Below are positions 1-64,000 of a stretch of 64,000 bases of DNA, one piece after another (the stretch's first letter is position 1; each line of letters starts with the position of its first letter). The stretch is from Gemmatimonadota bacterium. GTDB taxonomy: Bacteria > Gemmatimonadota > Gemmatimonadetes > Longimicrobiales > Gaopeijiaceae. The stretch lies in the NCBI GenBank assembly GCA_021295815.1, contig JAGWBQ010000002.1, forward strand, positions 127,292-191,291, in the 5' to 3' direction. The notes below the pieces were generated by a model, which did not search any database, was not told where the DNA came from, and was given only the letters and a program-made list of their open reading frames with translations. Made by a program: the position numbers and the translations under genes.

Positions 1-117
1 GGGGCGGCGTTCGCGGACGGGCGGAGCTGCTCGATGCCCGGGGCGGCGTTCGCGGACGGGCGGAGCTGCTCGATGCCCGAGGCGGCGTGCGCGGACGGGC
101 CGAGCTGCTCGATGCCC
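1..117. repeat. 39-bp tandem repeat, three copies, reaching the window edge
   Basis: Copies lie at 1-39, 40-78 and 79-117. The first two are identical and the third differs at three positions; similarity stops at about 118. The period is a multiple of three, so each unit encodes 13 residues (ARPRTPPRASSSS) in the minus-strand gene. The array may continue beyond base 1. Confidence 0.9.
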
Positions 118-1273
118 GAGGCGGCGTCGCTCGCGTCGGTACCCGGCTGGTCGCGGGCACCGTCCGGCTGGTGGGCGTTCGCATCGTGGCGGTGCGATCC
201 GAGGCCGCACGGCCACCGTCGTCGGACCCTGCGCGACTCCGCGTGCTTCGTGCGGTCGTTGAGGTCCTGCCGACCGCGCTCCTCGTCGGGGGACTGAAGC
301 GCCGGCTCGGCAGCGTGCCCACGCCCGACCGCCCTTCGCCGGAAGGGACCCCGACTCGCGACGGCGGCCGCGTTTCGCCCGTGCGCGCAGCTCCGCCGTC
401 CCGTGGAACCGCTCTTCGTGACGGCGTGACGCCCACTCGGCTCGGGGGCCTCGTGGCGCCATCTCGCACGTCCGTACCTGTTCGCGGCGTCGCCACGCGA
501 GCACCGGTCCCTACGATCCTGTCGGGCCGCCCACCGTCACCGCTCGTTGCCGGATTCCGCGGCACAGCCTTTCTTCCCACGTCTCCTCGATTGTCACCGC
601 CTGACCGAGGGTCGCTCTTGTAGCCGACCCCGGCCACGGCCCGTCCGTATCCGTAACCGTCGTATCCGTAACCGCCCCGGTGGACGAAGCCGTGCCTTCC
701 CCGATTCCACCGTCCGCCTCCCCACCGATGCGCGTCCCAGTAGCCGTCGCGATAACCGTCCCAGTACCAGCCCCAGGGATCGTGGGCGGTGAAGAGTCCC
801 CACGGACGATAGAAGGGGTCGACCCAGATCGCCGAACTCCATCCCGCCGACCACCCCCAGGCGAAGCTGTGTCCCCAGTAGGGTCGGTACCAGCCGTAGC
901 GGTAGGTCGACCAGAACGGATCGCACTCGATCCGGTAAGCCCAACCCCAGCCGGACTCCCAGCAGGGTCGCAGACGGATGTAGGACGCGTCCCAGTAACC
1001 GCCGGACCATCCGTCGCCCCGGCCCTCCGAGTAGATCCCGTATCCGCCCTCGTCGTACCCGTAGCTGCCGCCGAAATACGGGAGCGGGGCGAAGACCGAG
1101 CCGGACGGGAGCGGATCCCCGATCCCGAAGGAGACCCCCGCGAAGAGGGGGCCGATGCTGGCGGAGGCCGAGACGGCGACGTGTCCCTGGGCGTGGAGAG
1201 TCCCCTCGCCCGGTGAGAACGAGGCACCGGCGGCTAAGGCCAGAGCCGGGAGATGGCGTGCGATTCTGTTCAT
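1..1273 (-). CDS. Secreted Tyr/Trp/Gly-rich protein with basic repeat tail (3' end outside window)
   Basis: The reading frame opens at ATG 1273 and has no stop down to the window edge, giving at least 424 residues. Residues 1-29 look like a signal peptide (MNRIARHLPALALAAGASFS, then a GEGTLHAQ-type end). The next ~200 residues are extremely rich in Gly, Tyr and Trp (for example YFGGSYGYDEGGYG, DPWGWYWDGYRDGYWD), resembling the loosely defined YXWGXW/WXXGXW repeat proteins. From about residue 225 the composition switches to Arg/Pro/Ser/Gly-rich and strongly basic, ending in three copies of a 13-residue repeat (ARPRTPPRASSSS). Role unknown; an exported surface or envelope protein is inferred. 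It is divergent from rho. Other frames here also stay open because of the G+C bias, but only this one combines signal peptide, composition shift and in-frame repeats. Confidence 0.7.
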   Translation of the reverse strand, partial: MNRIARHLPALALAAGASFSPGEGTLHAQGHVAVSASASIGPLFAGVSFGIGDPLPSGSVFAPLPYFGGSYGYDEGGYGIYSEGRGDGWSGGYWDASYIRLRPCWESGWGWAYRIECDPFWSTYRYGWYRPYWGHSFAWGWSAGWSSAIWVDPFYRPWGLFTAHDPWGWYWDGYRDGYWDAHRWGGGRWNRGRHGFVHRGGYGYDGYGYGRAVAGVGYKSDPRSGGDNRGDVGRKAVPRNPATSGDGGRPDRIVGTGARVATPRTGTDVRDGATRPPSRVGVTPSRRAVPRDGGAARTGETRPPSRVGVPSGEGRSGVGTLPSRRFSPPTRSAVGRTSTTARSTRSRAGSDDGGRAASDRTATMRTPTSRTVPATSRVPTRATPPRASSSSARPRTPPRASSSSARPRTPPRASSSSARPRTPP

Positions 1274-1438
1274 GGTCGGCTCGCTGGTTGGAGTGCAGGT
1301 TCGTACTCCGAAATCGCAAGTATCGTGCCGCCGCCGGGGCTTGCCCAGGCGCCGCCGCGGAAGCCCGGGACGGCAGGCTGAACGAGGCCCGATCTCTCCG
1401 TCCGGCGCCGCAACTTGCGTTCTCGGCCATAAAGGTAG

Positions 1439-1446
1439 TATCTTTC
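1439..1446 (+). promoter_or_regulatory. Candidate -7-type promoter element (TATCTTTC) for rho
   Basis: The octamer TATCTTTC sits 243 bp before the rho start, with a TTG 21 bp upstream (1415-1417). It resembles the TAnnTTTG -7 element of Bacteroidota promoters. The same octamer occurs before three other plus-strand genes in this window. If used, it would give rho a long leader that contains the structured element at 1581-1627. Motif-based inference only. Confidence 0.3.
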
Positions 1447-1580
1447 CGGGGTCAAGGCCGAGGTCCATGGGATGTCCCCGACTGAGGACACCACCTCCGT
1501 CACGTGTGGACACGCGGACCCGGGTATCCGAACCTCCGATGCCGGGACGGGCAGCTCTGCCGCTCTCGCGAGTACCGGAC

Positions 1581-1627
1581 CGGTCTCCTCGGGGTCCGAC
1601 AAGGAGACCGCGTTTTGTTGTCGGACC
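1581..1627 (+). promoter_or_regulatory. Interleaved inverted repeats in the rho leader (pseudoknot or switch)
   Basis: Two perfect inverted repeats interlock. CGGTCTCCT (1581-1589) pairs with AGGAGACCG (1602-1610), and GGTCCGACAA (1593-1602) pairs with TTGTCGGACC (1618-1627). Only base 1602 is shared, so the elements can form either two alternative hairpins or an H-type pseudoknot with 9-bp stems, a 3-nt first loop and a U-rich 8-nt last loop. The structure ends 62 nt before the rho ATG. Rho is autoregulated by leader attenuation in E. coli, so a regulatory role is plausible; no known family is recognised. Confidence 0.5.
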
Positions 1628-1689
1628 TCCGGCCAAGCCGACATCCGTACCACACAGGTATCGGACATCTTCTCAAACTCCGAAGTGTG

Positions 1690-3048
1690 ATGGATTCCAT
1701 CCAATCCCCCCCCGTCACCGCGGACCCTTCAAGTGCCGCGGCGTCATCGTCTCCCGGTTCGTCGGAGCCCGGCGACTCGAACAAGCCCAGCGGATCGGGA
1801 CCCTCGAAGGGACCGCGCAGACCCCGCCGTCCGCGGCGAAGAAGGAAGCCCAGACGGCGGGCCGACCACGGAGCTCCGAAAACCGACCTCCCGAAAGACC
1901 CGGAAGAGCTCACCGCCATGTCCAGGCCTCTGGGATTGCTCGAAATCGTGGGAGGAGGGACGGGTTTCATCAGGCTCCGTGAGGCGGGTTACGCCACGAG
2001 TCCGAACGACATCTACGTCTCGCGGGCTCTGGTGCAGCGCCACGGACTCCGGCCCGGCGACGAACTCGCGGGTATCGTCGGCACCTCGCGCGGAGGCAAG
2101 AACCCGCCGCTTGCTCATCTCGAGCGCGTGAACGACCTTCCTCTCCCCGAGCTTCGCGACCGGCCGCACTTCGACAAGCTCGGAGCCATGCACCCCAACG
2201 AGCAATTGGTGCTGGAGTGCGGAAGGTCGGTGCGCGGTCTGCCCGACCCGACCAACCGCGTCGTCGATCTGCTCTGTCCTTTCGGCAAGGGGCAGCGCGC
2301 CATGATCGTGGCGCCAGCAAAGGCAGGTAAGACGACGGTCTTGCAGGCCGTCGCCGAGGGGGTCGTCACGAATCACCCCGAGGTGCACCTCATCATCCTT
2401 CTTGTCGACGAGCGACCGGAGGAGGTCACCGAAATGGAGCAGACCGGCTTCGGCGAGGTCGTGGCCTCCACCTTCGACCGCAAGGCGGAGCGTCACGCCC
2501 AGGTGTCCGAGCTTACCTTGGAGCGAGCCCGGCGCAGGGTGGAGCTTGGTGAGGACGTGGTGATCATTCTCGACTCGATCACCCGGATGGCCAGAGCTTA
2601 CAACAACCTGGCGGGGGGCAACCAGCGAACTCTTTCGGGCGGACTGGGCTCGAACGCGCTCGAGAAGCCGAAACGCTTCCTCGGCAGCGCGCGCAACATC
2701 CCCGCGTCGCAGGGCGGCGGTTCGCTCACCATAATCGCCACCGCTCTCGTCGATACCGGCTCCCGCATGGATCAGGTGATCTTCGAGGAGTTCAAGGGAA
2801 CGGGGAACAGCGAACTCGTCCTCTCCAGGGAGCTTGCCGACCGGCGCATCTTTCCGGCGATCGACATTTCCGCGTCGGCGACCCGAAAGGAGGAGCTCCT
2901 ACTCTCCGACCGCACCCTCGCGGTCTCCCACGCCTTGCGCAACCGTCTGGGCGTCATGCACCCGGTGGAAGCGATGCAGGAGATTCTGGGGGCCCTGCGC
3001 AAGACACCCAACAATACCGAGCTGGTGCGCTGGGCTCAGGATCTCTGA
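1690..3048 (+). CDS. rho: Transcription termination factor Rho
   Basis: Hexameric RNA-dependent ATPase/helicase that ends transcription. The 452-residue protein has the cold-shock-like RNA-binding domain at about residues 80-150 (RPLGLLEIVGGGTGFIR), Walker A in the form APAKAGKTT, the DERPEEVT block, Walker B VVIILDSITRMARAYN and the C-terminal GSARN R-loop region, all typical of Rho. The usual N-terminal helical domain is replaced by about 75 residues of Ser/Pro followed by an Arg/Lys-rich stretch (residues ~38-60). ATG 1690 was chosen because the frame upstream to 1504 has no family resemblance. The 3' end overlaps the convergent downstream gene by 13 bp. Confidence 0.97.
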   Translation: MDSIQSPPVTADPSSAAASSSPGSSEPGDSNKPSGSGPSKGPRRPRRPRRRRKPRRRADHGAPKTDLPKDPEELTAMSRPLGLLEIVGGGTGFIRLREAGYATSPNDIYVSRALVQRHGLRPGDELAGIVGTSRGGKNPPLAHLERVNDLPLPELRDRPHFDKLGAMHPNEQLVLECGRSVRGLPDPTNRVVDLLCPFGKGQRAMIVAPAKAGKTTVLQAVAEGVVTNHPEVHLIILLVDERPEEVTEMEQTGFGEVVASTFDRKAERHAQVSELTLERARRRVELGEDVVIILDSITRMARAYNNLAGGNQRTLSGGLGSNALEKPKRFLGSARNIPASQGGGSLTIIATALVDTGSRMDQVIFEEFKGTGNSELVLSRELADRRIFPAIDISASATRKEELLLSDRTLAVSHALRNRLGVMHPVEAMQEILGALRKTPNNTELVRWAQDL

Positions 3049-3641
3049 GCGGCCTCTTCCCGTCCCTCTCCTTCGCCCTCCGCCAGCGCCGCAAGACGGT
3101 CCAGGCTCTTCTCCATCTCTTGGGTCTGCCCTTTTTCCATGAAGAGGGCCCAGTAGCCCATGAGTGGGTTCCAACCGAGATCGCCCTTCTCGGTCCACTC
3201 CACGAGCGTTCGAGAGCCCTCGGTTTGAAGGAAGACCACGCCGCTCGCCCGCATCGCTTGACCGAATTCGACGGCGTATTCGACGCGTTCGGACGCTTCG
3301 GATCGCACCAAATCGAAGGCTCCGCGTCCCACCTCCGGGTCATCCCAGGAGATGGAGGCGCCGGCCCCCCGTTCGGGCCCCGACCGAACGAGACCGCCTT
3401 CGGGCCAGGTCGTCCAGCTCCGCCAACCCTCGGGGGAATCGAGGAAATCGAAGATATCGCCGGGCCCGGCATCCATCTCGCGTACCACGCTCACCTCCCA
3501 GTCGGAGGGTAGGAGAAATCCGATCGCGAGAAAAACCATTAGCACGAGCGCGCCTCCGCCGAGCACGAGCGCCCCGAGCGAGAATGCGGGTCCTCGACCT
3601 GCGGGACTGATCGGCGAGGTCGTCCGGGTGTCTGACGTCAT
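3036..3641 (-). CDS. Membrane-anchored SRPBCC (START/polyketide-cyclase-like) protein
   Basis: The 201-residue product starts at ATG 3641 (MTSDTRTTSP). A hydrophobic segment at about residues 20-45 (LGALVLGGGALVLMVFLAIGFLL) anchors it, and the rest reads as an SRPBCC fold: an N-terminal strand with 'DIFDFLDSPEGWRSWTTWPEG', 'RVEYAVEFG', 'SRTLVEWTEKGDLGWNPLMGYWALF' and a C-terminal helix. Members of the superfamily bind hydrophobic ligands; the ligand here is unknown. The gene is convergent with rho and overlaps its end, so the two transcripts may interfere. An upstream extension to 3770 is open but carries no family similarity. Confidence 0.75.
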   Translation of the reverse strand: MTSDTRTTSPISPAGRGPAFSLGALVLGGGALVLMVFLAIGFLLPSDWEVSVVREMDAGPGDIFDFLDSPEGWRSWTTWPEGGLVRSGPERGAGASISWDDPEVGRGAFDLVRSEASERVEYAVEFGQAMRASGVVFLQTEGSRTLVEWTEKGDLGWNPLMGYWALFMEKGQTQEMEKSLDRLAALAEGEGEGREEAAQRS

Positions 3642-3741
3642 CGAATATGGCTCGGTTGCGGAACGAAACACCCCTGCGGGGTCGGCGTACAGGCCGGCTT
3701 GAGCCTGGTGCAAGCGAAAACTAGCTAGGGAGGACCAACGT

Positions 3742-4461
3742 ATGAGAATAGTGGCTGAACGACTCAGCAAGACCTACACCAGCGGGGGTAGGCCGCTTCG
3801 AGTTCTGCGCGACGTGAACTTCGATATCGAACCGTCCTCGTTCGTCGCCATCGTGGGTCCGTCCGGGAGCGGAAAGACGACCCTGCTGGGATTGCTCGCG
3901 GGACTCGACGAGCCTTCTGAAGGCAAGGTCCTGGTCGATGGAAAAGATCTCGCCGGGCTGGGCGAGGACGGACGAGCCGAGTTCAGATTGCGCCATGTGG
4001 GCTTCGTTTTCCAGACCTTCCATCTGCTTCCCACCTTGACGGCCCTCGAGAACGTTCTGGTGACCGTCGAGCTCGCCGGAAATTCGCGCGGGGCGCGTGC
4101 GACGGCGGCGGGGCTGCTCACCCGGGTCGGGCTGGGCGACCGCCTCGACCACTATCCCATCCAGCTCTCGGGCGGAGAGCAGCAGAGGGTGGCCCTGGCT
4201 CGCTCCTTCGCCAATCGGCCCGGCATTCTCTTCGCCGACGAACCCACCGGCAATCTCGATACGCGCACGGGTGCGGAGATCGTCTCGATCCTTCGCGACA
4301 TCAATCGCCAGGCGAAGACGACCCTGGTTCTCGTGACCCACGACCTCGAGCTCGCCGGGCTCGCCGACCGGGTGGTCCAGCTCTCGGACGGTCGGATCGT
4401 CGATGATCGTCCCGGCGGTTACGTCGGAGCCGCCGCGATCGCGGGATTCGCCGGTGAGTAG
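3742..4461 (+). CDS. ABC transporter ATP-binding protein, LolD/YbbA type
   Basis: ATPase of a type VII (MacB/LolD-like) ABC system, which couples cytoplasmic ATP hydrolysis to periplasmic mechanical work rather than classical transport. The 239-residue protein has Walker A GPSGSGKTT (~residue 38), a Q-loop (FVFQTFHLLPTLTALENV), signature LSGGEQQRVALARSF and Walker B ILFADEPTGNLD. The FQTFHLLPTLTALENV region is characteristic of the LolD/MacB/YbbA subfamily. A clear GGAGG lies before the ATG. The stop overlaps the start of the FtsX-type permease gene, so the two form one transporter. Confidence 0.95.
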   Translation: MRIVAERLSKTYTSGGRPLRVLRDVNFDIEPSSFVAIVGPSGSGKTTLLGLLAGLDEPSEGKVLVDGKDLAGLGEDGRAEFRLRHVGFVFQTFHLLPTLTALENVLVTVELAGNSRGARATAAGLLTRVGLGDRLDHYPIQLSGGEQQRVALARSFANRPGILFADEPTGNLDTRTGAEIVSILRDINRQAKTTLVLVTHDLELAGLADRVVQLSDGRIVDDRPGGYVGAAAIAGFAGE

Positions 4462-7189
4462 GGTCAACGCCGGTTTCGCGTTGCGCCTCGCCCTCCGAGA
4501 ATGGCGGAACGGCTTCCGGCGGATAGGGCTCTACATGCTCTCGATCGCCGTAGGAGTGGGCGGGCTCGTGTCGATCCAGTCGTTTCGGGAAGAGGTGGTC
4601 GACTCCATTTTCGATCACGCTCGCGAGTCCGTAGGTGCGGACGTGCGGCTGACACCCGCCGGCGGTCGTCTCGGTCCCCGGGTTGCCGGCCTGCTCGACT
4701 CGCTTGCGGCCGAAGGGACCGAGGTAGGCTTCGTATCGATGGCCACCGGCATGCTCTCGACCCCCGACGCTTCACTCGGAAGCCTGGGACAGGTCGTCGC
4801 GGTGAGCGGCGGCTATCCGTTCTACGGGGAGGTGACGAGCGATCCCGCAGACGCATGGACGGGCGAGATCGGTCCGAACCAGGTCTTTCTGAGCACGGCC
4901 GTGGCCGCAGAACTCAACGCGAGGCCCGGCGACCCTCTTCGAGTAGGCTCGCTCACGCTCGAGGTGGCCGGCATCGTCTCCGGCATCCCCGGCGCCACCC
5001 GCGGAGGTCAGTTCCTGTCCGCCATCTTCGGTGCTTCCGTCTATGTCGCCCCCTCCACGTTGGAACGGAGCAGGCTTCTAGGAACCGGGACGTTGGCAAC
5101 TCACGAGGCCTTCCTGGTCATGCCGGACCGGAGCGCAAGACGCGAATTCCGCGAAGATCGAGAGTCCTTTTGGATGGAGGAGAGAGTCGACGTTTCGTTC
5201 GCCGAGGAGGAGGCCGACCAGTTGGCGGAAGCGGCTTCGATCGCTACCCGCTTCTTCGGCGTGGTGGGCGTGGCGGCGCTCCTGCTGGGCGGCATCGGAG
5301 TGGCCAGCGCCATCCACATCTACATCCTCGAAAAGCGCACCTCGGTAGCCGTGCTTCGCTGTCTCGGGGCGGGACGCTGGACCGCGTTCCTGGCCTACCT
5401 GATCCATGCCGTAGGACTTGGTCTGGGCGGTGCGCTCCTGGGCGGAGTCCTCGGCGTCGGGATGCAGGCGCTCTTCCCGATCGTGGTGTCTGGACTGGTT
5501 CCGGTCGAATTCGGCGTGCGCATCTCGCCCGCGGCCTGGTTGACGGGCATAGGAATCGGGATCTGGGTGGCGCTCGTCTTCGCCCTCATTCCGCTCCTCA
5601 AAATCAGAAAGATCTCTCCTCTGGAAGCGTTGAGAAGCGGTTTCGGCGAACGTGGCAAGAGGGCCCTCGACCCTTTGACCATCCTCGCCTGGCTGATCGT
5701 ACTGGCGAGCGCACTGGTCCTCTGCGTGATCGAGGCTCCCCACTGGGGCGTCGGCCTGGCCTTCGCAGGCACCCTCGTCGTCGCGATCGGTGCGCTGGCG
5801 CTGGCGGCATGGGGGATCACGGCCGCGACCCGCAAGTTCTTCCCGAAGAAGATGCCGTACCCCGTGCGCCAGGGCGTATCGAACCTCTTCCGTCCGCATA
5901 ATCAGACGCTGGCCTTGACGATCGCACTCGGCTCGGGGGCCTTCGTAATCGCGTTGGTGGTGGTCATGGGCGGATCGTTGGGAAGAGCGATGGCCGGCCT
6001 CACCGAAGAATCCGGGATAAGCCCGACGGTGCTCTTCTACAACGTCGACACCGACGCACGCGAAACCATCGAAGAGCTGGCCCGGGCGGAGATGGCCGCA
6101 AACGACGGGAACGGAGTCGACGAAGAGGGAACGTCGGACGGAAGCGCCGGGATCGACGGCAATCTGTTGATCATTTCGATGTCGGATCTGGAGATCGTCG
6201 AGATCAACGGGAGGCTCTACGAGGACATCGTCGCCGAGCGTCCGACGGACGCGCAAGCCGATACGGACCTCGCGAACGACTCCTTCACGAGGGGATTCCA
6301 ACGAAGGTGGACGGTCACGACTCGGAACGATCTCGAAGACGACGAAGTGATCCTCGAAGGGGAATGGTGGAACGCCATGACCGATCGGATGCCCGGACAG
6401 GGTACCGACGACTCGCCGCTGCGGCTCTCGATCACGGAATGGATCGCCTCGGAACTCGAACTGGCAGTGGGCGACACTGCCGTCTGGGAAACGGAGGGCA
6501 CGTTCGTGGCCACGGTCATTTCGAGCGTGCGCAGCGGCACGCCTCCCAACATCCCCCCGACGACCCAGGCCGACCCGACCTTTAACGGAGTCTTCCTGGA
6601 TGCGCTCCGGGGAGGGTCGATTCCCCTCGTTCTCGAACCGGGCTCGTCGGCAGCGATCCCGTTTCGCTACATGGCCGGCGCGATCTTCGACGATGCCGAA
6701 GCGAATTCGCGGGTCCAGCGGGCGACACTCGCCGCTCACCCCGAGGTCGCGGCCTTTGACTTCCATCGGTTGGTGACTCTGCTCGTCACCGTCCTGGAAC
6801 GGGTGCGGCAGGGCATATCCCTGCTCGCGCTCTTCGCGATCCTCGTGGGTCTGGTGGTGATGGTCGGGGTACTGGCCACCTCGAGAGCCCAGCGTTTCCG
6901 GGAAGGGGCGCTCCTGCGCACCCTCGGAGCGAGTCGTCGCCAGGTTCTGACCGTGCTGCTCACGGAGTTCGTGAGCATCGGTACCTTGGCCACCTTCTGC
7001 GGTCTGCTGCTGGGCGCGCTCCTGGCCATACCTCTCATCGTCGTCGGAACCGATGTGGCGCAGCAACCCCAGGTGCTCGAGCTCCTGGGTCTTTGGATCG
7101 GGCTGATGGCTGCCACCGCGATCGTCGGGCTGATCAGCAGCCGCGGCCTGCTCTCGAAGCCGCCGCTGGCTACCCTGAGGGGAGAGTAG
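4454..7189 (+). CDS. ABC transporter permease, YbbP-like with two FtsX domains
   Basis: Membrane partner of the preceding ATPase. From GTG 4454 the protein has 911 residues: TM1 at ~24-44 followed by a MacB-like periplasmic domain, a first FtsX core at ~260-390 (with RTSVAVLRCLGAG), two further helices, a second large periplasmic region at ~500-770 and a final FtsX core (EGALLRTLGASRRQVL). This duplicated layout is that of YbbP-type lipase/arylesterase-associated permeases; the true substrate is unknown. The GTG overlaps the ATPase stop by 8 bp, the usual coupling in this genome. An in-frame ATG at 4403 would overlap the ATPase by 59 bp and is less likely. Confidence 0.92.
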   Translation: MSRVNAGFALRLALREWRNGFRRIGLYMLSIAVGVGGLVSIQSFREEVVDSIFDHARESVGADVRLTPAGGRLGPRVAGLLDSLAAEGTEVGFVSMATGMLSTPDASLGSLGQVVAVSGGYPFYGEVTSDPADAWTGEIGPNQVFLSTAVAAELNARPGDPLRVGSLTLEVAGIVSGIPGATRGGQFLSAIFGASVYVAPSTLERSRLLGTGTLATHEAFLVMPDRSARREFREDRESFWMEERVDVSFAEEEADQLAEAASIATRFFGVVGVAALLLGGIGVASAIHIYILEKRTSVAVLRCLGAGRWTAFLAYLIHAVGLGLGGALLGGVLGVGMQALFPIVVSGLVPVEFGVRISPAAWLTGIGIGIWVALVFALIPLLKIRKISPLEALRSGFGERGKRALDPLTILAWLIVLASALVLCVIEAPHWGVGLAFAGTLVVAIGALALAAWGITAATRKFFPKKMPYPVRQGVSNLFRPHNQTLALTIALGSGAFVIALVVVMGGSLGRAMAGLTEESGISPTVLFYNVDTDARETIEELARAEMAANDGNGVDEEGTSDGSAGIDGNLLIISMSDLEIVEINGRLYEDIVAERPTDAQADTDLANDSFTRGFQRRWTVTTRNDLEDDEVILEGEWWNAMTDRMPGQGTDDSPLRLSITEWIASELELAVGDTAVWETEGTFVATVISSVRSGTPPNIPPTTQADPTFNGVFLDALRGGSIPLVLEPGSSAAIPFRYMAGAIFDDAEANSRVQRATLAAHPEVAAFDFHRLVTLLVTVLERVRQGISLLALFAILVGLVVMVGVLATSRAQRFREGALLRTLGASRRQVLTVLLTEFVSIGTLATFCGLLLGALLAIPLIVVGTDVAQQPQVLELLGLWIGLMAATAIVGLISSRGLLSKPPLATLRGE

Positions 7190-7241
7190 GCGGGCTCGGA
7201 GCGATCTTAGGTTTCGCCTGTTCCCCCGGGGGAAGGGGCCG

Positions 7242-8414
7242 CTACCGCTGTGCGCTCCAGTCGGCCAGGCGTTCCCCGGCCCTGAGCAGGGTGTCCATCT
7301 TCTTGCAGAATGCAAATCGGATGAGATTCCGACCTCGGTCGGGTTCGCTGAAGAAGCTCGAACCCGGAACCGGCGCCACTCCCGCCTCGCGCACCAGCCT
7401 GTACGAGAAGGAAACGTCGTCCTCGTCGGCAAGCTCGCTGAAATCCGCGAGCACGTAGTAGGCGCCCTCCGGATTGGAGCACGAGAATCCCGCCTCGGTC
7501 AGGGCCTTCAGCACGACCGAGCGCTTCTCGGCGTACTCGCGTCGCATCTCGTCGTAGTACTCGCTCTCCAGCTCGCGGATGCCGACGGCGCAGGCCTCCT
7601 GGAGCGGGGCCGGGGCGCCGACGGTGAGGAAGTCGTGGACCTTGCGGATGGCTCCGGTCAGTTCGGCGGGCGCGACGATGGTGCCGATGCGCCAGCCGGT
7701 GATGCTAAAGGTCTTGGAGAGACCGCTGACGACCGCGGTCCGGTCGCGCATGCCCGCAAACATGGCCAGCGGCAGGTGCTCGCCCTCGTAGACGATGTGT
7801 TCGTAGATCTCGTCGGTGATCGCCAGAATGTCGCGTTCGCGGCAGATGTCGGCGATGACTCCGAGCTCGTCACGGGTGAAGACCCGCCCCGTCGGGTTGT
7901 TGGGCGTGTTGACCACGATGGCGCGGGTGCGGTCGGTCACCGCGTCTCGGAGTCTGTCCGGATCGATCCGGTAGTCGGGCGGGTCGAGCGGAACGAATAC
8001 CGGCGCGGCTTCGCAGAGCACGGCGTCGGGGCCGTAGTTTTCGTAAAAGGGCTCGAATACGATGACTTCGTCACCGGGATCCACCGCGGCGAGCATGACC
8101 GTGATCATCGCCTCGGTCGCGCCGCAGGTCACCGTGAGCTCCGTGTCGCCGTCCACCTCCATCGCGTACCGACGGGCGTACCACTCCACCAGAGCCTGCC
8201 TGAGCGGAGGAGCTCCCCAGGTGACGGCGTACTGGTTGACGTCGGTTCGGATCGCACGGCAGGCGGCTTCCTTGAGAAGCTCAGGGGCGGCGAAATCCGG
8301 AAAACCCTGGGCGAGATTGGTGGCACCGTGCCTGGTGGCGATCCGGGTCATTTCCCGGATCACGGATTCCGTGAACGAGTGCGTGCGTCGAGCCGTGCGA
8401 GCAGGTGAAGACAT
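7242..8414 (-). CDS. PLP-dependent aminotransferase, class I/II
   Basis: The 390-residue protein belongs to the aspartate/methionine-type fold-I aminotransferases. Visible hallmarks are the substrate-loop TNLAQGFPDF near the N-terminus, the cofactor motif GATEAM, NTPNNPTGRVF, the aspartate-tyrosine pair in ITDEIYEHIVY, the Schiff-base lysine in SGLSKTFSITGWRIG and the C-terminal arginine in GRNLIRFAFCK. The pattern is close to YbdL/kynurenine aminotransferase-like enzymes that act on methionine, glutamine or aromatic acids, but the substrate cannot be read from sequence. The ATG at 8414 is preceded by an AT-rich GCTATTTTTATCCC, so the message may have almost no leader. Confidence 0.93.
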   Translation of the reverse strand: MSSPARTARRTHSFTESVIREMTRIATRHGATNLAQGFPDFAAPELLKEAACRAIRTDVNQYAVTWGAPPLRQALVEWYARRYAMEVDGDTELTVTCGATEAMITVMLAAVDPGDEVIVFEPFYENYGPDAVLCEAAPVFVPLDPPDYRIDPDRLRDAVTDRTRAIVVNTPNNPTGRVFTRDELGVIADICRERDILAITDEIYEHIVYEGEHLPLAMFAGMRDRTAVVSGLSKTFSITGWRIGTIVAPAELTGAIRKVHDFLTVGAPAPLQEACAVGIRELESEYYDEMRREYAEKRSVVLKALTEAGFSCSNPEGAYYVLADFSELADEDDVSFSYRLVREAGVAPVPGSSFFSEPDRGRNLIRFAFCKKMDTLLRAGERLADWSAQR

Positions 8415-8461
8415 GGGATAAAAATAGCCGCAGCTCGCCTTCACGGGCTGCAAGGGATGAA

Positions 8462-8932
8462 CTATCCGGCCTCCACCACGTCGAGAGCGGTCGTGATCGC
8501 TATGGATTTCTTCAACGAACGGTAGACCGGGCACTTGTCGGCGTGAAAACCGTGGACTCGGTCTATGGTCTCCGCGTGCTCCGGCTCCGCCTCCAGCTTG
8601 TATTTGACGTGAATCCTGCGGAGGACGAGCACGCCGTCCTCTTCCTTCTCGACCTCGCCGTGCACTTCGGCGGTGAGCCGTCCGTCGCTCGCATCTATCC
8701 CGCGCGCCTCCAGCGCGCCTCCGAAGGTTCCCACCAGTCACCCGCCGGTGGACGCCGCCACGTAGTCGAGAGTGGTGGTGATCTCGCGCTCGGGATCCGC
8801 GCCGTAGTGCTCCTTCACCGCTCCGTGGACGCCGAACTCCACAGGGCCGGAGTGCGCAGGGAGCCAGGCGTGGCGGTGCGGTCCCTTGAGCCGCTCGATC
8901 CGGCTGATGGAAAGGTAGACGAGATCGGACAT
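8462..8932 (-). CDS. OsmC-family peroxidase-like protein, predicted selenoprotein (Sec65)
   Basis: Two minus-strand open stretches on either side of an in-frame TGA (8738-8740) join into a single 156-residue OsmC-family protein. Before the TGA: MSDLVYLSIS... ending in TTTLDYVAASTGG. After it: LVGTFGGALEARGI, a family beta/helix core, and ADKCPVYRSLKKSI at the C-terminus. The TGA falls where OsmC/Ohr proteins carry the first reactive Cys (GGC-type motif at the start of the central helix), and the partner Cys is C134 in KCPVYR. A bSECIS-like hairpin follows at 8702-8718. OsmC/Ohr proteins reduce organic hydroperoxides with a Cys pair; here a Sec-Cys pair is inferred. The alternative is a Cys-to-stop pseudogene. 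Selenocysteine machinery is not in this window. Confidence 0.75.
8702..8718 (-). promoter_or_regulatory. bSECIS-like stem-loop downstream of the in-frame UGA
   Basis: In the mRNA a perfect 6-bp stem GCGCGC/GCGCGC closes a UGGAG loop. Nineteen nucleotides separate the UGA (8740-8738) from the stem, so the loop starts 26 nt after it. Bacterial SECIS elements recognised by SelB have a small apical loop with an early G at about 16-37 nt from the UGA, which this matches. The palindromic stem in G+C-rich DNA could also arise by chance. Confidence 0.6.
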
Positions 8933-9032
8933 GGCAACTGGTCGTGGAATCGAAAGGGAGTCCCGAGGGACGGACTGGCCGTAAGCTAATCGAATCGCTT
9001 CCGTCTTCAAGATATTCGGGTTATGTTCGGTC

Positions 9033-12000
9033 ATGGTTCCTTACGCCGAGCTCCACTGTCACTCGGGATTCTCTTTCCTTGACGGCGCGTCCCATCCCGA
9101 AGAACTCGCGACGCGCGCGGCGGAGCTCGGATACGGGGCTCTGGCCCTGACCGATCACGACGGGCTCTACGGCTCCATGGAATTCGCCCAAGCGGCGAAA
9201 AACGCTGGCGTTCAACCCGTCACGGGAGTCGAACTCACGTTGCGCGACACCCTTCCTGGAGACGGACTGCACCATGTGACGCTCATAGCGGAGAACCGGC
9301 GGGGATACGCCAACCTCTGCCGCCTGGTGACCGAGGCCCACATGGAGTCGCCGCGCGATCGGGTGGCGCTCCCCCTTGCATCTCTCCTCGCGCGCCCCGA
9401 GGGGCTCATCCTGCTCACCGGCTGCCGTCGAGGACCGCTCGCCGCCGCTCGCCGCTCTTCGGTGGCCGACGCCGAATCCTTGATGGCTTCCATCATGGAG
9501 AGCTTCGGCGAACGCGGCGTCTTCGTAGAGCTTCAGGAGAACTCCGTGCGCGGAGATCGGACAAGAAATCGCGCTCTGGCATCTTTAGCCGACTCCGCCG
9601 GCGTCGGCGTCGTCGCCACCGGCAACGTCCATTACCACGACTCGTCTCGCAGTCGACTTCAGGACGTTCTCGTGTCCATCCGGGAGCGGTCGACTCTCGA
9701 CGGTTCTCATCGAGCGCGGCGCTCCAATTCGCTCTTCCGGCTTGCGTCGCCCGACGAGATGCGACAGCGCTTCTCGGATCGCGTCGACGCGATCCGCAAC
9801 TCGGCTCGCATTGCGGAGCGGGCTTCGGCGTTCGATCTCACCGAGGATCTGGGATACGAGTTTCCCGACTTCGACGGCGGGCGGGGAACGAGCGCGCTCT
9901 CAACGCTCTCGGCCCTCTGTCGGGCGCGGCTGGAAGAACGTTACCGGCCGGGAAGCCGTGAGTGGGAAGACGCCCGGGAACGGCTCGACACCGAGCTCGC
10001 GCTGGTCGATCTCCACGGACTCGCCGGATTCTTCCTCGTCTACCGCGACATCATGAACCTGGCTGCCGAGGTCGCGCACGAGGTTCGCGGCAGCGCGCTC
10101 AGGGCGAGCGCCAATCTTCCTGCGGGGCGCGGGCGCGGCTCTTCGGTCTCTTCGATCATCTGCTATCTCGTCGGTCTCTCGCACATCGACCCGGTCAGGA
10201 ACAGGCTCTTCCTGGGGAGGTTCCTGAACGAAGCTCTGGGCAGCGTCCCCGACATCGATCTCGATTTTCCGCGCGACATCCGCGAGCAGCTCATTCTCCG
10301 CATCTACGAGAAATACGGAGACGAACACGCCGGCCTGGTATGCACCTTTCCCACCTATCGCCTGCGCTCGGCGGTCAAGGAGATCGGGAAGACCCTCGAG
10401 CTCCCGACGGGAGATCTGGAGAAGCTCTCGAAGCTCGCCGGACAGCGCTCCGCCCGGGGGCTTGCCGAAGAAATGAGGACGCTACCGGAGTTCGGCGAAC
10501 GCGCGGACTCCCGACCTTGGCGCATGCTGGGCGAGCTCGCCGAAGAAATCGCGGGCCTGCCGCGGCACATATCCCAGCACGTGGGAGGGATGATCGTTTC
10601 CAGCAGACCACTCGTCGAGCTCGTGCCGCTTCAGCCGGCAGCATGGGAGGGAAGGGTGCTATGTCAATGGGACAAGGACTCCTGCGACGACGCCGGCTTC
10701 GTCAAGATAGATTTTCTCGCTCTCGGCATGCTCTCCCTGGTCGAGGAAACCACCGACCTGATCGCGGAGCGTCACGGGCAGGCCCCAGACCTCTCGCGCA
10801 TCGACTTCGCCGACGACGCCGTCTACGACCGCCTCTGCGCCGGCGACAACGTAGGCATCTTCCAGGTTGAGAGCAGGGCCCAGATCCAGATGATCCGGAG
10901 GACACGACCTCGGAATCTGAGCGAGCTGGCGGTGCAGGTGGCCATCGTGCGCCCCGGCCCCATCGTCGGAGGGGCGGTCAACCCTTATGTGCGCAGGTGC
11001 GAGCTCCTTCGCGACAATCCCGACTACGAGGTTGAGTACGCACACCCGCTCCTCGCGGAGCCGCTCGGCGAAACTCTGGGCGTCATCGTCTTTCAGGACC
11101 AGGTTCTGGGAGTGTGCCAGGCGCTGGCGGGGTTTTCGGACAGCGAGGGCGAATCCCTGCGCCGGGCTATGAGCCGCAAGCGCTCGCGCGACGCTCTCTC
11201 CGCTCACTGGGAACGCTTCCGGGATGGAGCGGCGGCCAACGGCGTGAGCGAGGAAAAGGCCCGCGTGATCTTCACCCAGGTCGTCGCGTTCTCCGAGTTC
11301 GGCTTCCCGAAGTCGCACGCGGCCGCATTCGGACTGCTCGCCTATCAGTCGGCGTGGCTGCGGCACTACTATCCGGTGGAATTCTACGTCGGCCTCTTCA
11401 ACAATCAGCCGATGGGTTTCTATTCGCTCGACGCCCTGGGCCGCGATTGTCGCCGGAACGGCGTGGCCACGCTTCTGCCCGACCTGAACAGGAGTCAGGT
11501 GCGCTGCACGGCCGAGGGCGGCGATCTGCGCATCGGCCTTGGGTTCGTGCGCGAGTGGGGGGAGGAGGTCGCGGAGGCCGTGGTGGCCGAGCGTGAGCGG
11601 GGCGGCGGCTACGCTTCGTTGCCCGATTTGCTGCGGCGTTCGGAGGTGCGAATCACGACGCGCCGCCTCGCCCGCGCCGCCGTGGAAAGCCTGATATGGG
11701 TGGGTGGGATGGATTGCTTCGGCCTCTCCCGGCGCGAGCTGCTCTGGCAGGCCGGTCTCTGGCTGGGTCCGGACGTCGCCGGCTCCGGGGCGGCCGGATC
11801 CGAGTCCCGAACCACTCGTCCGAGGCGCCGCGAACCCAGCTTCGGTCTGCCTTTCGAAGACCCGTACTCGGATCTCGCCTTTCCGGAACTCGGAGCTGCC
11901 GAACGGATGATGGCGGAGTACGACGCCCTCGACTTCTCGGCGGAGCTCCACCCCTTCGCCCCGCTCCGCGAAGCTCTGCCGAACGACGTTGTCCGTTCCG

Positions 12001-12377
12001 ACGAGCTCCTGGCGGCATCGCCCGGGATCGACGTGACCGTGGCGGGACTCGTAACCACCCGCCAGCGGCCGGCGACAGCGAAAGGATACGTGTTCGTGCT
12101 CATGGAGGACGAATGCGGCCCCGTGAACGTCATCGTCCGCCCGCAGATCTACGAGCGTTGCAAGAGCGTGGTCCGCCTCGAACCTTTCCTCAAGGTGAAC
12201 GGAACGCTGAGAAGAGACGGAGCCACCGTAAACGTCGTCGCGAAACAGGTGGAGAGCCTTCTAGAGGAGAGCAGCGGCGGACACCTCCCAAACTCGGCAC
12301 CGGCCGCCCCAAGCGATCCGTACCGCTACCTCGCCGTTCTGAGGCGTGATCCCCCCGGCATCAAGAGCTGGGGATGA
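9033..12377 (+). CDS. dnaE2: Error-prone DNA polymerase DnaE2 (ImuC)
   Basis: Catalytic subunit of the mutasome that performs translesion synthesis after DNA damage. The 1114-residue protein starts with a PHP domain (ELHCHSGFSFLDGASHPEEL, then LALTDHDGLYG), carries the polymerase aspartates in PDIDLDF (D407, D409, D411) and the third in VKIDFLALGM, followed by the fingers and a C-terminal OB-fold (LVTTRQRPATAKGYVFVLMEDECG). The GRGSSVSSIICYLVGLSHIDP block and total length match DnaE2 rather than replicative DnaE. Its usual partner ImuB is encoded about 18 kb away at 30099-31487. The gene is divergent from the OsmC gene. Confidence 0.93.
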   Translation: MVPYAELHCHSGFSFLDGASHPEELATRAAELGYGALALTDHDGLYGSMEFAQAAKNAGVQPVTGVELTLRDTLPGDGLHHVTLIAENRRGYANLCRLVTEAHMESPRDRVALPLASLLARPEGLILLTGCRRGPLAAARRSSVADAESLMASIMESFGERGVFVELQENSVRGDRTRNRALASLADSAGVGVVATGNVHYHDSSRSRLQDVLVSIRERSTLDGSHRARRSNSLFRLASPDEMRQRFSDRVDAIRNSARIAERASAFDLTEDLGYEFPDFDGGRGTSALSTLSALCRARLEERYRPGSREWEDARERLDTELALVDLHGLAGFFLVYRDIMNLAAEVAHEVRGSALRASANLPAGRGRGSSVSSIICYLVGLSHIDPVRNRLFLGRFLNEALGSVPDIDLDFPRDIREQLILRIYEKYGDEHAGLVCTFPTYRLRSAVKEIGKTLELPTGDLEKLSKLAGQRSARGLAEEMRTLPEFGERADSRPWRMLGELAEEIAGLPRHISQHVGGMIVSSRPLVELVPLQPAAWEGRVLCQWDKDSCDDAGFVKIDFLALGMLSLVEETTDLIAERHGQAPDLSRIDFADDAVYDRLCAGDNVGIFQVESRAQIQMIRRTRPRNLSELAVQVAIVRPGPIVGGAVNPYVRRCELLRDNPDYEVEYAHPLLAEPLGETLGVIVFQDQVLGVCQALAGFSDSEGESLRRAMSRKRSRDALSAHWERFRDGAAANGVSEEKARVIFTQVVAFSEFGFPKSHAAAFGLLAYQSAWLRHYYPVEFYVGLFNNQPMGFYSLDALGRDCRRNGVATLLPDLNRSQVRCTAEGGDLRIGLGFVREWGEEVAEAVVAERERGGGYASLPDLLRRSEVRITTRRLARAAVESLIWVGGMDCFGLSRRELLWQAGLWLGPDVAGSGAAGSESRTTRPRRREPSFGLPFEDPYSDLAFPELGAAERMMAEYDALDFSAELHPFAPLREALPNDVVRSDELLAASPGIDVTVAGLVTTRQRPATAKGYVFVLMEDECGPVNVIVRPQIYERCKSVVRLEPFLKVNGTLRRDGATVNVVAKQVESLLEESSGGHLPNSAPAAPSDPYRYLAVLRRDPPGIKSWG

Positions 12378-12397
12378 CCGGGAGCCGGGAATGACGG

Positions 12398-12416
12398 GCG
12401 TCGAAAGTGTCGACGC
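12398..12416. other. Stem-loop between dnaE2 and the tRNA genes
   Basis: GCGTCGA (12398-12404) and TCGACGC (12410-12416) form a perfect 7-bp stem with loop AAGTG. It lies 20 bp after the dnaE2 stop and may act as a transcript 3' end for dnaE2 or for the convergent tRNA genes. There is no U-tract, so an intrinsic terminator is not established. Confidence 0.35.
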
Positions 12417-12487
12417 ACCGCCGGGAACCGACCGGAGGCGTTCCGGCCACGCGGCGCTTGGCCGTTCGCGTGTCCGCGGACCGATAG

Positions 12488-12558
12488 AGGCGCCGCCCGG
12501 ATTCGAACCGGGGATGAAGGATTTGCAGTCCTCTGCCTTACCACTTGGCCACGGCGCC
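12488..12558 (-). tRNA. tRNA-Cys (GCA)
   Basis: A 71-nt cloverleaf read on the minus strand: acceptor GGCGCCG pairing with CGGCGCC, short D arm with AAGTGGTAAGG, anticodon arm GAGGA-CTGCAAA-TCCTT giving anticodon GCA, and T arm with GTTCGAATC. The 3' CCA is not encoded. It is followed upstream by tRNA-Gly in the same orientation, so both probably form one transcript. Confidence 0.95.
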
Positions 12559-12636
12559 GACGGAGGGTCGGCGGTCTGCCCTGCCGGTCATCGGCGAAAA
12601 TCACGATGGGCTCGGACAGTGCGACTCGCTCCAACA

Positions 12637-12709
12637 AGCGGGAAACCGGACTCGAACCGGCGACCCCAACCTTGGCAAGGTTGTGCTCTACCAACTGAGC
12701 TATTCCCGC
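12637..12709 (-). tRNA. tRNA-Gly (GCC)
   Basis: A 73-nt cloverleaf on the minus strand: acceptor GCGGGAA pairing with TTCCCGC, D arm AGCTCAGTTGGTAGAGC, anticodon arm CAACC-TTGCCAA-GGTTG giving anticodon GCC, and T arm GCCGG-TTCGAGT-CCGGT. CCA is not encoded. Seventy-eight bases separate it from tRNA-Cys. Confidence 0.95.
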
Positions 12710-12784
12710 AGGAAAGGAATCTTACCGAGAGGGCGATTTGGTGTCAAGGGCGTGGGCCGGGGACGCCAACCCAGCCATTCCCAG

Positions 12785-12792
12785 TATCTTTC
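12785..12792 (+). promoter_or_regulatory. Candidate -7-type element (TATCTTTC) next to an ATG
   Basis: The octamer ends five bases before the ATG at 12798. If it is a -7 element, transcription would begin at or within the start codon and give a leaderless mRNA. The same octamer appears before rho, meaB and icd. Confidence 0.35.
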
Positions 12793-12797
12793 AGGCC

Positions 12798-14387
12798 ATG
12801 CGTGCGAAACTACTCCTCCTCACCGCCCTGGTCGCGGCTTCGGCGTCGAGCTGGACGCATCTCGGGTCCGGACGCCTGACGGCTCAGACGGCGACCCGGC
12901 TGCTCGACGAGACTCTGGCGCCCCGCGGCTACCTGCGCCTGGGAGCCCTGCCGTCGTTCACTTCGTGGGATTCCCGTTACGGCCTCAAGATCGAGGACGG
13001 CGTCGAGACCCGCGCGGTCGAATCCCTGGGCGACGTCCTCATCGACGAGAGGGGCGCAATCTTCCCGGGTTTCACGGACATGGAGAACCATATCCGGGCT
13101 CTGATCGACGATCCGGATTTCCTTGGTTCGGCGGGTTCGTCGGACGCCGCGCTCCATCAGGATATCACGAGGGTCGACATCGGAGCTCATTACGGAGTCT
13201 TCGACTGGCTGACGGTGGGCGTGAACCTACCTCTGGTCAAGACCCGCATGGCCTTCGAGAACTCCCTGTGGACAGGGGAGGATGCCAATCTCGGCGTGAA
13301 TCCGCTCCTCCAAAACGCAGGGGAGGTGGCGCGCCTCCTCGACGGACTCGCCGCCGCGACCGCGGCCGCCGGAAACTACGCGACCGGCCGGTGCTCGTCC
13401 GATCCCGGCTCGAACGTCTGTCGGGACGCGCAGGCGCTCAGCGCCAGGATCGCCTCGTTCGAGAGTTCTGCGCGAGGCGCCTACACGAGCTCGTTCGTGT
13501 TTCCGATGGAGGGGACTGCGGTGGCCGATTCCCTGGCGGCCGCGCTTGCCCGGCTGGAAGCCGACCTGGCCGTGGCCGGCGTACGGAATCTGCCGTCGAT
13601 GGTCTTCGCCACGGACTGGTTCACCGCTTCCGCGATCACCGAACTGCCCTCGCAGACCTTCATCGGCGCCGAGCCGATCGCGCCGATCGACGGGGAGTGG
13701 AAACTGGGGGATGTGGAAGCGAGCCTCCTGGCGAGAGTTCTGGAGGGGACTACGGGGGACCCGACCGCTCCGACCGCAGCCTACCACGTGACCGCCGGAA
13801 TCACGGGCCGTTTCGGCACCGGCGCCCCGGACGCGCCCGACCGGCTCTTCGACCTGGGAACGGGCGACGGCCAGATCGACATCGAGGCGAGGGTCGTCGG
13901 CGCCTTCAGGTGGCGCAGCTTCGCCGGCGTGCGGATCGGTGCCAGGTACGGCGTCCAGCAGCCGCTGGTGCGGGAATTGAGGATCGCGTCGCCCGACGAC
14001 ATCTTTGCACCGCTTTCCACCCTGAGCTCGGCGACCTGGCATCCGGGGTCGTACCTTGGCGTGGACGCGGAACCCGCATGGACGGTGACCGACGAGCTCT
14101 CGGTGGTGGGAGCGTACCGCCTGTTCGCAAAGAGCCGGGACCGCTTCGTTCTCGACGTTGCGGAATCCGGCGCCCCTGATCCTGCCGCCCTGGAGCTGGA
14201 GAGCGGTGCGACGTGGCATCGCGCCGGTCTGGGAATACGCTACTCCACGACCGACCCTCTCGGAGCGAGGATGTCATCTCCATTCGAGGTGAACATCCGC
14301 TGGCTCTTCCCGGTGGCCGGTTCCGGGGGACAGGTTCCGGTCGCGAGCTCGCTCGAAGTGGGAATTCGCCTATTCCGGAGGATGTAG
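12798..14387 (+). CDS. Predicted outer-membrane beta-barrel protein, unknown function
   Basis: The 529-residue product has a signal peptide (MRAKLLLLTALVAASASS...) followed by alternating hydrophobic strands such as GYLRLGALPSFTSWD, VDIGAHYGVFDWLTVGVNLPLV, ARVVGAFRWRSFAGVRIGARYGVQQPLV, LGVDAEPAWTVTDELSVVGAYRLF and a final LEVGIRLFRRM, typical of a porin-like barrel. Residues ~180-290 form an Ala-rich, probably helical insertion with two Cys residues (GRCSSDPGSNVCRD) that may form a disulfide. I do not recognise a named family. ATG 12798 is preferred over an upstream TTG (12738) because it starts the signal peptide. Confidence 0.75.
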   Translation: MRAKLLLLTALVAASASSWTHLGSGRLTAQTATRLLDETLAPRGYLRLGALPSFTSWDSRYGLKIEDGVETRAVESLGDVLIDERGAIFPGFTDMENHIRALIDDPDFLGSAGSSDAALHQDITRVDIGAHYGVFDWLTVGVNLPLVKTRMAFENSLWTGEDANLGVNPLLQNAGEVARLLDGLAAATAAAGNYATGRCSSDPGSNVCRDAQALSARIASFESSARGAYTSSFVFPMEGTAVADSLAAALARLEADLAVAGVRNLPSMVFATDWFTASAITELPSQTFIGAEPIAPIDGEWKLGDVEASLLARVLEGTTGDPTAPTAAYHVTAGITGRFGTGAPDAPDRLFDLGTGDGQIDIEARVVGAFRWRSFAGVRIGARYGVQQPLVRELRIASPDDIFAPLSTLSSATWHPGSYLGVDAEPAWTVTDELSVVGAYRLFAKSRDRFVLDVAESGAPDPAALELESGATWHRAGLGIRYSTTDPLGARMSSPFEVNIRWLFPVAGSGGQVPVASSLEVGIRLFRRM

Positions 14388-14409
14388 CGGGCCGCGATTC
14401 CGCAGGCGG

Positions 14410-15444
14410 TTACGTCCGCTCGAAGATCGACCGACCGGCGCTGAGCAGGTCTTCGCATCCCTCGCTGACGCGCGCCGCCATCGACGCTTCCGCCTTCTTG
14501 AGATAGGAGCGCGGATCGTAGAGCTTCTTGTTGCCGACCTCGCCGTCGATCTTGAGCACACCCTCGTAACCCGTCATCATGTGGTCGGCGATGGGTCGGG
14601 TGAAGGCGTACTGAGTGTCGGTGTCGATATTCATCTTGACCACGCCGTAACCCAGCGTCTCGCGAATTTCTTCCCGGGAGCTGCCACTTCCTCCGTGGAA
14701 GACGAGATCCATGCGCGCCTCCTCGCCGTACCGGGAGATCACCGCCTCCTGGCCGTTGCGGAGAATCTCGGGGCGGAGCTTGACCGCTCCCGGCTTGTAG
14801 TGGCCGTGCACGTTGCCGAAGGTGGCGGCGAAGGTGAAGCGTCCGATCTCCCGGAGCCCTTCGTATACCGCCAGCATGTCCTCCGGTGTCGTGTAGAGGT
14901 GTTCCTCCGGAGTATCCTCCGATCCTGCAGCGCCGTCCTCCTCGCCACCTACCACGCCGGCCTCCACCTCGAGGATGATCTCGTGTTCGGCGGCCAACGC
15001 AAGATATTCCCTCGAAATTTCGATGTTCTCTTCGAGCCTGAGCGCGGATGCGTCGAGCATGTGGTTCTGGAAGAGATTGCCCTCTCCCCGCGCCCGTCGC
15101 TCGGCGGTCGCGCGAATGAGCGGCTTCAGGAATTCGGCGGCCTTCTGCGGCTGGCAATGGTCGGTGTTGAGGGCGAAGAGCACGTCGTAACGCTCCGCCA
15201 GGCGATGAGCGGCCTCGGCGAGCACGATGCAGCCGTGGGCCGCATCCGCCGTTTCAAGCCCCGCCGCGAACTGCCCGGCTCCGGTCGAGAACTGGATGAT
15301 GCCGTCCGAACGCGAGTCGCTGAAACCCTTCATGGCGGCGTTCAGCGTGACGATGGAGGTCACGTTGACTGCAGGATACGCGTAATCGCCGTCCTGCGCG
15401 GCATCGAGCATCGCGGCGAACTCGCGGGGCGTGGCTATGGGCAT
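14410..15444 (-). CDS. fbaA: Fructose-bisphosphate aldolase, class II (FbaA type)
   Basis: Zn-dependent enzyme that interconverts fructose-1,6-bisphosphate with glyceraldehyde-3-phosphate and DHAP. The 344-residue protein from ATG 15444 shows the substrate-binding YPAVNVTSIVTLNAAM, the zinc histidine in ALNTDHCQ, the Glu loop LEVEAGVVGGEEDG, GNVHGHYKPG and FHGGSGSS. The long EEDG insertion followed by TPEEHLYTTPED marks class IIA (E. coli FbaA/yeast) enzymes. With gap, pgk and tpiA at 45-51 kb it supplies the central part of glycolysis/gluconeogenesis. It is convergent with the outer-membrane protein gene, with only 22 bp between. Confidence 0.96.
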   Translation of the reverse strand: MPIATPREFAAMLDAAQDGDYAYPAVNVTSIVTLNAAMKGFSDSRSDGIIQFSTGAGQFAAGLETADAAHGCIVLAEAAHRLAERYDVLFALNTDHCQPQKAAEFLKPLIRATAERRARGEGNLFQNHMLDASALRLEENIEISREYLALAAEHEIILEVEAGVVGGEEDGAAGSEDTPEEHLYTTPEDMLAVYEGLREIGRFTFAATFGNVHGHYKPGAVKLRPEILRNGQEAVISRYGEEARMDLVFHGGSGSSREEIRETLGYGVVKMNIDTDTQYAFTRPIADHMMTGYEGVLKIDGEVGNKKLYDPRSYLKKAEASMAARVSEGCEDLLSAGRSIFERT

Positions 15445-15744
15445 GGCTCGGTGGGGAAGGGAGGGATGGCGCGGCGGTTCCCTTGGGACGCGGCAACGTA
15501 TCGCTGGAGGGGATGGTTGGGATAATAATAGGATGTCCCGGTACCGTACCGGTGTGCATGTTCGAGCAAGCGATCCCACGGTGAGAGCCGGACGCTCTCT
15601 TCCACAGGCTTCAGCTTGGGGCCCGCGCGTACCCCGGGCACACCGGGAGTCCGCTGGACATGCCAGTCAAGACGCTCAAGCCGGGAGTCCACGGCGTCCC
15701 GGGCGGTGAGAACATGATTGCGTTCTCCAGACTTGTGCCCTTCC
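15445..15744. other. Non-coding stretch upstream of fbaA
   Basis: About 300 bases without a supportable gene. On the minus strand a relatively AT-rich block (TCCTATTATTATCCC, around 15521-15535) about 80 bp before the fbaA start is the best candidate for its promoter. Open frames on both strands here have no coding character. Confidence 0.5.
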
Positions 15745-15906
15745 ATGCCTGAACCCCGGTCCTACGACCCGCTCGACTATCGTAACCCGACTGCCAGCTT
15801 GGTCAAAGAACTGATGGGCAGGAGCCCTGAGAAGCTCGCGAAACGGCCTGATTCGAGCCACTGGTCCAGCCTGGCCCGGTCCCGGGTCCGCAGGGTCTTA
15901 CCTTAG
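15745..15906 (+). pseudogene. Possible N-terminal remnant of an Eco29kI-like restriction endonuclease
   Basis: A 53-residue frame begins MPEPRSYDPLDYRNPTASLV and continues KELMGRSPEKLAKRP before losing resemblance to anything. The YDPLDYxN-x-SLV-x-ELM pattern is what I recall from the N-terminus of Eco29kI-family (GIY-YIG) endonucleases, which run to about 200 residues. Only about 30 residues match, there is no catalytic domain and no methyltransferase nearby, and the frame ends inside the convergent symporter gene. It may be a decayed restriction gene or a chance frame; the match is from memory. Confidence 0.3.
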
Positions 15907-17292
15907 CCTCCGGACCCCGAGGGCCAGCGCCCCGGCCAAAGCCGATCCGGCTATCCCGAGGAGCGCCGGATCAAGCAGCCGATGGGCGTCCCCGAGGTCG
16001 CTCAACCGGACGATGAAGAGCACGGCGACTCCGAAGGCTATGGTCGCGAGCGCTTCGAGCGTCCCGAATCGAGATCGATAGATCCCTGCAAGCACAGGCA
16101 CGAACAGGCTGACAGACAGGATCGAGTAGAAAAGGGTGAGCTGACCGACCACGCTGGGATTGGCAATGGCGAGCAGCACCGCTCCCGCTCCGGCGATCGC
16201 CGCAGTGAAGCGCGCCACCCGGAGAAGATCCCTATCGGAGGCCTCGGGACGGAGATGGCGCTTGTAGAGGTCCTTCGAAAGCGAGGTGGTCAGCATGAAG
16301 AGGACCGCGTCCGCCGACGACACTTCGGCCGAAAACACCGCCGCGAGCGCGAGCGCTCCGACTGCGGCCGGAACGCCGTAGGTGAGCACCGTGGGCACAG
16401 CCAGTTCGGCGCTTCCCGCAAGCGAGGGGTCGTGGACCCGGGCGAGCAGCCCCAGCGCCACCGGAACGCAGGCGAACAAGAGAAGCACGACGCCCTGAAG
16501 AACGATCCCCAAACGTAGCGAGCGCTTGTCGCGAGCCCCGAACGCCTTTTGCAGCAGCCCCGGCGACACCATGAAGGCCGGCACCAGCAGAGCTGCGAGC
16601 ACCCACCCGGATCCCTCTCCATTGAGGAAGCCGGGAAGCCCGTGGGCGAGCTCCGAGCCCACGACCTTATCCCAGCCGCCGGCGCGCACCATCGCCACGG
16701 GCACCAGAACCGCCATGCCTCCCAGAAGAACGACGAGCTGGACCATGTTCACCCACGCGCTGGCCAAGAGGCCTCCGGTCGCGAAATAGGTGACGACGAG
16801 AGCTCCGCCCAAGGCCGCTCCCAGCCAGGTCGGCGCTCCCAGCACCCAGGTCAGGATCTGCGACATGGCGACGAGTTGAGCGGCGAGCGCGGCGAGACCG
16901 GCGAACCATAAAATCACCGCCACCGCCGTCCGTACCGACTGACCGTAGCGGTATTCGAGAAAATCGCCCGTGGTAAGCAGCCCTTCCCGTTTGGCGATCT
17001 CCCAGATGCGTGGGCCGATCCATAGGCCGAGGAGCATGGATCCGATCCCTGCGGAGCCGACCCACCACCAGGCCGAAAGCCCTTCCCGGTAGGCGAGGCC
17101 GGACGCCGCGATCACCGAACCGGCGCCGATGTTGGCCGCAAGGAAGGTCGAAAAGGTAAGCCCGGCGCCAAGCCGCCTCCCGGCCACGAAAAAGCCGGAC
17201 GCGTCGCGTACGCGCCTGGCCAGCCAAATGCCCAGGCCTGCGAGGGCCAGAGAGTAGGCGAGGATGGCAAGGAGCTGAAGATTGACCGTCAT
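15898..17292 (-). CDS. Sodium:solute symporter (SSS family)
   Basis: Integral membrane protein of 464 residues with about 13 hydrophobic helices, which uses the sodium gradient to take up a small solute. The N-terminal ...LAILAYSLALAGLGIWLA, the FFVAGRRLGAGLTFSTFLAANIGAGSVIAASGLAY block (Na-site region of TM1 in the LeuT-like core) and SAEVSSADAVLFMLTTSLSKDLYKR (the SSxDS-like motif before the 'DLYK' signature) are typical of the proline/pantothenate/sialate branch. The substrate is not identifiable. The start ATG 17292 matches the family N-terminus. It stands alone, divergent from meaB. Confidence 0.9.
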   Translation of the reverse strand: MTVNLQLLAILAYSLALAGLGIWLARRVRDASGFFVAGRRLGAGLTFSTFLAANIGAGSVIAASGLAYREGLSAWWWVGSAGIGSMLLGLWIGPRIWEIAKREGLLTTGDFLEYRYGQSVRTAVAVILWFAGLAALAAQLVAMSQILTWVLGAPTWLGAALGGALVVTYFATGGLLASAWVNMVQLVVLLGGMAVLVPVAMVRAGGWDKVVGSELAHGLPGFLNGEGSGWVLAALLVPAFMVSPGLLQKAFGARDKRSLRLGIVLQGVVLLLFACVPVALGLLARVHDPSLAGSAELAVPTVLTYGVPAAVGALALAAVFSAEVSSADAVLFMLTTSLSKDLYKRHLRPEASDRDLLRVARFTAAIAGAGAVLLAIANPSVVGQLTLFYSILSVSLFVPVLAGIYRSRFGTLEALATIAFGVAVLFIVRLSDLGDAHRLLDPALLGIAGSALAGALALGVRRLR

Positions 17293-17327
17293 GGTGAAGA
17301 GTACCCCGGACAGGTTCGGGTCGTTAC

Positions 17328-17335
17328 TATCTTTC
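17328..17335 (+). promoter_or_regulatory. Candidate -7-type element (TATCTTTC) before meaB
   Basis: The octamer lies 91 bp before the meaB start. Downstream in the presumed leader are two short hairpins: GACGCC/GGCGTC around 17352-17367, and GCCCGGG/CCCGGGC at 17389-17405 with a 3-nt loop. No cobalamin-riboswitch consensus is visible although the operon encodes B12-dependent enzymes. Confidence 0.3.
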
Positions 17336-17426
17336 GCGTGCCGGCGGAGTTCGACGCCTTCCGGCGTCCTCGTCCGCCTCGTTCAGACGCCCGGGCCACC
17401 CGGGCCAAGCCACCAGGACCTCGCTC

Positions 17427-18539
17427 GTGCCCGGATCCCATCTCGACAGCCTGGTCCGAAACTTCCGAGCCGGACGCATAGGCGCTCTTGCACGAGCCAT
17501 ATCGATAATCGAGGACGAGCGAAAGGGATACGACACCCTCGCGCGAGAGTTGCTCGGTGGTCCTCCCGCAGCCCGTCGAACCGGCTTCACGGGTCCGCCC
17601 GGAGCCGGCAAGTCCAGCCTCCTGACAGCCGCGACCGAAACCTACCGTTCCGACGATGAGCGGGTCGGGGTGGTGGCCGTCGATCCGACCTCCCCGTACT
17701 CCGGCGGAGCGCTGCTCGGCGACCGAATTCGCATGAACGATCTCGCGACCGACCCCGGTGTCTTCATTCGCTCGATGGCGACTCGAGGTTCCTTGGGAGG
17801 GCTGGCAGGCGCAACCCGCGAAGCTCTCGATCTCATCGACGCCTTCGGCTTCGAGCGGATACTCGTCGAGACCGTGGGCGTGGGGCAGACCGAGCTGGAA
17901 ATTGTGAGCGCGGCCGATACCGTGGTGGTGGTGCTGGTGCCGGAATCCGGAGACTCGGTGCAGGCCATGAAGGCGGGTCTGATGGAGATAGCGGATATCT
18001 TCGTAGTCAACAAGGCCGACCGCCCGGGGGCCGATCGGTTGGCCCGCGATCTCAGGCAGGCCCTCAGACTGCGCGAGGAGGTGGTGACCAGACCGGCCGC
18101 CGGTCATCACGGAGTCGACCTGACGTCGGTGCGGGTCCGCCGAAACGAGGCGACGGAAGGGGGCGACCGATCCGGCTTGGAGCCTGATGCGCCCGCATCC
18201 CGACGCCCCGCCCGCAAATCTCCGAGAAAGGACGAGACGAAGTGGAGGGTCCCGGTGCTTCCGACCGTCGCCCACCGGCGGGAGGGCGTTCCCGAACTGC
18301 TCGCCACGATCACCCGACATCGGGAGTGGCTGGAGAGTTCTGGCGAACTGCGCAGGCGGCGAGAACTGCGCGCGGGAAGCCGGGTGCGCGACATCGCCGA
18401 GCGCGAGCTGATCGGAAGACTTAAGGGTGCCGGATGGGCCGAAGAGCTCATCGAGAGCCAGGTTGGAGAGATCGCGGCCGGTCGCGTGACGCCCTACGAC
18501 GTCGCGCGTGAGATCACCGACCGCCTGCTTCGACTCTGA
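17427..18539 (+). CDS. meaB: Methylmalonyl-CoA mutase-associated GTPase MeaB
   Basis: G-protein chaperone that loads and protects the adenosylcobalamin cofactor of methylmalonyl-CoA mutase. The 370-residue protein has the P-loop GFTGPPGAGKSS, the family block VDPTSPYSGGALLGDRIRM, switch-region ETVGVGQTELEI, the base-recognition NKAD and the C-terminal dimerisation helices. A Lys/Arg-rich insertion around residues 235-270 (ASRRPARKSPRKDETK) lengthens it relative to most MeaB/ArgK proteins (~320-330). It is the first gene of the mutase operon, which supports the assignment. Start is GTG 17427. Confidence 0.95.
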   Translation: MPGSHLDSLVRNFRAGRIGALARAISIIEDERKGYDTLARELLGGPPAARRTGFTGPPGAGKSSLLTAATETYRSDDERVGVVAVDPTSPYSGGALLGDRIRMNDLATDPGVFIRSMATRGSLGGLAGATREALDLIDAFGFERILVETVGVGQTELEIVSAADTVVVVLVPESGDSVQAMKAGLMEIADIFVVNKADRPGADRLARDLRQALRLREEVVTRPAAGHHGVDLTSVRVRRNEATEGGDRSGLEPDAPASRRPARKSPRKDETKWRVPVLPTVAHRREGVPELLATITRHREWLESSGELRRRRELRAGSRVRDIAERELIGRLKGAGWAEELIESQVGEIAAGRVTPYDVAREITDRLLRL

Positions 18540-18618
18540 CGCTCGTTCACCGAATCGAACCGGAGCCCGAGCGACGGGGTAGCACGCACACGGTGACCCA
18601 CTCCTGATTCGCAACCAC

Positions 18619-20330
<1,712 letters not shown>

Positions 20331-20334
<4 letters not shown>

Positions 20335-20759
20335 GCGCGGGACCGGCCGGCGTCCCCGGACGCAGAATCAGAATCCTCGTCGGGAAGCCTGGGCTCGACG
20401 GCCACGACCGGGGCGCGAAGGTGATCGCAAGCGCCTTCCGCGACGCCGGATTCGAGGTGATCTACACGGGTCTCCATCAGACTCCGGAGATGATAGCGGC
20501 CGCCGCCGTTCAGGAGGACGTCGACGTGGTCGCCCTCTCCATACTCTCCGGCGCCCACATGACGCTCTTCCCCAAGGTGCAGGAGCTGCTCCGGGAGCAG
20601 GGAGGGGAACATGTGCTCATCACCGGCGGAGGCATCATTCCGGAGGAAGACGCCAAGGCATTGCGGGAGAGAGGGATAGGACGCATCTTCGGACCAGGAA
20701 CCTCGACGCGAGACGCTATCGAGTACGTACGCGGCTGGTTCGAAGAAACGGCCGCCTGA
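20331..20759 (+). CDS. Methylmalonyl-CoA mutase, B12-binding small subunit
   Basis: Rossmann-type cobalamin-binding domain of 142 residues that donates the lower axial histidine to B12. The DxHxxG motif is present as [11 protein letters not shown] (~residues 20-30), with the usual [10 protein letters not shown] serine loop and [32 protein letters not shown]. It begins at TTG 20331, which overlaps the mutase stop as TTGA, so translation is coupled and a 1:1 subunit ratio is likely. No ATG is available near the expected N-terminus. A 619-residue frame running through this region is out of frame with the large subunit and not real. Confidence 0.93.
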
Positions 20760-22469
20760 GTGGACGGCGACCAGCAGGCCGCCCGCGGACGCCAGCGCAT
20801 ACTCGCGGACGAACTCCTCGAGCTTCGCGAGCAGCTCTACCGAGGCGGAGGCGCCCGACGTGTGGAGCGTCAACACTCCAAAGGTAAACTGACGGCCCGC
20901 GAACGCGTCCGGCTCCTCTTCGACGAGGGCGAAGACTGGTTCGAGATCGGCCTTCTGCTCGGGTACGACCTTTATGAAGGGGGAGCCCCGTCCGCAGGGG
21001 TCGTGACGGGAGTGGGACGTGTCCACGGGCGCCCCGTCGTGGTGGTGGCCAACGATGCCACCGTCAAGGCGGGCTCCTGGTGGCCGGAAACGATCACCAA
21101 GATGCTCAGGGCCCAGGAAGCGGCGATGGGATGCGGCCTCCCCATCGTCTATCTGGTGGACTCGGCCGGGGTCAATCTTCCTTATCAGAGCGGGGTCTTC
21201 CCGGGGCGTTACGGCGCGGCGCGCATATTCCGCAACTGCTCCATTATGCGCCGCTGGCTCCGCATTCCCCAGATCGCGGCCGTGATGGGACCCTGCATTG
21301 CGGGAGGGGCCTACCTGCCGGCGCTCTCCGACCTGATCATCATGGTCGAAGGCAGCTCGTTCATGGGGCTGGGAGGCCCCAACCTGGTCAAGGGAGCCAC
21401 GGGACGGAATGTCGACGCCGAAGAGCTCGGCGGCGCTCGTCTACATGTCGAGATCAGCGGCGTGGCGCACCGCACGGCGCCCGACGACGAGACCTGCGTG
21501 GAGGAGATCAGGGATCAGCTCAAGGCTGTGGCGTCGGCACCCGCCCCGGATGCCAAGAAAGCCACCGCGTCGGCGGTGAGACCCGCTGCGGATCTCTACG
21601 AGCTGCTGCCTGACGACCATCGTCACCCCTACGACGCCCGGGAGGCGCTCGCCTGCATCGTCGACGCGAACTCTCTCCGTCAATTTCAGGAGGGCCACGC
21701 TCCGGAACTCATCTGCGCTCGGGCGACCGTTGCGGGAAGAAGGGTGGGAGTCCTCGCGAACGCTCGCGGCATCTTCCCGAGGCCGGGTGGCGACGGACCG
21801 CCGACGCTGGGCGGGATCATCTACACCGAGAGCGCGCGCAAGGCGGCCCGCTTCATCGACATCATGGATCGACAATCCATACCGCTCCTCTTCATCCAGG
21901 ACGTATCCGGGTTCATGGTCGGTCCCGAGGCCGAACGTTCCGGGATCATCCGTGCGGGCGCCGACTTCGTCGAGGCGATGGCCACCGCGAAGGTACCGCG
22001 CATCGTCGTGACGCTCAACCACGCATCTGGAGCCGGATATTACGCGATGGCAGGGCAGGGGTTCGATCCGGATTTCATCCTCTCGCTTCCGGGGGGACGC
22101 ATGGGGGTGATGGAGGGGGCAAGCGCCGTGGCCGGCCTCTTCGAGTCGCAACTGGCCACTCTGAGGGAGAGGGAAGAGGTGCGGGACGAAGCGGTCAGGG
22201 CCGAATACGACAGGCAGCTCGACGCCCGCTTCGCCGCCGCGCGCGGCTTCGTGGACGCCATCGTCCTGCCCGAGGAGCTTCGACCTTACCTGGCGCTTCT
22301 GCTGGACGCGACGCGAGGAAAAAGGGAGCGTCGGACGCCGGAGGAGTTGGGTATCAGGTATCTCGGAGCCGATGGATTCGGTGGGGACGGCGGGTTCGGT
22401 GAGGGTGGATTCGGTGGGGACCGCGAGCTTGACGAGGTCCGCGATTCGGACGGAGGCGGTCGGGCGTGA
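20760..22469 (+). CDS. Acyl-CoA carboxylase, carboxyltransferase (beta) subunit
   Basis: Transfers carboxyl from carboxybiotin to an acyl-CoA. The 569-residue protein has the two crotonase-fold halves: GGGARRVERQHSKGKLTARERV near the N-terminus, VYLVDSAGVNLPYQ, GPCIAGGAYLPALSDLIIMV, then LFIQDVSGFMVGPEAERSGIIRAGA and NHASGAGYYAMAGQGFDPDF. The first half resembles methylcrotonyl/geranyl-CoA carboxylases (MccB/AtuC) more than PccB. Being next to methylmalonyl-CoA mutase suggests propionyl-CoA, while the following atuA suggests a branched enoyl-CoA; the substrate is open. The C-terminus carries a Gly-rich tail (GFGGDGGFGEGGFGGD). The biotin carboxylase subunit is not in the window. GTG start directly follows the preceding stop. 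Confidence 0.9.
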   Translation: MDGDQQAARGRQRILADELLELREQLYRGGGARRVERQHSKGKLTARERVRLLFDEGEDWFEIGLLLGYDLYEGGAPSAGVVTGVGRVHGRPVVVVANDATVKAGSWWPETITKMLRAQEAAMGCGLPIVYLVDSAGVNLPYQSGVFPGRYGAARIFRNCSIMRRWLRIPQIAAVMGPCIAGGAYLPALSDLIIMVEGSSFMGLGGPNLVKGATGRNVDAEELGGARLHVEISGVAHRTAPDDETCVEEIRDQLKAVASAPAPDAKKATASAVRPAADLYELLPDDHRHPYDAREALACIVDANSLRQFQEGHAPELICARATVAGRRVGVLANARGIFPRPGGDGPPTLGGIIYTESARKAARFIDIMDRQSIPLLFIQDVSGFMVGPEAERSGIIRAGADFVEAMATAKVPRIVVTLNHASGAGYYAMAGQGFDPDFILSLPGGRMGVMEGASAVAGLFESQLATLREREEVRDEAVRAEYDRQLDARFAAARGFVDAIVLPEELRPYLALLLDATRGKRERRTPEELGIRYLGADGFGGDGGFGEGGFGGDRELDEVRDSDGGGRA

Positions 22470-23896
22470 ATCCGTCGCACAAAGAGCTTCGCCGCGTGGT
22501 GAGAGTGGCGAACGGGCAAGGATTCTGGGGCGACGACCGCGAGGCCCCGGTCCGCCAGATCGAGGGAGGCGCCATCGACTATCTCACCCTCGACTACCTG
22601 GCCGAAGTGACGATGTCCATCATGCGCCGAATGAAGGACAGGAATCCGGACACGGGGTACGCCACCGACTTCGTACCGCTGATGGAGCGAATCTTTCCGG
22701 AGTGCGCGAGCCGGGGCGTCACCGTGATCGCGAACGCGGGCGGAGTCAATCCGGCAGGGTGCGCTCGGGCCGTCGCCGATGCGGCAGCTAGAGCCGGGAC
22801 CCGTGCCCGGGTAGCGCTGGTTCGGGGCGACGACATCGCCGATCGGCTCGAAGAGATCACCTCTTCCGGTCACACCCTGTCGCACATGGAGAACGGCGAG
22901 CCGTTGACGACCGTGCTCGATCGCGTTCGCTGCGCCAACGTCTATCTCGGAGCCGCTCCCGTGGTCGAGGCGCTCGCTAGGCTGGACGCCCAAAGGGATG
23001 CAAGCAGGGAAGGGGCCGCCTCGAAAGCGAAGGTCGTGGTCACTGGCCGGGTCGCCGACGCTTCTCTGACCGTGGCTCCCCTCGTGCACGAATTCGGCTG
23101 GTCCATGCGGCGCTTCGATCTTCTGGGAGCCGCGACGGTCGCCGGCCACGTGCTCGAGTGCGGAGCGCAGGCGACCGGCGGCAACTGCATGCACACCTGG
23201 TGGGAGATTCCCGATCTCGCTGCGGTCGGCTTTCCCATCGTCGAGGCAGGGGCCGACGGTGGAATCACAGTCACCAAGCATGTCGGAAGCGGAGGCCGGG
23301 TCGATCGGGCGACGGTGACCGAGCAGATCCTGTACGAGATCGGTGACCCTGCGGCATACGCCACACCGGACGTGATCGCCGATTTCACCGGCTTGAGCCT
23401 GGAGAGCGACGGTCCCGACCGGGTGAGGGTGCGCGGTGCCGGGGGTCGGTCCCGACCCGAACGTCTGAAGGTCTCGATAGGGGTGGCATCCGGTTGGCGC
23501 GCCACCGGAACGATGACCTACGCGTGGCCCGACGCGGCCTTGAAGGCCCGTGCGGCCGCCCGTCTGCTCGGAAGGCGTCTGGACCGGCTCGGTCTCGGTT
23601 TCAACGAGACACGGGCCGAGCTCGTGGGCTGGGATTCCGCACTGGGACCGCTTTCCGGACCGCCGCCGCCGGATTTGCCCGAGGTCGAACTTCGGTTCGG
23701 GGTTCGCTCCGAGTCCCGCGCCGCCGTCGAGCGTTTCAGCCGCGAGATCGCGCCGCTCGTGCTCACCGGACCGCCATCGGCCACCGGCTACCTGGGCGGG
23801 CGGCCCCGCGTCCAGGAGGTGATCGCCTTCTGGCCGGCGCTGATCGACCGCGACATGGTGGAGCCCTTCGTCACCGTCGACGTGGTCGAGGTCTGA
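22466..23896 (+). CDS. AtuA-family protein (DUF1446), acyclic terpene utilisation type
   Basis: The 476-residue product matches the AtuA/DUF1446 family: RVANGQGFWGDDREAP, GAIDYLTLDYLAEVTMSIM, VIANAGGVNPAGCA, VVTGRVADASLTVAPLVHEFGW, GAQATGGN and a C-terminal half in VASGWRATGTMTYAWPDA. AtuA is encoded in Pseudomonas operons for citronellol/geraniol breakdown, but its biochemical role is unresolved and homologues occur widely beside acyl-CoA carboxylases and enoyl-CoA hydratases, as here. GTG 22466 overlaps the upstream stop (GTGA). The normal C-terminal domain of longer AtuA proteins is encoded by the separate next gene. Confidence 0.88.
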   Translation: MNPSHKELRRVVRVANGQGFWGDDREAPVRQIEGGAIDYLTLDYLAEVTMSIMRRMKDRNPDTGYATDFVPLMERIFPECASRGVTVIANAGGVNPAGCARAVADAAARAGTRARVALVRGDDIADRLEEITSSGHTLSHMENGEPLTTVLDRVRCANVYLGAAPVVEALARLDAQRDASREGAASKAKVVVTGRVADASLTVAPLVHEFGWSMRRFDLLGAATVAGHVLECGAQATGGNCMHTWWEIPDLAAVGFPIVEAGADGGITVTKHVGSGGRVDRATVTEQILYEIGDPAAYATPDVIADFTGLSLESDGPDRVRVRGAGGRSRPERLKVSIGVASGWRATGTMTYAWPDAALKARAAARLLGRRLDRLGLGFNETRAELVGWDSALGPLSGPPPPDLPEVELRFGVRSESRAAVERFSREIAPLVLTGPPSATGYLGGRPRVQEVIAFWPALIDRDMVEPFVTVDVVEV

Positions 23897-23900
23897 TCCG

Positions 23901-24287
23901 ATGGCGAAGCTGCGACTCGTCCATCTCGCGCACGCCCGGTCCGGCGACAAGGGCGACACAGCCAACATCGGGGTGATCGCCTACCGCTCCGAGGACTACG
24001 ATCTGCTGGCGAGAGAGCTGACGGCGTCGCGGGTCGAGAACCATCTCGCTCCGTTCGGCATCGGCGACGTGGAACGCTTCGAGCTTCCCGGCCTCTCGGC
24101 CTTCAATTTCCTAGTGCGCAACGCGTTGGCCGGAGGCGGCACGGTCTCGCTCAGAACCGACTCTCAGGGCAAGGTTCTTTCGAACGCCCTGCTGCGCATG
24201 AAGATCGACGTTCCGGACAAAGTCGCGATGGAGCGAGCCGGGAAAGGCTACGCGCCGGTCGGTCCGGAAACGGAGGGGTCGCCTTGA
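23901..24287 (+). CDS. AtuA-like small domain protein (split C-terminal domain)
   Basis: A 128-residue protein beginning MAKLRLVHLAHARSGDKGDT with ANIGVIAYRSEDYDLL following, the hallmark of the small ferredoxin-fold domain found fused to the C-terminus of long AtuA proteins or encoded just after short ones. The RSGDKGDxANIG motif is near-invariant in the family. Function is not known; it probably forms a complex with the preceding AtuA protein. It sits 4 bp after atuA and overlaps the hydratase start. Confidence 0.88.
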   Translation: MAKLRLVHLAHARSGDKGDTANIGVIAYRSEDYDLLARELTASRVENHLAPFGIGDVERFELPGLSAFNFLVRNALAGGGTVSLRTDSQGKVLSNALLRMKIDVPDKVAMERAGKGYAPVGPETEGSP

Positions 24288-25066
24288 ACGTGCCAAAGGG
24301 CGGGCGCAGCTCCCTGGTGGCCGCCGACGTCGATGGCGGGGTGCGTCGGATCGAGCTCCGTCGCGGACGCAAGCGCAACGCCCTCTCGCGTCGTCTGGTG
24401 GAAGGGCTGGCCGGAGCGTTGCGGGAAGCCGCCTGCGACCCCGAGAGCCGGGTAGTCGCCATCTGCGGCGAAGGCAGCGATTTTTCGGCCGGCGCCGACC
24501 TCGTCGAGCTGGCGGAGTCTCGCGAACTTTCGCGCGAGGAGCGTCTTGAGGACGCCATGCGCCTGGGCGAACTCTTCAAGCAGATCCGGAACCATCCCCG
24601 GCCCGTCGTGGCGACCGTGCGCGGGCGAGCACTGGGCGGCGGATGCGGTCTGGCGATCGCCTGCGACGCCGTACTTGCGAGCGACGACGCCCGTTTCGGG
24701 TTCCCCGAGCTGCACATCGGCTTCGTTCCGGCGCTGGTGATGGCCATGCTCCGCAGAAAGCTTCCTGAGACGCGCATCTTCGATCTCGTGGCCACCGGGA
24801 AACCGGTGTCGGCCGCCCGTGCCGCCGAGATCGGCCTCATTACCAAGGTGTTCCCCGGGGAAAGCTTCGATTCCGGCGCTGCCGAGTACCTGCGCGATCT
24901 GGCCGGGCGCCCTCCGGGAGCGATGAACGCCACCAGGAAGCTCCTCGCGGAGAGCGACGGGCTCTCCTTCGACGAGGCGATGGCGCTGGGAGCCCACGTG
25001 AACGCCGAAGCCAGGGAGTCGGACGAACTTCGCGACGGCCTCGCGCGCTTCTTCCGCCGCCGCTGA
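24284..25066 (+). CDS. Enoyl-CoA hydratase/isomerase family protein
   Basis: Crotonase-fold enzyme of 260 residues that probably hydrates an enoyl-CoA in the acyl-CoA pathway of this operon. Oxyanion-hole segments are visible as GSDFSAGADLVELAE and RGRALGGGCGLAIACDAVLASDDARFGFPELHIGFVPA. The conserved Glu of PE-L-x-IG is present, while the usual GAGGT after it is replaced by ALVMAML, as in some AtuE/LiuC-like (methylglutaconyl or isohexenyl-glutaconyl) hydratases. TTG 24284 overlaps the previous stop as TTGA; GTG 24290 is an alternative. Confidence 0.88.
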   Translation: MNVPKGGRSSLVAADVDGGVRRIELRRGRKRNALSRRLVEGLAGALREAACDPESRVVAICGEGSDFSAGADLVELAESRELSREERLEDAMRLGELFKQIRNHPRPVVATVRGRALGGGCGLAIACDAVLASDDARFGFPELHIGFVPALVMAMLRRKLPETRIFDLVATGKPVSAARAAEIGLITKVFPGESFDSGAAEYLRDLAGRPPGAMNATRKLLAESDGLSFDEAMALGAHVNAEARESDELRDGLARFFRRR

Positions 25067-25076
25067 GGTCGGATCG

Positions 25077-25265
25077 GTGTTTCTGCCCAGAAGATCCGGT
25101 GCGGGACCGCCTGGTCCGTTGCTCGGTTGGCGCATCGCCAGCCTGGCGGCAGGTGCGACTCTGGCCCTCCTCGGGCTCTTGCTCGACCTCGACTGGATGA
25201 TTCCGGCGGCCATCGGGATACTCCTGATGGGCATGGTTCTGGGAGCTTTCGAAAGGCGGGGATGA
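25077..25265 (+). CDS. Small membrane protein, unknown
   Basis: A 62-residue frame from GTG 25077, 10 bp after the hydratase gene. It has a short Arg/Pro-rich N-terminus and two closely spaced hydrophobic segments (ASLAAGATLALLGLLLDL and MIPAAIGILLMGMVLGAF), so a helical hairpin in the membrane is likely. It is probably the last gene of the acyl-CoA operon. No family recognised; the tight spacing and membrane pattern are the only support. Confidence 0.5.
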   Translation: MFLPRRSGAGPPGPLLGWRIASLAAGATLALLGLLLDLDWMIPAAIGILLMGMVLGAFERRG

Positions 25266-25310
25266 CCGAGCTGGGAAGCCGGGCTGCGACCGCTCTTCCT
25301 GGACCTCAGA

Positions 25311-25366
25311 AGGGTTGCTAAAATACTGTCCAGGGAAAAGGGTTGCTAAAATACTGTCCAGGGAAA
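25311..25366. repeat. 28-bp perfect tandem duplication in an AT-richer island
   Basis: Two identical 28-bp units (25311-25338 and 25339-25366) each contain GGTTGCTAAAATACTGTCCA. The surrounding ~230-bp gap is clearly lower in G+C than the genes on either side. The TACTGTCCAGGGAAA core is reminiscent of insertion-sequence ends, but no transposase is present. It may be a remnant of an excised element or a small operator. Confidence 0.7.
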
Positions 25367-25498
25367 TCGGGGGCACTATAGAGTCAACCAACGGGCGAAA
25401 GGAGGGCTCGCTAAACTGAATCGGAAAGTGTCTCAAAGTCGTTGGCAGGTTCCGCATCAACTTGAGGGAGTCACGACCATGGAGCAGATTCAGAAGAC

Positions 25499-27001
25499 TT
25501 ACAAATACTTGCCGGTGACGTCGGCCTCGGCAGGACCCGCGAGTATGCGTACTTCATCTTCTCGCAGCACGGGATCGTCCCGTAGTTCGAGCTCCAGCCC
25601 CGTTCCGCGTCGGAGCAGCGGCATCAGGCCGGACTCCTCCTCTAGAAGGTGCAGCGCCACCTCCGGATGCAGTCCGATGACGATGCGTTTCGCGTTCCCG
25701 TCCGCCGCCGCGCGCCGGATGCCGCGCTCGACCCGTCGCGCTACCGTCGCCGGCGAATAGACGCGCCCCGAACCCCCGCAGGAACGACAGCCGATGGTCA
25801 CCCGCTCGAGCAGCGGAGGTCTGACGCGCTGACGAGTCATCTCCAACAGGCCGAACTGCGAGATCTCGTTGGTTCGGGTGCGCGCGCGGTCCCTGCCCAG
25901 ATGGGTGCGCAGTTCGTGCAGGACCTTCTGCCGATGTTCGGCTTCCTCCATGTCGATGAAATCGATGACTACCAGTCCGCCCACGTCGCGGAGCCTGAGC
26001 TGGTGGGCGATCTCGCGCGCCGCCTCGAGATTGGTGCGCAGGATCGTCTTCGCCGCATCGGTGCCCGATCCGGTATAGCGACCGGTGTTGACATCTATCG
26101 CGACCAGGGCCTCGGTGGACTCGACGACCAGGTGCCCACCCGACTTGAGTTCCACCCTGGGCTCGAAGGCGCGATGGAGCTGGTCGAGGACGCCGGCCTC
26201 CTCCAGCAGACTTCCGGATGCGCCGTCGTGCAGGTGTATGCGGTCCACGAGATCCGGCGCCACCTCGGCCACATAGTCTCGGACCTGGGCGTAAACGGTT
26301 TCCGGTTCGACCCGAACCGCCTCGAAGCTGTCGGTGAAGAGATCTCGGATGACTCCGCCGATGAGCCGGGCCTCCTTGTGAACGACCCCCGGCGTTTCCA
26401 GCGCGTCGATCTTGGCTTCGATGCGCCGCCAGGTGCGCCTCAGCCCCGCAAATTCCTGAGCCATGCGCTGGGGGGTGACTTCTTCGCCGACCGTTCGCAC
26501 GATCACGCCGCCGTTTTCGCCCGTGTCCCCCACCACGGCGGCAGCCATACGTCTCAGGGAATGACGCTGCCGCCTTCCCTCTATCTTGCGGCTCACCCCC
26601 ACTCGTCCGGAGAAGGGCAGGTAGACCAGGAACCGGCCCGCCAGCGAAATCTCGGCAGTGACCTTGGGTCCCTTTCCGCCGATCGATTCCTTGGTGACCT
26701 GAACCACGATCCAGTCGCCGCGACCGAGCCTTTCCTCGATCGCGTCTCGCTCCTCGGCAGCGTCGGAATCGTCGTTCTCGACGAGATCGCGCGCCTGGAG
26801 GAAAGCCGCCTTTTCGAGCCCGATGTCCACGAAGGCCGCCTGAATACCCGGAACCACGGCGTCTACCCGGCCCTTGAAGACGTGACCGGCGATGCGGTCT
26901 CGGTCCGGACGGTCGAGCATCACCTGGGCGAGTCGTCCGTCCTCCACGATCGCCACCCACGACTCGTGGTCGGTGGCGCTCACGAGGATTTCCCGCTTCA
27001 C
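25499..27001 (-). CDS. rng: Ribonuclease G (RNase E/G family)
   Basis: Endoribonuclease acting in rRNA 5'-end maturation and mRNA decay. The 500-residue protein has the S1-like RNA-binding domain (FKGRVDAVVPGIQAAFVDIGLEKAAFLQ with an acidic insertion), the 5'-sensor/RNase H-like region, the Mg-binding aspartates in VAIDVNTGRYTG and VVIDFIDME, and the zinc-link cysteines in CRSCGGSGR, which hold the catalytic tetramer together in RNase E/G. There is no long C-terminal scaffold, so this is the RNase G form. Its stop codon lies beside the AT-rich repeat island, and its start overlaps the acyl-CoA dehydrogenase stop by 4 bp. Confidence 0.94.
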   Translation of the reverse strand: MKREILVSATDHESWVAIVEDGRLAQVMLDRPDRDRIAGHVFKGRVDAVVPGIQAAFVDIGLEKAAFLQARDLVENDDSDAAEERDAIEERLGRGDWIVVQVTKESIGGKGPKVTAEISLAGRFLVYLPFSGRVGVSRKIEGRRQRHSLRRMAAAVVGDTGENGGVIVRTVGEEVTPQRMAQEFAGLRRTWRRIEAKIDALETPGVVHKEARLIGGVIRDLFTDSFEAVRVEPETVYAQVRDYVAEVAPDLVDRIHLHDGASGSLLEEAGVLDQLHRAFEPRVELKSGGHLVVESTEALVAIDVNTGRYTGSGTDAAKTILRTNLEAAREIAHQLRLRDVGGLVVIDFIDMEEAEHRQKVLHELRTHLGRDRARTRTNEISQFGLLEMTRQRVRPPLLERVTIGCRSCGGSGRVYSPATVARRVERGIRRAAADGNAKRIVIGLHPEVALHLLEEESGLMPLLRRGTGLELELRDDPVLREDEVRILAGPAEADVTGKYL

Positions 27002-28248
27002 GCGGCTCCGAAGCTGGCGGCCTCGGCGTCGAGAATCGCCGTCGTCTCTCTTGTGAGAAGGCGCGAGAGTATCAACCGCTGGATCTCGCTCGTGCCTTCG
27101 CCGATCTCGCAGACCTTCGCGTCACGCATGATGCGTTCGACCGGATGGTCGCTCGTGTAACCCGCCGCTCCCAAGGTCTGAATCGCACCGTGCGCCGCCC
27201 GCATCGCGAGTTCGGAACAGAACAGCTTCGCCATCGACGCCTCGCGCTCGAAGGGATGGCCCCGGTCCTTGAGCCAGGCCGCGTGATAGGTCAGATGCCT
27301 GCCGGCCTCTATCTCGGTGGCGAGATCGGCCAACCTGAATCCGACCTGTTGGAAATCGATGATCTTGCGACCGAATTGTTCGCGTCGGGTAGCGTACGCC
27401 GCCGCCACGTCGAGGGCTCCCTGCGCGAGTCCCAATGAGAGCGCGGCGACGGCGATGCGACCTGCAGTCAGCGTATGCAAGGCGTTTCCAAGTCCCGCTC
27501 CTTCCGCTCCGAGTCTGAACTCGGCCGGAACGCGGACGTTGTCGAAGAAGAGCTCACGCGTGTCCGAGGCGCGCCAGCCCATTTTGTCGTCCTTGACTCC
27601 CGGCACCACTCCTGCGGTGCGGGGAAGGGTCGGGTGGGTCCATCCGCTCGCGGACGCCGCGGCCCTCTCGTCGTCGCAGATGTGCTTGCAGACCACGAAA
27701 GTGCTGAGACTGCGGGCTCCTGCCTCGGGATCGGTCACCGCCGTAACCACCATCACCTGGCCCACCCCTGCGTGGGTGATGAATATCTTCGCGCCGGAGA
27801 TGGAGTAGGAGTCGCCCTCTCGCCGCGCCCGGGTCGTCATCGCCGCCACGTCCGATCCCGATCCGGGCTCCGAGAGCCCGAAACCGCCGATCACCTCTCC
27901 CTTCGCCAATGGTGGAACGAACAGGCGCTTCTGATCATCGTCACCAAGGCTCATGATCGGAGAGAGACAGAGCCCCGTGTGGGCAGCCACGGTGATCGAG
28001 TGACTGGCGTCCACTCGGGCCAGCTCCTCGACCACGAGTACGTAGCTTAGGAAGTCGAGCCCCAGACCACCGAGCTCGCGAGGCGCGGTCACGCCCAGGA
28101 GACCCATCTCAGCCATCTCGCGCACGGTTTCCCACGGAAAGCGGGATTTTTCGTCGAGCTCCCGCGCAATGGGGGCTATGCGCGCCTCGGCGAACGAGCG
28201 CACTCGATCCCGTAGTCTTAGGTGACCGTCGTTCAGGTAGCGTCGCAT
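26998..28248 (-). CDS. Acyl-CoA dehydrogenase
   Basis: FAD-dependent enzyme introducing the alpha-beta double bond into an acyl-CoA, 416 residues. Motifs: GGLGLDFLSYVLVVEELARVD, the FAD/substrate block GGFGLSEPGSGSD, ISGAKIFITHAG, DKMGWRASDTRELFFDNVRVP, RREQFGRKIIDFQQVGFRLADLATEI and the C-terminal catalytic-Glu region RDAKVCEIGEGTSEIQRL. The pattern is that of short/branched-chain (isovaleryl- or isobutyryl-like) dehydrogenases. An insertion at ~residues 185-205 (DDERAAASASGWTHPTL) is unusual. It would feed the acyl-CoA carboxylase/hydratase genes on the opposite strand. It follows recQ with 0 bp spacing. Confidence 0.92.
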   Translation of the reverse strand: MRRYLNDGHLRLRDRVRSFAEARIAPIARELDEKSRFPWETVREMAEMGLLGVTAPRELGGLGLDFLSYVLVVEELARVDASHSITVAAHTGLCLSPIMSLGDDDQKRLFVPPLAKGEVIGGFGLSEPGSGSDVAAMTTRARREGDSYSISGAKIFITHAGVGQVMVVTAVTDPEAGARSLSTFVVCKHICDDERAAASASGWTHPTLPRTAGVVPGVKDDKMGWRASDTRELFFDNVRVPAEFRLGAEGAGLGNALHTLTAGRIAVAALSLGLAQGALDVAAAYATRREQFGRKIIDFQQVGFRLADLATEIEAGRHLTYHAAWLKDRGHPFEREASMAKLFCSELAMRAAHGAIQTLGAAGYTSDHPVERIMRDAKVCEIGEGTSEIQRLILSRLLTRETTAILDAEAASFGAA

Positions 28249-29772
28249 TTAGAGTTGAAGTTGTCCTCGGCAACGATCGCACGCCCCGCAACGTCGGGGT
28301 GAGGACTCGCCGAAGTAACGCAGGAGCGCCGCTCGCCGACACCGGCGGCCGCATGCGAATGCGTCGACAGCGGCCAGTTTCTCGATCGCGGCTCTGCGAA
28401 GCGAAGCGGCCCAGGCGAAGTCGGCCCTTGCCGTCACCCCCACCTGAAGCGGATACGACACCTCCGCCGGGCCTATGGTTCCGGCCTCCGGAAGGGGTTG
28501 GAGGGGATGGATGGCTCCGGTGCGTTCCAGAGCGGCAAGGGCGTTCGCGACCGCGCCGGGCGTGGCCACTCCCGCCAGTCGGGCCACTTCTCCGAGCTCC
28601 GTGCTGGAGACGCGGTTGGCGTCGCTCACCGACAGGAGAACGCGATGCACGTGGCGGAGACGACGAAGATCGGGGTGCGTCGATTCCACGAAACTCTCTC
28701 GGAGCCCGCGATCCCGGGCGGAGTAGAGCGCGACGCAAAGGGCCGGCTCGCCGTCCCGTCCCGCCCGTCCGGCTTCCTGATAGTAGGCCTCGAGGGTGGT
28801 GGGCAGGTTGAGATGGACCACGGTTCGCACGTCGGGTTTGTCGATTCCCATGCCGAAGGCGTTCGTCGCGCACACGATCCGGCACTCGTCCCCGAGGAAG
28901 ACCTCGAGAGTTCGGGAACGCTCGCTTCCGCTCATTCCGGCGTGGTAGGTCTCAACCCGATGACCGAGCCGCCTGAGCCCTTTGTCCGCTTCCTCCACGA
29001 TCCTCCGGGTGGCCCCGTAGACGATGCAACTGCCCGCACGAGACCCGAGGAGGGAGTGAACGATCCCGATCCTGTCCTCACCGCGACCGAGCTTCCTTAT
29101 CTGCCAGCTCAGATTGGAGCGGTCGAAGGATCTGACCACCTTGCGCGGATCCACGAGCCCGAGGTTGGAGGCGATGTCCCGCTGGACATCGGGGGTGGCG
29201 GTGGCGGTGAGCGCGAGCAGGGGAGCGCGGGTACGGCTGCGGATGCGCCCGATCATCCGGTAGGAAGGTCTGAAGTCGTGCCCCCACTCCGAGATGCAGT
29301 GCGCCTCGTCGACGACTATGAGGCGTATGTCCGCGCTGCTCAGAAGCTGGGAGAAGGCCTCGCTCCCGAGACGCTCGGGAGCTACGAAAAGGAGGTCGAG
29401 CCCATCCTGCTCGGCGAGCTCCAAGGTCTCTGTGCGCAGCTTCGCGGGCTGGTTCGAGCTCATGTGGCGAGCGCGCATGCCCAGCTCGAGGGCGCGTCTC
29501 ACCTGGTCCTCCATGAGCGAGATGATGGGAGTGACGACGATGGAGAGTCCGCGCAACGCGATCGCGGGCACCTGGTAGCAGAGGCTTTTTCCGCCCCCGG
29601 TGGGGAGGATGCCGAGGGCGTCCCGTCCGGCGATCACCGCCCGCACGATCTCCTCCTGCCCGGGGCGAAAGGAGCGGTAGCCGAAGCGTTCCCGGAGTAT
29701 TTTGATCGGGTCGTCAGTCACGCCGGCAAGATCGCGACCGATCCCGAAAATCGGAATGTCGGATTGGGACAC
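28249..29772 (-). CDS. recQ: ATP-dependent DNA helicase RecQ
   Basis: 3'-5' superfamily 2 helicase of 507 residues used in recombination and fork repair. Motif 0 FGYRSFRPGQEEIV, Walker A LPTGGGKSLCYQVPA, DEAH in VVDEAHCISEWGHDFRPSY, TATATP, ATNAFGMGIDKPDVR and the motif VI block QEAGRAGRDGE are present. The zinc-binding subdomain is at the very C-terminus (CGRRCRRAALLRYFGE...RRCGACDRC). The winged-helix region is placed before the Cys cluster or is divergent, and there is no HRDC domain, so the protein is a short RecQ. It is the first gene of the recQ-acd-rng run. Confidence 0.93.
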   Translation of the reverse strand: MSQSDIPIFGIGRDLAGVTDDPIKILRERFGYRSFRPGQEEIVRAVIAGRDALGILPTGGGKSLCYQVPAIALRGLSIVVTPIISLMEDQVRRALELGMRARHMSSNQPAKLRTETLELAEQDGLDLLFVAPERLGSEAFSQLLSSADIRLIVVDEAHCISEWGHDFRPSYRMIGRIRSRTRAPLLALTATATPDVQRDIASNLGLVDPRKVVRSFDRSNLSWQIRKLGRGEDRIGIVHSLLGSRAGSCIVYGATRRIVEEADKGLRRLGHRVETYHAGMSGSERSRTLEVFLGDECRIVCATNAFGMGIDKPDVRTVVHLNLPTTLEAYYQEAGRAGRDGEPALCVALYSARDRGLRESFVESTHPDLRRLRHVHRVLLSVSDANRVSSTELGEVARLAGVATPGAVANALAALERTGAIHPLQPLPEAGTIGPAEVSYPLQVGVTARADFAWAASLRRAAIEKLAAVDAFACGRRCRRAALLRYFGESSPRRCGACDRCRGQLQL

Positions 29773-29800
29773 GGCGCGAAGTGCGTCCGAAGCGGCCGCG

Positions 29801-30082
29801 CTAACGCTGCGCGAACCACTCTCCCGTGAGCAGATCCCTGTAGATGACGAACTGCCCGCCCTCGTTCAGGACGACTTCGAAGTACCTCCTGGAGATGGGG
29901 TCGCGCCACCATTCGTCGTCGATGCGCCAGCTCTCCCGAACTGCGGCGACCTTACGGGCGGGCCTGCCCGGAAAGCGCACGAAGGCGGGCAGATCGTCAG
30001 AGCCGAGGCGCACGTGGAGCGGGCGCGGTCGGTGGAGAGGACGTAGCCGATTCCCGTGCTCGGGAGTGCGAGGAGAAGACAT
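29801..30082 (-). CDS. Small ImuB-associated protein (DUF6504-like)
   Basis: A 93-residue protein starting at ATG 30082, 16 bp after imuB and in the same orientation. After a basic N-terminal stretch it reads RESWRIDDEWWRDPISRRYF and then EVVLNEGGQFVIYRDLLTGEWFAQR. Small proteins with this WRIDDEWWRxPISRxYFEV signature are common next to imuB or dnaE2 in actinobacteria and others (DUF6504, name from memory) and have no defined function. The tight linkage implies a role in the mutasome or its regulation. Confidence 0.75.
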   Translation of the reverse strand: MSSPRTPEHGNRLRPLHRPRPLHVRLGSDDLPAFVRFPGRPARKVAAVRESWRIDDEWWRDPISRRYFEVVLNEGGQFVIYRDLLTGEWFAQR

Positions 30083-30098
30083 GGCGACTCCTTCCTCC

Positions 30099-31487
30099 CT
30101 AGAAGCCCGTTGAGAAACTCGCGCGAGCATCGAGAGCGGCGGCGCTCGGATCCTCTTCGCCGAACGAACTCGAATCGAAGCTCATCAGGGCGTAACGCCG
30201 TTCCGGCAACCGCGACCAGGGCTCCACCTCGACCACTCGATAGAGCGGGGGATGGCCCAGACGCAGACGAAGCTCGCGAGCGGCGTCCCGCAGAGCCTCG
30301 GGAGTCTCTCCTCGGTCCAGAGCGTAGCCTGCGGCACCCTTGCCTCCTTTCGTGGGAGCGAAGAGCTCGGATTGCAGGCTGGAGGCGCCGAAGGCGGTGA
30401 ACTCGAGCGCGAGCGATTCCACGGCTCTCGGCGGCGGCGAGAGCTCCAGCTTGTCCCGCAACGGCGACGCGAGTCGGGAAACCTTGGCCGCAGGCTCGCG
30501 CAACGTAGCTCTCGCCATCCACGATCCGCCCCCTTCCAGACGGGCGCGCAGACGCAACTCGACAACGCCCCGTCCGCGCCGCTCCCGCCGCGCAAGGGCG
30601 AGCTCGATCAGGCGATCTATCGCCATGTGCAGAGTGCTCTCCACGCCTGCCGGATCTGGGAAATCGAGTACGACCCGTATGGGGCGCGGCCGATGGAGTG
30701 GGCGCACGGGATCGATGCGCCTTCCGGTAGCCCACCCCAGCGCCTGCGCGCCATCGGACCCGAACTGCGACGTCAACGCGGCTGCCGGAAATCTGCGCAG
30801 GGCCCCGAGAGTGGCAACCCCTAGTCGCTCCAGGCGCGCGATCATGCGCTCGTCCAGAGGAAGCGCCCTGACCGACCTCGGTGCCAGAAAGCTCGCGAGC
30901 CTGCCCGAGGGGACGATCAGGCGGTCACCGGGACGGGCGGACACGGCCGCGACCCAGGCGCCGAACTTGCCCTCCGCCATCCCGGCTCGCACGGAAGCCA
31001 CCAACCTTGCGGGCAGCACGTCGTGAAGGGCGTTCACCGCACGACTCACCTGGCGGGCGGGAGATCCGAAGAGCCGCTCCAGGCCGTCCATTCCCAAGAA
31101 AACCCGCCCGAGACCGGCAGGCTCGACAACCGGAGTCACGCCCGTGAGGGCCTCGAAGACGGCCTCGCCGGCCGCCTCGTAGTGAGCGGGATCCGGCTCG
31201 AGCAGGGTAAGGCCCGGGCAGAGGGCGACCGCCCGGGAAACGAGCTGGCCCGGCTCCACCCCGGAGTCCCGTGCCCTGCCCGACACCTGCCAGACGCTCC
31301 TCCTCCGCTCCGACCCCGGGGCGAGGAGGGCGACCGAAGTGTCGTCAAGCTCCGGCGTGCGCACGAGCTCGAGTCTGAGCTCGAAAGTCGGAAGCCAGAG
31401 GCAGAGGGCGCGACAGCCGCCGAAACCGGACGGACGGACCGCGCCTTCGGCTCTCCGCGAAATCGGGCTCGTGACTGTGGATCCCAT
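30099..31487 (-). CDS. imuB: ImuB, catalytically inactive Y-family polymerase
   Basis: Adaptor of the ImuA-ImuB-DnaE2 mutasome that tethers DnaE2 to the sliding clamp. The 462-residue protein keeps the Y-family palm/finger and little-finger layout ([31 protein letters not shown], two helix-hairpin-helix segments around 205-250), but the catalytic acidic residues are absent: W31-L32-P33 stands where D-x-D would be, and GRVFLGM replaces the S-x-DE motif. A clamp-binding QxxLF motif is visible as QSELF at residues 372-376. No SOS/LexA consensus was recognised upstream, and no imuA lies beside it. Confidence 0.88.
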
Positions 31488-31871
31488 GGCGAGAAGTGAA
31501 AACCGAATCTATTCCGAATACCGTAATATACACCTATCGTCTCGAAGCGCGGGGAGGGCGAGATGGGCGAGGAGGGACGAGAGGGCGAGATGGACGGACG
31601 CTCCGGTCGTGGCGCGGTTCGCCGGCGTTCGATAACTTCCTTGCCTGGCAGCCCGCAGGCGAAATTCGCGCGAACGCCGAGAGCGGCGTAGCAGCCGCTT
31701 GCGGCGCGAGGAGGGACGAGCAGCGCCGCTATTCGCCCGAAGAGCGACACCAGGCGAAGCGTCCAGCGCGGATGCGGCGCCCGCGCTGCCGTGGGAGGCT
31801 TTGTCCACGGACTGCCGGAACCGACCTCCGCCGTCCGCTCCCGATCCACCTACCCGCATCCACCCGCCACC
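31488..31871. other. Divergent gap between imuB and ybdK with purine-rich direct repeats
   Basis: No gene is supportable in these 384 bases. Two direct repeats are present: GAGGGCGAGATGG at 31554-31566 and 31581-31593, and GCGAGGAGGGACGAG at 31567-31581 and 31706-31720. An AT-rich block (TATTCCGAATACCGTAATATACACC region, 31510-31535) is the likely promoter area for imuB on the minus strand. Confidence 0.55.
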
Positions 31872-32972
31872 ATGAAAGAGCCTTCGCTTACGCTGGGCGT
31901 AGAAGAAGAGTACCAGGTCGTCCATCCCGAAACCGGCGAGCTGACCTCGTTCATTCATCGCCTCCTCGACGAGGATGCGCTTCCGCCCGAGATCAAGCCC
32001 GAGCTCCACCGCTCGGTGCTGGAGGTGGGCACCGAGGTCTGCGAGACGCCTGCCGACGTCCGCACCGAACTCACGCGGCTGCGGAACGCCGTGCAGAAAA
32101 TCGTATCCGAGGACGGCCTGGAGATGGTCGCCGCCGGCACTCATCCGTTCTCGTCCTGGCAGCAGCAGGAGATCACGCCGCTCGACCGCTACATAGGCAT
32201 CGAGCAGGATCTTCAGGATCTTGCGCGCCAGAATCTCATCTTCGGGATGCACGTGCATGTCGGCATCGACGACCCGGAATTCCTCATGGACGCGATGAAG
32301 GTCTCACGGTACTTCATCCCGCACGTGCTCGCGCTCTCCACGAGTTCCCCCTTCTGGATGGGGCGCAGGACGGGTCTCAAGTCGTACCGCAGCGTTCAGT
32401 GGCGCAACTTTCCGCGCACCGGCATTCCGCCCACGCTCGATTCCTTCAATCAGTACCAGAGGATCGTCGAGGTTCTGGTCAACGCGAACTCAATCCCCGA
32501 CGCGTCGAAGATCTGGTGGGACGTGCGTCCCCATCACATCTTTCCCACCATCGAATTCCGCTTCTGCGACATCTGCACGCGCCTGGAGGAGGCGGTGTGC
32601 ATCGCGGCGATCTGTCAGGCGATCGTAGCCAAGCTCTGGCGCATGCGTCGCGACAACATGTCGTTCCGCGTCTACCCTGTCTCACTTATCGAAGAGAACA
32701 AGTGGCGAGCGGCGCGCTACGGCATCAGCGGCAATCTCCTCGACCTGGGGCAGGAACGCGAACGTACGGCGCGGGAGCTCATCCGGGAGCTCGTGGAGTG
32801 GTTCCTGGACGATGTGCTCGACGACCTCGGCACCCGCAAGGAGGTCGAATACGCCTTCCGCATTCTCGAGGAGGGCACGAGCGCCGACCGACAGCTCCGT
32901 GTCCTGGACGAGACCGGAAGCATGAGAGAGGTAGTGCATCATCTCGCGGCGGAAACGGTAGAAGGGCTTTAG
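31872..32972 (+). CDS. Carboxylate-amine ligase, YbdK/GCS2 family
   Basis: Glutamate-cysteine ligase type 2-like enzyme of 366 residues, which joins a carboxylate to an amine using ATP. Start at ATG 31872 gives the typical [21 protein letters not shown]-terminus; the ATP-grasp-like core shows [46 protein letters not shown], and the C-terminal [18 protein letters not shown]. YbdK has weak gamma-glutamylcysteine ligase activity in E. coli, and its natural substrate is not settled. The gene precedes icd by 134 bp. Confidence 0.92.
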
Positions 32973-33042
32973 AGGCCTGCGGACAACCTCTCACGGACTG
33001 TCGGCGGCCGCTCTTCGGCGGCGCTTCACGCATATTCCTTTC

Positions 33043-33050
33043 TATCTTTC
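33043..33050 (+). promoter_or_regulatory. Candidate -7-type element (TATCTTTC) before icd
   Basis: The octamer lies 56 bp upstream of the icd TTG start in the short gap after ybdK, which suggests a separate icd promoter. Same octamer as before rho, meaB and the gene at 12798. Confidence 0.3.
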
Positions 33051-33106
33051 CGGGTGCCTTTCGCCCCCCGAACCTCGGCTTGCCCGCCACCCGAGAAAAT
33101 CTGCCA

Positions 33107-34338
<1,232 letters not shown>

Positions 34339-34342
<4 letters not shown>

Positions 34343-35877
34343 CGAGAAAGCTGAAGATCACCTGCGTCGGTGCCGACCTCGTCCGTCCGGTCCCCCTGCT
34401 CGCTCTGGGAGTCGGCCGCAAGCGGGCGTCGGCGGGCCCGGGAAGCGCCCTCGCCAAGCTCGACTCCCGCTTCGGCGGACGGATCGGCGCGGTCATGGGG
34501 CGGGATTTCCGCGGCGGCGCCAAGGACGAGCTGCTGCTCTATTCTTCCCGGACCGGTGAGGACGGGGACCCAGGCCCGGAACGCGTCCTGCTCCTCGGAA
34601 CCGGTGAGCCGGAGAACGGCGCGTCCTCCGGAATGGACTCCGCATGCGCGCGGATGGACAGTATGCGCGGGGTGGCCGCCAGAGCTCTCCGGCGCGCCGA
34701 CCGCCTGGGTCTGCCTGCGTTCGCGCTCGGCTGGGTTGAAGACGCCGCAGACGATCACGGGTCCGAATCCCAGGCGGCCGCCGAGGGAGCCGTACTCGCG
34801 AGCTGGAGTTTCCGCGAGCTCAGATCCGACAGGGAGGACGGCGAAGATCGAGGGACGGTGGCCTCGCTCGAGCTGGCGGGAGGCGACGAGAAAGCCGCTC
34901 GTATCGGCGGTGTGCTGGGCGAAGCCGCCAACTTCGCTCGCACTTTGCAGGCACGACCGGGCAACCTGGCGACTCCCTCGGCCCTCGCCCGCTCAGCCGA
35001 GAAGATGGCGGCAGCGGTCGGGCTCGGATGCGTCGTGTTCGACGAGAAACGGATGGCCGCCGAAGGCATGGAGGCGATTCTGGCGGTTTCCAAGGGCTCG
35101 GCGGAGGAGGCTCGGCTGATAGTCCTGGAGCACCTCGGAGGAGAGCCGGACGACGCGCCTCTGGCTCTGGTAGGGAAGGGACTCTCGTTCGACGCCGGCG
35201 GCATCTCGCTCAAGCCGCCGCTCCGAATGGAGGAGATGAAGTACGACATGTCGGGCGGTGCGGCGGTGATCGCGGCGATGAAGGCCATCGCCGAACTCGA
35301 TCTCCCCGTGAACGTCCTCGGCGTGGTCCCGTCGAGTGAGAACCTGCCTTCCGGAACCGCCGTGAAGCCCGGTGACGTGATCGGCACCCGGGCAGGCAAG
35401 AGCGTCGAGGTCGTAAACACCGACGCCGAAGGGCGCCTCGTTCTTGCCGACGCGCTCGACTGGGTCTCGGACAGGAACCCCCGGGCCATCGTGGATTGCG
35501 CGACTCTGACCGGCGCGGCGGTCGTGGCCCTGGGGCGTCACGCATCGGCGGTACTGGGCACCGACGACGAGCTCGCCGCCCAGGTCGTCGCCGCAGGCGA
35601 ACGCTCCGGAGAACGCTGCTGGCGACTTCCGCTCTGGCCCGCCTACCGAGATCAGCTCAGGAGCGAGTGCGCCGATCTGGCGAACGTGGGCGGACGTGCG
35701 GCCGGGACGATAACGGCCGCCGCCTTCCTCAGGGAATTCGTGGACGACACGCCCTGGACTCACATCGACATAGCGGGCACCGCCTACGGAAAGGCCCTTA
35801 AGCCTTACCAGAGCAAGGGACCCCACGGACTTCCCACGCGCCTCCTGGTCGAATGGGCGCTCGCCAGAACCCGATGA
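34339..35877 (+). CDS. pepA: Leucyl aminopeptidase (M17 family, PepA)
   Basis: Two-metal cytosolic exopeptidase of 512 residues. The C-terminal catalytic domain has the signature [29 protein letters not shown] and the metal-binding [15 protein letters not shown], then [16 protein letters not shown]. The N-terminal macro-like domain is variable, with an acidic insertion. In the M17 family the enzyme forms a hexamer and releases N-terminal Leu and other residues. GTG 34339 overlaps the icd stop by 4 bp; its stop overlaps the next ATG (ATGA), so icd-pepA and the outer-membrane gene are coupled. Confidence 0.94.
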
Positions 35878-37802
35878 GACGGTGGCCGCCGCGTTTCGTC
35901 TGCGGACTATACGCAGTCGCCCTCCTCGGCTCGACTCCGGTTCGGCCGGCTTCCGCGCTGGGACAGGATCCGCCGCCTCCCGACTCTCTCGCACCGCCCG
36001 ACTCCGTCGTCTCCGATTCCGCGCTGGCAGTGCTCGACTCTGCGGAAGCGCCGCCCGACACCGCGACGGCGGTCGATTCGCTCATCGCCTTCGACCTCCC
36101 CGAGTTCACCGGTGGCGCCCGCGCCGACCAGACCGGATGGAGCTTCGAATGGGACCACGACGAGATCATGGCTTCGGCGGCGGTCTCGCTCGGAGAGCTC
36201 CTTTCCGAGGTGCCGGGCATCCTCGTGCTGCTGGGCGGAGACTACGGCGCCCCGGTGGGCGCAAGCACGTACGGGGTCGGTGGGGGAGGCATGCGGATTT
36301 TCAGGGACGGCTTCGAACTCTATCCCTTCGCCGGCGGCGTTCCCGACCTGTCGCGCATCGGTCTGGGGGGAATCGAACGCATTCGCGTCACCCGCAACCT
36401 CGGCGGGATGACGGTCGAGCTCTTCTCGCTCACTCACAACGACGGACGCACCTTCTCGCTCATCGAGGTGGGAACGGGAGAGAGCGACACCAATCTCTTC
36501 AGAGGTGCGCTCGCGGCTCCACGGTCCCTCGGCGGAAGTCTCGGAATCTCCCTCGAGCGGATCGACACCAAAGGTTCGGGCGGAAATGAGCCCGGCAACT
36601 TCGCGGGCACCTGGTTCCGCTATCAGTGGCATCGCGGCGACCGTCTGGGCGTTGCGCTCGATTACCGAAGCATGCGCTCCGAGACCGATCTGGAACCGTC
36701 TCCCTCGGCTCTGAGCAGAACCGACTGGGTCGTGCGCGCCCGGGGAAGGAGCGGTGGCCTTACCGGAGAGATGTTCTTCGGCACCTCGTCCCACGGGCTT
36801 CCCGAAGCGAGCGACACCTCGGGCGTGGGACCCGGCGTCCGATACGAAGGCGGGAATCGGAGACAATTCGGCGGGCGAGCGGAGTACGCCGGATCGGGGG
36901 CATGGGCCCTGGGCGAGGCTCGGTATTTCCCGGGATCTAGGCTGCCCGCGCTTCGGATCGACGGCTCCGTCGGTTACTCCCGCGACTCATGGGGAGGCGT
37001 GGAAGGGCGCTACGAGCGCTCGACCTGGGAGGATGACGGTCTCCAGGCGCGGAGCGTTCGCGCATGGACCGCGCCGCTCGCCGGCGTCATTTCGCTCTTC
37101 GCCTCCATCGAGGACGGCGACTACGGGACGCGGAGAAGCGTGGTGAGCGAACTCGTCTCGCCGGGCGACCCGCTTGCCGAAGAGGACTCCCTGCCCGCCG
37201 CCGAGTCCCTTTTCGGGGTCGCGGCGCGCTCGGGTCGCCGAATCGGCGCCGCCCTGCAATGGCGCGGCGCACTGGCTTCGGGCGCGGCGATCTCCGCCTC
37301 GGCGGACACGATCTTCCCGCTCGCGCTGGCCCCTGAAACCGAGGCCGAGGCGGTCCCGGGGCTGGCCGAACGCCAAGGGCTCGAATTCCGAGGCCGGATA
37401 CCCGTCCCCTGGATCGACGGTCTCTCCATGGAGGGTCACTATATGAGCTGGGACGCGCACGCTCCCTACCTTCCGCGCACGAGTTACGGCGGAGCCCTGG
37501 TCTTCCACCGAACCTACCTCGAGAGCGGCAACTTCGAATGGTGGTGGAGAGCGGGGCTGCGCGGCCACTCGGAGCTGACCTTGCCGACCCTCGCGTCCGC
37601 CGACGCCAACGGGGCCCGCGCCTTCGTCTCGACGCCTGTCTTCCGGTACTGGTACGCTCGCACCCAGGCGCGCATCCTTACCGTGCGTATCTTCGTGCGC
37701 TGGGACAATCTGACCGGAAACCCCGAGCTTCAGTACTTCCCCGACCGCGTTCTCCCCGCGTGGCGAACGATCTTCGGTATCCGCTGGACGATGTTCAACT
37801 GA
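35874..37802 (+). CDS. Outer-membrane beta-barrel protein with TonB-receptor-like plug
   Basis: The 642-residue protein starts at ATG 35874 with a signal peptide (FVCGLYAVALLGSTPVRPASA), then a Pro/Ser/Asp-rich linker (~35-75). A plug-like domain follows (VSLGELLSEVPGILVLLGGDYGAPVGAST, MRIFRDGFELYPFAGG, LGGIERIRVTRNLGGM), and the remainder consists of amphipathic strands ending in RTIFGIRWTMFN, with a terminal aromatic as in barrel proteins. The plug is complete enough to suggest TonB-dependent-receptor ancestry, but 642 residues is short for a 22-strand receptor and no TonB box is evident. Ligand unknown. Coupled to pepA and gmk. Confidence 0.78.
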   Translation: MRRWPPRFVCGLYAVALLGSTPVRPASALGQDPPPPDSLAPPDSVVSDSALAVLDSAEAPPDTATAVDSLIAFDLPEFTGGARADQTGWSFEWDHDEIMASAAVSLGELLSEVPGILVLLGGDYGAPVGASTYGVGGGGMRIFRDGFELYPFAGGVPDLSRIGLGGIERIRVTRNLGGMTVELFSLTHNDGRTFSLIEVGTGESDTNLFRGALAAPRSLGGSLGISLERIDTKGSGGNEPGNFAGTWFRYQWHRGDRLGVALDYRSMRSETDLEPSPSALSRTDWVVRARGRSGGLTGEMFFGTSSHGLPEASDTSGVGPGVRYEGGNRRQFGGRAEYAGSGAWALGEARYFPGSRLPALRIDGSVGYSRDSWGGVEGRYERSTWEDDGLQARSVRAWTAPLAGVISLFASIEDGDYGTRRSVVSELVSPGDPLAEEDSLPAAESLFGVAARSGRRIGAALQWRGALASGAAISASADTIFPLALAPETEAEAVPGLAERQGLEFRGRIPVPWIDGLSMEGHYMSWDAHAPYLPRTSYGGALVFHRTYLESGNFEWWWRAGLRGHSELTLPTLASADANGARAFVSTPVFRYWYARTQARILTVRIFVRWDNLTGNPELQYFPDRVLPAWRTIFGIRWTMFN

Positions 37803-38437
37803 TGAGGTCCGTTCTCGTGCTCTCGGCTCCAAGCGGGTGCGGGAAGACCACTTTGGCCAAGGCGCTGGTGGCGAGGTCCGACCGATTCGTGTTTTCGGTG
37901 TCGGCGACCACGCGAAAACCCCGGCCCGATGAACGCGACGGCGTCGACTACCACTTTCGCGACAAAGCCTCGTTCCTGCGCATGGTCGAGAACGGCGAGC
38001 TCCTGGAGTGGGTCGAGGTGCACGGCAATCTCTACGGCACCCCGCGCGCCGGCGTGCTCGACCCGAGTCGTCCGGGGCTCTGCACGGTGCTCGACATCGA
38101 CGTGCAGGGGGCGCTGCTGCTCAAGGCCACCACCGTCGATCCGCTGCTCGTCTTCATCCTGCCGCCGTCGCTCGAAAGCGTGCAGAAGCGTCTCGCCCTC
38201 CGCGGGAGCGAGCAGGATGACGAGAGAAAAAGGAGGTTGAGAGCCGCCCTCGACGAACTCGAGCGGGTGCGCCGCTTCGACGTGGTCGTGGTCAATGACG
38301 CGCTGGAGGAGTGCGTGGACGAGCTCATGTCCGTGGCCGAGGGGCGGGGAACGGGCATTGGAGCTGAGGAAGCCGCCCGCAGGGTGAGCGCACTGCGGCG
38401 CGAGATCGAGACCATGAAGAAGTGGGACCCGGAGTAG
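37802..38437 (+). CDS. gmk: Guanylate kinase
   Basis: Phosphorylates GMP to GDP. The 211-residue protein has the P-loop LSAPSGCGKTTLAK at the N-terminus, the GMP-binding VSATTRKPRPDERDGVDYHF, FLRMVENGELLEWVEVHGNLYGTP and the lid with RLALRGSEQDDERKRRL. The ATG overlaps the upstream stop by one base (TGATG). In many bacteria gmk precedes rpoZ, as here, linking nucleotide supply with transcription and (p)ppGpp response. Confidence 0.96.
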   Translation: MRSVLVLSAPSGCGKTTLAKALVARSDRFVFSVSATTRKPRPDERDGVDYHFRDKASFLRMVENGELLEWVEVHGNLYGTPRAGVLDPSRPGLCTVLDIDVQGALLLKATTVDPLLVFILPPSLESVQKRLALRGSEQDDERKRRLRAALDELERVRRFDVVVVNDALEECVDELMSVAEGRGTGIGAEEAARRVSALRREIETMKKWDPE

Positions 38438-38492
38438 GGAGGGACTCAACCGGGGAGCGCCGGAGAACCTGCACCAAACCGTCCCCCGAGTG

Positions 38493-38500
38493 TAGCTTTG
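38493..38500 (+). promoter_or_regulatory. Candidate -7-type element (TAGCTTTG) before rpoZ
   Basis: TAGCTTTG matches the TAnnTTTG -7 consensus known from Bacteroidota and lies 61 bp before the rpoZ ATG, in the 124-bp gap after gmk. A purine-rich GGAACGGGAGCAA supplies the ribosome binding site. Low-confidence motif match. Confidence 0.3.
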
Positions 38501-38561
38501 AGAAGCCCGCTTCCGGCGAGGCGCCCACCCCCATCGACAGCAACGCAAGGAACGGGAGCAA

Positions 38562-38783
38562 ATGAAGGTTTTCACCCCTAAGGAGTTGGCCGCAGGAGCC
38601 GAGAGCAAATACCTCGGCGTTCTGGTGGCCGCGAAGTACGCGCGCGAACTCAACACCATGCCCGTGGACCGACTCCCGATCGACCGCGAGGAGAAGCTCA
38701 CCACGCGGGCTCTCAAGGCGCTTACCCGGAACGAAATCGAGTTCAGGCTGGTGAAGCGCAAGGGGAGGGGTGAGACGGACTGA
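38562..38783 (+). CDS. rpoZ: DNA-directed RNA polymerase omega subunit
   Basis: A 73-residue protein that stabilises beta' during RNA polymerase assembly. The core MKVFTPKELAAGAESKYLGVLVAAKYAREL corresponds to the RpoZ N-terminal helices (normally ...NRFELVLVAAKRARQL), followed by LTTRALKALTRNEIEF (usually K-P-x-x-x-AL-x-EI). The position between gmk and coaBC is the standard context for rpoZ. Its end overlaps the coaBC start by 14 bp. Confidence 0.88.
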   Translation: MKVFTPKELAAGAESKYLGVLVAAKYARELNTMPVDRLPIDREEKLTTRALKALTRNEIEFRLVKRKGRGETD

Positions 38784-40038
38784 CGCTATTGCGGTTCCGG
38801 TGGACTCCGAGGCAGGACGAAGGCCGTGGCTGGCGCGGCGCGTCCTGCTCGGCGTCACCGGCGGAGTGGCTGCCTACAAGTCCGTGCAGGTCGCTCGCGA
38901 TCTGACTCTGCTGGGCGCCGAGGTCGACGTCGTGCTGTCGGCGGCCGCTCGGCGCTTCGTCACTCCGCTCTCGTTCGAGGCTGTAACCGGACGCCGGGCG
39001 CTCACCGAGCTCTTCTCCGCCGAAGGCGCGGCGCGCCACCTCCGCCTGGGGAGTGACGCGGACGCGGTGTGCGTCGCTCCCGCCACCGCCGATTTCCTGG
39101 GGCGGATGGCTGCGGGCCGAGCCGACGATCTCCTGACCACGAGCCTGCTCGCCGTTCGCGCTCCGATCCTGCTCTTTCCGGCCATGAACACCCTCATGCT
39201 CGAGCATCCGCGGGTGGCGGCCAATCTGGAGAAACTTCGAGGGACGTCCGGAGTGGAGATCTGCGGCCCAGGAGTCGGCAGGCTGGCCGCAGGTGAGGTC
39301 GAGGGCGCGGGACGGATGTTGGAGCCCGACGAGATAACCGCGCTGGTCGGCAGGGCCCTCGGTTCGGCTCGCCTGGGCGCTCTCGCCTCCAGGAAGGTGC
39401 TGGTCACCGCAGGTCCGACGCGGGAACCTGTCGACACCGTGCGTTACCTCGGCAACCGTTCGTCGGGGCGCATGGGTTACGCGCTGGCCGAGTCCGCGTG
39501 GCTGCGGGGGGCCGACGTGGTCCTCGTAACGGGGCCGAGCGAGCTCTCCGTTCCGGACGGGATCGCCGTGCGCAGATGCGAAACCGCACGAGAGATGCGA
39601 GACCGCGTGGTCGAGATCGCACCTGACCGAGATCTATGCATCTTCGCTGCGGCGGTGGCGGACCTGCGGCCCCGGCAGACCGCCGAGCGAAAGCTCAAGC
39701 GGCGCGACCTGCCGGAAGAGGTCTTCCTCGAGCTTGCCCCGAATCCGGACGTGGCGCTAGCTGCCGTTCAGGCGATGGAAAACGAAGGCTTTTCGGTCGG
39801 ATTCGCACTGGAGAGCGAGAACATGCTCGAAAACGCCCGCGCCAAGCTCGTCGGCGGTCGCTTCGACATGGTCGTCGCCAATCCCGCCGGCGACCCCGAT
39901 GCCGGATTCGGAGCGACTACCAACCGGGTGACGGTTCTCAGGCCCGGTCGAGAGCCGGAGAAGCTCCCGCTCATGGAAAAGACGCGGGTGGCCGACGCCA
40001 TCCTCGACCGGATCGAAACCGCGCTGGAGCGTCGGTGA
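38770..40038 (+). CDS. coaBC: Bifunctional CoaBC (phosphopantothenoylcysteine synthetase/decarboxylase)
   Basis: Two successive steps of coenzyme A synthesis in one 422-residue protein. The N-terminal FMN-dependent CoaC domain has LLGVTGGVAAYKSVQVARDL, the active-site His in AARHLRLGSDADAVCVAPATAD and the PAMNTLM motif. The C-terminal CoaB domain begins VLVTAGPTREPVDTVRYLGNRSSGRMGYALAESA and contains FAAAVADLRP and KLKRRDLPEEVFLELAPNPDV. In the CoaC flap, the Cys of the common LACG motif reads Ala (GRLAAGEVEGAGRM). GTG 38770 overlaps rpoZ. Confidence 0.94.
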   Translation: MRRTDAIAVPVDSEAGRRPWLARRVLLGVTGGVAAYKSVQVARDLTLLGAEVDVVLSAAARRFVTPLSFEAVTGRRALTELFSAEGAARHLRLGSDADAVCVAPATADFLGRMAAGRADDLLTTSLLAVRAPILLFPAMNTLMLEHPRVAANLEKLRGTSGVEICGPGVGRLAAGEVEGAGRMLEPDEITALVGRALGSARLGALASRKVLVTAGPTREPVDTVRYLGNRSSGRMGYALAESAWLRGADVVLVTGPSELSVPDGIAVRRCETAREMRDRVVEIAPDRDLCIFAAAVADLRPRQTAERKLKRRDLPEEVFLELAPNPDVALAAVQAMENEGFSVGFALESENMLENARAKLVGGRFDMVVANPAGDPDAGFGATTNRVTVLRPGREPEKLPLMEKTRVADAILDRIETALERR

Positions 40039-40877
40039 GTCGGGCGCGGCTGCTTGCCAGCTACCTGGCCCATCAGCGTGAAGCCGGGCTTGGCGAAGCC
40101 TTCCTCTCGCGAATGAGCGCTTCGGAGTTCATGACCGTCGCCGAAGAGATCAAGGCCGAGGAGACCATCGCCGTCGGAGCGGGTTCGGCCGCCGGGAAGG
40201 CGAACGTCGCGGGGGTGGGGGCCGGTTCCGCCTCAGCCGTCGCGAATCCGTCCGCCCGGTCCTCAGGTCTCCTCCCGGACGACGAGAGGGAGGCGATCAA
40301 CCGGACGGGAGGTGAACTTCCTTCCAGCCACGACGACCTGCGCGACGTGGCGCTGGTCTGCGAGCGCTGCACACTCGCGGGTGGACGCACCCGGGTCGTC
40401 TTCAACGACGGCGTCCGGAACGCCCGGGTCATGGTGGTGGGTGAAGCGCCCGGAGCGCGGGAAGACGCGACCGGAACGCCCTTCGTCGGTCCCGCCGGCA
40501 AATTGCTCGACCTCCTCCTCGCCACGGTGGGGCTCTCGCGGACGGACAACGTGTATATTGCGAACGTCCTCAAGTGTCGCCCGCCCGGGAACCGCAATCC
40601 GCACCCGCGTGAAATCGAGAGCTGCTCGCCCTTTCTTCTGAGACAGATCGAGATAGTCCGACCCAGGATCATCCTGGCCGTGGGAGCGTTCTCGGGACGG
40701 TTGCTGACGGCGCGGGAACGCTCCCCTCTCTCGAAACTCCGAGGAAAGGTGCACAGGTATATGGATCGTCCGCTCGTGGTCACGTACCATCCGGCGGCCC
40801 TGCTTCGCAATCCCCGCTGGATCCAGGCGACCTGGACGGACCTTCAGCTTCTGCGCCGAGAACTCGGAGGGAGCTGA
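40035..40877 (+). CDS. Uracil-DNA glycosylase, family 4 type (Fe-S)
   Basis: Removes uracil from DNA in base-excision repair. The 280-residue protein from GTG 40035 has an Ala/Gly-rich, probably disordered N-terminal extension (~residues 30-85), then the Fe-S cysteines in CERCTLAGGRTRVVF, motif 1 VVGEAPGAREDATGTPFVGPAG, LLDLLLATVGLSRTDNVYIANVLKCRPPGNRNPHPREIESC with two further Cys, and motif 2 VVTYHPAALLRN. This arrangement is that of thermostable-type family 4 UDGs. The start overlaps the coaBC stop (GTGA); dnaB follows 1 bp after the stop. Confidence 0.92.
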   Translation: MSRARLLASYLAHQREAGLGEAFLSRMSASEFMTVAEEIKAEETIAVGAGSAAGKANVAGVGAGSASAVANPSARSSGLLPDDEREAINRTGGELPSSHDDLRDVALVCERCTLAGGRTRVVFNDGVRNARVMVVGEAPGAREDATGTPFVGPAGKLLDLLLATVGLSRTDNVYIANVLKCRPPGNRNPHPREIESCSPFLLRQIEIVRPRIILAVGAFSGRLLTARERSPLSKLRGKVHRYMDRPLVVTYHPAALLRNPRWIQATWTDLQLLRRELGGS

Positions 40878-40878
40878 G

Positions 40879-42282
40879 ATGGAGATCGCCACGGCAACGG
40901 CTTCGGCGGCGCTGGCCCCGGATCCGCCCTACTCCCTCGAAGCCGAGGGCGCCGTTCTGGGAGCCGTTCTCATCAACGGCGACGCGCTCAGCCGAGCTAC
41001 GCAGACGGTCAGGAGCTCGATGTTCTATCGCGAGGCGAACAGGCGCATCTTCGGAGCCGTGGAGGCGCTTTTCGAACGGGGCGACATCGTCGACATCATC
41101 ACCGTCAGCGAAGAGCTCAAGCGCACCGACGACCTCTCGCGCGCCGGAGGGCTCGAGTACGTCGCGTCGCTGGTCGACACCGTGCCCACCGCGGCCAACG
41201 TCGAGTATCACGCGCGCATCATCCGCGACAAGTCGCTCCTGCGCCGGCTCATCGAAGCTGCCAACGAGGTCGTCGCGGAGGCCTACGAACAGGGCGGCTC
41301 GACGGTTCGCGAGATCCTCGACCGCGCCGAGGCCCGGGTATTCGAGGTCGCCGACAGCCAGGAGCGCGATTCTCTCAAGAAGATCAAGGAGCTCGTCTTC
41401 AGGGTCTACGAAGAGGTCGAGGAACACCAGGAGAAGGGCGCCGAGGTCACCGGCGTCCCCACCGGATTCAGCGACCTCGACCGCATGACCACGGGACTGC
41501 GACCCGGAGATCTCTGCATCGTCGCGGGGCGGCCTTCGATGGGCAAGACGGCCTGGGCGCTCAACGTGGCTGCGAACGTATGCGTCCACAAGGAGATCCC
41601 TGTCCTCCTCTTCTCCCTGGAAATGTCGGCGCAACAGATCGTTCAACGTCTGATCTGCGCGGAAGGTGGCGTCGACGCCCAACGCATTCGCAAGAAACAC
41701 GGACTCGACGGAAGCGGAATGGAACGCCTGCTCAGGGCCGCCCACCGCCTCTCCCAGGCGCCGCTCTGGATCGACGACAAGGCGGGCGGCACCGTCCTGG
41801 AGATCAGGGCGAAGTCGCGCAGGCTCCAATCGGAACTTCGCAGCGACGGCAGGAAGCTCGGCCTCGTAGTCGTCGACTACCTGCAACTGATGTCCGGCTC
41901 GGGGCCGGTGGAGAGTCGCGTGCAGGAAGTGAGCGCAATCTCTCGAGGACTGAAGGCCCTCGCTCGCGAGATCGAGGCGCCGGTGATGGCGATTTCGCAG
42001 CTCAGCAGGGCGCCCGAACAGCGCCCCAGCAAGCGGCCCCTCCTCTCCGACCTGCGCGACTCGGGCTCGATCGAACAGGACGCCGACATAGTCTGCTTTC
42101 TCTATCGCCCTGAGTACTACGAACAGGACCCGAGTCGACGCGACGACGTCAAGGGTCAGGCGGAGGTGATCGTCGCGAAGCAGCGCAACGGGCCGACCGG
42201 CACGGTGGAGCTCTACTTCAGGCAGGAATACACGCGGTTCGAGACGTTGGGGCGGGATGACCGAGCGGAACGCGCGGACTGA
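40879..42282 (+). CDS. dnaB: Replicative DNA helicase DnaB
   Basis: Hexameric 5'-3' helicase at the replication fork, 467 residues. The N-terminal domain has PPYSLEAEGAVLGAVLINGDAL, the linker runs to ~residue 190 and the RecA-like domain contains GVPTGFSDLDRMTTGLRPGDLCIVAGRPSMGKTAWALNVA (Walker A ~residue 215), LLFSLEMSAQQIVQRL, LGLVVVDYLQLMSG (Walker B), ISQLSRAPEQRPSKRPLLSDLRDSGSIEQDAD and RNGPTGTVELYF. No intein is present. It sits between UDG and ispD with minimal spacing, in the rpoZ-comF run. Confidence 0.97.
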   Translation: MEIATATASAALAPDPPYSLEAEGAVLGAVLINGDALSRATQTVRSSMFYREANRRIFGAVEALFERGDIVDIITVSEELKRTDDLSRAGGLEYVASLVDTVPTAANVEYHARIIRDKSLLRRLIEAANEVVAEAYEQGGSTVREILDRAEARVFEVADSQERDSLKKIKELVFRVYEEVEEHQEKGAEVTGVPTGFSDLDRMTTGLRPGDLCIVAGRPSMGKTAWALNVAANVCVHKEIPVLLFSLEMSAQQIVQRLICAEGGVDAQRIRKKHGLDGSGMERLLRAAHRLSQAPLWIDDKAGGTVLEIRAKSRRLQSELRSDGRKLGLVVVDYLQLMSGSGPVESRVQEVSAISRGLKALAREIEAPVMAISQLSRAPEQRPSKRPLLSDLRDSGSIEQDADIVCFLYRPEYYEQDPSRRDDVKGQAEVIVAKQRNGPTGTVELYFRQEYTRFETLGRDDRAERAD

Positions 42283-42973
42283 ACCCTCGGAAGCGAGGGT
42301 GGGGGTGGTGATCGCCGGTGCGGGCTCGGGAAGAAGATTGGGAGGCGTGAGCAAGGCCTTGCTCGAAATGGGAGGGAGATCCCTCCTCGAACATTCTCTC
42401 GCCCCCTTCCTCGCGGAATCTCGCACTGCGGCGGTCGTCGTCGCCCTTCCCCCCGCCGAGGTCGTCGAGCCGCCTGCGCGACTTGTCAGGTTGTCGCGGG
42501 TGAAGTTCGTCGGGGGAGGGAAGGAGAGAGCGGAATCGGTGAAGGCCGCCCTGGAGACGCTTCCCACCGGTCTCGACGTGATCGCCGTCCACGACGCCGC
42601 TCGGCCGCTGGTGACGGAAGACACGGTCACGAAGTGCTTCGACCTCGCGCTGACGGGAGTGGGCGCCGTCGCCGGGATTCCGGTGGTGGATTCCATGAAG
42701 CGCGTCGATGGGGCCGGGCGGGTGCTGGAAGAGGTCGAACGCGAGTATCTCTGGCACGCGCACACGCCCCAGTGCTTTCCGGCCGATTTCCTGCTCCGGG
42801 CCTACCGGGCAGGGTTCGGCGACGCCGGGAGCGCGATGGTCGCCGACGAGGCGTCACTGGCCGCCCATATGGGATTTCCGGTGGTCATGGTGGCCGAGGA
42901 TTCCCCCAACCCCAAGATCACATATCGAAGCGACCTCGAGCTCGCCGAGGCCGTCCTTTCCCGACGGCGATGA
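42257..42973 (+). CDS. ispD: 2-C-methyl-D-erythritol 4-phosphate cytidylyltransferase
   Basis: Third step of the MEP isoprenoid pathway: CTP + MEP gives CDP-ME. The 238-residue protein has the nucleotide-binding loop VVIAGAGSGRRLGGVSKALLEMGG (canonical form has P-K-Q, here S-K-A), the family motif VHDAARPLV, VDSMKRVD, and HAHTPQCFPADFLLRAYR, then VAEDSPNPKITYRSDLELAEA. The ATG at 42257 overlaps dnaB by 26 bp; a start inside the overlap is likely because the first 14 residues carry no family similarity. Confidence 0.93.
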   Translation: MTERNARTEPSEARVGVVIAGAGSGRRLGGVSKALLEMGGRSLLEHSLAPFLAESRTAAVVVALPPAEVVEPPARLVRLSRVKFVGGGKERAESVKAALETLPTGLDVIAVHDAARPLVTEDTVTKCFDLALTGVGAVAGIPVVDSMKRVDGAGRVLEEVEREYLWHAHTPQCFPADFLLRAYRAGFGDAGSAMVADEASLAAHMGFPVVMVAEDSPNPKITYRSDLELAEAVLSRRR

Positions 42974-43674
42974 CGGGACGGGCCTGCAAACACCTCGACG
43001 ATCCCCGCCCGGCGGGGGGTCGCGCACCCGGCGGACCGCGCGTGGGGCAGACGGAGGTCATCGACCTCGTCGGCGACCCGGACGCCTCGCTCCTTCCGGC
43101 CCTCGACTGCCTCGACCGCCACGGTATCCTCGCATACCCAACCGAAACGGTATACGGACTCGGTTCGCTCGCGACGCCCCGAGGGGTCTCGAGCCTGGCA
43201 GCCGCGAAGAACCGCCCGCCGAATCGTCCTTTCATTGTTCTGGTGGGCTCGAAGGCCCAGGCGGATAGCCTCGCTTGGAATTCTGCGGCCGAAAGACTCG
43301 TCGAACGCTTCTGGCCAGGGCCGCTCACCATCGTGCTCGGAGATCCCGACCGGAGCTTTCCGCCGGGCGTGCGCAGCGTCGAAGGAGGCGTGGCCGTTCG
43401 ACTCTCACCCGATCCCGCAGTCAGGCGTCTGCTGGACGAGCTTGGGGAACCGGTCACCTCGACCAGCGCCAATCTTCCCGGCGAGAGTCCGGCTCTCACC
43501 GCAGCTTCGGCAGTGGAGACGCTGCGGCGCATCGGGGTAGTGGGCGGATGCGTCATCGACGGAGGAGCCAGGGTCGATACGGCTCCCTCCACTCTGGTGA
43601 CCTGCACCACGCCGGCCCCCAGGATTCTCCGGGAAGGCGCGGTGCCGAAACCGCTGATCCTCGACCTTTTCTGA
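42970..43674 (+). CDS. tsaC: L-threonylcarbamoyladenylate synthase (Sua5/YrdC/TsaC)
   Basis: Makes threonylcarbamoyl-AMP for the t6A37 modification of ANN-decoding tRNAs. The 234-residue protein has GILAYPTETVYGLGSLAT with the KxR-type KNRPPNRPFIVLV, RFWPGPLTIVL, VAVRLSPDPAVRRLLDELGEPVTSTSANLPGE and VIDGG, all YrdC-domain hallmarks. The first ~30 residues are a Gly/Pro/Arg-rich extension. No C-terminal Sua5 domain is present, so it is the short TsaC form. ATG overlaps the ispD stop (ATGA). Confidence 0.92.
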   Translation: MTGRACKHLDDPRPAGGRAPGGPRVGQTEVIDLVGDPDASLLPALDCLDRHGILAYPTETVYGLGSLATPRGVSSLAAAKNRPPNRPFIVLVGSKAQADSLAWNSAAERLVERFWPGPLTIVLGDPDRSFPPGVRSVEGGVAVRLSPDPAVRRLLDELGEPVTSTSANLPGESPALTAASAVETLRRIGVVGGCVIDGGARVDTAPSTLVTCTTPAPRILREGAVPKPLILDLF

Positions 43675-43675
43675 C

Positions 43676-44161
43676 ATGGACTCACCGAATGGGAGTACCG
43701 CTCTGCACGTGCTCTTCGTGTGCGCCGGCAACACCTGCCGGAGCCCGATGGCGGAAGCGATAGCGGTGAGGAAGGCATCCGATCTCTCCAGACGAGTCGA
43801 GTTTCGCTCTGCGGGAACCGCCGCCCATGAGGGAGATCCCGTTACCGGGGGCGCACTGCGGGCCGCCGCGAGGGCGGGACTCGACCTCGCCCGACACACC
43901 GCTACCCTCGTCGATGAGGAGATCGCGAACTGGGCGGATGTTATACTGGTTATGTCTCCCGGCCACCTTGCTCGGCTGCGCCGACTGGGTGCGGGCGACC
44001 GCAGTTTCCTCCTCTCCGCGTTTTCCACCGCCAAAGAGGCTCCGTCCGCGGAGGACGTCGGGGTTCCCGACCCCTTCGGCGGAGGCTCCGACGTCTACGA
44101 ACACACCTTCGCCGTGCTCGAAGGACTGGTCGAGGACGCCATCCACCGCCTCGAAGGCTGA
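43676..44161 (+). CDS. Low-molecular-weight protein tyrosine phosphatase family protein
   Basis: A 161-residue protein with the P-loop CAGNTCRSPMAEAIA near the N-terminus (C-x5-R-S), the SAGTAAHEGDP segment and the general-acid aspartate loop DVGVPDPFGGG near the C-terminus. In this family the Cys forms a phosphocysteine intermediate. Physiological substrates could be protein phosphotyrosine, or protein arginine phosphate as in YwlE, which is also encoded next to a Sua5/YwlC gene in Bacillus; the same neighbour order here favours the YwlE-like role. Confidence 0.9.
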   Translation: MDSPNGSTALHVLFVCAGNTCRSPMAEAIAVRKASDLSRRVEFRSAGTAAHEGDPVTGGALRAAARAGLDLARHTATLVDEEIANWADVILVMSPGHLARLRRLGAGDRSFLLSAFSTAKEAPSAEDVGVPDPFGGGSDVYEHTFAVLEGLVEDAIHRLEG

Positions 44162-44180
44162 CCCTGCGCACCGGAAAGAC

Positions 44181-45017
44181 ATGCCGAAACCCGAACATCC
44201 CCAAGTCCTGGCGTTGCTGGGCGACCCGGTAGCCCACTCCCTCTCCCCGCCAGTTGTGAACGCGGCTTGCGCGGCCGCAGGCGTGAAGGGCGTCTATGTG
44301 GCCATCCGATGCGGTGAAGACGATCTCGGCGGTCTGATTCGCGGCATTTCGAGGGGCGGAGCGGGCGGCAACGTCACCCTGCCTTACAAGGAGCGGGCCG
44401 CGAGGATCGTCGAGGTACCCACCGCGGCCGTCCGCCGCTCGGGCGCCTGCAACACCTTCTGGAGGGGGGATGACGGCCGGGTGCACGGCGACAACACCGA
44501 CGTCGCCGGTTTCCAGCGGGCGGTCGAACACCTGTGCGGCCGGTCGGCGCAAGGTATGCGCGTCCTGCTTCTGGGCGCCGGGGGCGCGGCGCGCGCCGTG
44601 CTTCTGGCGCTTGTGAAAGATGGAGTGGACCAGGTCACGGTCAGGAACCGGTCGCTGGAACGAGCGAGAAGGGTGGCGCGGCGCATCGGCGGATTTCGGG
44701 CTCGGGTCGCCAACGTTCAGGAAGACATAGACGGCGAATCCTTCGACCTGGTCGTGAACGCGACCTCGTTGGGGATGAAGGAGAGCGACGGAAGGGTCTT
44801 GAACTTCGAGCGCCTGCGCAAGATCGGATACGTTCTCGATCTGGTCTACCGGGCCGATTCGACCCGGCTCGTGCAAAGCGCGGTCGAGCTGGGCATTCCG
44901 GCCGCCGACGGCAAGGAGATGCTCGTCCAGCAGGCGGCCGTCGCCTTCGAACGCTGGTGGAAGCGGCCCGCGCCGATCGAGGTCATGCGGGAGGCGGTCG
45001 CCGCCGCGTGCGAGTAG
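44181..45017 (+). CDS. aroE: Shikimate dehydrogenase
   Basis: NADPH-dependent reduction of 3-dehydroshikimate in aromatic amino-acid synthesis. The 278-residue protein shows GDPVAHSLSPPVVNAACAAAG (substrate Ser residues), the catalytic lysine in GNVTLPYKE, GACNTFW, DNTDVAGF, the Rossmann loop LLLGAGGAARAVLLAL and NRSLERARRVA, then NATSLGMKE and DGKEMLVQQAAVAFERW. ATG 44181 is in the 19-bp gap after the phosphatase. Its end overlaps the comF GTG. Confidence 0.95.
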   Translation: MPKPEHPQVLALLGDPVAHSLSPPVVNAACAAAGVKGVYVAIRCGEDDLGGLIRGISRGGAGGNVTLPYKERAARIVEVPTAAVRRSGACNTFWRGDDGRVHGDNTDVAGFQRAVEHLCGRSAQGMRVLLLGAGGAARAVLLALVKDGVDQVTVRNRSLERARRVARRIGGFRARVANVQEDIDGESFDLVVNATSLGMKESDGRVLNFERLRKIGYVLDLVYRADSTRLVQSAVELGIPAADGKEMLVQQAAVAFERWWKRPAPIEVMREAVAAACE

Positions 45018-45841
45018 CCGTTCTCCACGGGCTGCTGGCCGACCACCTGCGCACCGCCGCCGACTTCTTCCTGCCCGCGGGATGCGCCGCCTGCCAGGGC
45101 TGGATTCCCGGAGGAAAGGATGCCGCGCTCGTGTGCGCCTCGTGCCGGGGACGGCTGCGGCCCGCCCCGTGGCCCCGCTGCCCGCGCTGTCACTATCCGG
45201 CGAGGGGCGGTCCGAGAGCCGATAACGGCGAGTGCGGGAACTGCGCTCTCTGGGATCCCGATCTGTTTGCCGCGCGGTACTCCTACGTCCTCTGTCCGGT
45301 CAGCTCCCGGCTCGTGCGGGGGCTGAAGTACGGCGATTGGCCTGAACTCGCGGAGCCGCTGGCCGAAGCTTTGGTCGAGCTCGAGCTGCCCGCCTCCTCC
45401 GAAATCGGGGGCGGGGTCGAAGCGGGGATCCCGTCGGGATCGGGCCTCGATTCCCTCGTTCGAAGAGTAGTCGCCTACGTTCCCGCCACACCGGACCGCG
45501 AGAGCCGCCGGGGCTACAACCAGTCCAAGGAGATCGCGCGTCGCTACGCGGCGGAGAAGGGCCTTCCGATCGTCGATCTTCTCGAACGGCGCGGGAGCGA
45601 GGTGTCGCAGACCGCCCTGCGTCCGACCGAGCGTTTCGCCAACGTCCGCGACGCCTTTCGCCCCAAGGGTAACGCGACACTGGATCCCGGTACCGAGGTT
45701 CACCTCGTCGACGACGTTCTGACCACCGGAGCCACCGCTTCGGCGGCGAGCGCGGCGCTGGTTCGGTGCGGCGCGGGCAGGGTTATCTTGCTCACGTTCG
45801 CTCGAGCCGTCCCCGAACTGGATCACCGCTTTCGTCGGTGA
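45008..45841 (+). CDS. comF: ComF family phosphoribosyltransferase-like protein
   Basis: A 277-residue protein with the ComF double-zinc-ribbon N-terminus (CAACQGW...CASCRGRL, then CPRCHYPA...CGNCALW), the helical linker YVLCPVSSRLVRGLKYGDWPELAEPLAEAL, RRGYNQSKEIARRYA and the PRPP-binding loop VHLVDDVLTTGATASAAS. ComF takes part in DNA uptake during natural competence in Bacillus and Haemophilus; in most other bacteria the role is uncertain. GTG 45008 overlaps aroE by 10 bp. A Gly/Ser-rich insertion sits at ~130-150. Confidence 0.9.
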   Translation: MRVAVLHGLLADHLRTAADFFLPAGCAACQGWIPGGKDAALVCASCRGRLRPAPWPRCPRCHYPARGGPRADNGECGNCALWDPDLFAARYSYVLCPVSSRLVRGLKYGDWPELAEPLAEALVELELPASSEIGGGVEAGIPSGSGLDSLVRRVVAYVPATPDRESRRGYNQSKEIARRYAAEKGLPIVDLLERRGSEVSQTALRPTERFANVRDAFRPKGNATLDPGTEVHLVDDVLTTGATASAASAALVRCGAGRVILLTFARAVPELDHRFRR

Positions 45842-45890
45842 CGTGCGGGTCCCCTCAGCTTGCGTCCCACAACCCACGAGGACCTGAATT

Positions 45891-46901
45891 TTGTCCGTCA
45901 AATTAGCGATCAACGGCTTCGGCAGGATCGGCAGACACGCTCTGCGAGCCGTAGCCGTGAGTGAGAGAAACGATGTCAAGATAGTGGCCGTCAACGACTT
46001 GGCGTCTATCGACACACTCGCGCACCTTCTGCGCTACGACTCGATGCACGGTCGCTACCCCGGCTCGGTCGAGGTCGACGAATCCGCGAGCGCGATCCTG
46101 GTGGACGGCGCCCTCGTGCGAGTGCTGAGCGAGCCGAGACCCGAGCGGATTCCCTGGGGAGAGCTCGGTGTGGATGTGGCGCTCGAGTCGACGGGACGCT
46201 TCCGTTCGCGGGAGGACGCGGCTCTGCACCTGGAGGCCGGCGCCCGCAAGGTCGTGATCTCCGCTCCGGGCAACGGCGTGGACGCCACGTTCGTGCTGGG
46301 TGTGAACCACGACACCTACTCCAGGCGGGATCATCACGTGGTCTCGAACGCGAGCTGCACCACCAACTGCCTGGCGCCGGTGGTGAAGGTGATCGCGGAC
46401 CGCTTCGGTTTCAAGCGAGGTCTGGTGACCACCGTGCACTCGTACACCAACGGCCAGAACATCATCGACGCCCCGCACAAGGATCTCCGTCGCGCACGCG
46501 CCGCCGCCGTGTCCATGATCCCCACGACGACCGGAGCGGCCCGGGCCACCGGGGTCGTTCTTCCGGAGGTGCAGGGGCGGATCGACGGGCTCTCCGTCAG
46601 GGTACCGACCGCCGACGTCTCCCTCATCGATCTGGTCGCCGAGGTCGAGTCCGACGCGTCGGCCGAGTCCGTGAACGACGCCATGCGCCAGGCCTCCGCC
46701 GGACCGCTCGCCGGCATTCTGGAGGTCTCGGACGAACCTCTGGTTTCAGTGGACTTCGTCGGCAACCCTCACAGCGCCGTCGTGGACGCAATGAGCACCG
46801 CCGTCATCGAGCGCCGAATGGTCAAGGTGCTGGCCTGGTACGACAACGAATGGGGATACGCCAACCGCCTGGTCGATCTCGCCGCCGTGGTGGGAGCGTA
46901 G
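45891..46901 (+). CDS. gap: Glyceraldehyde-3-phosphate dehydrogenase
   Basis: Phosphorylating GAPDH of 336 residues. The NAD-binding INGFGRIGRHALRA, catalytic VSNASCTTNCLAPV, the catalytic His in TTVHSYTNGQNIID, DLRRARAAAVSMIPTTTGAA and WYDNEWGYANRLVDLA are all present. The start is TTG 45891, preceded by ACGAGGACC, and gives the expected MSVKLAINGFGRIGR N-terminus; no ATG is close. It has its own 49-bp gap after comF. pgk and tpiA follow 2.4 kb downstream, with a sigma factor pair inserted between. Confidence 0.97.
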   Translation: MSVKLAINGFGRIGRHALRAVAVSERNDVKIVAVNDLASIDTLAHLLRYDSMHGRYPGSVEVDESASAILVDGALVRVLSEPRPERIPWGELGVDVALESTGRFRSREDAALHLEAGARKVVISAPGNGVDATFVLGVNHDTYSRRDHHVVSNASCTTNCLAPVVKVIADRFGFKRGLVTTVHSYTNGQNIIDAPHKDLRRARAAAVSMIPTTTGAARATGVVLPEVQGRIDGLSVRVPTADVSLIDLVAEVESDASAESVNDAMRQASAGPLAGILEVSDEPLVSVDFVGNPHSAVVDAMSTAVIERRMVKVLAWYDNEWGYANRLVDLAAVVGA

Positions 46902-47022
46902 CTGGGGAGGTTCGGCGGTGCGCGTCCCTCCTCACCTTGACGCGCAACCTGCACGGGATGTTAGGTAGATTATTCCACGAGGAGCGGAAGGGGTAGGGTA
47001 CATTTCCGATGGAACAGGATCG

Positions 47023-47673
47023 ATGAGCTCAGTACAAACACGTCGAACGGCGGCGGTTGCTCCTGCACCGCTGGGGGGAGCTGCTGATCGGACGTTGCCC
47101 GAAGATTTCGAGCGGTGGTTCAGCGAGCACCGAGGCACCATCTTCCGCTATGTGCGTTTCCGAGTGGCGAACCGGGAATCGGCCGAGGACGTCACGTCGG
47201 AGGTGTTCATGAAGGCGCTCCGAGCCTTCAGGACCTACAACCCGTCCAAGGCGGCCCCGCGCACCTGGTTGATGACCATCGCCCGCAACTCGGTGACGGA
47301 CCATCTTCGGCATCTCCAGCGCCACGGTTCGAATCATGTTTCACTTGACCGCATGCCCGACCTGGTTTCGTCGTTGCCCTCGCCGGAAGAGCGGGTCCTG
47401 CGCGAGGAGAGGGTCCGGCGTCTGCTGAACGCGGTGCGCATGCTGAGGAAAAACGAACAGGAGATCCTTTCGCTCCGGTACGGATCGGGTCTGCGCAACA
47501 CCGAGATCGCGGAACAGCTGGGAGTGTCGGCCAACGCAGTGGCGGTGAGGATGCATCGCGCTCTCAAGCGCCTGAAGCTCACGGTCGGCGAAAACCCGGA
47601 GTTCGATGCCAATGGCAGATCCGATTCGAACGGGGGTTCCTCATCCTGTTGCGGGATGGCCGGTTCCGAATGA
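47023..47673 (+). CDS. RNA polymerase sigma factor, ECF family
   Basis: The 216-residue protein has sigma region 2 (FERWFSEHRGTIFRYVRFRVANRESAEDVTSEVFMKALRAF, then APRTWLMTIARNSVTDHLR) and region 4 (LLNAVRMLRKNEQEILSLRYGSGLRNTEIAEQLGVSANAVAVRMHRALKRL), with no regions 1 or 3. N- and C-terminal extensions of ~25 residues are Ala/Ser/Gly-rich; the C-terminus contains a CC pair. A TTGACG (46937) with AT-rich sequence (TTAGGTAGATTATT, from 46961) upstream could be its promoter. The stop overlaps the ATG of the next gene, a membrane protein likely to regulate it. Confidence 0.93.
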   Translation: MSSVQTRRTAAVAPAPLGGAADRTLPEDFERWFSEHRGTIFRYVRFRVANRESAEDVTSEVFMKALRAFRTYNPSKAAPRTWLMTIARNSVTDHLRHLQRHGSNHVSLDRMPDLVSSLPSPEERVLREERVRRLLNAVRMLRKNEQEILSLRYGSGLRNTEIAEQLGVSANAVAVRMHRALKRLKLTVGENPEFDANGRSDSNGGSSSCCGMAGSE

Positions 47674-49292
47674 ACGACTGGAAGCTCCCCGACGAACTCG
47701 AGGCTCTCGACCTGGAGCTCGACTCGATCCGCTACACGGAACGGGCATCGTTCGGTGCCGAACTTCGCCGGGAGCTCCAAGAAAAGTGGGAGTCCGAGTA
47801 CTCGGAAGAGAAACCCGGTGCGGCGCGACGGCTGACGCTCGCCTTCGAACGCTTCTCGGCGAACCGACTCAGGCGCGAAGCTGCCCTTGCGACGTTGACC
47901 GTAGCTGCTACCGCTCTGGCATTCCTCTTTTTGATTCCCGGACCTCGGCAAGGCTTGCCGACCGACGTGCCGAAGGTCGCGGGCGGGATGATCGCGGACG
48001 TTCCGGGAGCTTACGCCGCCCTCCTCCACCTCGACTTCACCGGACCCGACCGACGCGCTCTGCTCGTTGACGCCCTCAAGGTCGTCTATCCGAATACGGC
48101 CTTCGACGATCTGCGCTTGCTGGTCGAGGGATCGAAACCTCGGACCATGAGCCCTACCCGCTGGAACGCCTTCGCCGAGAGAGCCTTCCAAAGAGCCGCA
48201 GGCAGCTCTCCCGACAACGCGGCTCCACTCCTTGCTCTGGCGAGGATCCGGGCCGGACAGGGGATGCGCGATCAAGCCGCCGGACTGTTCGAGCAGGGCA
48301 TCGCACGGGTGACCGAACATCCGTCCATGGCCTCACCGGAGCTCGTGGCTTCGCTTCTCGTGGAGAGGGGCGAGCTCTGGCTCGAGGGACAAGCCGCGGA
48401 CGTCCTGCGAGGTTCCGTACCGACTTCGGCGATCAATCCCGACAGCTGTCCGGAGGTGACCTCGTCCGACGGATCCAGCCTCCGTGCTTCGACGCGACAG
48501 CTCGTAGCGTGGAACTACCTCTGTCCCGACGAGTTCGGCTTCCTGATCGCGAATTCGTTCGAGGCCGACAGCATCGGAGCGTTCGGGCGAACGACGACCC
48601 CCGACAGATTGAGCCACTCGCTCTTCGCCGTTGCGGCCGAGATCGACCCCGGGCACGCGGACGCCAACGTGAACTACCTCCTGCCGTTCACCGACGGACG
48701 CTGGCACGAGCTGCTCAGAGGCGCCGAGCGTTTTCGAGCTGCCTCCGCAGGTGCGCCGGAGGCCCATATCCTCTCGGGGCTCGCCTTGCAGAGACTCGGA
48801 AGAAGCGCCGAAGCCGCCCTCCACCTGCAGATCGCTCTCGATCTGCTACCTTATGCCAAGGCCCGAGCGATACGCGACGTGACCTCTCTGCTCACGGGCA
48901 GGGAACTCGTACTCTATCGCTCGCTGAACGGCTCCGAGAGGCAGGTCTGGGAGGAGGAATTCTGGGCCGGCCTCGACCCGGATCCGACCACCCCGGTGAA
49001 CGAGCGCGAAGTGGAACACCTGGCTCGGGCCGGCCAAGCCTTGCTGCGCTTCGGTGATCTCACGTGCGATCCCGCCCAGGTCTGGGTCCGGTACGGCAGA
49101 CCGTCCCTTATCCGTGTCGTCTCGGGGGACGGAGAGCACGACACCGAATTCTGGGACATCGGCACCGGCACCGACGCCACGTTCGTGCGTCTCGACCCCC
49201 GCCTTCCACCCGTCCTCACGCTCGAGGGCCGGGCGTATCTGGACGACCTTTCGGACACCTTCCCGCATCGCGGCGTGATTACCGACGGTTGA
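47670..49292 (+). CDS. Single-pass membrane protein with TPR-like repeats and GWxTD-type domain
   Basis: Starting at ATG 47670 (ATGA overlap with the sigma gene), the 540-residue protein has an acidic/basic cytoplasmic N-terminus (~1-70), one TM (71-90), then alpha-helical repeat segments (NAAPLLALARIRAGQGMRDQAAGLFEQGI, AHILSGLALQRLGRSAEAALHLQIALDLL) and a C-terminal domain resembling the GWxTD family (EEEFWAGLDPDPTTPVNEREVEHLARA, RYGRPSLIRVV, EFWDIG). Gene order and topology are those of an anti-sigma factor: cytoplasmic part to bind sigma, exterior part to sense. No zinc-binding anti-sigma motif is seen, so this is an inference. Confidence 0.8.
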   Translation: MNDWKLPDELEALDLELDSIRYTERASFGAELRRELQEKWESEYSEEKPGAARRLTLAFERFSANRLRREAALATLTVAATALAFLFLIPGPRQGLPTDVPKVAGGMIADVPGAYAALLHLDFTGPDRRALLVDALKVVYPNTAFDDLRLLVEGSKPRTMSPTRWNAFAERAFQRAAGSSPDNAAPLLALARIRAGQGMRDQAAGLFEQGIARVTEHPSMASPELVASLLVERGELWLEGQAADVLRGSVPTSAINPDSCPEVTSSDGSSLRASTRQLVAWNYLCPDEFGFLIANSFEADSIGAFGRTTTPDRLSHSLFAVAAEIDPGHADANVNYLLPFTDGRWHELLRGAERFRAASAGAPEAHILSGLALQRLGRSAEAALHLQIALDLLPYAKARAIRDVTSLLTGRELVLYRSLNGSERQVWEEEFWAGLDPDPTTPVNEREVEHLARAGQALLRFGDLTCDPAQVWVRYGRPSLIRVVSGDGEHDTEFWDIGTGTDATFVRLDPRLPPVLTLEGRAYLDDLSDTFPHRGVITDG

Positions 49293-49298
49293 CCGCCC

Positions 49299-50579
49299 GT
49301 GGACAACTTCCAGCAGTCTGAACCTCCGCCCGCGAAGCGGTCGATCGTCGATGTCCCGCGGAGAAAGCTGTTCGGCGCGCGAACGGTGGTACGCGCGGAT
49401 CTCAACCTGCCGATGGTCGACGGCGAGATCACCGACGACGCCAGGGCTCGGGCGGTCGTCCCCACGTTCCGGTACCTCGTCGGGAACGCTGCTCGCGTGT
49501 GCGTGCTTTCGCACTTCGGCAGGCCCGGAGGCAGGCCGGATCCGGCACACTCCCTCGCCCCGGTCGCGAAGACCTTGGCTTCGCTGCTGGATCACCCCGT
49601 GCGCTTCGTCGAGGATTCGACACCTGCGGTCGCCCTCGCGCGGACCTCCGACCTGGCGCCGGGCGAGATCGCGCTCCTCGAGAACACCCGCTTCCACCCC
49701 GGAGAGACCGGAAACGATCACGAATTGGCCGACGGCTGGGCCGGTCTGGGCGAGATAATGGTCAACGACGCGTTCGGAGCCGCGCACAGGGCGCACGCGT
49801 CCACCTCCGGCCTGGCCCACGCGGTGCGCGCCCGGGGCGGGATCGCGGTCGCGGGAATGCTGATGACCCGAGAGCTGCTCTTCCTGGCGCACGCCCTCCA
49901 CGATCCGATCCGCCCCTTCAACGCGTTCCTGGGCGGCGCCAAGATCGCCGGCAAGTTGACTCTCGTGGATCGTCTGCTCGGGAAGGTCGACGCTCTCATG
50001 ATCGGCGGGGCGATCGCCAATACCTTCCTGGCCGCCTGCGGCCATGAGGTGGGGGCTTCCCTGGTCGATTCCGAGCGAATCGGCCTGGCGGCGGAGTTCC
50101 TGAAACGCGGCCGAGACCGGATCGAGCTCCCGGCGGACTGCGTGGTGACCGAGAGACTCGTCGCCGGCGCGCCGCACCGCGTGGTTCGTGCCAACGAGGT
50201 GGGGCCTCGCGATATGATCGTGGATATCGGGCCGGAGACGGTCGCCCGTTTTCGGGAACGTGTGCGGGACTCTCGCACCGTCGTGATGAACGGCCCCTTC
50301 GGCGTCCTCGACCTGCCCGCGTACGCTCGCGGCACCGCTCAGGTGCTCGAAGAGATCGCGCGCTTGTGCGAGACGGACGGAATCGGCATTCTGGGTGGCG
50401 GAGATTCGGCTGCGGCGGCACGTATGGCGGGGCTGGTCGAGCGGCTGACCCATGTGTCGACGGGCGGTGGTGCGTCCCTGGCGCTTCTCGCCGGGGAAAA
50501 TCTGCCCGGCGTCGACTGCCTGAACGATGTCCTGCAAGCCGCCGCCGAGCCGCCGGCCCGGGTCGGAGTCGGCGCATGA
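49299..50579 (+). CDS. pgk: Phosphoglycerate kinase
   Basis: Glycolytic kinase of 426 residues. The substrate-binding VRADLNLPMVDGEITDDARARAVVPT, SHFGRPGG, LENTRFHPGE, VNDAFGAAHRAHAST, FLGGAKIAGKLTLVDRLL and the nucleotide-binding MNGPFGVLD and GILGGGDSAAAARMAG with STGGGASLALLAG are in the expected order. GTG 49299 lies 6 bp after the GWxTD gene, so pgk may be partly under control of the sigma factor operon. The N-terminal ~20 residues (MDNFQQSEPPPAKR) are extra. Confidence 0.96.
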   Translation: MDNFQQSEPPPAKRSIVDVPRRKLFGARTVVRADLNLPMVDGEITDDARARAVVPTFRYLVGNAARVCVLSHFGRPGGRPDPAHSLAPVAKTLASLLDHPVRFVEDSTPAVALARTSDLAPGEIALLENTRFHPGETGNDHELADGWAGLGEIMVNDAFGAAHRAHASTSGLAHAVRARGGIAVAGMLMTRELLFLAHALHDPIRPFNAFLGGAKIAGKLTLVDRLLGKVDALMIGGAIANTFLAACGHEVGASLVDSERIGLAAEFLKRGRDRIELPADCVVTERLVAGAPHRVVRANEVGPRDMIVDIGPETVARFRERVRDSRTVVMNGPFGVLDLPAYARGTAQVLEEIARLCETDGIGILGGGDSAAAARMAGLVERLTHVSTGGGASLALLAGENLPGVDCLNDVLQAAAEPPARVGVGA

Positions 50580-51376
50580 GCGTGATCGCCGGAAACTGGA
50601 AGATGCATCACGCTCCGCGGGACGCGGAGGCGTTCTTCGACGCCTTCGATATCGCCGAAACGGATCCGGACCACGAGATCGTCATCTTCCCGCCGACGGT
50701 CTCGCTCTGGGCGGCGCACCGAAGAACCCGCTCGAATCCCCGCATCCGCCTCGGCGCACAGAACGTGCACTGGCGGAGCTCGGGAGCCTACACGGGCGAG
50801 CTCTCGGCGTCCATGGCGGTTCGGGCGGGCGCCAGTCACGTGCTCGTCGGCCACTCGGAGCGACGCGCCTTCTTCGGCGAGAGCGACGAAGAGGTGGCCA
50901 GGAAGACCGCCGCGGCTCTCCATGCCGGCGCGATCCCCGTGATCTGCTTGGGCGAGACCATCGAGGAAAAGCGATCCGGCATGGCGGTAGCGGTAGTAGG
51001 CAGGCAGCTCGGTGCGGTGCTCGGCACGCTGGCGGAAGGTTGTTCCGACGCTTCCTCCGACCTCGGAGGCGGCGCGCCCGGCCCCGCCAACGGAGCCGGG
51101 ACCTTCCTGGTAGCGTACGAACCGGTCTGGGCCATCGGAACGGGCGAGACCGCGACCCCCGAGGATGCCGAGCTGGCACATGCGGCGATCAGGGAACAAC
51201 TGGCGGACGTGCTGGGCGCGGCGACGGCGACGCGCACGCCCATCCTCTACGGCGGTTCCGTAAAGCCGGACAACGCACGCGAGCTGTTGAGCGCCGCCGG
51301 TGTGGACGGCGTACTGGTGGGCGGCGCGAGTCTGAACCCCCACCACTTCGCCGCGATCGCCGGGGCGGCTCCATGA
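50576..51376 (+). CDS. tpiA: Triosephosphate isomerase
   Basis: TIM-barrel enzyme of 266 residues interconverting DHAP and GAP. The catalytic lysine is in VIAGNWKMH, the catalytic His in LVGHSERRAFFGE, the catalytic Glu in VAYEPVWAIGTGETA, and the phosphate loops are ILYGGSVKPDN and VLVGGASLNP. A Gly/Ser-rich insertion (~GCSDASSDLGGGAPGPANGAG) precedes the Glu strand. ATG overlaps the pgk stop (ATGA), giving a coupled pgk-tpiA pair. Confidence 0.96.
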   Translation: MSVIAGNWKMHHAPRDAEAFFDAFDIAETDPDHEIVIFPPTVSLWAAHRRTRSNPRIRLGAQNVHWRSSGAYTGELSASMAVRAGASHVLVGHSERRAFFGESDEEVARKTAAALHAGAIPVICLGETIEEKRSGMAVAVVGRQLGAVLGTLAEGCSDASSDLGGGAPGPANGAGTFLVAYEPVWAIGTGETATPEDAELAHAAIREQLADVLGAATATRTPILYGGSVKPDNARELLSAAGVDGVLVGGASLNPHHFAAIAGAAP

Positions 51377-51621
51377 GGCGGATTTCGGTTCGGGCCGGTT
51401 CGAGACCTGGCTGAGCACGGCCGGAGACGACCTTCCCGCAGCCGGAGGCGCGCCCCCCTCCAGATCCGATCACAAAAGGTAGGGCTCCGGTGATCCGGGT
51501 TGCCACCGAGCTCCATCGCCTCAAGCTCCACCACCTTGACGGGAAGGCCCGCTCGGGTGAGCTTTCGGCCCGGGTGAGCCGCCACCCGCACCTCGACTCC
51601 GATGGATCCGACTCCAAGCAG

Positions 51622-52041
51622 ATGACCACCTTCCTCTATCTTCTCCTTATTCTGGACGGGCTCTTCATGGCCATCGTCGTCCTCCTCCAAGCGGGGAAGG
51701 GCGGTGGTCTTGCCGCAGTGGGCGGTGGCGGCGGCACTGCCATGACCGAAGGCATCCTCGCCGGCAGGCAGGCCACGAGCTTGCTCACGCGGGCGACTTG
51801 GATCAGCGGCACGATCTTCCTTGCCTCCGCTCTGGCCCTCTCCATCATCTCGCAGCGGAACGCCGTGCCCACCTCCGTCATCCAGGTGCCGACTCCCAAC
51901 GCGGCCCCGGTCCCGATCCTGAGCACCGTGGGCGAAGGAGACTCCGCCGTCGGAAATGACGGCGAGGGCGCACCGGGCGAGGGCGCGACCGGCCAAACAG
52001 GCGAGAGCGCGAGCGACTCCGGGAACGGAAACGACGGCTAG
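51622..52041 (+). CDS. secG: Preprotein translocase subunit SecG
   Basis: Small subunit of SecYEG, following tpiA as in many genomes. From ATG 51622 the 139-residue protein has TM1 (FLYLLLILDGLFMAIVVLLQ), the cytoplasmic loop GKGGGLAAVGGGGGTAMTEGI typical of SecG, and TM2 (TWISGTIFLASALALSIIS). A ~55-residue Gly/Asp/Glu-rich acidic tail (EGDSAVGNDGEGAPGEGA...) is longer than usual. The last 86 bp overlap the following frame. The 245 bp between tpiA and secG hold no supportable gene. Confidence 0.9.
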   Translation: MTTFLYLLLILDGLFMAIVVLLQAGKGGGLAAVGGGGGTAMTEGILAGRQATSLLTRATWISGTIFLASALALSIISQRNAVPTSVIQVPTPNAAPVPILSTVGEGDSAVGNDGEGAPGEGATGQTGESASDSGNGNDG

Positions 52042-52936
52042 AACGATTCCGGCAGCGGCTGAGGCCGCCACCCCCGACGAACTCCGTCGGATCTGCCTGG
52101 GTGCGGCCGTCTCCATCGGCGCGGACGTGTCGTCGACGATGGCGATCGCCGACCTCGGTCGGTCCGAGGCCCGTCCCTCCGCCCCTATCCGGAGCTCGCA
52201 CTTCGATGTGGCTGTCGCGGCGGCTCTCATGGGCGGAGGCAACCACCTGGTACACACCTCCCCGAGCGCAGGCGTTCTCCACCTCCACGGCCAGAGCCTG
52301 TCGTCCGTCTTCGGCCAGGCCTCCGACACCGGTCCGGTGACGAGTCCGGCTCTGCTTCGGCGAACGGGCGGGTCCCCAAGCTGGATCGGGCCGACGCCGC
52401 AGGGACTCCACTCACCCGACGTTCCGGCCGGCATCGCTCTTCAGGTAGCTGCCGGCATAGCCTTCGCCATCCGTCGAACCGGCCGGCCCGGAGTGACTGC
52501 GGTCATCCAGCCCTCGAGCGTCACCGCGACGGGCGCCTGGCACGAAGGTTTGTCTTTCGCGGCGGCCACCGGTTCGCCCCTCGTGGTGATAGTCGCACCC
52601 GAGCTTCACACGGGCCGATCGGCCACGCCCGACCGCGCCCCCCCCGCGTGGCAGGCCGTCGCCGACTCCTACGGTACCTCGCTGGAGGAATCCGATCCCG
52701 AACTGCTCCCGGTTTTCGGCGCCACCCGCCGCGCCCTGCACCGCGTAAGATCGGAAGGCCGTCCGCTCCTGTTGATTCCGAATCGCGACCCGCTCGCACC
52801 CGCCGAAGAGCTCGCCCGGCTCAGGACGGCTTGGGAAGGCGTCGGGATCGGGGCGGCGGGGCAACCGGACTGGCCCGCCATCGAGGGGGAAGCCCGGGAC
52901 GTGGTCGGACGCGCCGCCGAAGCGGCCGGGGTCTAG
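51956..52936 (+). CDS. Degenerate 2-oxoacid dehydrogenase E1 alpha-like subunit (ThDP motif lost)
   Basis: The 326-residue frame sits directly before E1 beta (2 bp gap) and is alignable with E1 alpha: PDVPAGIALQVAAGIAFAIRR corresponds to the helix before the cofactor motif, and GAWHEGLSFAAATGSPLVVIV to the G-x-FHEALNxAAxxxLPVVFV strand. The ThDP/Mg motif itself is gone: GDG reads Q185-P186-S187, the metal-ligand Asn reads S200, and the closing NN is E216-L217. The HRGH loop is also missing. A non-catalytic structural partner of E1 beta is inferred. The start is uncertain: ATG 51956 overlaps secG by 86 bp, and its first ~35 residues are Arg/Ala-rich; translation may begin later from a rare codon. 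Confidence 0.65.
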   Translation: MTARAHRARARPAKQARARATPGTETTARTIPAAAEAATPDELRRICLGAAVSIGADVSSTMAIADLGRSEARPSAPIRSSHFDVAVAAALMGGGNHLVHTSPSAGVLHLHGQSLSSVFGQASDTGPVTSPALLRRTGGSPSWIGPTPQGLHSPDVPAGIALQVAAGIAFAIRRTGRPGVTAVIQPSSVTATGAWHEGLSFAAATGSPLVVIVAPELHTGRSATPDRAPPAWQAVADSYGTSLEESDPELLPVFGATRRALHRVRSEGRPLLLIPNRDPLAPAEELARLRTAWEGVGIGAAGQPDWPAIEGEARDVVGRAAEAAGV

Positions 52937-52938
52937 GC

Positions 52939-53961
52939 ATGACCGCAGGGACGCCCGATCACCTGACCCGCTCGGAGCGCGGCGAACCGGTCACGATGCT
53001 GGAAGCGATCTCCGAGGCGCTCTTCGAGGAGATGGTAGCGGACGATTCGGTCCTGCTCATGGGCGAAGACATCGGCGCATACGGAGGCGCCTTCAAGGTG
53101 ACTCGCGGCTTCCTCGACCATTTCGGTCCTGATCGCGTGGTCGACGTTCCCATAGCCGAAGGCGGGTTTACGGGAGCCGCCGCCGGAGCGGCGCACGCGG
53201 GACTGCGCCCGGTGGTCGAGATGCAGTTCATGGACTTCGTCTCGCCGGCCTACGACGTTATCACCAACTACGTCGCCACCGCGGCGTATCGGGGAGCCGG
53301 CCGACTGCCGATGGTGATTCGCGGTCCGGTGGGAGGGGGGGGAAGGGGAGGGCCCTTCCACTCGCAGAACGTCGAGATGGCCTTCTTCCACACTCCGGGC
53401 CTCAAGATCGTCTACCCGAGCAACACCGCAGACGCCAAGGCTCTGCTCAAAGCCTCGATTCGGGACGACTCCCCCGTGATCTTCGAGGAACACAAGGGAC
53501 TCTACCGGGCACCCGACTTGCGTGCGATTCTCCCGCACCCTCTGCCCGAGGTCGAGATCGGACGCGCGGCGACGGTCCGTCACGGAAGCGACCTCGCCGT
53601 CGTCACGTACGGCGCCATGGTGCACGAATCTCTCAAGGCCGCAAATCTGCTCGCCGAGGACGGCGCCGAGGCCCGGGTCGTCGACCTGCGCACCCTTCTG
53701 CCGCTCGACGACGAGGCCATCGCCGAGGCGGTGAAGGACACCGGACGCGTTCTCGTCGTGCACGAAGACACCCGGACGGGCGGGATCGCCGGCGAGATCG
53801 CGATGCGCATCAACGAACTGGCCTTCGAATGGCTCGACGCGCCCATCGTGCGCGTAACCGCGATCGACGCACCGGTCCCCTACGCGGGAAGGCTGGAAGA
53901 CGAATTCTTACCGGGAAGCGCGGATATCCTCACGGCGCTCCGTTATCTTGCGGAGTATTGA
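52939..53961 (+). CDS. 2-oxoacid dehydrogenase E1 component, beta subunit
   Basis: The 340-residue pyrimidine-domain subunit of a pyruvate or branched-chain 2-oxoacid dehydrogenase. Visible are VTMLEAISEALFEEMVADDSVLLMGEDIGAYGGAFKVTRG (the Glu that activates ThDP), VDVPIAEGGFTGAAAGAAHAGLRPVVEMQFMDFVSPAYD, GPVGGGGRGGPFHSQNVE and GLKIVYPSNTADAKALLKASI. These are intact, in contrast to the preceding alpha-like subunit. ATG 52939 was chosen from the 2-bp spacing. E2 follows after 87 bp. Confidence 0.93.
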   Translation: MTAGTPDHLTRSERGEPVTMLEAISEALFEEMVADDSVLLMGEDIGAYGGAFKVTRGFLDHFGPDRVVDVPIAEGGFTGAAAGAAHAGLRPVVEMQFMDFVSPAYDVITNYVATAAYRGAGRLPMVIRGPVGGGGRGGPFHSQNVEMAFFHTPGLKIVYPSNTADAKALLKASIRDDSPVIFEEHKGLYRAPDLRAILPHPLPEVEIGRAATVRHGSDLAVVTYGAMVHESLKAANLLAEDGAEARVVDLRTLLPLDDEAIAEAVKDTGRVLVVHEDTRTGGIAGEIAMRINELAFEWLDAPIVRVTAIDAPVPYAGRLEDEFLPGSADILTALRYLAEY

Positions 53962-54048
53962 ACCGAGGCCTCCCCGGGGGGTAGTCCGGCTCACCGCAGC
54001 GGTTCGGGCCCCCCTCGACCCACCTCAGAACAGCAGGAGTAAGAAGCA

Positions 54049-55404
54049 GTGGCGCGCATAGACGTACCCATGCCCCAGATGGGCGAGTCCATCGCCGAGG
54101 GCACCGTGTCCAAGTGGCTCAAGGCCGTCGGCGACCGGGTCGAGCGGGACGAACCGATCCTCGAGATCTCCACCGACAAGGTGGACGCCGAGATCCCGGC
54201 TCCTTCAGGAGGCTGGCTCATCGAAGTCGTGGTGAGCGAGAGCGAAACGGTCGAGGTGGGCACCACCGTGGCGATCATCGACACCGAGGCTCCGTCTGCG
54301 GGGTCCGGCGACGAGACCGCCGCATCGCCCACCCTCTCCGCAGCAGAGGACAACGGCGCGCCCCAGGCGGGAGCCGCCGCCCGACCCGACACCGCAGCAC
54401 CGGACCGGGAGAGCGGAGACGGCGCCAGCTCTCTCGACGAGCGCTTGCGGACCCGTTCGACACCGGTCGTCCGCAAGATCGCGGCCGAGCACGACGTGAA
54501 CGTCGCGGACGTGGAGGGCACCGGGCACATGGGCCGGGTCACTAAGAAGGATATCCTGGCCCACATCGAGACTGCGGCATCGGCGCCCTCGCCCCCGGCG
54601 ACCCCACGTCGGACCCGATCCGCACCGACCGACGCGGCGCCCTCCGATCTCTGGGAGCGCTTCCACCGCGAGGTCGAGCACCCGCGCTACCCGGTCCGTT
54701 CGAGCGACCGCGTGGAGGCGATGGACAAGATTCGACGTCTCACGGCCGAACACATGGTGGTCGCCAAACGCGTCGCGCCGCACGTGCACTCGTTCATAGA
54801 GATCGACTTCAGCGCCATCGACCGGGTGCGCAAGGCGCGCAAAGCCGCATGGGCCGAGCGCGGAGCCAAGGTCAGCTACACGGCCTTCGTCGCGTGGGCG
54901 GTCGCCCGGCTTCTTCGCGACTTCCCCACGGTGAATTCGGCCGTTTCAGGCAACGAAGTCATCTTCCGCGGCAACGTCAACCTCGGCATGGCCGTGGACC
55001 TCAACCCCGGATTGATCGTCCCCGTCGTCCACGACGCCGACGACCTCAGCCTCGCCGGCATCGGGCGCAGGATGGTCGATCTCGCCGAGCGCGCGCGCGG
55101 GAGGACTCTCCTACCTTCGGAGATTCAGGGAGCCACCTTCACCATCACCAACCCCGGAGTCCTGGGCACGCTGGCGGGGCTCCCCGTGATACCGAAGGGC
55201 ACCTCGGCGATTCTGGGCACCGGGGCCATCGAGAAGCGGGTCGTGGCGGTCGAGGACCCGGTGAGCGGAACCGACTCGATCGTCGTCCGCAAGCGCTCGA
55301 TCTTCACCTTGGGCTATGACCACCGCATAGTGGACGGAGCCGATTCGGCCCGTTTCCTCTCGGCCCTCAAGGCCATGCTCGAGTCCTTCCCGGAAGACGT
55401 CTGA
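54049..55404 (+). CDS. 2-oxoacid dehydrogenase E2 component (dihydrolipoyl acyltransferase)
   Basis: Core of the dehydrogenase complex, 451 residues. An N-terminal lipoyl domain carries the lipoylated Lys in EISTDKVDAEI, followed by an Ala/Pro/Ser-rich linker (~80-135), a peripheral subunit-binding domain (TPVVRKIAAEHDVNVADVEGTGHMGRVTKKDI), a second linker and the catalytic acyltransferase domain ending in DHRIVDGADSARFLSAL with the active-site His and Asp. There is only one lipoyl domain. GTG 54049 gives the expected MARIDVPMPQMGESIAEG start. lipB is next, consistent with lipoate supply. E3 is not in the window. Confidence 0.95.
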   Translation: MARIDVPMPQMGESIAEGTVSKWLKAVGDRVERDEPILEISTDKVDAEIPAPSGGWLIEVVVSESETVEVGTTVAIIDTEAPSAGSGDETAASPTLSAAEDNGAPQAGAAARPDTAAPDRESGDGASSLDERLRTRSTPVVRKIAAEHDVNVADVEGTGHMGRVTKKDILAHIETAASAPSPPATPRRTRSAPTDAAPSDLWERFHREVEHPRYPVRSSDRVEAMDKIRRLTAEHMVVAKRVAPHVHSFIEIDFSAIDRVRKARKAAWAERGAKVSYTAFVAWAVARLLRDFPTVNSAVSGNEVIFRGNVNLGMAVDLNPGLIVPVVHDADDLSLAGIGRRMVDLAERARGRTLLPSEIQGATFTITNPGVLGTLAGLPVIPKGTSAILGTGAIEKRVVAVEDPVSGTDSIVVRKRSIFTLGYDHRIVDGADSARFLSALKAMLESFPEDV

Positions 55405-55447
55405 GCTGACGGAACGGCCTCCGCGTCCGCCCCTCCGCACCCGGCGT

Positions 55448-56077
55448 TTGGGGGCGGTACCCTATCCCGAAGCCGTCGTTCTCCAGGAGGAGCTGGTGGC
55501 CCGGAGGCGGGCAGGCGAGATCGCCGACACCCTCCTGCTTCTCGAGCACCCGCACGTAATCACACTCGGTTCGGGCGGGAATCCCGCGCATGTCCTCCTG
55601 GACGAAGGCGAGCGAAAGCGGCGTCGCATCGATCTCTACCGAGCATCCCGCGGGGGAGACGTGACTTACCACGGACCGGGGCAGCTCGTCGCCTACCCCA
55701 TTCTCGACCTCAAGCCCGACCGCAAGGACCTGCACCGCTACCTCAGGGACCTGGAGGAGGCGCTGGTGCGCACGGCGGCCGCGTTCGGCGTGAACGCCCA
55801 CGTCCGTCCCGGGCTGACGGGGGTCTGGACCGGGCGAGGGAAGCTCGCGGCCATCGGGGTGCGGGTTTCCTCGGGATGGATCACCTCGCACGGCGTCGCC
55901 CTCAACGTGTCGACCGACGCCTCCTACTTCGGCGCCATCATCCCTTGCGGGATCCCCGACGCCGTAGCGGTTTCGCTCGAGACGGAGCTAGGTCGCGAGG
56001 TCACCATGGAGAGCGTCCAGATCGCGTTCGCCGAGGAATTCGCGGCGGTCTTCGGTCGCCGACTTCGGTGGACGTAA
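55448..56077 (+). CDS. lipB: Octanoyltransferase LipB
   Basis: Transfers octanoate from acyl-carrier protein to lipoyl domains. The 209-residue frame shows [40 protein letters not shown], the catalytic Lys in [21 protein letters not shown] and the catalytic Cys in [20 protein letters not shown] 55448 begins [16 protein letters not shown]; residues upstream in frame (RTRRL) also fit the family, so a CTG at 55406 cannot be excluded. It follows the E2 gene by 43 bp. Confidence 0.93.
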
Positions 56078-56127
56078 TCCCGGTACGGGTCGCGCAGTCT
56101 GTTGCGCGTGGCCGGAAGATTTGTCGA

Positions 56128-56712
56128 CTATCGGTCATAGGAGAAACGTCTTTCGGGAGGGAGGAACTCTCGGTAGTCCAGGAAATTACCTTTCTCCCGC
56201 TCTCCATCGAGCCACTCGGGAAAGCCGGACTCGCACAGGCCTCCGGAAGAGCTCTGCTCGGCTGCGGCGCGGGTCGCGATCAGGTCGGCGTAGGTGTTCT
56301 CCGGATGCCCGTCGTGACCGCGTACCCACTGTACGCCGACGCGGCGCAGCGTCAGGATACTGTCGAGCTCGCGCCAGAGATCCAGGTTTTCGATAGGCCC
56401 TTTCTTGCGCCTCCAGCCCCGCCTTTTCCAGCCGGGCAACCAATCCTTCACTCCCTTGGCCAGATAGACGCTGTCGGTGATCAGGAGGGCGGGACGCGAC
56501 CCACGCAGCGGACCCAGAGTCTCGATAGCCGACCGGAGCGCCATGCGGTTGTTGGTGGTATCGGGTTCCGAAATCCAGAGATCCCGTCGCTTCCACTCAC
56601 CGTCGTGCCACGCCTCGACGAGTCCACCCGCGCCGCCCGGACGCGCTCGGTCCCTGAACTGGTTCCCCAGGCAGGATTCGTCGACGTGGATGTACACGGG
56701 CGATCCCGCCAA
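56128..56712 (-). CDS. RNase HI-like protein with altered active site
   Basis: The 194-residue protein matches RNase [15 protein letters not shown] (D11 equals E. coli D10), [42 protein letters not shown] (D80 equals D70), WRELDSI and [20 protein letters not shown] (H133, D143). The second carboxylate, Glu in the near-invariant NRMEL motif (E48), is A58 here, and the residue after D11 is Glu instead of the usual Gly. Without E48 the E. coli enzyme is inactive, so the protein is either non-catalytic or uses E12 instead. It is convergent with lipB. AAAGGAGG lies upstream of ATG 56712. Confidence 0.88.
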
Positions 56713-56722
56713 ATGTCGCCTC

Positions 56723-56757
56723 CTTTGTCGAAGTCACTCATGGGCTTTGTCGAAGTC
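56723..56757. repeat. 13-bp direct repeat upstream of the RNase HI-like gene
   Basis: CTTTGTCGAAGTC occurs at 56723-56735 and 56745-56757, a 22-bp (two helical turns) period, just before the minus-strand ATG 56712. The near copy overlaps the gene's ribosome binding site. It could be an operator for a protein binding on one face of DNA, or a chance duplication. Confidence 0.4.
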
Positions 56758-56976
56758 GCAACGGGGTGGAAGTTAGACCGACTTCCGCCGAACGGGCAAG
56801 CGAGGGCGCACCGGAACGCGAGGTTCCGGAGTCCGCGCTCGAAGTTAGCGCGCGATGCCCACCGAATTCCGGCCATATGGCGGCCGGCTCCGCGCGGCGC
56901 TAGATTGCCTAACCCCGCTCCCGAAGCCAGGTGGCGCCGTTCCGCCCTCTCTCCCACTCCCAACCCACGCCACCCG

Positions 56977-57531
56977 ATGCCCGTCAGGAGCGACCGCTGG
57001 ATTCGCCGGATGTGCGAAGAGACGAGGATGATCGAGCCCTTCGTTCCCCATCAGGTGCGCGAAGGTCAGATCTCGTACGGCCTGTCCTCCTTCGGATACG
57101 ACGTTCGCGTGGCCTGCGAGTACAAGGTCTTCACCAACGTGCACAGCCACGTGGTCGATCCGAAGGACTTCAATCAGGGATCGTTCGTGGACCTGGAAGG
57201 AGACCATTGCACCATCCCCCCCAACTCCTTCGCGCTGGCCCGAACAGAGGAGTACTTCCGCATCCCGCGCGACGTTCTCGTGATCTGCGTGGGAAAGTCC
57301 ACCTACGCCCGCTGCGGTCTGATAGTGAACGTGACGCCGCTGGAACCCACGTGGGAAGGGCACCTCACGCTGGAGATCTCCAACACCACGCCCCTGCCCG
57401 CGAAGATTTACGGTGGCGAAGGGATCGCGCAGCTAGTATTCTTCGCAGGCGATGAAGAACCGGAGGTCGCCTATTCCGACCGACAAGGCAAGTATCAGAA
57501 ACAGCGCGGCGTGACCCTGCCCAGGATGTAG
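56977..57531 (+). CDS. dcd: dCTP deaminase
   Basis: Converts dCTP to dUTP in thymidylate synthesis. The 184-residue protein from ATG 56977 begins [15 protein letters not shown] and has [21 protein letters not shown], the catalytic-Glu region THVGRAP-free core [52 protein letters not shown] and the C-terminal [18 protein letters not shown], a near-invariant Dcd ending. The bifunctional DCD-DUT variant cannot be excluded by eye. HU is encoded 9 bp downstream. Confidence 0.95.
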
Positions 57532-57540
57532 GAGGAAAAT

Positions 57541-57840
57541 CTGATCAGAGCGGATATCGTCGACGAGGTCAAGCGCCTGATGGGACCGGTGCTTTCCCGC
57601 AGGGAGAGCTCCGAGATCGTCCAGGCCTGTCTCTTTTCGATCAAGCGGGCGCTCGCCTCCGGAGAACGGGTCGAGCTCAGGGGGTTCGGCGTGTTCGAGG
57701 TGGTGGATCGACAGCCGCGAACGGGGCGCAACCCGAATACCGGAGAGAAGGTGCCGGTGCCCGCCACGAAGGTCGTCCGGTTCAGGCCTTCGAAGGACAT
57801 GCGCGCCCTCGTCAAGGAGCTCGCGTCCGAGGAACAGTGA
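57541..57840 (+). CDS. HU/IHF family DNA-binding protein with a non-canonical start
   Basis: The protein matches HU/IHF from its first helix: IRADIVDEVKRLMGPVLSRRESSEIVQACLFSIKRALASGERVELRGFGVFEVVDRQPRTGRNPNTGEKV is the family core, in which RGFGVF and the arm RTGRNPNTGE are diagnostic. The first ATG (57580) would delete the first helix. A strong AGGAGG (57530-57535) stands 5 nt before CTG 57541 and 8 nt before ATC 57544, so translation probably begins at CTG (99 residues) or at ATC (98). The Shine-Dalgarno overlaps the dcd stop. Confidence 0.88.
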   Translation: MIRADIVDEVKRLMGPVLSRRESSEIVQACLFSIKRALASGERVELRGFGVFEVVDRQPRTGRNPNTGEKVPVPATKVVRFRPSKDMRALVKELASEEQ

Positions 57841-57906
57841 CGGCGACTCGGACAGACCGGTCCGGATCGGCCTAACGAAAAGCGGGCCTCGGCGGTCTGG
57901 ATATCA

Positions 57907-58470
57907 GTGAAAGACCTTCCAAGGCCGGGAGTCGATCCGACCGACGACGATCTCGTCCGAGAGAGCCGCGCAGGAAACGGATCGGCGTTCGGACTGCTGG
58001 TGGAGAGACACCATGGCGCCGCCTTCTCGCTCGCCGTATCCATCCTTCGCGACCATCACCGGGCCGAGGACGCCGTCCAGGACGCCTTCGTCAGGGCCTG
58101 GAGAGCGATTTCCAGATTTCGAGGCAGCTCTACCTTTCGCACCTGGCTCCTCGTCATCGTGGCCAACACCGCCCGGGCGGAACTGGGCAAGGTCAAAGCG
58201 AAACGGGAGATCGCGATGGACGTCATCGAATCGACGCCGAGCTCCGAACCCGACCCGGAACGGCAGGCCGTGGTGAGTAGCGAAGCGGCGAAGGCCAGGA
58301 CCTTCCTCGCCGCCCTTCCCGAAAAACAAAGAATCGCGGTGACTCTTCGCGTCGAGACCGGACTTAGCTTCCGTGAGATCGGAAAGATCGCGGGCTCGAG
58401 CGAGGGGTCGGCCCGCGTGAACTACTTCTACGGCATTCGCAAGCTTCGTGAAGCCATGGCGGAGAGTTAG
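57907..58470 (+). CDS. RNA polymerase sigma factor, ECF family (RpoE-like)
   Basis: The 187-residue protein has region 2 (DDDLVRESRAGNGSAFGLLVERHHGAAFSLAVSILRDHHRAEDAVQDAFVRAWRAISRF, then FRTWLLVIVANTAR) and region 4 (LAALPEKQRIAVTLRVETGLSFREIGKIAGSSEGSARVNYFYGIRKLREAM). GTG 57907 is the start. A zinc-type anti-sigma gene follows after 79 bp with a strong ribosome binding site, and a periplasmic helical protein completes the operon, an arrangement typical of envelope-stress ECF systems. Confidence 0.93.
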   Translation: MKDLPRPGVDPTDDDLVRESRAGNGSAFGLLVERHHGAAFSLAVSILRDHHRAEDAVQDAFVRAWRAISRFRGSSTFRTWLLVIVANTARAELGKVKAKREIAMDVIESTPSSEPDPERQAVVSSEAAKARTFLAALPEKQRIAVTLRVETGLSFREIGKIAGSSEGSARVNYFYGIRKLREAMAES

Positions 58471-58549
58471 CGGCCCGTGGACAAAGCCTCCCATTCGCCT
58501 CAGGATGCCAAGTGAACATAGGAAAGCTCGTCGGAAAGGAGGGAAATCC

Positions 58550-59125
58550 ATGAATACGAGCCTCGAAACCCGTGCGTCATGCGAGAGCGTTCGCCTTCTG
58601 ATCCCCGACGCGGTGGCGGGACGCGGAAGCGACGATCTCGTGGTCGCCCACGTCGGGGGATGCGCGGACTGCCGTGCCGAGATGGAGCTCGTGGAACACC
58701 TCTGGCGAAGCCGCCCGCCGGCCCCCAAGGAACTCGCCGACTCCACGAGAGCCGTGCTCGCCGACCTGATGTCGACGGGGGAAGCCGGAAGCGAGGCCGA
58801 CTCCCGCGTCATCCGTCGGCCGGTCGCCACCCGCCTGTGCCGCAGCGGGCGATCGAGCGGTCGTCCAGGCCGCAGGTTGTCCGCGACGTCGTGGAAAGCG
58901 GCCGCAGCGATCGCCGCGCTCGCGCTCGGCATCGGCTACCTCGGCAACGTTCTCGACGCCGGAGAGCTGCCGTCCTACGCCTTCGAGCTTCCCGACGAGC
59001 TCTCCATCTGGATGGCGGCGGACGGGATGATAGCGGGCGAACCCGCGTTCGTTTCCCTCTCCGAGGAGGATATCGAAGTGATCATCGAAGAGCTCGACAT
59101 CCTGCTTGACGGGGAGGGTGAGTGA
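58550..59125 (+). CDS. Anti-sigma factor with zinc-finger (ZAS-like) motif
   Basis: The 191-residue protein from ATG 58550 (preceded by GGAAAGGAGGGAAATCC) has the H-x3-C-x2-C motif of zinc anti-sigma domains as H34-VGG-C38-AD-C41 near the N-terminus, an Arg-rich juxtamembrane stretch, one TM at ~116-135 (WKAAAAIAALALGIGYLG) and an acidic extracytoplasmic C-terminus (LSEEDIEVIIEELDILLDGEGE). It most probably binds the ECF sigma encoded just upstream and releases it on an envelope signal. Its stop overlaps the next gene's GTG. Confidence 0.85.
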   Translation: MNTSLETRASCESVRLLIPDAVAGRGSDDLVVAHVGGCADCRAEMELVEHLWRSRPPAPKELADSTRAVLADLMSTGEAGSEADSRVIRRPVATRLCRSGRSSGRPGRRLSATSWKAAAAIAALALGIGYLGNVLDAGELPSYAFELPDELSIWMAADGMIAGEPAFVSLSEEDIEVIIEELDILLDGEGE

Positions 59126-59766
59126 CCAGGGCGAGGCTGGTTCCGGTCCCGGTCGCCGCCAGGCTGGCTCTTCTACTGCTCCTCCCGGCTCTCGGTCTGC
59201 CGGCCGAGGTCGAGGCGCAACGCCGGCCGACGCGAGGCGGTCCGCCGACCGAGATGTCGCGCATGGAGAAGGCGCTCCGAGCCCGGTTCGCGGAGCGGGT
59301 CAGGCGGGAGCTCGGTCTCTCGGACGCCCAACACGAAGAGCTGGAGGAAGTGGCTCGCGAGTACTGGTCGGCGCGCGCCGAGCTGGCGGAGCATATCCGG
59401 GAGAGTCGCGCACGGACGGAAGAGCAGGCCGCCGATCTCGAGGCGGACGAGGCGCTGACCCTTCTTGGAGAGCTAATCCGCCTGCGCATGGAGGAGATCG
59501 AGCTGATGAGGGCCGAACAGGAAAGGCTCCTCGAATTTCTGACACCGGTGCAGGTGCTGCGCCTGATGGTCCTCAGAGAAGAGCTCGGCGCCAGGATTCG
59601 CAGACTCGGAAGGCGAGAACCCGGAGAATCGCCTCGGACCGGAGAGTCGCACGAGCTGCCTGCGGGAATCGGTCGGCGCCCCGCGCATCGACCGACGCAG
59701 TCCGACCGGAGCGGCGCTCGTACCGACCTTCCGATTGACGAAACTGGCCGCTTAGGACAGGTTTAG
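59122..59766 (+). CDS. Periplasmic CpxP/Spy-like helical protein
   Basis: The 214-residue protein starts at GTG 59122 with a signal peptide (LALLLLLPALGLPAEVEAQ) and continues as long charged helices: MEKALRARFAERVRRELGLSDAQHEELEEV, AELAEHIRESRARTEEQ, ALTLLGELIRLRMEEIELMRAEQERLLEFLTPVQVLRLMVLREEL. The LSDAQ and LTPVQ segments are the LTxxQ motifs of the Spy/CpxP/heavy-metal-resistance fold. The C-terminal ~50 residues are disordered. As the third gene of the sigma/anti-sigma operon it probably modulates or reports envelope stress. Confidence 0.78.
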   Translation: MTRARLVPVPVAARLALLLLLPALGLPAEVEAQRRPTRGGPPTEMSRMEKALRARFAERVRRELGLSDAQHEELEEVAREYWSARAELAEHIRESRARTEEQAADLEADEALTLLGELIRLRMEEIELMRAEQERLLEFLTPVQVLRLMVLREELGARIRRLGRREPGESPRTGESHELPAGIGRRPAHRPTQSDRSGARTDLPIDETGRLGQV

Positions 59767-59811
59767 GGCGCGACCTCTCCTTCATCGCGATCCCCTCGGC
59801 GTCCGGCCACC

Positions 59812-60063
59812 ATGAAGCTTCACGTCAACACCCTCTTCTTCGCCGCCTACCGGGACCTCCTCGGTACCGAAAGGCTGGAAGTAGGATTGGAGGAAGGCGC
59901 GACCGTCGCCGATCTGGTCGCGTCGCTGCGGGGTAGGGGAAAGCCCTACAGCGCCCTCCCCTCTCGTCCCGCCGTCGCCGTGAACCTCGCTTACGCCGCT
60001 CCGGGTCAAGCGCTCGCGGACGGCGACGAGGTCGCATTCATTCCTCCAGTTGCCGGAGGATGA
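59812..60063 (+). CDS. moaD: Molybdopterin synthase small subunit (MoaD)
   Basis: Ubiquitin-like sulfur carrier of 83 residues. It starts MKLHVNTLFFAAYRDLLGTERLEV, contains GATVADLVASLRGRG and VAVNLAYAAPGQALADGDEVAFIPPVAGG, ending in the Gly-Gly required for adenylation and thiocarboxylation. MoaE and MoaA genes follow with overlaps, making a moaDEA unit for molybdenum cofactor synthesis. Confidence 0.95.
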   Translation: MKLHVNTLFFAAYRDLLGTERLEVGLEEGATVADLVASLRGRGKPYSALPSRPAVAVNLAYAAPGQALADGDEVAFIPPVAGG

Positions 60064-60551
60064 CGCTCGCCGCCGGCCGGACCGCCTCAGAGGCGTCCTC
60101 CTTCGCCGAGGTCACCGACCTTCCCCTGGATCCCTCAGCGCTCCTCTCCCAGGTCGGATCGGACACCGACGGCGCCCGGATCCTTTTTGTGGGTGTGGTC
60201 CGAAACCACGCGGACGGACGGTCCGTCGACGGCGTGACCTACGAGGCCTACCGCGACATGGCGGAGCGCGTGCTACACGAGATCGTCTCCGAAACCGCTC
60301 GTGAGCTCGGTCGCGGTTGCGTCGCCGCGCAGCACAGGACCGGATCGCTTCGCGTAGGCGAGGCCAGCGTCGCCATCGCGGTCTCGTCTCCGCATCGGGC
60401 CGAGGCCTACCGTGCCTCCCGTCGAGTGATCGAAGAGATCAAGATCCGTCTGCCGATGTGGAAGCACGAGAGCTACGTGGACGGCTCCCGGGAGTGGGTG
60501 AGGGGCGAGCGGCCCGAAGCTCCGTCCTCCGCAGACGAGGTCGGCCCGTGA
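60060..60551 (+). CDS. moaE: Molybdopterin synthase large subunit (MoaE)
   Basis: Catalytic subunit converting precursor Z to molybdopterin, 163 residues. ILFVGVVRNHADGRSVDGVTYEAYRDMAERVLHEI, AAQHRTGSLRVGEASVAIAVSSPHRAEAYRASRRVIEEIKIRLPMWKHESYVDGSREWV contain the conserved Arg and the catalytic lysines (KIRLPMWKHE). The ATG overlaps the moaD stop (ATGA); the last residues form a short Ser/Pro-rich tail. Confidence 0.95.
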   Translation: MTLAAGRTASEASSFAEVTDLPLDPSALLSQVGSDTDGARILFVGVVRNHADGRSVDGVTYEAYRDMAERVLHEIVSETARELGRGCVAAQHRTGSLRVGEASVAIAVSSPHRAEAYRASRRVIEEIKIRLPMWKHESYVDGSREWVRGERPEAPSSADEVGP

Positions 60552-61528
60552 AGGATCGTTTCGGACGTCGCGTCGAATATCTCAGGATATCGGTCACCGA
60601 CAAGTGCAACCTGCGCTGCGTCTACTGTATGCCCGAAGAGGGCCTGCCCTGGCTCAAGCGCGACGAGATACTCAGCTACGAGGAGATCTTCGAGATCGCC
60701 CGCGTCATGGCCGGCATGGGGCTTCGCCGTCTGCGGATCACCGGCGGAGAACCTCTGGTGCGCCGCGACCTGCCTCGCCTCGTCGCCGCACTCCGCCGAA
60801 TTCCGGAGATCGACGACATCTCGCTCTCCACGAACGCGGTGTTGCTCGCGGACGTCGCCGACGAGCTGCGGAGCTCCGGCGTCCAGCGAGTCAACATTTC
60901 TCTCGACTCGCTTCGTCCCGAACGCGTGGACGCGATATCGCGACGGACCGGCTCCTGGCGGAAGATCATGAACGGGCTGAGGGCGGCGGAGGAGGTCGGC
61001 TTCAGCCCGATCAAGATCAACGTCGTGCTCATCAAAGGTCGGAACGACGACGAAATCGAGGACTTCGCCGAGATCACGCGGGAACGCCCCTGGCACGTCC
61101 GCTTCATCGAACTTATGCCCACTGGCGCCAACCTCGATCTGAGCGCCAACTCGTACGTCTCCTGCCGCGAGGCTCTGCGACGGGTGAGGGCGTTGGGCGA
61201 GATCGAACCCTCACCCGGTCCCAAGGGTAACGGTCCGGCCACCTACTTCCGCTTCCCCCGCGCACCGGGATCGGTCGGGGTCATCACCCCGATGAGCCAC
61301 AACTACTGCGACCGCTGCAACCGCATGAGGCTCACCGCAGCGGGTCAGCTCCGCCCCTGCCTCTTCGGAGAGATCGAGACCAATCTGCGCGATCCGCTCC
61401 GGGCGGGGGAGGACATTCGACCCCTGATCGAGGACACCCTGCGCATCAAGCCCGAGCGCCACTACCTGATGCAGGGCAGCGCGGTCGGTTCGGGAGGGCT
61501 GGTGGCTCTCTCGCAGACCGGCGGATAA
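60548..61528 (+). CDS. moaA: GTP 3',8-cyclase MoaA (radical SAM)
   Basis: First enzyme of molybdopterin synthesis, 326 residues. The radical-SAM cluster is in SVTDKCNLRCVYCMPEEG, SAM-binding in RITGGEPLVRRDLPRLV, and the second Fe-S cluster in HNYCDRCNRMRLTAAGQLRPCLFG. The C-terminus is ALSQTGG, retaining the terminal GG that enters the active site in MoaA. GTG 60548 overlaps the moaE stop. Confidence 0.96.
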   Translation: MKDRFGRRVEYLRISVTDKCNLRCVYCMPEEGLPWLKRDEILSYEEIFEIARVMAGMGLRRLRITGGEPLVRRDLPRLVAALRRIPEIDDISLSTNAVLLADVADELRSSGVQRVNISLDSLRPERVDAISRRTGSWRKIMNGLRAAEEVGFSPIKINVVLIKGRNDDEIEDFAEITRERPWHVRFIELMPTGANLDLSANSYVSCREALRRVRALGEIEPSPGPKGNGPATYFRFPRAPGSVGVITPMSHNYCDRCNRMRLTAAGQLRPCLFGEIETNLRDPLRAGEDIRPLIEDTLRIKPERHYLMQGSAVGSGGLVALSQTGG

Positions 61529-61556
61529 TCCACTCCAACCCATCCGAACCCGCCAA

Positions 61557-62501
61557 ATGGCAAGCAAGATTTCCGTAGTCGGCGCCGGCCACGTCGGCGC
61601 CACTTGCTCCCAGCTCATCGCTCTCAAGGAGCTGGCCCGCGAGGTGATCCTCATCGACATCGCCGACGGCATCCCGCAGGGCAAGGGGCTGGATCAGTGG
61701 GAGAGCGCTCCCGTCGAAGGCTTCGACACCCGAGTGACGGGTGCCAACGACTACTCGCTCGCCGCCGATTCCGAGGTCTTCGTGGTCACCGCCGGCATCG
61801 CCCGCAAGCCGGGCATGAGCCGGGACGACCTCCTCAGGACCAATGCGGGCGTTATCCGCTCGGTCACCTCGGAAATCCGCCGCGTCGCGCCCGAGTCCGT
61901 CATCGTGATGGTCACGAATCCGCTCGACGTCATGGCGCAGGTCGCGCTGGAAACCAGCGGCTTCCCCCGCGAGCGGGTGATCGGAATGGCCGGCGTGCTG
62001 GACACGGCGCGGTTCCGCTCCTTCATAGCTCTCGAACTCGACGTCTCGGTCGAAGACATCCAGGCGCTGGTGCTGGGAGGGCACGGCGACACGATGGTGC
62101 CGCTGGCCAGCTCGGTCTCGGTCGGCGGCGTTCCCCTTGCCCAACTGATGGACGCCGACACCATCGCCAGGCTGGTCGAACGCACGCGCAAGGGAGGCGG
62201 CGAGATTGTAGCCCACCTCAAGACCGGGAGCGCCTACTACGCGCCCGCGGCCGCGGCCGTGCAGATGGTGGAAGCCGTCGTGCGCGACAAGAAGCGGCTG
62301 CTGCCGTGCGCCGCCTGGCTCGAGGGCGAATACGGCATGGAAGGTCTCTACCTCGGCGTGCCCTGCATTCTGGGGGAGGGCGGGCTCCGGCGGGTCGTCG
62401 AAGCGGAGCTGACTGCGGAGGAGCGCGCGGCTCTCGCCGAGAGCGCGGAGCACGTCAGGGCGACGGTGGCGGCCCTGCGCCGCACCGAGGATGCCGAGTA
62501 A
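61557..62501 (+). CDS. mdh: Malate dehydrogenase
   Basis: LDH-like NAD-dependent malate dehydrogenase of 314 residues. The Rossmann loop ISVVGAGHVGATCSQLIA, NAD-specific Asp in LIDIADGIPQGKGLD, the mobile loop with substrate Arg in AGIARKPGMSRDDLLRTNAG, VTNPLDVM, the Arg of GMAGVLDTARFR and the catalytic His in LVLGGHGDTMVPL are present. The GMAGVLDTARF form separates it from lactate dehydrogenases. It runs into carA with an 11-bp overlap. Confidence 0.95.
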   Translation: MASKISVVGAGHVGATCSQLIALKELAREVILIDIADGIPQGKGLDQWESAPVEGFDTRVTGANDYSLAADSEVFVVTAGIARKPGMSRDDLLRTNAGVIRSVTSEIRRVAPESVIVMVTNPLDVMAQVALETSGFPRERVIGMAGVLDTARFRSFIALELDVSVEDIQALVLGGHGDTMVPLASSVSVGGVPLAQLMDADTIARLVERTRKGGGEIVAHLKTGSAYYAPAAAAVQMVEAVVRDKKRLLPCAAWLEGEYGMEGLYLGVPCILGEGGLRRVVEAELTAEERAALAESAEHVRATVAALRRTEDAE

Positions 62502-63696
62502 AGTGTCTACGCCCGCCTACCTCCTGCTGGAGGACGGGCGTCGCTTCGACGGACGAGCCCTCGGGGCGCTGGAAGCCTCGGAAAACGGGACGGAGGCGGT
62601 TCGCATCGCTCCCGGCGAGGTCATCTTCAACACCTGCATGACCGGATACCAGGAGGTGCTGACCGACCCTTCCTACACCGGCCAGCTCGTGGTCATGACC
62701 TACCCGCTGATCGGCAACTACGGCGTGAACGGCGATGACGCGGAGTCGAGTCGCGCCGCAGTCTCCGGTCTCATCGTTCGAGAGAGCTCCCGCCTCGCCT
62801 CGAACTGGCGCTCCCAGCGGACTCTCGACTCGTACCTGAAGGACGAGGGGGTCGCGGGGCTGACCGACGTCGACACCCGCGCGCTCACCCTCCACATCCG
62901 CTCGCGAGGGGCCATGCGCGGAGCCATCGCTTCGGCTTCGGTTCCCGAGCACGAGGCCATGGCGCACGTTCTCGCCACGCCGGTCATGGAGGGGCTCGAC
63001 CTAGCCTGCGGGGTCTCCACCGAAGAGCCTTACCGCATGGCGCCCGACGCGGAAGCCTCGTATCGGGTCGTCGCCCTCGACTACGGAATGAAGCTCAACT
63101 CGGCACGGCTCCTCGTCGAACGGGACTGTTCGGTGTCGGTGGTGCCGGCCCGGAGCGGCGTCGAAGAGATACTTGAGATGGAACCCGACGGCGTGTTCTG
63201 CTCGAACGGCCCCGGCGACCCGGCGGCGGTGGAGGGTGCGGGCGAGACGATCCGCGCTCTCATCGAGCATGGAACGCCCACCCTGGGAATCTGCTTGGGC
63301 CACCAGTTGATCTGTTCGGCCTTCGGCGCCTCGACGTTCAAGATGCCGTTCGGCCACCACGGAGGAAACCATCCAGTGCGCAACCTCGAGCGCGACCACG
63401 TCGAGATCACCTCCCAGAACCACGGTTTCGCCGTGGCGTACGAAGGCGAATCGGTGCCCGGCGCTCCGGAGCTGCGGGTCACGCACGTCAATCTCTACGA
63501 CCGGACGCTCGAGGGAGTGGCGCACCGGGAGCTGCCGCTGATTTCGGTGCAGTACCATCCCGAAGCCGCGCCCGGACCACGCGACAGCAGCTACCTCTTC
63601 GACGACTTCGTGGGGCTCATGGCGGCGCGAACCGGTCCCCGGCGGGCGGGGAGCGACCCGTCGACGGCCCTTGCCCATACCCCCTCTTCCGGCTAG
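62491..63696 (+). CDS. carA: Carbamoyl-phosphate synthase small subunit
   Basis: Glutaminase subunit that supplies ammonia for carbamoyl phosphate, 401 residues. The N-terminal domain has YLLLEDGRRFDGRALG and EVIFNTCMTGYQEVLTDPSYTGQLVVMTYPLIGNYGVN. The class I amidotransferase domain has CSNGPGDPAA, the nucleophile Cys in TLGICLGHQLIC, KMPFGHHGGNHPV, and the His/Glu in VQYHPEAAPGP. A ~20-residue Ser/Pro-rich C-terminal tail is extra. carB is not in the window. Confidence 0.96.
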   Translation: MPSKVSTPAYLLLEDGRRFDGRALGALEASENGTEAVRIAPGEVIFNTCMTGYQEVLTDPSYTGQLVVMTYPLIGNYGVNGDDAESSRAAVSGLIVRESSRLASNWRSQRTLDSYLKDEGVAGLTDVDTRALTLHIRSRGAMRGAIASASVPEHEAMAHVLATPVMEGLDLACGVSTEEPYRMAPDAEASYRVVALDYGMKLNSARLLVERDCSVSVVPARSGVEEILEMEPDGVFCSNGPGDPAAVEGAGETIRALIEHGTPTLGICLGHQLICSAFGASTFKMPFGHHGGNHPVRNLERDHVEITSQNHGFAVAYEGESVPGAPELRVTHVNLYDRTLEGVAHRELPLISVQYHPEAAPGPRDSSYLFDDFVGLMAARTGPRRAGSDPSTALAHTPSSG

Positions 63697-63714
63697 TTTT
63701 TCGACGCTCGGAAG

Positions 63715-63774
63715 GAGTCCGACGGGGTTGAAGGGATTCGGACTCATCTTCGCCTCATCGCTCCTTCAACCTCG
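63715..63774 (+). promoter_or_regulatory. Interleaved inverted repeats in front of nuoA
   Basis: GAGTCCGA (63715-63722) can pair with TCGGACTC (63738-63745), and GGTTGAAGG (63726-63734) with CCTTCAACC (63763-63771), the latter extendable to about 13 bp with two G-U pairs (63723-63735 with 63762-63774). The arms alternate as in the rho leader, so only one hairpin or a pseudoknot can form. The second stem ends 5 nt before the nuoA ATG and would occlude ribosome binding. Confidence 0.4.
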
Positions 63775-63779
63775 CCCGG

Positions 63780-64000
63780 ATGCCGCGAGACTACCTCCCG
63801 GTTCTGATCCTCTTCGCCGTGTCGATGCTGAACGCGATCGGCATGGTCGCGGTCAGTCACCTCCTGAATCCGAAGAGGCATACCCCCCAGAAGCAAATGC
63901 CCTACGAGTCGGGCATGATCCCTCTCGGCAGCACGCGGCAACGCTTCTCGGTGAAGTTCTACATGGTGGCGATCTCGTTCATCGTCTTCGACCTGGAGAC
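63780..64000 (+). CDS. nuoA: NADH-quinone oxidoreductase subunit A (partial, runs off the window)
   Basis: The frame starts at ATG 63780 and remains open to the window end, giving 73 residues. It has a first hydrophobic segment (YLPVLILFAVSMLNAIGMVAVSHLL), the family motif MPYESGMIPLG in the TM1-TM2 loop, RQRFSVKFYMVAISFIVFDLE, where the Glu of FDLE is conserved in complex I subunit A/ND3. The rest of the nuo operon presumably lies downstream. It is not coupled to carA: an 83-bp gap with inverted repeats separates them. Confidence 0.93.
   Translation, partial: MPRDYLPVLILFAVSMLNAIGMVAVSHLLNPKRHTPQKQMPYESGMIPLGSTRQRFSVKFYMVAISFIVFDLE

What the first reader, a model, noticed from the sequence alone, without database searches (positions are those of the whole stretch)
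8462..8932. OsmC-family gene with an in-frame UGA at the reactive-Cys position and a bSECIS-like hairpin: a probable selenoprotein
Seen: continuous OsmC-like coding on both sides of TGA 8738-8740, with no frame change and no ribosome binding site for a second gene. The UGA codon replaces the Cys of the GGC-type motif at the start of the central helix, the second redox Cys (C134) is retained, and a perfect 6-bp stem with a UGGAG loop begins 19 nt after the UGA. Known: OsmC/Ohr proteins reduce peroxides via a Cys pair, and bSECIS elements lie about 16-37 nt after the UGA with a G early in a small loop. Sec-containing OsmC-like proteins have been listed among predicted bacterial selenoprotein families, to my recollection. 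Inference: Sec65-Cys134 forms the catalytic pair.
Basis: partly seen in the sequence, partly recalled or inferred. Interest (0 to 1): 0.78.

Follow-up and report, generated by a model that had tools for sequence, protein, structure and literature searches.

The report
Selenocysteine OsmC protein in Gemmatimonadota bacteria
A small redox protein of the OsmC family is built with the rare amino acid selenocysteine at its reactive site; the stop-like UGA codon and the RNA hairpin that recodes it are preserved in over a hundred relatives from at least three bacterial phyla, and no relative in that branch was found with ordinary cysteine there.

Summary
Minus-strand gene 8932-8462 encodes one OsmC-fold protein interrupted by an in-frame TGA at 8738-8740 (residue 65). 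A 6-bp stem with loop UGGAG begins 19 nt after it. The genome has tRNA-Sec (anticodon TCA), selA, selB and selD. TGA is the commonest stop of long genes in the window, so it is not a reassigned codon. Across 298 Gemmatimonadota genomes, every match covering the codon carries the TGA (143 of 143, in two paralogous subfamilies), and so do all covering strong matches in Acidobacteriota and a third phylum. None has Cys. The hairpin is complete (G-U allowed) in 106 of 112 genes, against 5.6 expected from synonymous codon choice. Two of its pairs change in a compensatory way, through a silent codon switch on one side. Sec65 aligns with the first, and Cys134 with the second, redox Cys of OsmC. 'OsmC-like' selenoproteins are already listed, but with motif UxxT (NCBIfam NF041052). 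This lineage has UxxGT, scores far below that model, and lies elsewhere in the tree. It is best read as a separate, apparently Sec-only branch of OsmC. Enzyme activity, substrate and Sec insertion itself are inferred, not shown.

The parts
8462..8932 (-). Gene of the selenoprotein: OsmC-family protein, 156 residues with Sec at 65 (ATG 8930-8932, TAG 8462-8464)
   Evidence: OsmC fold model pLDDT 87 with OsmC/Ohr as the top structural matches
8738..8740 (-). In-frame TGA (UGA) codon read as selenocysteine, residue 65, at the position of the first redox Cys of OsmC
   Evidence: same codon in every relative that covers it; aligns with Cys of ordinary OsmC proteins
8702..8718 (-). bSECIS hairpin: 6-bp stem 8718-8713 / 8707-8702, loop UGGAG 8712-8708, loop 25 nt after the UGA
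   Evidence: meets the published bSECIS constraints (PMC13188914)
8531..8533 (-). Codon of Cys134, candidate resolving cysteine (motif KCPV)
   Evidence: invariant in 31 aligned relatives; aligns with the second Cys of OsmC proteins

Best explanation
The gene encodes a selenoprotein. SelB with Sec-tRNA(Sec) recognises the hairpin 20-36 nt after the UGA and inserts Sec at residue 65 (mechanism from established knowledge of bacterial Sec insertion; the parts are shown here, the event is not). The protein is an OsmC-fold redox enzyme in which Sec65 takes the place of the peroxidatic Cys and Cys134 that of the resolving Cys. The likely cycle, inferred from Ohr/OsmC, is: Sec65 selenolate reduces a peroxide or other electrophile to give a selenenic acid, Cys134 resolves it as a selenenylsulfide, and a dithiol reductant (lipoylated protein or thioredoxin-like) restores it. 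The lineage is a separate, apparently Sec-only branch of OsmC with two paralogues, in Gemmatimonadota, Acidobacteriota and at least one further phylum.
For: Sec machinery in the genome: tRNA-Sec 70.6 bits, anticodon TCA; SelB 309 bits over cut-off; SelA 487 bits; SelD 383 bits, itself with an in-frame TGA before a UxxK motif. TGA conserved in 143 of 143 covering matches in 298 Gemmatimonadota genomes, 24 of 24 in Acidobacteriota, more, and 16 of 16 in a third phylum. 88 of the 90 genomes with the gene have selA against 133 of 208 without it (28, 33; Fisher P 1e-11, 78). Hairpin: 106 of 112 complete with G-U (81 strictly Watson-Crick) against 5.6 (2.0) expected from the genes' own synonymous codon use, and 35 of 16,536 at other offsets of the same genes. 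Two pairs covary (C-G to U-A, G-C to A-U); slid pairings reach at most 72% of cells against 98.5%. Where one of the two Ala codons becomes Val GTG, the partner Ala codon is GCA in 36 of 37 genes, while GCA is 8% of Ala codons elsewhere. Fold and Cys alignment. TGA is a normal stop elsewhere in the window (24 of 48 long coding-like ORFs, 70).
Against: No protein or selenium evidence. Two genomes with the gene lack a detected selA (G002, G042; both fragmented assemblies), and one of six other hosts does too (46). Six of 112 genes lack the standard stem, although three of them have an alternative GGGC-GGA-GCCC hairpin that also fits the model. The window's own gene has no clear Shine-Dalgarno site. 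The Ohr Glu51 position is Leu, not Glu, so peroxidase activity cannot be assumed.
Confidence: 0.95

Rival explanations
1. It is a pseudogene: a nonsense mutation in an ordinary OsmC gene.
For: A stop codon interrupts the frame.
Against: The same TGA is in every relative covering the site in three phyla. Differences downstream of the TGA are mostly at third codon positions. The hairpin is under selection beyond the amino acids.
Confidence: 0.01
2. Two separate short genes, or a programmed truncation at the UGA that yields a 64-residue product as the functional form.
For: UGA is a common stop elsewhere in the window; some truncated product is expected in any selenoprotein gene.
Against: Neither half is a complete OsmC domain (no match for the N-terminal part). 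The invariant Cys134 and the C-terminal strands lie after the UGA. The hairpin fits bSECIS spacing.
Confidence: 0.02
3. UGA is read as another amino acid (Trp, Cys or through a suppressor tRNA), not as Sec.
For: Translation through the codon is all that conservation of the flanks demands.
Against: TGA ends half of the long coding-like ORFs in the window. The hairpin at bSECIS distance, the co-occurrence with selA and the tRNA-Sec with anticodon TCA all point to Sec.
Confidence: 0.02
4. It is the already catalogued OsmC-like selenoprotein (UxxT; NCBIfam NF041052), so nothing about the family is new.
For: Same superfamily, Sec at the equivalent position; the published sequences of that family could not be read here.
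Against: The window protein scores 20 bits against a cut-off of 95, and no match in 58 related genomes reaches it. The nearest NF041052-like protein seen (L041, 86.5 bits) has CYMT, i.e. CxxT, and is the most remote row of the tree. All members here have U[LM]xGT.
Confidence: 0.15

Closest known systems
OsmC-like selenoprotein of the Sargasso Sea / GOS sets (UxxT; NCBIfam NF041052 OsmC_like_Se)
   Same: OsmC superfamily, predicted selenoprotein, Sec at the position of the first redox Cys
   Different: Motif UxxGT instead of UxxT; 20 bits against a cut-off of 95; remote in the tree; here no Cys orthologues were found, whereas that family was found through Sec/Cys pairs (PMC1088965)
Ohr (organic hydroperoxide resistance protein)
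   Same: Fold, order of the two redox residues and a similar gap between them
   Different: Sec for Cys; the residue equivalent to catalytic Glu51 of X. fastidiosa Ohr is Leu/Val/Ile, with an invariant Asp one residue later (Ohr residues from PMC5962072); low sequence identity
OsmC of E. coli (1NYE, 1QWI) and Thermoplasma (2ONF)
   Same: Among the best structural matches of the model, Z about 11
   Different: Cys instead of Sec; 13-18% identity
The genome's own OsmC on contig C20
   Same: OsmC domain, 72.5 bits; its Cys pair aligns with U65 and C134
   Different: Ordinary Cys form (LALAGCMAIDV), outside the Sec clade

Membership tests
Bacterial selenoprotein | In-frame UGA at a redox-residue position with homology on both sides | tested here: met
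Bacterial selenoprotein | bSECIS: loop 3-9 nt, stem 4-16 bp, G in the first two loop positions, 16-37 nt from UGA to loop, MFE at most -7.5 kcal/mol (PMC13188914) | tested here: met
   5-nt loop UGGAG, 6 bp, 25 nt, -12.8 kcal/mol
Bacterial selenoprotein | tRNA-Sec, SelA, SelB and SelD in the same genome | tested here: met
Bacterial selenoprotein | Selenium shown in the protein | not testable with these tools
   needs 75Se labelling or mass spectrometry
OsmC superfamily (Pfam PF02566) | Score above the curated cut-off and OsmC fold | tested here: met
   53 bits against 27.5; OsmC/Ohr structures on top
OsmC_like_Se (NCBIfam NF041052) | Score above 95 bits | tested here: not met
   20.2 bits
OsmC_like_Se (NCBIfam NF041052) | Motif U/CxxT | tested here: not met
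   U[LM]xGT in the rows here; motif UxxT of the listed family from PMC13188914 and PMC2398784; that NF041052 is the same as the listed family is inferred
Ohr | Catalytic Glu (Glu51 in X. fastidiosa), ten residues before the peroxidatic Cys | tested here: not met
   Leu55 in the window protein, Val/Ile in others; Asp56 invariant
Ohr | Catalytic Arg (Arg19 in X. fastidiosa) | tested here: inconclusive
   Arg20 is invariant but its position in the active site was not measured
Ohr | Reduction of organic hydroperoxides with dihydrolipoamide | not testable with these tools
   needs an enzyme assay

The most novel reading that the evidence does not exclude
An unreported selenoprotein subfamily: a branch of OsmC, with two paralogues in three or more phyla, that exists only in the Sec form and has kept one bSECIS hairpin through compensatory codon changes since before the paralogues split. 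Its chemistry would then depend on selenium, so it may act on a substrate that Cys OsmC/Ohr enzymes do not handle.
Probability: 0.6. Interest if true: 0.62.

Novelty: new variant of a known kind. Interest (0 to 1): 0.55.

Why it matters
Nearly all selenoproteins have Cys counterparts, and many searches rely on Sec/Cys pairs (PMC13188914); a branch with no close Cys form tends to be missed and to be annotated as a truncated gene or pseudogene. No NCBIfam model covers it at cut-off. It also shows Sec machinery as common in Gemmatimonadota (selA in 221 of 298 genomes) and gives a natural test of why an enzyme would not revert to Cys. The paired silent and amino-acid changes in the hairpin are a clean case of RNA constraint inside a coding sequence.

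Tried and rejected
Single-sequence folding of 46-60-nt stretches was uninformative because of high GC; it was replaced by comparison. Viral contigs, plasmids and phages gave no relatives, so nothing suggests a mobile element. No solved structure is found by sequence; structure was compared through the model instead. Gene neighbourhood gave no functional partner: the aminotransferase next to it is not near the gene in relatives; only the divergent error-prone polymerase is shared, by close relatives. The four weak hits without TGA were fetched and are ordinary Cys OsmC/Ohr proteins, not Cys members of the lineage. Pseudogene, two-gene and code-reassignment readings were considered and rejected (see rivals).

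Full report
What is there. On the minus strand, ATG 8930-8932 opens a frame that meets TGA at 8738-8740 and ends at TAG 8462-8464. Read through, it is a 156-residue protein with one Pfam OsmC domain (53 bits, cut-off 27.5); the part after the TGA alone gives 38.7 bits and the part before it gives nothing. After the TGA come 19 nt, then GCGCGC-UGGAG-GCGCGC.

Selenocysteine machinery. The window lies in a 2.47-Mb, 35-contig assembly, 96% complete. It holds tRNA-Sec (70.6 bits, ARAGORN anticodon TCA), selB (309 bits, cut-off 242), selA (487 bits) and selD (383 bits, with its own in-frame TGA), whose following residues fit the UxxK motif listed for selenocysteine SelD (motif from PMC13188914). TGA ends 24 of 48 long coding-like ORFs in the window, so it is a working stop.

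Relatives. A scan of species genomes gave 18 relatives, all with TGA at the same codon, from MAGs named Gemmatimonadetes, Bryobacterales, Terriglobia, Deltaproteobacteria and Acidimicrobiia. In 298 genomes of the window's phylum (Gemmatimonadota, judged by the names of its closest relatives) 90 have matches at E 1e-10 or better. They fall into two subfamilies, S1 (the window's) and S2 (a paralogue at about 35-45% identity). By my count of the listing 143 of 143 matches that cover the codon have the TGA; the two without are fragments ending before it. In Acidobacteriota 24 of 24 covering matches have it. A further search, centred on the genome of the 'Acidimicrobiia' MAG, returned many of the same genomes and the same result. 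In the phylum of the 'Deltaproteobacteria' MAG it is 16 of 16. Weak hits without TGA are ordinary Cys OsmC/Ohr proteins. So within this lineage no Cys form was seen. SelA is present in 88 of the 90 genomes with the gene and in 133 of the 208 without it (Fisher P 1e-11; related genomes are not independent, so the P value is only a guide).

The hairpin. Because the codons GGC GCG CTG GAG GCG CGC also encode a conserved GALEAR, I tested whether amino-acid conservation alone could make the stem. Resampling synonymous codons from each gene's own usage gives 5.6 complete stems in 112 genes; 106 are seen (strict Watson-Crick: 2.0 expected, 81 seen). At other offsets in the same genes the same geometry appears 35 times in 16,536. 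Two inner pairs covary. In genes with GVLEAR the stem reads GTG...GCA; in genes with GALEVR it reads GCA...GTG; so the Ala codon on the other arm has switched silently from GCG to GCA, in 36 of 37 such genes, although GCA is 8% of Ala codons elsewhere. On a 56-sequence alignment 98.5% of cells pair, with 19 double changes and a covariation score above all 500 shuffles; slid registers reach at most 72%. The loop is UGG plus two bases in every gene. All four published bSECIS constraints are met. Three genes of one family (L116-L118) have lost the stem but carry GGGC-GGA-GCCC 14 nt after the UGA, which also fits the model; L128, L130 and L160 lack a clear substitute.

Protein. The AlphaFold2 model has mean pLDDT 87. 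Its best structural matches are OsmC and Ohr. Aligned with Cys OsmC proteins (hhalign probability 97%, E 1e-11), U65 matches the first redox Cys and C134 the second. Invariant over 31 diverse rows: Y6 R20 H36 D56 A60 U65 G68 T69 G72 L74 R77 G92 C134 P135. The position of Ohr Glu51 is hydrophobic here, with Asp56 next to it; Ohr residues are from PMC5962072. The protein works like OsmC/Ohr by anatomy, but it is not filed as an Ohr.

Known or new. OsmC-like selenoproteins have been listed since the Sargasso Sea survey (PMC1088965) and in later catalogues (PMC2398784, PMC9312934, PMC13188914), always with motif UxxT. NCBIfam has NF041052. The window protein scores 20 bits on it (cut-off 95). The nearest relative of that model seen here has CYMT and is the most remote row of the tree, although it is a long branch. 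S1+S2 form one side of a well-supported branch (98/93). I could not read the published sequences themselves, so identity with the listed family is unlikely but not fully excluded. No paper in the held library that I found treats the selenoproteins of Gemmatimonadota.

Mechanism and its status. Shown: the gene anatomy, the Sec machinery, the conserved codon, the selected hairpin, the fold (as a model) and the alignment of U65 and C134 with the OsmC pair. Inferred: Sec insertion, a peroxidase-like cycle, the reductant and the substrate.

Noticed in passing
window 9033-12377 (+): An error-prone DNA polymerase (DnaE2-type, NF004225 899 bits, just under its cut-off of 939) is divergent to the selenoprotein gene; the pair is kept in 7 of the 18 related loci.
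   Followed up: partly
L037 (own contig C17:14881-15801): selD of this genome has an in-frame TGA followed by a UxxK motif, so selenophosphate synthetase is itself a likely selenoprotein.
   Followed up: partly
L116:717-761, L117:720-764, L118:720-764: In these S1 genes the usual SECIS stem is gone (GGA GCC CTG GAA GCC AGA/CGA) but GGGC-GGA-GCCC lies 14 nt after the UGA: a possible repositioned SECIS.
   Followed up: partly
L128, L130, L160: Three further genes with the UGA lack the standard complete stem and have no clear substitute.
   Followed up: no
G002 and G042 (gene present, no selA found): Two fragmented assemblies carry the gene but no selA match; missing contigs and real absence were not told apart.
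   Followed up: no
L156-L159: The nearest Cys relatives outside the clade are ordinary OsmC/Ohr proteins (e.g. NPEELIAAAHAGCF), about 35 bits against over 140 for full-length members.
   Followed up: yes
window 12487-12709 (-): tRNA-Cys (gca) and tRNA-Gly (gcc) lie just beyond the polymerase gene.
   Followed up: no
window 17427-20334 (+): By reading the translations only: a MeaB-like GTPase and a methylmalonyl-CoA mutase large subunit in succession.
   Followed up: no
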